This document shows, piece after piece, positions 1-26,251 of a stretch of 26,251 nucleotides of DNA. How positions within the stretch are numbered: the stretch's first letter is position 1; every line of letters starts with the position of its first letter. The stretch is from a virus. The position numbers and the translations under genes are program-made. Under the pieces are notes generated by a model. The model was not told the origin of the DNA and did no database searches. It saw nothing but the letters and a program-made list of their open reading frames with translations. The stretch is taken from positions 1 to 26,251 of IMG/VR virus record IMGVR_UViG_3300028361_000111. The stretch is one strand, 5' to 3'.

Positions 1-230
1 ATTCTAGCTGTTGCTACATTAGAAACAAAGTTTACTGATCCCCCTCCACCCCCAGAATTAGTGTCAACCCATTCTTCTGCACCTGAATCCCACACCCAAA
101 AAGTATCAGTAGCTCCAACTATTGCAAAAGCTCCGTCAAATCCTATAGGATATGCGCTAGTCAAAGCAGACTCGGTAGCATAGTACCCAAGATTGTTTTC
201 ATCTCCTAATTTGTTTGCTAGATATCCCAT
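1..230 (-). CDS. tail-fibre-type protein, N-terminal part (truncated by window edge)
   Basis: Reading leftward from an ATG at 230-228, the frame is open to the window edge, giving about 76 residues that begin MGYLANKLGD. It contains a stretch reading AYPIGFDGAFAIVGATDT, then WVWDSGAEEW, then a glycine run (SGGGGGS). The pattern 'tayP.G..Ga.a.Vg.tdt.wvWd....W' recurs in phage tail-fibre and baseplate-associated proteins, usually ahead of a Gly-rich linker to a receptor-binding part. The C-terminal part lies outside the window. Its place at the distal end of the morphogenesis operon, after a lectin-like gene, fits a host-recognition role. That role is inferred from family pattern and context. 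Confidence 0.65.
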   Translation of the reverse strand, partial: MGYLANKLGDENNLGYYATESALTSAYPIGFDGAFAIVGATDTFWVWDSGAEEWVDTNSGGGGGSVNFVSNVATAR

Positions 231-273
231 AATGGTTGTTGTGTATTTATTATAACTCTTTTAAAATTTAATC

Positions 274-486
274 TCAAACTTCTTGATCTGCTGACCAGTC
301 ATCTGGCAATGTTTCAATTTCATTTAGTTCGCTTTCGTATTTACTATTTTTTAGTATAGCAAAGTCGTTTCCATTTTGATGACCTGTTACCTCTGCCCAT
401 CTACTTGTTGATGACTGATAGTTTTCTCCCTCTGTTACAATTACATTGTAAGCCTCGCACTCTTGTTTTGTTCCTGTGTAATACAT
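274..486 (-). CDS. small virion-associated hypothetical protein (70 aa)
   Basis: A 70-residue acidic protein, beginning MYYTGTKQEC and ending ETLPDDWSADQEV. Small proteins with a Tyr-rich start and a C-terminal 'LP.DW' motif are common in phage tail modules beside fibre genes, but I cannot name a family. It starts one base after the stop of the lectin-like gene, so the two are probably cotranslated. The role is unknown; tail or fibre accessory is the contextual guess. Confidence 0.6.
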   Translation of the reverse strand: MYYTGTKQECEAYNVIVTEGENYQSSTSRWAEVTGHQNGNDFAILKNSKYESELNEIETLPDDWSADQEV

Positions 487-487
487 A

Positions 488-1309
488 TTAGTAAATTGAA
501 TAGTGATTATTAATGTTTGTTTCTATTCCTGCTTTATTTCCTGATTGTTCTAATGAGTATAAGATTATTTCTTGCATACTTCCCCTAAATTCGACAACTG
601 AAATATCTGGTCTCCCTATTGATTCTAAAGCAAAATTATTACCGTTTGATAATGCTGTTATAGTATTTCCATTTTCTGCAACATCATAGTTAGTTCCATT
701 GTAATTAAACCATCCCATCTTTTGGTCTAGGTTTTGTCCTTGTATAGACTTAATTGAACCATCAAATAAACCTAATCCATTAACGCCACCGAAAGTACCA
801 CCGTAGAATAAACCTTTTGTACCAACATTATTAAAAAGTACATAGTTAATATTGTTTATATCATCCATTTTTGCTACAGTTATTACTGTAGATTGACTAA
901 CTAAATTAAAATTAAGATTCCCCCTTAATCCAGTAGGAAAATTAATTGCTGGCTTCCCATTATTAGTTAAAAGAACTCCTGACCTTACAATAGTAGGTTG
1001 TCTACTTGCTGTCGTTTGGACTGCATCGTTTCCATTAGAACTTTGGTCATACCATTTTGTTACAAAACCATCTCCAGAACCAGTCCATGTTGTTAGCGTC
1101 CCATCTGTAATGTCTTTTTCTTTAAAATCTAGCTCTGCATTGTCGCTTGAACGTCTTACTCTAATTACTCCTGTCGTGTGTCCTGCTCTTAGCTGTCGTA
1201 AAGAATACCCAGCCGATGCGTTTGGAAATAAATCCAAAAGACCATTAAATGAATTTAAATTAATGAGTATTCGTCTTCGGTCATAAAGTTTTCCCATTAG
1301 ACCTAACAT
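488..1309 (-). CDS. lectin-like (concanavalin A-fold) putative receptor-binding protein
   Basis: A 273-residue protein. Residues about 30-60 (AGYSLRQLRAG...IRVRRSSDN) and about 80-110 (GFVTKWYDQSSNGNDAVQTT, then RQPTIV) match a motif set found in phage and surface proteins with a LamG/arabinofuranosidase-like jelly-roll: 'aYSLR.L', 'VRRS.dn', 'WYDQSgNg...Q', 'QP.iv'. The C-terminal stretch (EFRGSMQEIILYSLEQS) is the usual last strand plus helix of that fold. This suggests carbohydrate binding at the virion surface. No catalytic residues can be assigned, so enzyme activity is not claimed. The start overlaps the preceding stop region as TAATATG; a second Met-Gly start lies four codons downstream. 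Confidence 0.65.
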   Translation of the reverse strand: MLGLMGKLYDRRRILINLNSFNGLLDLFPNASAGYSLRQLRAGHTTGVIRVRRSSDNAELDFKEKDITDGTLTTWTGSGDGFVTKWYDQSSNGNDAVQTTASRQPTIVRSGVLLTNNGKPAINFPTGLRGNLNFNLVSQSTVITVAKMDDINNINYVLFNNVGTKGLFYGGTFGGVNGLGLFDGSIKSIQGQNLDQKMGWFNYNGTNYDVAENGNTITALSNGNNFALESIGRPDISVVEFRGSMQEIILYSLEQSGNKAGIETNINNHYSIY

Positions 1310-1310
1310 A

Positions 1311-1619
1311 TTACGCTGCTATTTGTTCTAACCAGTACTCGACACGCGTACCGTTATTTGCTACTTGTAAATACATATTAGTGTTTGCGATAAACGCTGA
1401 ACCTAAAATGCTTGTAGCCCCTGTAACCACTGGAGCTGTTGCTCTATTTATAAGAATAATAGCATTACCAAAATCTACCGACCCCGTAAGAGTGTAGGTA
1501 GCTGTTGCGTTAGCGCTTGCCATGTTACAAAAGTTTCCTCCAACATTTCCAAGGTTTATTTCTGATCCTGTATCATCTATTGTATTCGGTGATCCTTTTG
1601 CTGTTGCTAGATTTCCCAT
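1311..1619 (-). CDS. beta-rich virion hypothetical protein (102 aa)
   Basis: A 102-residue protein rich in Thr, Ala, Asn and Gly, with alternating hydrophobic strands (TATYTLTGSVDFGNAIILIN) and a C-terminal aromatic end (VEYWLEQIAA). The composition is that of small beta-sandwich phage structural proteins such as tail-tip or decoration modules. It lies directly between a coiled-coil gene and the lectin-like gene with one-base gaps, so it belongs to the late operon. No family is recognised. Confidence 0.6.
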   Translation of the reverse strand: MGNLATAKGSPNTIDDTGSEINLGNVGGNFCNMASANATATYTLTGSVDFGNAIILINRATAPVVTGATSILGSAFIANTNMYLQVANNGTRVEYWLEQIAA

Positions 1620-1620
1620 A

Positions 1621-2241
1621 TTACTTTTTTGATTTTACTTTTCTAATAATATTTTCTTTCTTTAGAGATACTGGACGTTGTAGTTCAAATATCCACCGAG
1701 GAAGTTTTTCTAAAATAACATTAGCTGATTCAGAAGCTTCCTTGTGAGAACTAAACAAGTTTTTTAAATTTTTACCTAAAGTATCAAACATGTTTTGAGT
1801 AACAGAAAGATTTGCATCTGTTGTCACTTTTACTTTTTCAACAATAACTTCTATCTCTTTATTTTTACCAGCAAGACGTTCGTTAACTGAAGTAAGTTCT
1901 TGAGTCAATTTAAAAACTAAATCCTTTTTAGCGATACATGATTCTAGCAATAGAGTTTGTTTTTCTACACTATTCTCAAGTTCATTTTTCTGTGTGTTTA
2001 AAGAATCTAATTCTATTGAAATTAAATTTTTTCGTTTTTCTTCTTGTTTTTCAAGTTGTTTAATCTCTCCAATTAAAATTGTTTTTCTTGTTTCCTTGTC
2101 AGTGTAAGAGTCAGCACTTAAAATATTTGCTATTTCAAGTGATTCTTTTTTATTTTCAAGAATAGAAATTTCGCGTAAAAGTAAATCTCTTTGTTCAGCC
2201 CAAGTAGCTAATTTATTTTGTTGTTCTGTTGAGATTTGCAT
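1621..2241 (-). CDS. coiled-coil protein in virion module
   Basis: A 206-residue protein dominated by heptad-rich charged helix from about residue 5 to 150: leucines and isoleucines at regular spacing among Lys/Glu/Gln, for example ISILENKKESLE, EIKQLEKQEEKRKN and LNTQKNELENSVEKQ. A less regular basic C-terminus ends in KVKSKK. The long coiled coil suggests a trimeric or dimeric fibre shaft, a chaperone, or an internal scaffold-like virion protein. It sits between two beta-rich proteins in the late operon, which favours a structural role. It has no signal peptide or membrane segment. Confidence 0.6.
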   Translation of the reverse strand: MQISTEQQNKLATWAEQRDLLLREISILENKKESLEIANILSADSYTDKETRKTILIGEIKQLEKQEEKRKNLISIELDSLNTQKNELENSVEKQTLLLESCIAKKDLVFKLTQELTSVNERLAGKNKEIEVIVEKVKVTTDANLSVTQNMFDTLGKNLKNLFSSHKEASESANVILEKLPRWIFELQRPVSLKKENIIRKVKSKK

Positions 2242-2245
2242 ATAT

Positions 2246-2575
2246 TTATTTTCTTATGCTGTAAACTACTGCTCCTTGGAACGTTGCTCCTGCTGATAGT
2301 CGTAAAATAAAGTCTTCTTCGGGTTTCATTCTGTATCGTGGAGAGTTGTCATCTCCGGGTAAGTCAGAAGTTGTAAGACCTTGACCAGACTCTAAGTCCC
2401 ATGTAGCTAAAATAGTTGAACCTGATAAAACAGATAAAGTTCCGTTAACATCTAAGTCTCCTTGAATTTCGTGAACATAGATCCACGCTTCTTCTGTACC
2501 GGCAACAATAACATTGTCACCTGCTGGAGCTGTTACGGGAATTGTTTCTTTTCTGCTGTTTACATTTTGAATCAT
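2246..2575 (-). CDS. beta-rich putative virion protein (109 aa)
   Basis: A 109-residue protein. Residues about 12-60 have strand-turn patterns (TIPVTAPAGDNVIVAG, WIYVHEIQGDLDVNGTL) and the protein ends in GATFQGAVVYSIRK. The pattern resembles small phage tail or neck beta-barrels, but no specific family can be assigned. It is the first gene after the 89-bp gap following the major capsid gene, and opens the run of virion accessory genes. Function is inferred from position only. Confidence 0.55.
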   Translation of the reverse strand: MIQNVNSRKETIPVTAPAGDNVIVAGTEEAWIYVHEIQGDLDVNGTLSVLSGSTILATWDLESGQGLTTSDLPGDDNSPRYRMKPEEDFILRLSAGATFQGAVVYSIRK

Positions 2576-2664
2576 AATATTATTGTTATTTGTTATTAAT
2601 AATCTACCTGATAAGCAACTCGAAATTAATCAAGTGGCCTACAGATAGATAATACCATTTCTGG

Positions 2665-3702
2665 TTATCCTGCGGAACTCCCGTCTCCGGCACTCCACAT
2701 CCAACCTCGTAAATCACCAGCTCCTAGAACTGCGATTGAGTTGAAGTTAAGAATAAGATCTTGGTTTCCGATTAGGTCAACCACTGCTTTCTCTGCTCGA
2801 GTAGCAAGTGCTTCAACGTATAAGAATCCGTAATCTTCTCCTACCATCTTTGAATCAAACATTCCCCACATAAGACCATTCATACCTAAGTTTTGGTATG
2901 GTGATAGTTCAACCACCTTGAATGTGTCTGTAGCTGGAGCGTTGTTAAAGATGTTTGCTTGCGCAGGTGCAATTCCTTTTTCAATAGTAGCTTTAATAGT
3001 TTTTGCAAACTGTGCTGCTGATGATCCGGCTCGAACTACAACTGTATCAAGCGTAGACATAAGAGGTAATCCTCGTCCATCTTTCTTTAATGAGTGTAAT
3101 CTTCGTGCGGCTAGAAGTGCTGAATAAGTAAGTTCAGGTGATGAAGTTGATCCATCAACGATTACGTTAGTCCATGCAGCTCCTCCATTTTCAAGTGGGT
3201 GAGTTGCATCCCAGTAAGGAACAGCATCTGCTCCGATTGTTGAGATTGGCGTATTACGTCCTACTGTGTTGATTGGAACAAACGTAAATGAAGTTCCGAA
3301 TCCCTGTGCTAGTAAAGCTTGAGCAAGATAGTTTTTAGCATGTTCGATAGCGTTTTTACCATCAAGAACTTTTGCTTTAACATCTCCCTTAATTTTTGCA
3401 GATGATCCATCGAAAAGAAAGAAGTTTGACTGGAATGTCATTCGTACTTTTTTCGTAAAGTGCATTTGCGTGTAGTTTTTTGAGAAACCTTGAACTGGAG
3501 CATCTCCTGTTCCGACTCCTCCGTCATTGATTATCTCTCCCATACCAAGTCCAGTAACTCCTGTATTTGAGTAAATACGTTGTGAGTCACTAACTTTGTG
3601 CATGTAGTCAAGATACTCTGATCTTACTGATGGCGCTGTTTTAGGTGAAATCTTTTTCACCACGTTGTTCACGATTACAGCATAGTCATTTATTGTAGAC
3701 AT
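2665..3702 (-). CDS. major capsid protein
   Basis: A 345-residue protein following scaffold and decoration candidates, as expected in a head module. The region YWDATHPLENGGAAWTNV (about residues 163-180) matches the 'HPL..GG...N' signature of Mu-like and related HK97-fold major head subunits, where it lies in the A-domain. The N-terminal part (MHFTKKVRMTFQSNFFLFDG) could be the E-loop/P-domain region. Length is normal for HK97-fold capsids without a fused protease. A protease is not obvious in this operon, so maturation may rely on the scaffold alone. The leader contains no Shine-Dalgarno sequence. Confidence 0.8.
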   Translation of the reverse strand: MSTINDYAVIVNNVVKKISPKTAPSVRSEYLDYMHKVSDSQRIYSNTGVTGLGMGEIINDGGVGTGDAPVQGFSKNYTQMHFTKKVRMTFQSNFFLFDGSSAKIKGDVKAKVLDGKNAIEHAKNYLAQALLAQGFGTSFTFVPINTVGRNTPISTIGADAVPYWDATHPLENGGAAWTNVIVDGSTSSPELTYSALLAARRLHSLKKDGRGLPLMSTLDTVVVRAGSSAAQFAKTIKATIEKGIAPAQANIFNNAPATDTFKVVELSPYQNLGMNGLMWGMFDSKMVGEDYGFLYVEALATRAEKAVVDLIGNQDLILNFNSIAVLGAGDLRGWMWSAGDGSSAG

Positions 3703-3723
3703 AGTTATTGTTTGATTAGATTA

Positions 3724-4137
3724 TTAAGCTGTTAAGAAACGTACAAGAATTTTCTTGTCTGCCGCTGCTCCGTAAACTCCTACTTGCTGAACAACTCCTG
3801 CTGAAGCTGTTGTACCAGTATTGTTAACGATTCCTCCGTTAGCTCCAAGGACCATTTTTTGTCCTGTGTGTGCTGCGTTAGAGTTGTTGGTTGAGTCTGC
3901 CAACCATACGTCATTTTGAAATACTTCAATTACTGGAACTTGCGTAAGTGCTTGTTCCGCTGTAATAGATTCATTACAAATACCAATTAAGTTTTCTACA
4001 GTAGTAGATGAAGTTCCGGGAACTGCAAGTCCTGAAGTATACATCAAAACTTCTCCTTTTGTTGTAACTCGGTTAGCAGCTTTAACAACTTCTTTCAGTG
4101 ACCGCGTTGGGTTTTTGATTTGTGATTGTTTAAACAT
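3724..4137 (-). CDS. putative head decoration/stabilisation protein
   Basis: A 137-residue protein directly upstream of the major capsid gene, 21 bp away. After a basic N-terminus (MFKQSQIKNPTRSLKEVVKA) it is strand-rich, with G-T-S/N loops: GEVLMYTSGLAVPGTSST, DVWLADSTNNSN, GVYGAAADKKILVRFL. Small beta-tulip or beta-barrel proteins between scaffold and capsid genes are usually head decoration proteins of the lambda gpD or related type. No diagnostic motif is visible, so the call rests on gene order, size and strand pattern. Confidence 0.55.
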   Translation of the reverse strand: MFKQSQIKNPTRSLKEVVKAANRVTTKGEVLMYTSGLAVPGTSSTTVENLIGICNESITAEQALTQVPVIEVFQNDVWLADSTNNSNAAHTGQKMVLGANGGIVNNTGTTASAGVVQQVGVYGAAADKKILVRFLTA

Positions 4138-4158
4138 ATCATTGTTATTTGATTGTAA

Positions 4159-5049
4159 TTAATCTTCCAAAAGCTCTAGGGCTTTTTTTTCAGACATACC
4201 AGCTGCCATAAGTTCTGCAACAGCAGCTTCATCTCCATCGGGAATATTCGATTGAGTATTCGTTCCTCCGGGAAACTGCATTGTATTAACTTTTTCTGCA
4301 ACATTTGCTGATTTCAAGACTCGGTCTTGAATACCTTCAGCAGGTTTAAACATATTTTCTTTTGCTAGTTCAAGAACTGTCATTAGTTCTTTACCAGACT
4401 TGTTTTGCCAATTATAGTTATTATCAACAAAATCGAAAAATACATCTCGTGTGTCTTGATCTTTAAACATAGGGTGTCGTTCTACAAATCCTTCAAGGGT
4501 GTTGTTAACACTTTGTTTATCACGCTCCTCTTGTAGTATTTGTTGAATGTCTTCCTTTGTCGCTCCCCCAAGTTCTTTCAATCTTTCTAAATCTGCTTTA
4601 GTTTGAGGATCTATATCTTCTGGAATTTCTACAATCTCTTTAGGATTATTAATACTTTCTTTTTTCTGTGAAATACTTAGTTCTCGAATATCATTTCGTG
4701 TACCTTGTATTTTATCAGATAAGTTTTGTTTTTGTTCTTCTGTAACAGCTACTTTTTTCTTCTGGATGTGTTCCATCAATTCTACCCTTTTTTCATAGAC
4801 TTCATCCGATTCGAATTTAGACTTTAAGGGCAATTTGAAATCCATAGTTGCTTCATCAGAATTTTTTACAGGAGCTTCGTCGGGATTCTCCACCTCTTCA
4901 GGTTTGACTTGATTTTCTACAAGTTCTTTACCGGCTTTGAGTTTGTTAATTGAGTCTTCTAGTTCCTGATCCAAAGCGTCATCGTTTTCGATAACTGGTT
5001 CTTCGGGAGTAACTACTTCTTCTTTAACTTCTTCGTGTTGTTTGTTCAT
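4159..5049 (-). CDS. head scaffolding protein
   Basis: About 296 residues, very acidic and lysine-rich and low in aromatics until a short central region (FVERHPMFKDQDTRDVFFDF). Long predicted helices (EEVVTPEEPVIEND, EKRVELMEHIQKKKVAVTEE, TKADLERLKELGGATKED) and a helical C-terminus (AAVAELMAAGMSEKKALELL) fit the internal scaffold of HK97-type procapsids. Position between the portal cluster and the capsid gene agrees. I start it at the ATG at 5049 because that ATG has the AT-rich 'tactattATG' leader used elsewhere. An in-frame ATG at 5064 would add five residues (MRCTI). Confidence 0.7.
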   Translation of the reverse strand: MNKQHEEVKEEVVTPEEPVIENDDALDQELEDSINKLKAGKELVENQVKPEEVENPDEAPVKNSDEATMDFKLPLKSKFESDEVYEKRVELMEHIQKKKVAVTEEQKQNLSDKIQGTRNDIRELSISQKKESINNPKEIVEIPEDIDPQTKADLERLKELGGATKEDIQQILQEERDKQSVNNTLEGFVERHPMFKDQDTRDVFFDFVDNNYNWQNKSGKELMTVLELAKENMFKPAEGIQDRVLKSANVAEKVNTMQFPGGTNTQSNIPDGDEAAVAELMAAGMSEKKALELLED

Positions 5050-5131
5050 AATAGTACATCTCATAACGGAGAGTGGGCCGAACTATATGTTAATTAATTA
5101 TAATATAAAAGTACCTATCTATGCAAGCTTT

Positions 5132-5554
5132 TTAATCTTCAATCTTAATAGTTCCAGAATTAAAGATATTTAAAAGTTTACTTTTTAAGGTATCAAGGTT
5201 TACGCTACCTTCGTTTATGAAGGACATAGCGTGCTTTTGGAACTCTCCTTTTACTGAATCATTATCGTCTCCAACTTGCGTTGAGTACTTGATTGGAACA
5301 ATAACAAGATAAACTTCTTTGGTTTTATCTTTGTAAAATAGAAATCCATGTTTAGGTTTAAAAATTTTATTAAACACTGCAATCATGTCTTCTCGATCAA
5401 CAGGTACTCCTGAAATTTGAGTGAAGTAACTTGGAGCTTCTCCTTTAAAGAAGTAATCTTTTTCTTTAACAGGTTTTCCTGCTACGTCATATAAGATAAT
5501 TTCTTTTCTAGTTTCTTCTGTAACTGTTTTTGCGGTTGTTTCTTTTGTTGCCAT
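5132..5554 (-). CDS. hypothetical protein in head module (140 aa)
   Basis: A 140-residue protein with a Thr/Lys/Glu-rich disordered start (MATKETTAKTVTEETRKE), then an alpha/beta core (YDVAGKPVKEKDYFFKGEAP, HGFLFYKDKTKEVYLVIVPI) and an acidic end. It lies between the scaffold and a basic protein in the head operon, after a small hairpin in the upstream gap. It could be a head-assembly accessory protein. I do not recognise a family. Confidence 0.55.
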   Translation of the reverse strand: MATKETTAKTVTEETRKEIILYDVAGKPVKEKDYFFKGEAPSYFTQISGVPVDREDMIAVFNKIFKPKHGFLFYKDKTKEVYLVIVPIKYSTQVGDDNDSVKGEFQKHAMSFINEGSVNLDTLKSKLLNIFNSGTIKIED

Positions 5555-5563
5555 ATTTATACA

Positions 5564-5580
5564 TATCGTAACCTACGATA
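5564..5580 (-). other. intergenic hairpin (7-bp perfect stem, 3-nt loop)
   Basis: TATCGTA, then a 3-nt loop, then TACGATA, in the 36-bp gap between the 140-aa and 156-aa head-module genes. There is no T-run after it on either strand, so it is more likely an mRNA processing or stability structure, or an operator, than a terminator. A hairpin with the same TACGATA/TATCGTA core lies at 11478-11502. Confidence 0.5.
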
Positions 5581-5590
5581 GGGAGGGGTC

Positions 5591-6061
5591 TTATTTTAAT
5601 AAATTTTTGAAAAAGGCGTAAAACTTTTTTACGAAGTTTTTTTGTTCGGGTTTAATTTTTTTACGAACCTTTTCAATATATTCGGGTGTAAGTGTAAATG
5701 CTGGTACGTCTTTATTTATTTTTGCGATTTTCATTGCTTCTTCTATAAGAGCAAATTCAACTGGGTAAGGGTGATAGTAATCTAGTCTTACTTCTTCACC
5801 TTTTTTTATGTCTCGGGTAACATTAACAACTATTTGTCTCTGTACCTCTACAACATCAATTTTTTCTGTATCTACAGATAATGCTTCTAATGCTTCGGCG
5901 TTCACTTGACCAACAAGCATCGTCATCATTTCTTCTGCTGATATTTCAAACGTATCACCCTTTGGAGTAATAAATTTCATTGTTTTATTCTTTTTTGCTT
6001 TTTTAGAATAATTAATTTGTACCGTATAATCTTTCTTTTTTAGTTCACTAGGTTTTTTCAT
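5591..6061 (-). CDS. hypothetical protein in head module (156 aa)
   Basis: A 156-residue, strongly basic protein. It has a basic N-terminal stretch (KKKDYTVQINYSKKAKKNKT), a middle strand region (VEVQRQIVVNVTRDIKKGEE followed by VRLDYYHPYPVEFALIEEAM), and a Lys/Phe-rich end (FVKKFYAFFKNLLK) that could form an amphipathic helix. It is separated by two bases from the upstream gene and is cotranscribed with the portal gene. A nucleic-acid or membrane contact is possible from charge, but no family is recognised. Confidence 0.5.
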   Translation of the reverse strand: MKKPSELKKKDYTVQINYSKKAKKNKTMKFITPKGDTFEISAEEMMTMLVGQVNAEALEALSVDTEKIDVVEVQRQIVVNVTRDIKKGEEVRLDYYHPYPVEFALIEEAMKIAKINKDVPAFTLTPEYIEKVRKKIKPEQKNFVKKFYAFFKNLLK

Positions 6062-6063
6062 AA

Positions 6064-6294
6064 TTATTTATTGTTTAATTCTCCTCGTTTAATTTTTTCT
6101 AATAAATTAACCATGTTTTGTATCATCGTACTTTGAGTGTCAAGAACTATTGCATTTACACATGTTCCCCATTGCGTTTCCGCAAGGATTGGAACTTGTT
6201 GAGCGCAATCTTTCATTAACTCGATGACAGCACTTGCATGCTCACTTTGAGCAAGTCTTATTTTTCTTGATTCTAAATTTTCTGTGTTTGACAT
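6064..6294 (-). CDS. small hypothetical protein downstream of portal (76 aa)
   Basis: A 76-residue, mostly helical protein (LESRKIRLAQSEHASAVIEL and VLDTQSTMIQNMVNLLEKIK) with two cysteines (DCAQ, GTCV). It lies 18 bp after the portal gene. The size and the position suggest a head-assembly helper, but this is context only. Confidence 0.5.
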   Translation of the reverse strand: MSNTENLESRKIRLAQSEHASAVIELMKDCAQQVPILAETQWGTCVNAIVLDTQSTMIQNMVNLLEKIKRGELNNK

Positions 6295-6312
6295 ATATTT
6301 TTATATTAGTTA

Positions 6313-8547
6313 TTAATTTCCGGGAAAGAATCCTGATTGGCCATTGGCTGCCCGGCCCATTGAGGCATCAACTGCTGATCCCATTGGCGATTGTGGACGA
6401 GGAACCTGATTGTCTCCCTTTGGTGTAATTAAATCTTTGTTACTAGATACTCCCGGTGTGTTCTCCTTATTAGGAGCAACAGTTCCCGGTGTTTGTGATG
6501 GAACTCCCTCCATTTGAGATGGAGAAAGCCCAGCCTGTTCTTCAATTTGTCTTTGTACATCTGGCGGAGCATGTTGATATTTAAGAGTTTCTACGGGAGC
6601 TGGCGGTGGAGCAGGTTGCTCTACTGGTTGAGCTGCAATAATCTCGTCATACATATTTTTAGGAATGTAATCGAAAATATCTTGTTTCTGAATAATCATA
6701 AGTTGTTCGAGTGTTTTAAGCTGAACAGATGCAAGCGCAGGGTCTTCTTTTCTTGCTGCAAAAATAATATTGAGCTGATTTGTAATAGCAGGGAACAGCG
6801 CCATATATGTTTGCTTTTGAATCTCCATAGATGGCAGAAGCATTGAATCAGGATCAATTATAAATTCGTAATAGTCTGATTTGTGTCCGTATGCTTCAAC
6901 TTCTTCAAATAACTTCCTTGCTGAAATAGTTCGAGTAGGAACGTCTTCTTGAATGTCTCCTTCTGGAGTAAAGTCAAAGTTCATCCGCATGTTTTTAGAT
7001 GCAGCCGCGACAATACCTCCTGATGGAATACCATCCTCTCCAATAACTTCTTCTGACTCTACATAGTAGTCAGGATTTTGTTTTTGGAACTCGATAAGAG
7101 ATTCACTAGAGTCAAGCATAAAAATTTTATCAAATGGAAGAGTTTGTTGAGTCCAACTTGTAAAGATATGCGCATCCGTCTGTAATCCGTCCACCATTGA
7201 GTTTCTTGGTGGAGTTAACCGGTTATATGCGGCCTCTTTCATAATTACTGTTGATCCAAGAGTACTTTCTGTATCTGTACCAGCAACAATGTTGTTGATA
7301 CCTGTGTTTTCCTCGATTGCATTTTTTTGTTGCTGACCAAAAGCAATTCCTTGCTGAACATTTCCTTTTGTCTGAACGACATCAATATCAGTCCCTTTAC
7401 TCTTAGGATTAATAGTATTAGGAGAACGTACATATGTATTTGAACCATTTTGTACTTGCGTTCCAAATATTAATGGGTGAATTTCAGCTTCTACCTGAAG
7501 CGCGTTAAGAGAATTGATGTATGTAAACAATGCTGTGTTACCTCGCATCAATTCATAAAGTCCCACTCCGTATGGGTCATTAAGATCTTTTGCGAAACAT
7601 CGAACAACTACGATTGAACCATGACTGTCATCGTTTGGTAGTTCGCCATCGTAGAGAATAAGTTTACCACAACAAATAACGTACCTATTAGAAAGAACAT
7701 CTTCGTAGTACCCAATAGTTACACTAAGTTTTGCTTTATCTTGGTTTTCGTCTTTAGCTTCTTCTGAAGAATTACAGTATTCTATTTTTGCTTTGTTTTC
7801 TTTAGTATTTGCTTCAGGATATTTTTTAAAAAATTCTTCTGTTAAAATATCTTTTTCATAATACACTTCTTTTTGTGACCAGTGGTCTGCATTATTAAAT
7901 CCTACACCAAGCCATGTTCTACTAGGGTCCATAGGTTCTCGATACACGTCATCAAAGAGAATTTTCTCAACTCCTTTACGTTGTACTGCAACTCGCTTTG
8001 GATATACACGCCAAGCAGCCCAACCGCAAGTAAATAACGTTTGATAAACTAGAGACAAAGTATTTTTCCCATTTGCTCCGTTCATTGACCAACCACGTCG
8101 CCATAAATCGTAAATAAGTTTTGAATATACTTTGTCGTCAGATTCTACTCTTGCATCAGGAACTTTCCCTCCTAATACTGAAGTCGCAATTAATATTTTT
8201 GAAAAAGCAATAGGCTCCACAGATGATGGAACTCCTGATTGGCTTTTTGCGCTGTTTCCATTTTTTTGAGGATAGACGTTCATATCATATGAACCATTAT
8301 CCATCTTGTTATAAACAACCATTGATCCCCAACCGTTGTCCTCTTGTTTTTTTTCTCCATAAGAGACCTCTGTGTTAACAAGGTTTTCTTTAATTTGTTT
8401 ATTTAGTTTATCAAATCTTTTTCGATATTGAGAATCTTTCATTTGTTTCTTCTTCGTGTAAATGAATTCAACACTATCTTGTTTCTTTTTATCTTTTACA
8501 GATTTTACGATTTTATCTGCTTTTACTTGGTCGTAGGATTCGGACAT
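6313..8547 (-). CDS. portal protein
   Basis: A 744-residue protein directly after the large terminase gene, the normal place for the dodecameric portal through which DNA enters the head. The region DPYGVGLYELMRGNTALFTY, followed by INSLNALQVEAEIHPLIFG (about residues 325-363), resembles the portal core of large P22-like portals, where 'G.G......P.Q...N...' precedes the helical stem. A charged N-terminal 90 residues (KSVKDKKKQDSVEFIYTKKK) and a long Pro/Gln-rich C-terminal tail from about residue 650 (AQPVEQPAPPPAPVETLK, GRAANGQSGFFPGN) flank it. The tail is an unusually low-complexity extension. The start has no Shine-Dalgarno sequence. Confidence 0.8.
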   Translation of the reverse strand: MSESYDQVKADKIVKSVKDKKKQDSVEFIYTKKKQMKDSQYRKRFDKLNKQIKENLVNTEVSYGEKKQEDNGWGSMVVYNKMDNGSYDMNVYPQKNGNSAKSQSGVPSSVEPIAFSKILIATSVLGGKVPDARVESDDKVYSKLIYDLWRRGWSMNGANGKNTLSLVYQTLFTCGWAAWRVYPKRVAVQRKGVEKILFDDVYREPMDPSRTWLGVGFNNADHWSQKEVYYEKDILTEEFFKKYPEANTKENKAKIEYCNSSEEAKDENQDKAKLSVTIGYYEDVLSNRYVICCGKLILYDGELPNDDSHGSIVVVRCFAKDLNDPYGVGLYELMRGNTALFTYINSLNALQVEAEIHPLIFGTQVQNGSNTYVRSPNTINPKSKGTDIDVVQTKGNVQQGIAFGQQQKNAIEENTGINNIVAGTDTESTLGSTVIMKEAAYNRLTPPRNSMVDGLQTDAHIFTSWTQQTLPFDKIFMLDSSESLIEFQKQNPDYYVESEEVIGEDGIPSGGIVAAASKNMRMNFDFTPEGDIQEDVPTRTISARKLFEEVEAYGHKSDYYEFIIDPDSMLLPSMEIQKQTYMALFPAITNQLNIIFAARKEDPALASVQLKTLEQLMIIQKQDIFDYIPKNMYDEIIAAQPVEQPAPPPAPVETLKYQHAPPDVQRQIEEQAGLSPSQMEGVPSQTPGTVAPNKENTPGVSSNKDLITPKGDNQVPRPQSPMGSAVDASMGRAANGQSGFFPGN

Positions 8548-8583
8548 AGTCTTATTATCAGTTATTAGTAATATTTAGTCAAA

Positions 8584-10308
8584 TTATTGGTTGAACATTA
8601 AGTTCGCTATAGAGCTTCCAGCTTGTTGATTATCTGTTTCACTCCATTCGCCTTCCTCTTGTAATATAGCATATCCAATCGCCCCTGCCATAATTACATC
8701 ATCGTTTTTACCTGCCAGCGCTTCTGGTTTTCCTTTTTCGTTTCTTAGAAACGTAACCATTTCATTTAGTACAGCATTTGGAAAGCCTTCGTTTTTCTTT
8801 AGGAACACTGCTTTAATCGCAGCCAATGAGAATGGCCTTGTCGCGCTTGTAGTTTTCCAACCAAAGAACTTTGTGATCTTTTTAGTAATATCATCAAATG
8901 ATTTTCGGTAGTATAAATTTATATACCCTAATTTATCAAGACCATCGTTTACCCAAAGCCCATCTTTGTTTACTTCAATTCCTAGCAGCGCCCAGTTAAA
9001 AAATTTTCCAATATTATAGGCTTCTCCAATAAATTCATCTGGTGGAACTTTTGAACTATAAATAGCCGCACAATTCTTTGTTTTTTTATTTATAACGTAG
9101 AGTACTTGCGAATCGCCATGCGCTAGACCTTCCGCGGTATCTCCACCAATAACATAGCTCATTCCTTTGATAGGCATTTCGAATATCTCAAGCGCGCCAG
9201 TAGAAACTTCTTGGAAAGAATGTTTGCCTTCATTATCTGCAATCATTTCTCCCTTGGTCCCGACCATAGGTTTTTGTAGCATAGAAAATACTTTACTTGT
9301 AGGAAAATAACTTTGACCTGTCGATAGGAATGCTTCTTCGGCTGTCGTTGGATATTCTTGGTTGAGTTTTTTAACAGTATCAGTTCCGTTACGACCTCCA
9401 AGCTGTAAGTACTTCATATAGTAGTAAGTAATTTCTGTATCAGAAAGATTATGCTCTTTTTGGTACTCGCCAAAGTCAATCTCGCCTAGTTCCATTTCTG
9501 AGACAGGGATATCTTCCTCAATTTCTTCCATTTCCATATCATCGTACTGCCAATTATAGAAGTGAGGTAAAAATATAGCCTTTGATTTGGTCGGAGATAT
9601 TTTATCTCTTGTCGCCCACTCTGCTTGAAAGATTTCATAGAATCTTCCGGCCATTCCCTCCGCGGTTGACTCAATAAAGATAAATCCACTCGTCGGTACA
9701 GCAAGAAACGCTCCTTTCTCTACCTCATCGGCTCTTTTTGGAAAGTCAACGCACATTTTTGCGTATTCCGACACATGCAAATAGTGAAATGTTCCCCCAC
9801 GTCCAGATGTTGATACTTGAATAGCTGAATATGACTCCTTGTCGTTTTCTCCAGCTGGTACAATCTTTATTTTCTTTGCAGAGTTCCTTTCCATCTTAAA
9901 AATTGCATCCTTTATATGCTCCGGCATGTTTCGAATAGCAAAATCAATCTTACGATCAAAGATTTCCGCAGCATCTTGAACCTTGTGCGCAATAATTAGC
10001 CCTTCTCGGTTTTCGTTAAACAATATCTCGTCAGTAATCCACAAATCTATAAACGTAGTAAATCCAATCTGTCGAGATTTTAATATAATGTGCCTGTGAA
10101 AGTTTTTCTTTGGATCTTTATTGTTGAGATACTTATCAAAGAACTCCCGTTGAGCGCGGTTCATTTTAAATGGCGCTTTGTTCCCCTTCTTAGTAATAAT
10201 CCAATACAGATTATTCATTCGCCATTCTTTGTCCCAAATAATATCAGGATTTTCAACGACTTGCGCTACTACTTCCTTATGATTTTTTTGTTGGTTAATT
10301 TTTTGCAT
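8584..10308 (-). CDS. terL: terminase large subunit (ATPase and nuclease)
   Basis: A 574-residue DNA-packaging motor. The Walker A-type motif is KSRQIGFTT (residues 77-85), the form used by terminases in place of GxxxxGKT. The Walker B/catalytic strand is LHVSEYA (177-183). A coupling-type ESTAEG lies at 213-218. The RNase H-like nuclease half starts at GGDTAEGLAHGDS (388-400), with its metal-binding aspartates D390 and probably D399, and has a late acidic pair in KNDDVIMA (534-541). Length is typical of a full two-domain TerL. The gene starts one base after the small-subunit stop, implying translational coupling. No intein or split is visible. Confidence 0.92.
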   Translation of the reverse strand: MQKINQQKNHKEVVAQVVENPDIIWDKEWRMNNLYWIITKKGNKAPFKMNRAQREFFDKYLNNKDPKKNFHRHIILKSRQIGFTTFIDLWITDEILFNENREGLIIAHKVQDAAEIFDRKIDFAIRNMPEHIKDAIFKMERNSAKKIKIVPAGENDKESYSAIQVSTSGRGGTFHYLHVSEYAKMCVDFPKRADEVEKGAFLAVPTSGFIFIESTAEGMAGRFYEIFQAEWATRDKISPTKSKAIFLPHFYNWQYDDMEMEEIEEDIPVSEMELGEIDFGEYQKEHNLSDTEITYYYMKYLQLGGRNGTDTVKKLNQEYPTTAEEAFLSTGQSYFPTSKVFSMLQKPMVGTKGEMIADNEGKHSFQEVSTGALEIFEMPIKGMSYVIGGDTAEGLAHGDSQVLYVINKKTKNCAAIYSSKVPPDEFIGEAYNIGKFFNWALLGIEVNKDGLWVNDGLDKLGYINLYYRKSFDDITKKITKFFGWKTTSATRPFSLAAIKAVFLKKNEGFPNAVLNEMVTFLRNEKGKPEALAGKNDDVIMAGAIGYAILQEEGEWSETDNQQAGSSIANLMFNQ

Positions 10309-10309
10309 A

Positions 10310-10771
10310 TTAAAAATCTAGGTCAACTACTTCTTTCTCTGGTTCTGGTTCTGGTTCTACCTCTATATCAATAGTTATTGGTTGGTCCCGATATAAAAGA
10401 CCTGAAAGAGGATTACCGTCGTCTTCTTTCTTTTTCTTTTTTGGTTCTTCTCGTTCTTTTGAGAATCTATCCCAAGCCTTACCAATAGTATCAATAGCCT
10501 GAAACAATTCTTTTGTATCAAAATGAGATACTCCTCTGGATTCGAATTCCGACATAAGCGCCAACATTAAGTTATTAGTTTTAAGACCAAGCGCTTTCAT
10601 AGCATTATGATAACCAGCGGTTTTCTCGATTTTATTTTTAGTATTATTAGCCACACTCGGAGAGAATCCAACGAGCCTTGCTATTTCTTTGTTAGATTCT
10701 CCATCACCATTTAATTTTCTCATGGCATATGCGTACTGTTTTGGAGTTGATCCATGTTGAGGTCGTTTCAT
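10310..10771 (-). CDS. terS: terminase small subunit
   Basis: A 153-residue protein, first gene of the leftward operon and adjacent to terL. Residues about 10-45 form a helix-turn-helix (KQYAYAMRKLNGDGESNKEI followed by ARLVGFSPSV), as in terminase small subunits that recognise the packaging site. A helical oligomerisation region follows (ELFQAIDTIGKAWDRFSKER). The C-terminus alternates Glu and Pro/Val (IDIEVEPEPEPEKEVVDLDF), an acidic tail of the kind that contacts the large subunit. The assignment rests on HTH, size and position. Confidence 0.8.
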   Translation of the reverse strand: MKRPQHGSTPKQYAYAMRKLNGDGESNKEIARLVGFSPSVANNTKNKIEKTAGYHNAMKALGLKTNNLMLALMSEFESRGVSHFDTKELFQAIDTIGKAWDRFSKEREEPKKKKKEDDGNPLSGLLYRDQPITIDIEVEPEPEPEKEVVDLDF

Positions 10772-10778
10772 ACCTTAT

Positions 10779-10789
10779 AGAATAGCACA
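10779..10789 (-). promoter_or_regulatory. possible extended -10 for the late leftward operon
   Basis: On the minus strand, TGTGC-TATTCT ends 7 nt before the terS ATG, matching the extended -10 pattern TGnTATnnT. No convincing -35 is present 17 bp upstream, where the sequence is a T-tract. If used, transcription would start within a base or two of the ATG and the mRNA would be nearly leaderless. Late promoters often need a phage activator, which could explain the missing -35. Confidence 0.3.
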
Positions 10790-10915
10790 CCAGAAAAAAA
10801 AATAAAATTTTTTGAGAGACTTTTTTAGTAGAACAGGCCGGGGTGGGTTATTTTAGCCAATCATAAATAAGTATTTTTTGTTGTCTAGTAAGTTAGCCTT
10901 GCTTATAGAGAGGGA

Positions 10916-10985
10916 GAGGGAAGTAGATTTAAAAATAATAAGGCGGGCCGATGCCGAAAGGGGGGATCCCCCTTGCCCTTTTTTT
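10916..10985 (+). ncRNA. candidate small RNA ending at a GC-rich terminator
   Basis: A sigma70-like promoter (TTGTCT, 17 bp, TATAGA at 10881-10909) would start a transcript near 10916. That transcript would reach the G/C palindrome and T-run near 10985, giving about 70 nt. It contains no reading frame of note, but has GGCGGGCC and GATGCCG segments able to pair. This is a prediction from promoter plus terminator only. Confidence 0.3.
10957..10985 (+). terminator. probable rho-independent terminator, rightward
   Basis: AAAGGGGGGATCCCCC followed by TTGCCC and seven Ts. Two pairings are possible: AGGGGG with CCCCCT around a GATC loop, or AAAGGG (10957-10962) with CCCTTT (10976-10981), which abuts the T-run. 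The T-run is only on the plus strand. No plus-strand gene lies upstream, so it either ends a small RNA or insulates the early promoter from antisense transcription. Confidence 0.55.
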
Positions 10986-11119
10986 AATGCGTGTCTTAAT
11001 ATATATTTATTATGCCTTGCTTATATAACTATGTAAAGTTTTAGTGGTACTATGTTTTTTGAGCTTGTCAATGGCTGGCTTGACGTGGTGCTATATATAT
11101 TGTACTTACCTTGTTGGTG

Positions 11120-11148
11120 TTGGTGTTGGTGCTATATTATGATATACT
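11120..11148 (+). promoter_or_regulatory. main rightward early promoter with GGTGTT repeats
   Basis: TTGGTG (11120-11125), a 17-bp spacer, then TATACT (11143-11148) preceded by TGA, a good extended -10. The -35 is embedded in a tandem repeat of the hexamer TTGGTG (about 11114-11130). Read on the other strand this is CACCAA repeats, the same kind of ACACC repeat seen between -35 and -10 at 12704, 14799 and 25705. It probably serves the first early genes. Confidence 0.6.
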
Positions 11149-11155
11149 ATTTATA

Positions 11156-11179
11156 GATCAGGGCAATAAAGCTTTGATC
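11156..11179 (+). promoter_or_regulatory. leader hairpin of first early gene
   Basis: GATCA (11156-11160) pairs with TGATC (11175-11179), plus one G-T pair, and lies about 10 nt after the -10. It is followed by a Shine-Dalgarno-free leader AAACAAAACATATG. It fits the recurring layout of this arm, in which a 5' hairpin precedes an A-rich leader. Confidence 0.4.
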
Positions 11180-11196
11180 GTAACAAAACAAAACAT

Positions 11197-11466
11197 ATGA
11201 CTATTAAAGATACATTATACAATGCAACCATGGACAAAACAACCTATACCCTAGAATATAACAATTCTAACAACTGGTACGCTATACGTGTTGAAAATGA
11301 TACTAAAAAAAGTGTTGCTATTGATTTTTTACACGTTATGCAAGCCGATGATAAAGCAGGGTTTAACACTAACAGGATAAAAGAAGGCAAGATCAAGTTT
11401 ACCAAAAATGATAATATATCATCAATGGTTACATTAAAAAAGATTATTCTATTATCGAAAGGATAA
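11197..11466 (+). CDS. hypothetical early protein (89 aa)
   Basis: An 89-residue protein, first gene behind the early promoter. It reads as a small alpha/beta protein (TTYTLEYNNSNNWYAIRVEN, then KSVAIDFLHVMQADDK) with a basic C-terminal helix (MVTLKKIILLSKG). It has no cysteines, signal or membrane segment. First genes of phage early operons are often host-takeover or anti-defence proteins, but nothing in the sequence shows which. Confidence 0.55.
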   Translation: MTIKDTLYNATMDKTTYTLEYNNSNNWYAIRVENDTKKSVAIDFLHVMQADDKAGFNTNRIKEGKIKFTKNDNISSMVTLKKIILLSKG

Positions 11467-11477
11467 TATCCAAGCCC

Positions 11478-11502
11478 TACGATATAAAAAATTTATATCG
11501 TA
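11478..11502 (+). promoter_or_regulatory. perfect 11-bp hairpin in intergenic leader
   Basis: TACGATATAAA, AAA loop, TTTATATCGTA, without mismatch. No T-run follows, so it is not a standard terminator. It sits 5 nt before a GTGC-N15-GCAC element (11507-11529) and the A-rich leader of the ArdC-like gene, so the two may act as one leader structure. Confidence 0.6.
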
Positions 11503-11506
11503 AAGC

Positions 11507-11541
11507 GTGCATATTATTAATAAACGCACAAAAATAAACAT
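11507..11541 (+). repeat. leader element copy 0 (GTGC-N15-GCAC box)
   Basis: GTGC, 15 A/T-rich bases including ATTATTAATAAAC, GCAC, then AAAAATAAACAT running into the ATG at 11542. It shares box spacing and leader with the copies at 13200, 13454, 14038 and 14871, but the upstream hairpin differs in sequence. Confidence 0.65.
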
Positions 11542-11778
11542 ATGAACAATTTCACGAAAGAAAACTATCAGGGCAAGAACGCTATCATCACGCTATCCAG
11601 TGGCTACGATCTAAATTTATGGGCTGGATTCGTACAATGGAAAGTTAACGGGTATCAAGTAAAGAAAGGCAGCAAAGGTACAAAGATCCAGATCGTATTT
11701 AAAAAGAAAAACGGTGACAAAGGTGTAGCATATAAAAGCATATTCAATATCGATCAAGTGGAAAAAATAAAATTATAA
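11542..11778 (+). CDS. stand-alone ArdC N-terminal-like domain (ssDNA-binding, antirestriction-type)
   Basis: A 78-residue protein that reads like the N-terminal ssDNA-binding domain of ArdC/DUF1738 antirestriction proteins. The family's ordered features are all present: NYQGKNAI (family 'f.G.Na'), then WAGFVQWKVNGYQVKKGSKG (family 'W.T..Q....G..V.KG.kgt'), then IQIVFKKK, and a closing SIFNIDQVE (family 'vFN..Q.e'). The C-terminal metallopeptidase domain of full ArdC is missing, so this is the domain alone. ArdC protects incoming ssDNA and blocks some restriction enzymes; a similar protective or DNA-binding role here is inferred. Its position near the early promoter fits early expression. Confidence 0.7.
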   Translation: MNNFTKENYQGKNAIITLSSGYDLNLWAGFVQWKVNGYQVKKGSKGTKIQIVFKKKNGDKGVAYKSIFNIDQVEKIKL

Positions 11779-11839
11779 TTTTTTTTATAATCATGTATAT
11801 AATCATTTAGAATTGTATATATGTAATAAAAACAAAAAT

Positions 11840-12112
11840 ATGAACAACATTAAAATAAATAAACAAATTACGAAATACTATCCAAAATATAAAGGAATGT
11901 ATTTATACCCAGATAATAGATTTAAAAACAGGTATTACGATTTTGAAAATGAATTTATTGAAAATGAATATAATGAAAGCATGGGAATAGATATCCCAGC
12001 AGGAACAAAATTTTGTTTAACAACTTCGATCACTAATAAAAAATATATTATACTTGAAAAAAATTTGATTATTGATTCAGTTTGCTATGATGTTTTATCA
12101 TTTGAGGAATAA
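11840..12112 (+). CDS. hypothetical early protein (90 aa)
   Basis: A 90-residue protein, Asn/Tyr/Lys/Ile-rich (YYPKYKGMYLYPDNRFKNRY), with a late beta part (GTKFCLTTSITNKKYIILEK). I chose the ATG at 11840, with its AAACAAAAATATG leader, over an upstream ATG at 11813 because every clear start nearby has that kind of leader. Two TATAAT hexamers lie upstream (11786, 11798). A strong terminator follows 8 bp after the stop, so this gene ends the first early transcription unit. No family is recognised. Confidence 0.55.
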   Translation: MNNIKINKQITKYYPKYKGMYLYPDNRFKNRYYDFENEFIENEYNESMGIDIPAGTKFCLTTSITNKKYIILEKNLIIDSVCYDVLSFEE

Positions 12113-12120
12113 TAAAACAG

Positions 12121-12145
12121 AGACTATAATATAGTCTTTTTTTTT
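12121..12145 (+). terminator. rho-independent terminator ending first early unit
   Basis: AGACTAT (12121-12127), AAT loop, ATAGTCT (12131-12137), followed by an uninterrupted T-run to 12145. The stem is a perfect 7-bp match and the run has nine Ts. It separates the first three early genes from the repeat-rich, gene-free stretch. Confidence 0.85.
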
Positions 12146-12198
12146 GCATATTTTCAATGATAAAAACAACGATAAAACTTGACAAAACAGGCTTGAGA

Positions 12199-12502
12199 GT
12201 AACACAGTAACACGTAATTTCATAAACTTTATTTTTTTTACGTTTTTCTTTTTTTTTAATATAGTTTTTTTTTAGTGATTCTTGTGTCACTGTGTCACTT
12301 TTTGCTCTATCTTGTTGTATATAGCCAAGATAGACGGTAACACAGAGAGTGACACAGAGTAACACAGGAATTACGTGTCACCAAAAATATAGCTCTCACA
12401 GGAATTGGTTTTTTTTTTTTTCATAATTTGCTATATACAGTTTTGTTATTTCATTGTATTGTACAGGCTTTTTGGTAAAAAGTGACACAGAAAGTGACAC
12501 AG
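12199..12502. repeat. GTRACACA iteron cluster (at least 10 copies)
   Basis: Plus-strand copies start at about 12199, 12207, 12338, 12350, 12359, 12482 and 12494. Minus-strand copies (TGTGTCAC) lie at 12283-12290, 12291-12298 and about 12375-12382. Copies 12199/12207 and 12283/12291 are spaced by exactly 8 bp, the others by 9-12 bp. The third position alternates G/A. The inner block runs from GGTAACACAG (12337) to CGTGTCACC (12382), so it is itself an inverted arrangement. Confidence 0.75.
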
Positions 12503-12535
12503 GAACGCCCCCACGCTATAGTATTTCTTACCCAC

Positions 12536-12567
12536 TCCAGATCATACCTTATGGCACTTTTTTATCA
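12536..12567 (+). repeat. 32-bp direct repeat, copy 1
   Basis: Begins TCCAGATCATACCTTATGG and ends CACTTTTTTATCA. It is identical over 32 bp to copy 2 at 12606-12637, with a 70-bp period. The spacer carries a partial third copy of the CACTTTTTTAT tail (12579-12589). Confidence 0.85.
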
Positions 12568-12605
12568 TTTAAAAAAACACTTTTTTATATACTTTTTTTT
12601 ACATT

Positions 12606-12637
12606 TCCAGATCATACCTTATGGCACTTTTTTATCA
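12606..12637 (+). repeat. 32-bp direct repeat, copy 2
   Basis: Identical to 12536-12567. It lies 41 bp upstream of the perfect DnaA box. Function is unknown; an initiator site or a transcription pause/termination cassette are possibilities. Confidence 0.85.
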
Positions 12638-12677
12638 GTAAAAATACATACAATATATATATAATAAAAGTATAAAC

Positions 12678-12686
12678 TTATCCACA
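12678..12686 (+). promoter_or_regulatory. perfect DnaA box
   Basis: TTATCCACA, an exact match to the bacterial DnaA-box consensus. It lies 18 bp upstream of the ACACC-type promoter at 12704, next to the iteron cluster. It could recruit host DnaA for replication or for promoter control. Confidence 0.6.
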
Positions 12687-12703
12687 TATTGATATTATAG
12701 TAT

Positions 12704-12730
12704 TTGACACCGACACCGATATAGTATAAG
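12704..12730 (+). promoter_or_regulatory. ACACC-type promoter 1
   Basis: Perfect -35 TTGACA (12704-12709) running into GACACCGACACCGA, then TATAAG at 12725 after a 15-bp spacer. The short spacer makes the -10 placement uncertain. Core and spacing match two other sites (14799, 25705). It should drive the small genes from 12780 on. Confidence 0.55.
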
Positions 12731-12779
12731 GTGTATATATAAGGTAATCAGATCTTATATAATAAAAAAAACAAAACAT

Positions 12780-12998
12780 ATGAACAATTACGCTGATACA
12801 ATGTATCTTATTAAAAACAATGACGCTATGATCGAAATACTAAAAGATAGTTTTGGGGGGGTTATGTATAACATGGCTAATCAAAACAAGTACGAAACAA
12901 AAGAATTGCTAGATCTTTGGAATAGCTTGAATGAATCAGAAAAAGAATCAACGGGGGGAATTATAAGAGGGGCTATGAACTTTATACAAGGTAACTAA
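12780..12998 (+). CDS. hypothetical early protein (72 aa)
   Basis: A 72-residue helical protein. The first half is hydrophobic-acidic (MYLIKNNDAMIEILKDSFGG) and the second half has LLDLWNSLNESEKESTGGII. It is the first gene behind the promoter at 12704, and the leader AAACAAAACATATG is the same as that of the gene at 11197. No family is recognised and no cysteines or membrane segment are seen. Confidence 0.55.
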   Translation: MNNYADTMYLIKNNDAMIEILKDSFGGVMYNMANQNKYETKELLDLWNSLNESEKESTGGIIRGAMNFIQGN

Positions 12999-13010
12999 TA
13001 CAATATATAT

Positions 13011-13199
13011 ATGAAAAATACTTCACCTATCACTTTATCAATTATTATTCTTTTATCACTGATCTTATTCTTGCATGTACAAGGTATAAAAAACGATATT
13101 CAAATGGCTGATCTTAAAAAAGATCAGATCGAAAATTACGGAATGGAAATGCAATATAAAAATGACGCGTGTATCATACACGGGAATTGTAAAAAATAA
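13011..13199 (+). CDS. small single-pass membrane protein (62 aa)
   Basis: A 62-residue protein with an N-terminal hydrophobic segment, about residues 6-25 (ITLSIIILLSLILFLHVQGI), then a charged part and a C-terminal cysteine pair (DACIIHGNCKK). The short basic-free N-terminus and the segment length suit a membrane anchor or uncleaved signal with the Cys part outside. The next repeated leader starts at the base after its stop. Confidence 0.5.
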   Translation: MKNTSPITLSIIILLSLILFLHVQGIKNDIQMADLKKDQIENYGMEMQYKNDACIIHGNCKK

Positions 13200-13271
13200 T
13201 TAATACATGAGTACATACATATATTGTATTTACTAATGTGCAAATTATTAATAACCGCACAAAAAAAACAT
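13200..13271 (+). repeat. leader element copy 1
   Basis: Starts at the base after a stop codon with TTAATACATGAG, continues with ATACA-TATAT-TGTAT (5-bp hairpin), then GTGC-N15-GCAC, then an A-rich leader into the ATG at 13272. Nearly identical to the copies at 13454 and 14038. Confidence 0.85.
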
Positions 13272-13457
13272 ATGAATACATTTAACCAAGAAATAAAAAG
13301 ACAAGGTTTCAAGGCATATAAAAGCAATACTGGTTTTGTTGCATTTAGTATAACCGATCTATCCGTTAACAAGGACTGGCAGAAAATAGATTTTTGTCTA
13401 ACCTGCAACAATACTGGAAAAATAAGCAATAAAGAAAATTGTTTAAACTGTAATTAA
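13272..13457 (+). CDS. small paired-cysteine protein (61 aa)
   Basis: A 61-residue protein. The C-terminal half has FCLTCNNTGK and ENCLNCN, that is CxxC...CxxC, a likely zinc knuckle. The N-terminal half is basic (EIKRQGFKAYKSNTG). Start chosen at 13272 because it follows the repeated leader; an upstream in-frame ATG at 13224 would translate the repeat itself. Function is unknown; small zinc-ribbon phage proteins often bind nucleic acid or host RNA polymerase. Confidence 0.6.
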   Translation: MNTFNQEIKRQGFKAYKSNTGFVAFSITDLSVNKDWQKIDFCLTCNNTGKISNKENCLNCN

Positions 13458-13527
13458 TACATGAGTACATACATATATTGTATTTACTAATGTGCAAATT
13501 ATTAATAACCGCACTAAAAATAAACAT
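13454..13527 (+). repeat. leader element copy 2
   Basis: Begins within the stop of the preceding gene (TTAATACATGAG) and ends at the clamp-like gene's ATG. It contains the ATACA/TGTAT hairpin, GTGC-N15-GCAC and the CTAAAAATAAACAT leader. It matches copy 3 (14038) in all but a few positions. Confidence 0.85.
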
Positions 13528-14037
13528 ATGATAGATATTTCAAAATATACTTCAAAAACTACTATTAAAAAAGAATTAAATTATGTATACGTGCATGATA
13601 TAGGCGAACATCGTTACGCAGTGGCTACAGACAGTTTCAGGCTTGCAAGAGTACATTTAACAAGTGTATTATCTCAAAAAGTAAAAACAGGCTATTACAC
13701 AGCCAAGGCATGGAAAGAAGTAACAAAGATACTGAAAAAAAATGACGTAAAAAAAGCAAATGATCTTATCGAGATTGTAAACAAAGAAATGCTCAATGAT
13801 AAAGACATGACATTTCCAAAGTATGAGCAGATCTTGCCAAAGTTTGATGATGAGAATGAAGACTATACTTTCAAAGGTACAAGTACAATGAACGGAATTT
13901 TTTTAATTGATCTTATAAAAGATACTCAAAACAATTTAAAGCAGTTTGATTTTAGTAAAATAAAAGAAAATAAAAATATGATTATTTATGATTATGATGG
14001 ATCTATAATCTTAATTATGAAAATGAATAAAAAATAA
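13528..14037 (+). CDS. shortened DNA sliding-clamp-like protein (DnaN-like)
   Basis: A 169-residue protein. Residues 29-42 (RYAVATDSFRLARV) match the strongly conserved DnaN beta-clamp motif 'l.lvATDghRLa', and residues 95-104 (TFPKYEQILP) match the following clamp motif 'g.FPdy..viP'. The middle (GYYTAKAWKEVTKILKK) occupies the place of 'i.Pakal.el.kll'. The end (GSIILIMKMNKK) resembles the closing 'yLLMPMRL' strand. Bacterial clamps have about 370 residues in three domains; this has roughly one and a half, so it would have to assemble with more subunits or act as a decoy. It lies in the early arm with other replication genes. No clamp-loader gene is seen. Confidence 0.65.
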   Translation: MIDISKYTSKTTIKKELNYVYVHDIGEHRYAVATDSFRLARVHLTSVLSQKVKTGYYTAKAWKEVTKILKKNDVKKANDLIEIVNKEMLNDKDMTFPKYEQILPKFDDENEDYTFKGTSTMNGIFLIDLIKDTQNNLKQFDFSKIKENKNMIIYDYDGSIILIMKMNKK

Positions 14038-14111
14038 TTAATACATGAGTACATACATATATTGTATGTGCTAATGTGCAAATTATTAATAATCGCACTA
14101 AAAATAAACAT
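14038..14111 (+). repeat. leader element copy 3
   Basis: Same layout as copy 2, starting at the base after the clamp-like stop. Differences are TATGTG for TATTTA after the hairpin and AATC for AACC before GCAC. The second of these lies in the 15-nt loop, leaving both GTGC and GCAC intact. Confidence 0.85.
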
Positions 14112-14282
14112 ATGGAAAATATAAAAGACATTTTAGAAAAAGACGTAATGAATGACTGTAAACTATGCAAAAAAGATCTCAAGGGGGTTGTTGTCGCTGG
14201 AATATGTTTATTATGTTTCAGAGAATGGCAAAAATTTAACCCAAAGAAAACAACAAGTGATTTTATAAATAACTATAGATAA
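14112..14282 (+). CDS. small zinc-finger-like protein (56 aa)
   Basis: A 56-residue protein with two CxxC knuckles (CKLCKKDL at residues 16-23 and CLLC at about 32-35), giving a C4 zinc ribbon, flanked by charged helices (MENIKDILEKDV, REWQKFNPKKTTSDFINN). Start fixed by the repeated leader. A nucleic-acid or protein-binding adaptor is likely, but no specific family is recognised. Confidence 0.6.
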   Translation: MENIKDILEKDVMNDCKLCKKDLKGVVVAGICLLCFREWQKFNPKKTTSDFINNYR

Positions 14283-14340
14283 TTAGTAATCACAGAAAAA
14301 CAAAACAATTTTTTAGAAAATAATAACATTAAACAATAAT

Positions 14341-14613
14341 ATGAAAACAATCTTAGAAAACAAAAATATAAAGGTAACATATACCGAACATAACGGGAAA
14401 TGTATAACTATAGCAGATCTAAAAGACAAATATAACGAGCCAAGGGCATTTACTCAAAATATCAGAGGTATTGGCATTGGCAAGGCTGTTGCATTTATAG
14501 AACACCTTGCGACACTTGAAGACCTAAAAGACGGGTACACATTTACAGAAATTAAAAATATACTTGATGACAAGTTTAACTTAAAAACACATTACTATTG
14601 CGCAATGGACTAA
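14341..14613 (+). CDS. hypothetical early protein (90 aa)
   Basis: A 90-residue alpha/beta protein: NIKVTYTEHNGKCITIADLK, GIGIGKAVAFIEHLATLEDL and a helical C-terminus ending THYYCAMD. It has an ATAAT-ATG start 58 bp after the previous gene, without the repeated leader, so it is probably cotranscribed. The GIGIGKA stretch is glycine-rich but is not a P-loop. No family is recognised. Confidence 0.55.
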   Translation: MKTILENKNIKVTYTEHNGKCITIADLKDKYNEPRAFTQNIRGIGIGKAVAFIEHLATLEDLKDGYTFTEIKNILDDKFNLKTHYYCAMD

Positions 14614-14617
14614 TTAT

Positions 14618-14824
14618 ATGAAAATAACAAAAAAAGTAGTCTACGCAGTAGATTTTCAAGGAAAAAATGATGAGTTTAAGGGGGCTAAAGAGTTTCAGGA
14701 ATTTAAAGATTTAATTTATGATCTAGGACAGAAATATAATTCAGTACAGACATATCCTCAAGGTAATTTTGGTTATCTAGTAGAATGTACAGAACCGATT
14801 GACACCAACACCGACATAGTATAG
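14618..14824 (+). CDS. hypothetical early protein (68 aa) overlapping a promoter
   Basis: A 68-residue protein (KKVVYAVDFQGKNDEFKGAK, SVQTYPQGNFGYLVECTEPI) four bases after the previous stop. Its last eight codons (TNTDIV region) are also the -35 and operator-like repeat of the next promoter (14799-14827), so the end of the protein is shaped by regulatory DNA. Function is unknown. Confidence 0.55.
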   Translation: MKITKKVVYAVDFQGKNDEFKGAKEFQEFKDLIYDLGQKYNSVQTYPQGNFGYLVECTEPIDTNTDIV

Positions 14825-14827
14825 AAT
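14799..14827 (+). promoter_or_regulatory. ACACC-type promoter 2
   Basis: TTGACA (14799-14804), then CCAACACCGACATAG, with TATAGA at 15 bp and TAGAAT at 17 bp from the -35. It lies inside the 3' end of the upstream gene. A hairpin (GGGTAT with ATACCT, about 14852-14867) follows in the leader. Confidence 0.55.
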
Positions 14828-14851
14828 AGATAGTATAGTAGATACATAGCA

Positions 14852-14908
14852 GGGTATAAAATACCTTGCAATGTGCATATTATTATTAAACGCACTAAAA
14901 ATAAACAT
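14852..14908 (+). repeat. leader element copy 4 (diverged)
   Basis: A different 5' hairpin (GGGTAT-AAA-ATACCT, one G-T pair) precedes the conserved part: ATGTGC, a 15-base A/T loop, GCAC, then CTAAAAATAAACAT into the ATG at 14909. The hairpin position is kept while its sequence is replaced. Confidence 0.7.
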
Positions 14909-15295
14909 ATGACATATTCAGATTATAAAGAGGAGGTAACAGCAGAAAGAAATAAAATAATGACAAAACACGGAGTTTTTTGGGCTTTTGGGCAGGATAG
15001 TTTCAGAAAACAGTTTGACGCTTTGAATTTACCAAAGGGCGAGAAAGTGGCAAGTATTGGGGCAGGTGGATATTTACCAAGTAAAAACTTTGACCAGTGG
15101 CTTGAGGAATTAAACAAAGTTAAGAAATTTACAGGTGATCGAGTACAGGCTATTAAATACGAATTGAATAACCATGAGTATAAGATATCAATGGATCCCG
15201 AGCAATGTATCGAAACAGTCTTCGAGATTATAGACGCTTGTACCGATGGTATATCCCTTGATCTAGTAAAGGAAGTAGCAAGGTATAAAGGCTAG
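14909..15295 (+). CDS. conserved-type phage hypothetical protein (128 aa)
   Basis: A 128-residue protein. HGVFWAFGQDSFRKQFDALN, followed by KVASIGAGGYLPSKN, and YELNNHEYKISMDPEQ resemble small phage proteins of unknown function with 'ffAFs..qf', 'ig.Ggyi' and 'yEl.NHE' motifs, in the direction of the DUF7659-type family; the family name is from memory and uncertain. The start is fixed by the repeated leader. It is soluble, with no signal peptide. Expression should come from the promoter at 14799. Confidence 0.6.
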   Translation: MTYSDYKEEVTAERNKIMTKHGVFWAFGQDSFRKQFDALNLPKGEKVASIGAGGYLPSKNFDQWLEELNKVKKFTGDRVQAIKYELNNHEYKISMDPEQCIETVFEIIDACTDGISLDLVKEVARYKG

Positions 15296-15374
15296 TTATT
15301 ACATGAGTACATACATATATTGTATGCACTAATGTGCTAATTATTATAAAGCTAGGCACAAGCTAAAAAAACGT
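15296..15374 (+). repeat. leader element copy 5
   Basis: TTATTACATGAG start, intact ATACA/TGTAT hairpin, then GTGC, an 18-base loop, GCAC and an altered leader (AAGCTAAAAAAACGT) into the ATG at 15375. The 3-nt longer loop (AAGCTAG) is the main change in the family. Confidence 0.75.
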
Positions 15375-15626
15375 ATGAAACAATATTTTATAACATATAA
15401 CCTTGACCAAAGTACAGATCAAAAAAAGATATATATTACAGGTGTATATATGAGTGGAGAACCAGTAGCCAAGATAGATAGAGCTATGATGAGATTTAAA
15501 AATAAACTAGAAACAGATCATAAAATGATACTAGAATATACCCCCTTATCAGAACTAAAAGATTTAAGAACGCATAAAAAGGGTGGAAAAGTAATAACAT
15601 TTACTCAAACATTTAACGTAAAATAA
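15375..15626 (+). CDS. hypothetical early protein (83 aa)
   Basis: An 83-residue, basic alpha/beta protein: QYFITYNLDQSTDQKKIYIT, AMMRFKNKLETDHKMILEYT, KVITFTQTFNVK. Start set by the leader element. The layout of strands around one basic helix is that of many small phage inhibitors and nucleic-acid binders, but no family can be named. Confidence 0.55.
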   Translation: MKQYFITYNLDQSTDQKKIYITGVYMSGEPVAKIDRAMMRFKNKLETDHKMILEYTPLSELKDLRTHKKGGKVITFTQTFNVK

Positions 15627-15629
15627 CAT

Positions 15630-15923
15630 ATGAATAATATAAAATATATAAAAGGAGAATATCATATTAATGGTATCGAAGTATTGAGCGACAAAATGGA
15701 AAAAGTAGGATATGGAATTATAGAAACAAGCGAATTTATTGACGAATTAATCAGTTGGATCAGTGAAGCGAAACAATGTAAAGAAATGATGAAAGATGAC
15801 TTAAAATATTTAATGTCATTAAACGATCAATATATTTTTTCCTCTACTGATACGAACGAGTATATCGCAAAGAGTGATGACCTTGAAAGATTTAATGAGA
15901 TAGCTAAAAACCTAACCAAATAA
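15630..15923 (+). CDS. hypothetical early protein (97 aa)
   Basis: A 97-residue protein three bases after the previous stop, with CATATG at the start. A short strand-turn N-terminus (YIKGEYHINGIEVLS) leads into helices (ETSEFIDELISWISEAKQ, MMKDDLKYLMSLNDQY). Unknown family. Confidence 0.5.
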   Translation: MNNIKYIKGEYHINGIEVLSDKMEKVGYGIIETSEFIDELISWISEAKQCKEMMKDDLKYLMSLNDQYIFSSTDTNEYIAKSDDLERFNEIAKNLTK

Positions 15924-15926
15924 CAT

Positions 15927-16085
15927 ATGACTAAATTAAAACTACAGGAACTAGCACAAGATGAGTTTGACTATGCTATGGATAAATTCTGGGATAATGT
16001 AAACGAAAGTAATGAAGTCCAAGAATTAACGGAAACAGATCGAGAAGATTTATTTGAATTAATTGCAGAAATGCTAAAAAAATAA
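15927..16085 (+). CDS. small acidic helical protein (52 aa)
   Basis: Starts at ATG 15927, reading MTKLKLQELAQDEFDYAMDK, and ends LIAEMLKK before TAA at 16083-16085. It is acidic and predicted wholly helical. It lies three bases after the previous stop and one base before the next start, which supports a real, coupled gene. Confidence 0.5.
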   Translation: MTKLKLQELAQDEFDYAMDKFWDNVNESNEVQELTETDREDLFELIAEMLKK

Positions 16086-16086
16086 T

Positions 16087-16251
16087 ATGAATACATGCGA
16101 TAAGTGTAAAATAACAAAAGAAAGTGAAGACCTAGTATGGATAACAGCAGAAGATTTTGTACCCAAAAAAGGTGAATATTTATCAGAAAAACTATATAGC
16201 AGATATGACGCACTATGTGAGTTCTGTTATATTAATGCCTTAAAAAAATAA
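16087..16251 (+). CDS. small zinc-binding-type protein (54 aa)
   Basis: Reads MNTCDKCKITKESEDLVWIT and later DALCEFCYINALKK: CxxC at residues 4-7 and 44-47, a zinc-ribbon spacing. It is packed between neighbours with single-base gaps (TAATATG). Unknown role. Confidence 0.55.
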   Translation: MNTCDKCKITKESEDLVWITAEDFVPKKGEYLSEKLYSRYDALCEFCYINALKK

Positions 16252-16252
16252 T

Positions 16253-16474
16253 ATGACAATAGAACACCAAGAAGTATCGACAACAACCTACCATAATATA
16301 GAGGTAGACCATTTTAATGGTACGAGTATCTATAGTTATAGTAACCATTCAGGTAACGAGCAAGAGAACCTGTTACAGCTTGAATCAGGCGAAAACCTTA
16401 ACGAACAAGAATTGGAAAGTTTATATAATTATATTCATCATATGATAACAAACAAACACCATGAACAGATTTAA
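16253..16474 (+). CDS. hypothetical early protein (73 aa)
   Basis: A 73-residue, His- and Glu-rich acidic protein (TTTYHNIEVDHFNGTSIYSY, LESGENLNEQELESLYNYIH). The start is one base after the previous stop, and the end overlaps the next gene by 14 bp. Unknown family. Confidence 0.45.
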   Translation: MTIEHQEVSTTTYHNIEVDHFNGTSIYSYSNHSGNEQENLLQLESGENLNEQELESLYNYIHHMITNKHHEQI

Positions 16475-16616
16475 ATTAGAAATAATGATACACGAGGGCG
16501 TAAAGTGGTACAATGTTGTAGACACCCATGACGAGCTTTCCTATAGTGGCAGATCAAGAAAAAAAGCCGAGCATGTACTAAAACATTTTAGATTAGAAGA
16601 ATTTAACCAAAAATAA
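16461..16616 (+). CDS. small hypothetical protein (51 aa)
   Basis: ATG at 16461 inside the end of the previous gene; it begins MNRFKLEIMIHEGVKWYNVV and ends KHFRLEEFNQK. Short basic alpha/beta pattern (strand, strand, then SGRSRKKAEHVLKHF helix). The overlap suggests translational coupling. Confidence 0.5.
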   Translation: MNRFKLEIMIHEGVKWYNVVDTHDELSYSGRSRKKAEHVLKHFRLEEFNQK

Positions 16617-16619
16617 TAT

Positions 16620-16760
16620 ATGAAACCAGAAGAAAAAGATTTTACTTTCACAGCTACAATGACGATAAGAGCAGAAACACAAGAACAAGCCATAGAACAA
16701 TTCCAAGAACAAGATAACATTAATTATTTTGGCTCACAGGCTGAAATTGACGAATACTAG
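16620..16760 (+). CDS. small acidic protein (46 aa)
   Basis: Reads MKPEEKDFTFTATMTIRAET, then QEQAIEQFQEQDN, ending AEIDEY at a TAG. Glu/Gln-rich strand-helix protein, three bases after the previous stop. The next gene starts four bases on. Unknown role. Confidence 0.45.
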   Translation: MKPEEKDFTFTATMTIRAETQEQAIEQFQEQDNINYFGSQAEIDEY

Positions 16761-16764
16761 CATT

Positions 16765-17358
16765 ATGAGTAGTACAAACAGAAGCGACGCAAGAGAAAAA
16801 CATGTAGCAGATTATTATGTTACACCATTACAACCAATTAAAGATTTTTTATATAGATTTCTCGATGATGAAAGAATAGACAATCCTGAAGTTATGGAGT
16901 GGCTTGACCCTTGTGCAGGTGGAGATGAATTTCACCCTATGAGCTATCCAAAAGTTATTAGGCAAGTAGGAGTAGACAAGGAAAACATACACACAATAGA
17001 CATAAGAGAAGATAGTCTTGCAGAAATAAAAACTGATTATTTAAAAATGAAACCAGACTATACTAAAGTTTATGATGTTATTATAACAAATCCACCATTT
17101 AATATAGCTCAACAAATAATAGAAAAAGCACTTAATGAAGTTGCGGACGGGGGGTATGTAATAATGCTATTAAGATTGAACTATTTTGGTTCAAAGGCTC
17201 GTAGACAGTTTTGGGAAGATAACATGCCTATAAGAGCATATATACACCATAAAAGAATAGGTTTTACTGATGATGGTAAAACAGACAGTATCGAGTATAT
17301 GCACTGTGTATGGAAAAAAGGAAAAAAACCACTCGAAATAAAAACAACAATACTATAA
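16765..17358 (+). CDS. DNA adenine-type methyltransferase (orphan)
   Basis: A 197-residue protein. Motif I-type LDPCAGG (residues 47-53) binds S-adenosylmethionine, an acidic residue follows in DIREDS (79-84), and the catalytic NPPF (109-112) marks N6-adenine or N4-cytosine methylation. GGYVIMLLRLNYFGSKARRQ is the usual strand after it. It is small, with no clear target-recognition domain. No restriction enzyme gene is adjacent, so it is probably an orphan used to protect or mark phage DNA. Start at 16765 preferred over 16729, which would overlap the previous gene. Confidence 0.8.
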   Translation: MSSTNRSDAREKHVADYYVTPLQPIKDFLYRFLDDERIDNPEVMEWLDPCAGGDEFHPMSYPKVIRQVGVDKENIHTIDIREDSLAEIKTDYLKMKPDYTKVYDVIITNPPFNIAQQIIEKALNEVADGGYVIMLLRLNYFGSKARRQFWEDNMPIRAYIHHKRIGFTDDGKTDSIEYMHCVWKKGKKPLEIKTTIL

Positions 17359-17366
17359 TTATTAAC

Positions 17367-17384
17367 CATACTATTGATAGTATG
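17367..17384 (+). promoter_or_regulatory. 8-bp perfect hairpin after methyltransferase gene
   Basis: CATACTAT, TG, ATAGTATG. No T-run follows. It is about 9 bp after the methyltransferase stop and is the 5' hairpin ahead of a diverged leader (TGCATATTATTAATA at 17440-17454, also found at 11509 in copy 0) before the next gene. Confidence 0.5.
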
Positions 17385-17472
17385 CAAGGGAGTTGAATTA
17401 ATATGTTTTCTTTCATATGTTTACATGATTAAACGCCCCTGCATATTATTAATAGGTAACACAAAAAACATT

Positions 17473-17625
17473 ATGTACACAAAAAAAGAGAAGATTATCA
17501 CATATATGATATATACATCATTTACTTTGACAGTAATATTTTCATTGATCTTTACTTCACAAATACACATTATATTACCGATCTATTTTTTGGTTTTATT
17601 CTTTTTAATAATGCAAGACGTTTAA
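17473..17625 (+). CDS. small two-segment membrane protein (50 aa)
   Basis: Begins MYTKKEKIITYMIYTSFTLT; nearly all the remaining sequence is hydrophobic (VIFSLIFTSQIHIILPIYFL), ending QDV. Two closely spaced membrane segments with a positively charged N-terminus on the inside. The ATG at 17473 has an ACAAAAAACATTATG leader; earlier in-frame starts lie in the leader structure. Lysis or superinfection functions are possible guesses only. Confidence 0.5.
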   Translation: MYTKKEKIITYMIYTSFTLTVIFSLIFTSQIHIILPIYFLVLFFLIMQDV

Positions 17626-17636
17626 CAAATATAAAT

Positions 17637-17822
17637 ATGAAAACATATAAAAAATACAAGGACTTTCTAGCCGATAAATTAGTAGAGATGGGGGTAGAAG
17701 ACCATCAAGGCAAATATTACTCGCATAAGCAGATTTTTAACAACTTAGAGGACTTTCTCGATGACGTATCAAAGGAGGAACTCATAGAATGGGCTGACGA
17801 ATTTAAAAACGAGAAACTATGA
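17637..17822 (+). CDS. hypothetical early protein (61 aa)
   Basis: A 61-residue, acidic helical protein (YKDFLADKLVEMGVEDHQGK, FNNLEDFLDDVSKEELIEWA). Its stop TGA overlaps the ATG of a 20-residue membrane peptide (ATGA), so both are probably translated together. Unknown family. Confidence 0.5.
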   Translation: MKTYKKYKDFLADKLVEMGVEDHQGKYYSHKQIFNNLEDFLDDVSKEELIEWADEFKNEKL

Positions 17823-17881
17823 TTTTAGTTTTTGTCGTAAATTTAGTAATTATAACCTTAGCATTTTTTGCTATAAAATAA
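17819..17881 (+). CDS. 20-residue hydrophobic peptide
   Basis: ATG at 17819 overlaps the previous stop as ATGA and the frame runs to TAA at 17879-17881. The peptide starts MILVFVVNLV and ends FFAIK: one membrane-spanning helix with a C-terminal lysine. The neighbouring gene begins four bases later. The exact fill of the gap argues that it is translated, but so short a frame may be chance. Confidence 0.4.
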   Translation: MILVFVVNLVIITLAFFAIK

Positions 17882-17885
17882 CATT

Positions 17886-18329
17886 ATGAATAACAAACAA
17901 ACAACTAAATGTACTGAGTGTTTTAAAGAAATAACAACAGAGAATTATAGTGGTGATAATTGCAACTCCTGCACAGGTACAACTGAAACAAAGTTTTCAG
18001 ACTTTATAAAAAATTCAACAGAAGAAGAAGCAACAGAAGTATTTACAGATATAATGAAGGGTGTATCAGAAGACCAGAAGGTTATTCTTGAAACAACACT
18101 AGAGGATAGGTTTGATAAAGAATTTTTAGTAAATTATTCTACTTCTAAAGGTTCATTTTTTCATAAAAAAGTAACACCATTCTTTTTAGAAAACAAGATT
18201 GTAACACCACTATCAATCAAGTACTTCATCAAACAAGAACTACAACAAGAGAGGGAGAGGTGTGTAGAAATAATTAAAAACACTATGTGGAAACAAGACA
18301 TTATCAAAGCAATAAACCAAGAACTATGA
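17886..18329 (+). CDS. zinc-knuckle protein with 'QQERxRCVE...AIN' C-terminus (147 aa)
   Basis: A 147-residue protein. The N-terminus has CTEC (about residues 9-12) and CNSC (about 26-29), a C4 zinc ribbon. An acidic helical middle follows (STEEEATEVFTDIMKGVSED). The C-terminus reads QELQQERERCVEIIKNTM and ends DIIKAINQEL. Both C-terminal pieces recur in the following gene, so the proteins share a module that may form a common interaction surface. The stop overlaps the next ATG (ATGA). Confidence 0.55.
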   Translation: MNNKQTTKCTECFKEITTENYSGDNCNSCTGTTETKFSDFIKNSTEEEATEVFTDIMKGVSEDQKVILETTLEDRFDKEFLVNYSTSKGSFFHKKVTPFFLENKIVTPLSIKYFIKQELQQERERCVEIIKNTMWKQDIIKAINQEL

Positions 18330-18601
18330 AATCAATTATGAAAAATAAAGAATTAATAATGAATATTTTATTAAAACAAAACTTTATAACTAATCAAGGG
18401 ATAAATTACAAAGGAGAAAAAGACGTTGCTTTAAATGAAATACTTAACCTTATAGACCTCGCAGTACAACAAGAGAGGGACAGGTGTGTAGAGGCTGTAA
18501 AAGAAACAATGCGTTATTCATCTATTGAAATGAAATTAAGTGCATTAGTTGGTATTTTTGGCAAAGACGTTATTCAAGCAATCAACAAAGACCATGAATA
18601 A
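18326..18601 (+). CDS. helical protein sharing C-terminal module (91 aa)
   Basis: Starts at ATG 18326 overlapping the previous stop. Sequence MKSIMKNKELIMNILLKQNF, a central AVQQERDRCVEAVKETM equivalent to the previous protein's, and an end DVIQAINKDHE. Its last codons overlap the next gene's ATG. At DNA level 28 bp (18465-18492) match 18241-18268 with one difference, so the sharing is a recent copy event. Confidence 0.55.
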   Translation: MKSIMKNKELIMNILLKQNFITNQGINYKGEKDVALNEILNLIDLAVQQERDRCVEAVKETMRYSSIEMKLSALVGIFGKDVIQAINKDHE

Positions 18602-19112
18602 TCTAAGAAAAGCACTACAGAAGATAAACCATGCTTGTGGGGATTGTGGGGGAGATGGTTGGATGTTTTCTAAAGAAGAACTAGAAAAAGGTAACCCTTG
18701 TATTAAAATAGATTGCAAAACCTGTTCAGGTACAGGAATAGTTATACCTTTGGAGTTTGGTTGTGAGGTGAAAGTACAATTAGATGAAAAAGAAATAGCT
18801 ACACAGGTTGTACAATGGATAGATGAATCTCAATATGAGTTAGGTATTATAGTTGAATGTGAAGAGTATGAAGTTTCTGTAATACCTACAGTAGACTTTA
18901 TGACGGTACTCGGTAAACCATCTACCCTACAAGACCTGTTGATTGCATTGGGAAATATATCAGAGTGGACTCAAGAACTTAAATTACATGAAGGATATTT
19001 ATTTTATGAACATGGTAAATATGAAAATAATCCAATAATTATAGACCTATCCAAAACAGTAGAAACACAAACGCAAGAGGTAATTAATCAGCTAATAAAA
19101 CTACTATCATGA
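18594..19112 (+). CDS. DnaJ-type zinc-finger-containing protein (172 aa)
   Basis: A 172-residue protein starting MNNLRKALQK at ATG 18594, inside the previous gene's end. CGDCGGDG and CKTCSGTG are two copies of the CxxCxGxG motif of the DnaJ cysteine-rich domain, here two instead of four, enough for one zinc site. The J domain is absent. The middle has LDEKEIATQVVQWIDESQYE, then VIPTVDFMTVLGKPST. The end (SKTVETQTQEVINQLIKLL) is repeated almost exactly by the 30-residue gene at 19377. Possible nucleic-acid or chaperone-type binding; not shown. Confidence 0.6.
   Translation: MNNLRKALQKINHACGDCGGDGWMFSKEELEKGNPCIKIDCKTCSGTGIVIPLEFGCEVKVQLDEKEIATQVVQWIDESQYELGIIVECEEYEVSVIPTVDFMTVLGKPSTLQDLLIALGNISEWTQELKLHEGYLFYEHGKYENNPIIIDLSKTVETQTQEVINQLIKLLS
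19047..19097 (+). repeat. 51-bp direct repeat, copy 1
   Basis: A block from CTATCCAAAACAGTAGAAAC to CAGCTAATA, identical to 19404-19454 (offset 357 bp). Similarity continues with scattered changes to each gene's stop. It encodes the shared C-terminal helix. Confidence 0.85.
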
Positions 19113-19384
19113 CATTACACGAACAATATAAAGAAGATACAGAGCCACACCCATTTTTAAAAAATAAAGGTCATGTTAAAATTTTAATGAAAAAAGCATA
19201 TCTCAACAGTATAGATTGTATGATAGCTATGTTTAAAAAAGAAATTACTATTTGGAAAAAAGAAAAGATACAATTTTCTGATGAAGACCCTAAATTAATT
19301 ATGAGAGTTTATAAAACTGAAATTTCTAGGTTATCCGAACAAAGAGATCTAATCGCTAAAGCAATCAACCAAGACCATGAATAA
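19109..19384 (+). CDS. helical protein with shared 'AIN.DHE' end (91 aa)
   Basis: A 91-residue protein whose ATG overlaps the previous stop (ATGA). It has a hydrophilic start (MTLHEQYKEDTEPHPFLKNK), a helical middle, then KTEISRLSEQRDLIAKAINQ ending DHE. Length (91 residues) and the terminal AIN(Q/K)DHE equal those of the 18326 gene, and 24 bp at the junction (19361-19384) match 18578-18601 with one change. It seems to be a diverged second copy of that gene. Confidence 0.55.
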   Translation: MTLHEQYKEDTEPHPFLKNKGHVKILMKKAYLNSIDCMIAMFKKEITIWKKEKIQFSDEDPKLIMRVYKTEISRLSEQRDLIAKAINQDHE

Positions 19385-19469
19385 CCACGTAACAATCATA
19401 GAGCTATCCAAAACAGTAGAAACACAAACGCAAGAGGTAATTAATCAGCTAATAGAACTATTGAAATGA
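19377..19469 (+). CDS. 30-residue gene remnant of the DnaJ-zinc-finger gene
   Basis: Starts MNNHVTIIEL and continues SKTVETQTQEVINQLIELLK to TGA at 19467-19469. It keeps the first three residues and the last 25 or so of the 18594 product, and lacks all between, including the zinc motifs. It still overlaps its neighbours by ATG-stop junctions, so it may be translated as a minimal helix. Confidence 0.5.
   Translation: MNNHVTIIELSKTVETQTQEVINQLIELLK
19404..19454 (+). repeat. 51-bp direct repeat, copy 2
   Basis: Identical to 19047-19097. Together they bracket the 91-residue gene at 19109. Confidence 0.85.
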
Positions 19470-19690
19470 ACAAATACACAAAAGGAGTATTAGGAAGTAG
19501 TGGAGTTGAGATAAAGGTTCATAATATAGGATTATACATAGGAACAATTATAGCTATATTGATAACTATTTTTTGTTATTGGGTATCACAGCACGATTGG
19601 GCTGATGATTACTGGACTTTTTTTGTTGTTGTTTATGGAGGAATATCTATTTTTGGTTTTATAGTATCGCTAATAACTAACGAACAATAA
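19466..19690 (+). CDS. two-segment membrane protein (74 aa)
   Basis: A 74-residue protein overlapping the previous stop (ATGA). Two hydrophobic segments at about residues 23-41 (GLYIGTIIAILITIFCYWVS) and 50-70 (TFFVVVYGGISIFGFIVSLI) are joined by an acidic/aromatic loop (QHDWADDYW). The soluble N-terminus contains KGVLGSSGVEIKVHN. Possible inner-membrane protein; holin-like size, but no lysin gene is near to support that. Confidence 0.55.
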   Translation: MNKYTKGVLGSSGVEIKVHNIGLYIGTIIAILITIFCYWVSQHDWADDYWTFFVVVYGGISIFGFIVSLITNEQ

Positions 19691-19700
19691 CATAGTTGTT

Positions 19701-19996
19701 AGCGTGTAGGGTATAAAAAAATGGGAGGTCTGCTCGACTCTCACTTTATACTCTACACGCTGCCAATTAGGCAAGCCATCTATGTATCGAAACTAAGATG
19801 TAAAACTTATTAATATAACGAGCTACGGCTTTGTGTATTAGATGTTTAATGTATTGATTAATGACTAACAAAATTATTTAACAATCTAATAATGACAATA
19901 ACTATAATAAAAGTAGCATTTGACTATAGCGATTATTGTTAGTCACGGGTATTTCACTCCTTCTTTTGGAATACCCTTGACTGGTAATAAGACCAG
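19701..19996 (+). ncRNA. structured intergenic region; candidate non-coding RNA or long 5' UTR
   Basis: No gene lies in 19691-20014, but many paired segments do. There is a 17-bp arm (19701-19717) with its complement (19745-19761), one G-U pair, and an inner stem TGGGAG/CTCTCA. CATCT/AGATG and an AGC-TACG-GCT tetraloop stem (about 19821-19830) follow. TATTAGAT (19836-19843) pairs with ATCTAATA (19884-19891), and TGACTAACAA (19862-19871) with TTGTTAGTCA (19936-19945). GGGTATT/AATACCC (19947-19976) and CTGGT/ACCAG (19981-19996) close the region. The two middle stems interlock as a possible pseudoknot. Orientation is assumed from neighbours. Confidence 0.5.
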
Positions 19997-20014
19997 AACT
20001 AATCAAAAAACAAA

Positions 20015-20329
20015 ATGAACAAAACAGCAATTACAATTATTATTGGATCTCTAGCAATAGCAGGAGCAATCATTTTTTCAAATCAACCAGATGAAAAAAT
20101 GATACATGCACCTATTGAAAACAATGTAGATCTAAAAGAAGAATTTGAACAAGGATTTATGGAAGGGTGCGTAGGAGATGACGTATCAGCTATATCATTA
20201 TGTTCATGTATGTATGATGGAGCATTAGAAGCATATGGCTTTGATAAATTGGTTGATATTTCTATTGAGTACGCACAAACAGAACAAATTCCAGCTTCAT
20301 TTGAAGACGTTGTAGCAAATTGCGTATAA
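20015..20329 (+). CDS. membrane-anchored, cysteine-containing exported protein (104 aa)
   Basis: A 104-residue protein. Residues 4-22 (TAITIIIGSLAIAGAIIFS) are a membrane anchor or signal without a lipobox cysteine. The mature part is acidic (DEKMIHAPIENNVDLKEEFE) and has cysteines in GFMEGCVGDD, SLCSCMYDG and the final NCV: four in all, enough for two disulfides outside the cytoplasm. Exported proteins with 'F..GC......C.C' occur in many bacteria and phages, without known function. It follows directly after the structured region, which may be its 5' UTR. Confidence 0.6.
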   Translation: MNKTAITIIIGSLAIAGAIIFSNQPDEKMIHAPIENNVDLKEEFEQGFMEGCVGDDVSAISLCSCMYDGALEAYGFDKLVDISIEYAQTEQIPASFEDVVANCV

Positions 20330-20487
20330 CATGAATCAATAGAAACAAACACTTAATGGGTAACTCTGGGGATAAGGTGGATAAATAACAGCACTAATTT
20401 GCCACCGATACCGAATGGTGCTAAACTGTAAAACAGACCACTAATAATGGTCGCAATTAATTAATCAAGTAATATAAACCAAATAAT
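20330..20487. other. intergenic region upstream of replication genes
   Basis: 158 bp with no gene. It has the DnaA-like pair, a CACCGATACCGA stretch resembling the ACACC repeats of the promoter family, and hairpins AGCAC/GTGCT (about 20389-20416), CTGT/ACAG and GACCA-7-TGGTC (about 20438-20454). It probably contains the control region of the replication operon. Confidence 0.4.
20367..20384 (-). promoter_or_regulatory. two tandem DnaA-box-like 9-mers
   Basis: On the minus strand TTATCCACC (20384-20376) abuts TTATCCCCA (20375-20367); each has one mismatch to TTATCCACA. They are followed by inverted repeats (AGCAC/GTGCT, GACCA/TGGTC) in the 158-bp gap ahead of the SSB and primase genes. Possible origin accessory site or DnaA-controlled promoter. 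Confidence 0.4.
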
Positions 20488-21132
20488 ATGGGACTACAAC
20501 AAAGAGTAACAGGAAACTACATAACTATTTATCAAGGTAAATTTAGTAAAAGAGTTCCTGAAGGAACAGAGGGGGCAATAGAACGAGTGAACAAAAAAGG
20601 TAAAACAGTTCACGAAATGTTTTATGACTCACTTGTAGGAAAACTTGTAGGTATTCGTACACAAGACGGATCTTACGGAAAGAACTGGATCTTTGAAATT
20701 CAAGATACTGGTGGAGAAATTTTTCTTTTACAATTAAGCTACAGTAATAGCTACGCAAACAAATTCTTAAAAATGCTACCAAACATTGACGTAGCACAGG
20801 AAATGAAAATTTCACCTCAAATGACTATCGAGGGTAAAAAGACTATAACAGCATTATTCGTAAACCAAAACGGACAAGCTATTAAACATTTTTACACTAA
20901 AGACGTACCAAAAGATTTACCTCAATGGGTAAAAATTAAGGTTAGTGGAGAAGAAGTATGGGATAGTACCGAACAGGTAGAATTCCTAGAGGCTATGGTA
21001 AATAAGGATATTATTCCTAAACTACCAGTTAAAGAAGTTCCTGATAACCAAAAGGACTTATTAGCACAACCATCAGTCGAAGAAGATATCCCTGATACTA
21101 ATACTGTACCATTAGAAGAAGAAGATTTCTAA
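20488..21132 (+). CDS. single-stranded DNA-binding-like protein
   Basis: A 214-residue protein. The N-terminal two-thirds is strand-rich (ITIYQGKFSKRVPEGTEGAI, GKLVGIRTQDGSYGKNWIFE). The C-terminal tail from about residue 175 is Pro/Asp/Glu-rich and ends TVPLEEEDF. An acidic tail with a terminal phenylalanine is the mark of phage and bacterial SSB proteins, which use it to dock replication proteins. The gene immediately precedes the primase-helicase. No classic OB-fold signature can be read by eye, so SSB is inferred from the tail, fold pattern and position. Confidence 0.6.
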   Translation: MGLQQRVTGNYITIYQGKFSKRVPEGTEGAIERVNKKGKTVHEMFYDSLVGKLVGIRTQDGSYGKNWIFEIQDTGGEIFLLQLSYSNSYANKFLKMLPNIDVAQEMKISPQMTIEGKKTITALFVNQNGQAIKHFYTKDVPKDLPQWVKIKVSGEEVWDSTEQVEFLEAMVNKDIIPKLPVKEVPDNQKDLLAQPSVEEDIPDTNTVPLEEEDF

Positions 21133-21141
21133 AAAAGGTCA

Positions 21142-21164
21142 ATACTAACAATTGTTGTTGGTAT
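21142..21164 (+). promoter_or_regulatory. 10-bp hairpin after SSB-like gene
   Basis: ATACTAACAA, TTG, TTGTTGGTAT, one G-T pair. It starts 9 bp after the SSB-like stop. No T-run follows, so attenuation or mRNA processing is more likely than termination. Confidence 0.5.
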
Positions 21165-21169
21165 GGAGT

Positions 21170-21196
21170 GGGTCATGGTAAAATGAAGAATGACCC
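21170..21196 (+). promoter_or_regulatory. 7-bp hairpin in primase-helicase leader
   Basis: GGGTCAT, 13-nt loop, ATGACCC. The 3' arm contains the upstream ATG at 21190, in frame with the primase, so that start would be buried in the stem. This favours the ATG at 21229 with its AAAAACAT leader. Confidence 0.5.
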
Positions 21197-21228
21197 TCTA
21201 CAAACCCCTAATAATTTATAAAAAACAT

Positions 21229-23631
21229 ATGCAAAGAAAAAATATAAAATTCATAGACTGTTTTGATAACTGTAAATTTAGATATATAGATCAAACTGGA
21301 CTTCAGCGTTCGCCTGTTTCATCGAACGAAGTTCGTAACGATTTAAACTTACAGGGATATGAAGCGTACCAAACAGTAAACGGATTTCTCGATGCGGGAA
21401 ATAACAAGAAAGAAAATTGTACCAACCTCAATGCTTTCTTTGTGGATATTGACGGACGAAAAGACCCAAAGGAATTAGAAGCAATTAAGAAAAAGTTAGA
21501 ACCAAGTTTTATTATTGAAACAGGAAACGGATATCACATTTATTACTTACTTGATGAACCTATATATAGAGATGAAATTTTTGGCGATGTAACATGGGAA
21601 GATTATGTAGCGCGATGGGAAAGAATTGAACAGTCTATCGTTACAGCCCTTGACGGAGATAAGGTAGTAAAAGACGTTACTCGAATAATGAGACAGGTAG
21701 GAACTTATTACTGGAAAAAAAGCGGAGAACAATTCAAGCAAGGAACTAAAGGAGTTTTTAAAATAAAAGGAGTACATAAAAAAATTGCAGCGAGTTATTC
21801 AATGGACGAACTAGAAGAAGTATTCCCTCCAAGTAAAGATAAACCAACAGGAGTAGATGAGTACATTGATTTACCTCAAAACAAAAAACTAAAAGAGTTT
21901 GCAGAAAATGAGAAACAAGACTTTTTTAAAAAGGTAAACGAGAAATTCCCTATCGAGGATAGAGATTCATTCAAGAAATTGATTAGTGGAGAAGAAGGAA
22001 CTTTGCCACCTAACACGCCATCAAGGAACCAAGCTCTACTTGTTACAGCGACACTTATGAGACAGGCTCACTGGACGAAAGAACGTGCTATAGATCACAT
22101 TAACAAGGTTGGTTGGCATGGGATAGAAAAAGAAAATGGTGGACTGAATGAAATAAAATCAACCATCAACAGTGCTTTTTCTCAAGGTTATGTCTATTCT
22201 TATAAGAACGACATTATCGCACACAACACAGACAGCGATGAGCAACGACAAATTCAAGAGGCTCACACAGTAGTAGCAAAGGGGCGAAAAGAAGTAGATA
22301 AGATTCGATTCTCTAATTATGAGTACGAGCTATTTGCAAAATACCCTCACTTAAAAAAGAATGAAATAGGTATTGTATTTAATTACGAAAATGGAGTGTA
22401 CTCAATGATGAGCGATCAACAGATTTCAAACATGATCCTTGTATCTCTTTATGAAGATTTACTTTGGGGATTTAGAACTAAGAAACATGTGTCAGATAAG
22501 CTTGCAACATTGTTATCAATTATTCCAGACTTAAAAATAACAGAAGATAAAAAGAATTTATTTAATGTAAAGAATGGACTCCTTGATATTTACACACGAG
22601 AGCTACATGAACATTCACCTAATTATATTTCTTTGATTCAATCACCTGTCGATTATAAGAAAAATGCTACCTGTCCTACATGGGATTCATGTATTGATTC
22701 ATGGATGGAGGGTCCAGAGAGTGAGCAAAAAACAAAACTACTTCAACAATTTACAGGCTATCTACTAACCCCCGGAATGATACATGCAAAAGCTATGTTC
22801 CTTGTCGGAGATGGTGGAAACGGAAAATCAACCTTTGCTGATACTGTCGGTATGGTTATCGGAGACGAGGCAACCTCACGAATTGATCTCGAAGACTTGT
22901 ACTCAACCTTTGGTCTAAAAGGACTTATTGGAAAACGACTAAACATTGTAGAGGAGGTTTCAGGTGGTTATTATCAATCACACAAACTAAAGAAATTAAT
23001 CTCGGGTGAAGAAATGACTATCAACATGAAGTACAAAGATCAGTTTAAATTCAAGCCTACAGCGAAGTTTATTTTTTCAGTAAACCTAATGCCAAGAGTT
23101 GATGACAGTTCGTCAGCGACAGAACGTAGACTTGCTATTGTTCAATTCAATAATAACTTTAGAGACAAGCCAAATATTTTACTAAGGGAATCAGGAGGTA
23201 TTCTTTCACAAGAGCTTTCAGGAATTCTTAATTGGATGTTGGAGGGTGCTCGTATTCTTGAAGAAGAAAAAAGCTTTGTTGTTACAGAAGAACAAAAAGG
23301 AGCTATCTCGGAATATCGAGAAGAAAATTCTTCAGTCGAAGGATATATATCAGAGTGTTTGGTATTTGAAAAAGACCATCAATGCTCGACAAGAGAATTG
23401 TATGAAGAATACAAACAGTACTGTATTAAAGACGGGAGAAAGTTTAAAGGTAATGTAGTATTCACCAAAGAGATGAAAGCCTATGCCAAGAAATTTAATA
23501 CGATATCTTTTGTTGCTAGAGTTAACAGTAAAGAGTCAGCTAAATTTATAGGAGTTTCGATAGATAACTCTTGGTCAAGTGATTCAGCATTTAGTGCGAT
23601 GAGACAGATTAATAGAACATTTGAAAAATAA
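21229..23631 (+). CDS. primase-helicase (AEP-type primase plus SF3/D5-type helicase)
   Basis: An 800-residue replication protein. The N-terminal primase has FFVDIDG (residues 70-76) and IIETGNGYHIYYLL (95-108), the catalytic acidic pair and the '.sG.GyH.y' motif of archaeo-eukaryotic primases, then RIMRQVGTYYWKK. A D5_N-like segment (NLFNVKNGLLDIYT) precedes an SF3 helicase with Walker A GDGGNGKST (527-535). Walker B is the NIVEE segment, and sensor-type IFSVNLMPRVDD and ATERRLAIVQF follow. The protein would unwind and prime the phage origin. Start chosen at 21229 because an upstream ATG (21190) lies within a hairpin and lacks the usual leader. Confidence 0.88.
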   Translation: MQRKNIKFIDCFDNCKFRYIDQTGLQRSPVSSNEVRNDLNLQGYEAYQTVNGFLDAGNNKKENCTNLNAFFVDIDGRKDPKELEAIKKKLEPSFIIETGNGYHIYYLLDEPIYRDEIFGDVTWEDYVARWERIEQSIVTALDGDKVVKDVTRIMRQVGTYYWKKSGEQFKQGTKGVFKIKGVHKKIAASYSMDELEEVFPPSKDKPTGVDEYIDLPQNKKLKEFAENEKQDFFKKVNEKFPIEDRDSFKKLISGEEGTLPPNTPSRNQALLVTATLMRQAHWTKERAIDHINKVGWHGIEKENGGLNEIKSTINSAFSQGYVYSYKNDIIAHNTDSDEQRQIQEAHTVVAKGRKEVDKIRFSNYEYELFAKYPHLKKNEIGIVFNYENGVYSMMSDQQISNMILVSLYEDLLWGFRTKKHVSDKLATLLSIIPDLKITEDKKNLFNVKNGLLDIYTRELHEHSPNYISLIQSPVDYKKNATCPTWDSCIDSWMEGPESEQKTKLLQQFTGYLLTPGMIHAKAMFLVGDGGNGKSTFADTVGMVIGDEATSRIDLEDLYSTFGLKGLIGKRLNIVEEVSGGYYQSHKLKKLISGEEMTINMKYKDQFKFKPTAKFIFSVNLMPRVDDSSSATERRLAIVQFNNNFRDKPNILLRESGGILSQELSGILNWMLEGARILEEEKSFVVTEEQKGAISEYREENSSVEGYISECLVFEKDHQCSTRELYEEYKQYCIKDGRKFKGNVVFTKEMKAYAKKFNTISFVARVNSKESAKFIGVSIDNSWSSDSAFSAMRQINRTFEK

Positions 23632-23633
23632 TT

Positions 23634-23942
23634 ATGATGAAAATTTATAAAATATCACAAAATATTAACAATAATTACGACACCTTTGATAGTGCTGTAG
23701 TTACTGCAAAGAGTGAAGAAGAAGCAAGATTGGTACACCCTTATTCAGAAGATGTGAGGGGTATTTATTGGTGTAAAGAAAAAAAACAATTTTGGAATAC
23801 AGACAGTAAAGGACAAAAATACTTGCAAGAAGACAAATACGGAACTTGGACAAATGAAATTGATAAAATAAAAGTTGAATTTTTAGGTAATACTAATGAA
23901 ACAGAATCAAAAGTTATAGTTTCTAGTTTTAATGCAGGTTAA
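23634..23942 (+). CDS. conserved-type phage hypothetical protein (102 aa)
   Basis: A 102-residue protein. MKIYKISQNINNNYDTFDSA, VVTAKSEEEARLVHP, a central W-rich part, VEFLGNTNETESKV and a final SSFNAG follow a pattern I know from small phage proteins ('y.tydsaVV.A.seeeAr..hP ... v..lG.a ... SFnAG') of unknown role that sit near replication or helicase genes. A second ATG three bases on (23637) is an equal start candidate. It is two bases before the helicase gene. Confidence 0.65.
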   Translation: MMKIYKISQNINNNYDTFDSAVVTAKSEEEARLVHPYSEDVRGIYWCKEKKQFWNTDSKGQKYLQEDKYGTWTNEIDKIKVEFLGNTNETESKVIVSSFNAG

Positions 23943-23944
23943 CT

Positions 23945-25207
23945 ATGATACCTCTTTACGAACATCAAAAAATAATACTTAAAGAAGATAAATTGTGGGT
24001 TGGTATATTCCAAGGAACAGGATCAGGTAAAACTCGATCAGCCTTGGAACTTGCAGAAGGTAAAATACTTATTGTATGTCTCAAACAACAATTCCTTGAT
24101 AAGACATGGGAAAGAAATGCAGAAAAGTTTGGCATTATAAAAGACTTGAATGTAATGAGTAAAGAAAAGTTTAAAAAAAACTGGAAAGAATTACCTTACT
24201 ACGATACGGTAATTTTTGACGAAGCACATCGAACTTTTGGAGTTCAACCTTACAAGAGACAACGAAAGAGAGTAGAGGTTATTGATTGTTCTCAACAATT
24301 TGAAGCAACACTGGGTTATCTTAATAAACACAAGCCAAAAAGATTCTATCCTTGCACAGCAACACCTAGCTCAAAAGCTATGAAAGTTTGGGCTATTGCA
24401 AAACTCTTTGGTACTCACTGGAATTTTGAGAAGTTTAGAGAAACTTTTTATATATCAAGAGGTGGTTATTGGTTTCAGAAAAAAGATGAAGAAACACAAC
24501 ACAGACTTGCTTTGCTTGTTCAAAGATTTGGTTACACAGGAGCCTTGGAAGATTTTGTTGATGTTCCTAAACAGACACATAAAGAAGTATATTTTGATCT
24601 TACTAAAAAGCAAAAAGATGCTATCAAGGAACTCAAGGAAGAAGAAGCTGACCCTATGATTCAAAGAGGAAGAACCCGATCAATACAAAATGGAATTCTT
24701 TATGTTCAAGATATTCAAGATATTAACGAACGTGAATCAAAAATGGTACGAGCCACTAATACCTTTCCATCACAAAAACTTGATTACATTGTAGAGAAAG
24801 CAAGTGAGTTTAAAAAGATATTAATCTTTGCATACTACACTGGTCAGATACAAGAAATAAAAAGAGTATTAGATAAAGAGGGCTACATTGTTTCTACCTT
24901 AACAGGTCAAACAAAGGACAAGGATAAGGCTACAATGCTGCTTGAAGCGAATGATTCCGATAGGCACATAGTCATTGCACAAATAGGTATTTCAGCAGGC
25001 TACGAGCTTCCTAGCTTCAGGTGCGTTATCTACGCATCAAAGTCATATCAATACGACCATTACAAACAAAGCCTTGGTCGATTAGTTCGAGCCAATAATC
25101 TTCATAAGAATCTTTACATTCATCTATTAGTAAAAGGGCCCGATGCCGATTGTCATGAGTCGATGATGATTGGAGAAGATTTTCAAGAGAAATTATCACC
25201 GCTATGA
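23945..25207 (+). CDS. SF2 DEAH-type helicase
   Basis: A 420-residue protein with the full superfamily 2 set: Walker A GTGSGKT (residues 24-30), DEAH (92-95), motif III TAT (138-140, in CTATPSSK), and motif VI QSLGRLVR (375-382). The N-terminus places the Q-like LYEHQK before motif I. It is compact, without extra domains, like phage helicases of the UvsW/T5 D10 kind used in branch migration and recombination-linked replication. Its stop overlaps the next ATG. Confidence 0.88.
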   Translation: MIPLYEHQKIILKEDKLWVGIFQGTGSGKTRSALELAEGKILIVCLKQQFLDKTWERNAEKFGIIKDLNVMSKEKFKKNWKELPYYDTVIFDEAHRTFGVQPYKRQRKRVEVIDCSQQFEATLGYLNKHKPKRFYPCTATPSSKAMKVWAIAKLFGTHWNFEKFRETFYISRGGYWFQKKDEETQHRLALLVQRFGYTGALEDFVDVPKQTHKEVYFDLTKKQKDAIKELKEEEADPMIQRGRTRSIQNGILYVQDIQDINERESKMVRATNTFPSQKLDYIVEKASEFKKILIFAYYTGQIQEIKRVLDKEGYIVSTLTGQTKDKDKATMLLEANDSDRHIVIAQIGISAGYELPSFRCVIYASKSYQYDHYKQSLGRLVRANNLHKNLYIHLLVKGPDADCHESMMIGEDFQEKLSPL

Positions 25208-25359
25208 TAAATAAAAAATGCAAAAATTGTGGGAAGCTAATCCTTGTAATATCTTGGAAATACTGTGATAGAAAATATTGTAAGAAATTATTAACAAAAA
25301 AGCATAATGAAAAATATAAGAACAAAGCGAGAATCAAAAGAACAGACACTCTTAAATAA
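25204..25359 (+). CDS. small zinc-finger protein between helicase and nuclease (51 aa)
   Basis: ATG at 25204 overlaps the helicase stop. It starts MINKKCKNCGKLILVISWKY, continues CDRKYCKKLL and ends RTDTLK. The pattern CxxC-x11-Cx4C is a compact zinc finger with a very basic C-terminus (NEKYKNKARIKR). It overlaps the nuclease gene by 53 bp in another frame. It may bind DNA alongside the two enzymes. Confidence 0.5.
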   Translation: MINKKCKNCGKLILVISWKYCDRKYCKKLLTKKHNEKYKNKARIKRTDTLK

Positions 25360-25702
25360 ATATTTAAGATCAAAAAGAGAAGAGGGTTTCTATTGCTATT
25401 GTGAGCTAAAAGTAATGAGGGGTAATACTTTTAATTTTAAAAAGATAGAAGAAAGTCAACTGATAGGATTACCAGCGCTTGAGAATAATGGACTTGTTTG
25501 GAAATTATCTGATTCTGATATTAGACAAAAAGCCTGTGATACTATATGCACACCTCCTTTGCCAACGTATCTTGTTATAAAGAAAGATAAAACATTTTAC
25601 TTTATGAGGTACATGGTTATTGAAGCCATGATGGAATCAGGAAAAAAAAGCATTACCTTAGACGAATGTAAGGAACTCGCAGAGAAACTTATACACAGCT
25701 AA
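25307..25702 (+). CDS. PD-(D/E)XK-type nuclease, possible Holliday-junction resolvase
   Basis: A 131-residue protein. CELKVMRGNTFNFKKIEESQ has the E-x-K catalytic strand and the spaced Q of the RecU/PD-(D/E)XK type. LVWKLSDSDIRQKACDTICT resembles the 'kisD...PfD' block, and YLVIKKDKTFYFMRYMVIEA the closing strands. The family cleaves DNA branches or ends with metal. Position beside an SF2 helicase suits processing of recombination or packaging intermediates. The start at 25307 overlaps the zinc-finger gene; resolvase versus other PD-(D/E)XK function cannot be told apart here. Confidence 0.6.
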   Translation: MKNIRTKRESKEQTLLNKYLRSKREEGFYCYCELKVMRGNTFNFKKIEESQLIGLPALENNGLVWKLSDSDIRQKACDTICTPPLPTYLVIKKDKTFYFMRYMVIEAMMESGKKSITLDECKELAEKLIHS

Positions 25703-25704
25703 AT

Positions 25705-25733
25705 TTGACACCTACACCGACACAATATATACT
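25705..25733 (+). promoter_or_regulatory. ACACC-type promoter 3
   Basis: TTGACA (25705-25710), a 17-bp spacer with CCTACACCGACACAA, then TATACT (25728-25733). This is the best sigma70-like pair in the window. It lies just after the nuclease stop and should drive the two small genes that follow. Confidence 0.65.
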
Positions 25734-25768
25734 TATGTTAAGTTTAATAACTTACACACACACAAATT

Positions 25769-25915
25769 ATGAAAGAACCAACAAACCTAGTTAGAATCTA
25801 CCCCGGGATTAGGGCAGATCAAAAAGAATTTATTAAAAAAGAATCCAAAAAAGAAGATATGGGGCATGGAGAATTTATCCGCCACATGATTGACACTTAC
25901 CAACAGAATAAATAA
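25769..25915 (+). CDS. small ribbon-helix-helix-like protein (48 aa)
   Basis: Begins MKEPTNLVRIYPGIRADQKE and continues FIKKESKKEDMGHGEFIRHM, ending QNK. A short strand (NLVRIYP) followed by two helices with 'fi.....gE.iRhmI' is the layout of MetJ/Arc-type ribbon-helix-helix repressors. It is the first gene behind the third ACACC-type promoter, so it is a candidate for the regulator of that family of promoters. This is an inference from fold pattern and place. Confidence 0.5.
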   Translation: MKEPTNLVRIYPGIRADQKEFIKKESKKEDMGHGEFIRHMIDTYQQNK

Positions 25916-25922
25916 CATTACT

Positions 25923-26216
25923 ATGCAAAACATTTATGAAGAATACGCATTATTAGAAATAAAAGAAAAAGAATTTAAAGTAAAGAAAGACCAACTACGA
26001 ACTGTTATCCTTAAAGGAATGGTAGAGAGTGGAGAAACTAAAAAAGAAACAGCAATGGGTAGTTTCTCTGTATCAAAACTAAAGAAGTGGTCATACCCTG
26101 AACACGTTAACGAGCTTGAGGAAAACTTTAAGGTCGCAAAAGCAAAAGCAGAATCATCAAACGAAGCAACCTTTACAGAAAAAGAAAGTCTTCGATTTAC
26201 TAGCATTAAATTATAA
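25923..26216 (+). CDS. conserved-type phage hypothetical protein (97 aa)
   Basis: A 97-residue helical protein starting MQNIYEEYALLEIKEKEFKV, with a strand middle (KETAMGSFSVSKLKKWSYPE) and an end EKESLRFTSIKL. Heptad pattern in residues 1-35. The start at 25923 follows the CATTACT leader; an upstream in-frame ATG at 25890 would overlap the previous gene. Such proteins accompany recombination genes in phages, but the role is unknown. Confidence 0.55.
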   Translation: MQNIYEEYALLEIKEKEFKVKKDQLRTVILKGMVESGETKKETAMGSFSVSKLKKWSYPEHVNELEENFKVAKAKAESSNEATFTEKESLRFTSIKL

Positions 26217-26222
26217 TTATTT

Positions 26223-26251
26223 ATGAAAAAAGAACCTACCAAAAAAGCACC
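26223..26251 (+). CDS. start of a further early gene (truncated)
   Basis: ATG at 26223 after a TTATTT leader, reading MKKEPTKKA before the window ends. Too little is visible to identify it; its six-base spacing from the previous stop supports a continuing operon. Confidence 0.4.

Follow-up and report, generated by a model that had tools for sequence, protein, structure and literature searches.

Why are mutually unrelated early genes of one virus preceded, again and again, by the same short intergenic sequence? The question is raised by virus record IMGVR_UViG_3300028361_000111, whose 26,251 bases are henceforth referred to as the window. A first-pass annotation had noted the repeated leaders and regarded them as a common RNA or operator element of the early genes.

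Results

The virus and its early region

Head and packaging genes (terminase, portal and others) lie on the - strand of the window up to ~10,770, while the + strand from 11,197 carries early and replication genes encoding ArdC N-terminal-like, sliding-clamp-like, methyltransferase-like, primase/helicase and SNF2-type helicase proteins. A search of phage isolate records with the window DNA gave no match, and the nearest isolate terminases share ~31% protein identity with that of the window. IMG/VR holds more than 100 relatives of this phage, most of them at 62-71% terminase identity. One close relative, L006, has a terminase 99% identical to that of the window (L007 is a duplicate record of L006), and L006 alone was matched when the sliding-clamp-like protein was used as search query. 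A GTDB terminase search for a host returned one Dehalococcoidia MAG contig, a match that may be a binning error. A Bacteroidota host, suggested by the A-rich starts, was unsupported; near-consensus TTGACA/TATAAT promoters occur in the window and its relatives. A tRNA scan of the window found none.

Repeated leaders between early genes

Six leaders were located in the window, all on the + strand and all in the early operon (Table 1). As first described, every copy contains GTGC...GCAC, with a 15-nt loop at 11507, 13238, 13492, 14076 and 14873 and an 18-nt loop at 15334, and the leaders at 13200, 13454, 14038 and 15296 are near-identical. The latter four had been said to extend from the upstream stop codon to the downstream ATG; they do begin at the upstream stop, but end 11-15 nt short of the ATG, where an A-rich start region follows. 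The copies at 14871 and 11507 keep the 3' half by sequence, as claimed, but have not lost a 5' half, since another hairpin stands in the same place. The leaders fill gaps of 70-84 nt, compared with 1-12 nt in front of most neighbouring early genes that have none. Their 3' ends read CGCACTAAAAATAAACATATG or close variants. Five further copies were found in L006, giving 11 in total.

The genes behind the leaders are mutually unrelated. Gene 11542-11778 is ArdC N-terminal-like (Pfam ArdcN, E 8e-11), gene 13528-14037 is sliding-clamp-like, with weak clamp matches, and gene 14909-15295 is DUF7659. The first 15 nt of the copies at 13200 and 13454 are TAATTAATACATGA, which contains stop codons in all three frames, a feature that would be useful at a cassette boundary.

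Table 1 Positions of leaders and associated features in the window.
Feature	Position	Strand	Description
Leader copy 1	11467..11541	+	Variant 5' hairpin TACGATATAAA/TTTATATCGTA (11 bp), GTGC-15 nt-GCAC; before gene 11542-11778
Leader copy 2	13200..13271	+	Between genes 13011-13199 and 13272-13457
Leader copy 3	13454..13527	+	Contains the stop codon of the upstream gene (13455-13457); before gene 13528-14037
Leader copy 4	14038..14111	+	P1 14042-14046/14074-14078, P2 14048-14057/14063-14072, P3 14076-14079/14095-14098
Leader copy 5	14835..14908	+	P2 is GCAGGGTAT/ATACCTTGC, P1 UACAU/AUGUG kept; before gene 14909-15295
Leader copy 6	15296..15374	+	P3 loop of 18 nt; before gene 15375-15626
Sigma-70-type promoter	14799..14827	+	Predicted, TTGACA-17-TAGAAT; runs straight into leader copy 5
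Unrelated 9-bp hairpin	11156..11179	+	Leader of gene 11197, then A-rich start; fold z -4.1, 0/200 shuffles
Unrelated 10-bp hairpin	12736..12761	+	Leader of gene 12780, with the promoter-like sequence at 12702 lying upstream; fold z -2.8

Folded structure of the leaders

The best-supported helix is P2, a hairpin of 9-11 bp upstream of GTGC/GCAC that is folded in every copy. A 5' hairpin of changing sequence and fixed position had already been placed before each GTGC, and this description held, although the stem ATACA/TGTAT had been drawn too short. Around P2 an outer stem of 5 bp, P1, can form by pairing UACAU with AUGUG in nine of the 11 copies, using the GTG of GTGC, and CAAGY with RCGUG, with a mismatch, in the remaining two. 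P1 (~5 bp) and P2 are separated by a 1x1 or 2x2 internal loop, and one P1 pair changes from C-G to U-A between the copies at 11507 in the window and 7200 in L006.

P2 keeps its pairing while its letters change. Three of its pairs were changed on both sides and 97.8% of cells were paired in the seven copies that could be held in register (alignment A6), and its covariation score exceeded 500/500 shuffles and all slid versions; with these seven copies amounting to six distinct, related sequences, the P2 covariation is by itself modest. Covariation was counted on the in-register copies only, and MAFFT alignments including the copies at 14871 and 11507 put the hairpins out of register. Across the window and L006, P2 is swapped wholesale for three unrelated helices in the same place. 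Identity between the two genomes is 83-87% for leaders (94% for copy 6) against 93-99% for flanking genes, and the leaders are still folded.

The GTGC/GCAC stem (P3), to which the first-pass annotation gave most weight, is present and can form but is not the best-supported helix. It is invariant in 11/11 copies and therefore has no covariation support. P3 shares GUG with P1, so that the two stems are mutually alternative, and the energies of P1+P2 and P2+P3 differ by 0.2-1.9 kcal/mol in 11/11 copies. The P1 form was the MFE fold in 8-9 of these copies and the P3 form in three, including that at 13200 at near-equal energy. The most conserved stretch is the 3' part, in which GTGC, ATTATTA and GCAC are invariant in 11 copies around a loop of 14, 15 or 18 nt. 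Genes 11197 and 12780 have leaders with the same layout as the repeated ones and with unrelated hairpin sequences (Table 1).

Distribution of the sequence family and leaders in relatives

A covariance-model search, which had been proposed as a check, was carried out with a model trained on the four near-identical window copies and three L006 copies. The training copies scored E about 1e-13 to 1e-16; copies outside the training set scored 1e-4 (window 14839), 3e-6 and 0.02 (L006) and 0.07 (window 11467). Over 64 sources, including ~60 other related contigs, the model matched only the window, L006 and the duplicate L007. A scan of 2.9 million viral contigs for GTGCNNATTATTNNTAANNGCAC returned L006 and L007 only, and because scan and model found the same contigs only, the leader sequence family is private. 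Rfam 15 gave no match at the gathering threshold, and relaxing the limit to E 5 brought up no family at the leaders. Literature searches on this phage group turned up no account of leaders of this kind.

Relatives at 62-71% terminase identity have their own hairpin leaders in the early operon, with sequences unrelated to those of the window. Such leaders were seen in L062, L045, L056, L049, L065, L036 and L117, most of them occurring more than once per genome. Seven copies (CCAGTTAGAGAGC...) are present in L062, where P1 and P3 compete in their own way, CAGU-ACUG-CAG; the counted P1 and P2 pairs of L062 show no double changes, and the support comes from fold z-scores and P3. The leaders of L045 and L117 have TAGACGG...CCGCTTA in common, whose TAG terminates the upstream gene, and L056, L049, L065 and L036 have further kinds.

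Selection on RNA or on DNA was compared in 28 related contigs. Among 66 structured early intergenic stretches, the sense strand folded better in 51 and worse in 15 (shuffle-corrected, Wilcoxon p 3e-7). Distinct helices contained 24 G-T against 8 A-C pairs (p 0.007), with 11 genomes favouring G-T and two favouring A-C. These p-values (3e-7 and 0.007) are optimistic, in that copies from one genome cannot count as independent and terminators make up some of the stretches. Structured gaps occur on the late strand as well, with z<-2 in 27% against 43% for early gaps, and some of these are terminators. Both strand tests, by folding energy and by G-T versus A-C pairs, favour selection on RNA and not a DNA operator. 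The RNA half of the original proposal is thus upheld, as structure is kept, letters change and the sense strand is favoured, and its operator half is not favoured.

Overlap of three strands

Of 34 elements with a P1, 13 allow the 3' strand of P1 to pair downstream as well, compared with 4.3 expected after shuffling of the downstream part. At least one element with such an overlap was present in 8/19 genomes with a P1, and six of the 13 overlapping elements are copies within L062. A looser test (13 against 0.47) was too generous, and the conditional test (13 against 4.3) is the one to trust; the overlap criterion was chosen after the window had been seen, and the enrichment is suggestive. The alternative folds of L062, whose sequence is unrelated to the window, differ by 0.4-1.1 kcal/mol, and the sequences of its P3 show inner pairs changed on both sides. 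L045 has no clear P3. The P1 strand begins 1-5 nt past the stop codon in the window and L062, and the stop codon lies inside P1 in L045 and L117.

Transcription signals

No promoter was predicted inside any leader copy, and no terminator-like site was found on the + strand at any copy, with no T run after P2 or P3. An intrinsic terminator, which would have a G+C-rich stem followed by a T run, was accordingly rejected for the leaders. Since the predicted promoter at 14799-14827 leads directly into copy 5, a predicted transcript would start with this copy. The 5' leaders that follow predicted promoters in relatives mostly lack structure (mean z -0.35), a noisy comparison in which many promoter matches are chance or lie inside genes. 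A repeated promoter-like sequence, TTGACACCNACACCGA.ATA.TATA, occurs in the window at 12702-12728, 14797-14823 and 25703-25729 and has exact matches in other contigs of the phage group; its spacer, CACCGACACCGA, may be an operator.

Gene cassettes and breakpoints

Blocks of the window/L006 alignment end at the leader edges 11460, 13275/13451 and 15366/15382. One gene and one leader at 13275/13451 are present in the window only, and one gene at 15366/15382 is present in L006 only. Another block begins at the promoter, at 14798, and one breaks 36-39 nt inside gene 14112. The leaders had been proposed as homology blocks that could let gene cassettes be exchanged; the breakpoints at leader edges support this idea, and their pattern would fit exchange or loss through recombination between leaders. 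If leaders do mark cassette edges, they would help to explain the interchangeability of phage early regions. In the gene pair L006:4599-4835 (-) and window 14112-14282, both members of which follow a leader, ~12 N-terminal residues are common and the remainder is wholly different, placing the junction just inside the gene.

Discussion

Comparison with described elements

Start-associated elements that recur in a genome have already been described in a few actinobacterial phages. Of described kinds, the closest to the leaders are the start-associated sequences (SAS) and extended SAS (ESAS) of Cluster K mycobacteriophages, with similar motifs in Microbacterium Cluster EF phages (PMC3203893, PMC7302621, PMC11373665). 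The SAS is a 13-bp motif, GGGATAGGAGCCC, with a Shine-Dalgarno core, located 3-7 bp before the start (PMC3203893, PMC7302621, PMC11373665). Departures among ESAS repeats do not support RNA pairing (PMC3203893), and a later paper places promoters in the ESAS (PMC11373665). The present leaders are likewise repeated, start-associated and in one orientation, upstream of unrelated non-structural genes; they too combine a conserved 3' part near the start with an upstream inverted repeat that differs between subgroups, and in both systems some copies are without the usual upstream part. Unlike the SAS, no leader copy contains the Shine-Dalgarno-like AGGAG or the 13-bp motif, and unlike the ESAS, for which a DNA-binding site or promoter has been proposed, the leaders keep their pairing by compensating changes and favour the sense strand. 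Hosts and sequences are unrelated. The leaders are a different variant of the same general kind, set apart from SAS/ESAS by motif and pairing.

The early genes of phage T7 are separated by RNase III processing sites, which the leaders resemble in lying between the stop and start of early genes and in their plan: T7 intercistronic regions, folded by the same procedure as the leaders, show an upper stem of 9-10 bp, an internal loop and a lower stem. Upper-stem sequence is kept between T7 copies, whereas the leader stem changes freely. The paired region has 15-16 pairs in most leaders, which is probably shorter than in the T7 sites, where about two helical turns of paired RNA would be expected, and about 20 pairs in copy 5. 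Cluster O mycobacteriophages carry 17-bp dyad repeats with invariant arms, many of them inside genes and without orientation, for which a dimeric DNA-binding protein has been proposed (PMC4351075). The leaders share with these repeats their many intergenic dyads (PMC4351075). Unlike them, the leaders have variable arms and are intergenic and oriented throughout. Integron attC sites have the outer boxes GTTRRRY/RYYYAAC; the outer strands of the leaders are UACAU/AUGUG or CAAGY/RCGUG, and an attC site was rejected.

Proposed function and alternatives

The structure of the leaders is supported, and from it we infer a function in the separation of cassettes at the mRNA level. In the preferred reading, held at a probability of roughly 0.45, the element is a modular structured mRNA leader that heads early-operon cassettes, with an independent hairpin, an open A-rich start and probably a role in mRNA processing or stability. 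In the transcript, a self-contained P2 (9-11 bp) with its outer P1 would fold just downstream of the upstream stop codon, leaving the A-rich translation start next to the ATG open. By analogy with the T7 RNase III sites, the hairpin would separate the cassette from its neighbours, its likeliest role being a structure-specific one in processing and stability, and would also prevent upstream sequence from pairing with the start region. GTGC/GCAC would serve as a second or alternative fold, which may form after cleavage, or a ribosome at the stop codon upstream, has opened P1. Separation at the mRNA level is favoured because P2 is selected for pairing and not for sequence and because its plan resembles the T7 intercistronic sites. 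Weighing against processing are P1+P2 of only about 15-17 bp in most copies, less than a classical two-turn RNase III substrate, and the upper-stem sequence, kept at T7 sites and not here. Copy 5, at the 5' end of a predicted transcript, has nothing upstream to cut off, a general role as 5'-end stabiliser is at odds with the mostly unstructured promoter-led leaders of relatives, and structured gaps are found on the late strand too.

The competition between P1 and P3 could instead make the leader a bistable switch that responds to the ribosome finishing translation of the upstream gene. AUGUGC would pair either with the post-stop strand or with GCAC, and by covering the P1 strand, a ribosome at the stop would force P3 and so couple translation of both genes. 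Small energy gaps (in the 11 copies and in L062), strand overlap in 8/19 genomes, a P1 strand that starts near or includes the stop, and the doubly changed inner P3 pairs of L062 agree with such a switch; nevertheless it is unlikely, as the ATG region of the window copies stays uncovered in both states, the enrichment shrinks under the stricter control, draws six of its 13 elements from L062 and uses a post hoc criterion, L045 has no clear P3, and the predicted transcript that begins at copy 5 contains no translated gene ahead of that copy. It is rather doubtful that the whole group shares a three-strand switch in which post-stop and pre-start strands compete for a middle strand, the terminating ribosome or hairpin cleavage sets the state of the next leader, and sequences turn over while the plan stays. 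Invariance of GTGC, ATTATTA and GCAC despite differing loop lengths, in front of unrelated genes, is what would be expected if a phage or host protein or a small RNA recognised GTGC-WNATTATTA-GCAC and controlled the leader-bearing early genes together. This account has a low probability as well: no regulator was found, P2 loops and stems are not conserved, the 3' conservation may merely reflect recent spread of the copies, and the conserved part is absent from other contigs, so that the partner would differ from phage to phage.

A DNA-level element of the type now proposed for the Cluster K ESAS, either a promoter within the leader or a dyad-symmetric operator bound by a repressor, would account for an inverted repeat at a fixed place and for the AT-rich 3' part, and ESAS of phage Adephagia do hold SigA-like promoters with an inverted repeat (PMC11373665). 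It is improbable here, given that the sense-strand folding bias and the excess of G-T over A-C pairs are not expected of DNA sites, that P2 differs wholly between copies of one genome and so keeps no -35 box or operator, and that the one strong promoter close to a copy (14799-14827) precedes the leader and is not contained in it. Least of all would the leaders be mainly a recombination element for moving cassettes, either a homology block that spreads or, like an integron attC, a site that folds as single-stranded DNA. The breakpoints at 11460, 13275, 13451 and 15366/15382 coincide with leader edges, but ordinary homologous recombination between near-identical leaders explains them; the GTT...AAC outer boxes are absent, the ORFs of the window showed no integrase gene, and the strand bias points to RNA. 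In this phage group, which has no close isolate among the records searched, selection on the element as RNA structure is plain to see, and each lineage has rebuilt it from new sequence. Selection on RNA structure makes its role, be it in processing, stability, translation start or switching, accessible to mutate-and-restore tests.

Other features of the window and its relatives

Terminase matches in five relatives (L100:1462-3978, L105:2051-4444, L112:4628-7174, L113:2198-4594 and L115:5563-8106) span ~2.4-2.5 kb compared to 1.7 kb, as if an intron or intein split the gene. The non-coding gap at 12113-12779 of the window holds two 39-nt copies of TCCAGATCATACCTTATGGCACTTTTTTATC (12536-12574 and 12606-12644; 95% identical, 70 nt apart) together with many GTGACACAG/TAACACAG-like repeats, and may be an origin or control region. 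A direct repeat of 79 nt with 90% identity was also observed at 19034-19112 and 19391-19469 of the window, at the ends of two adjoining genes.
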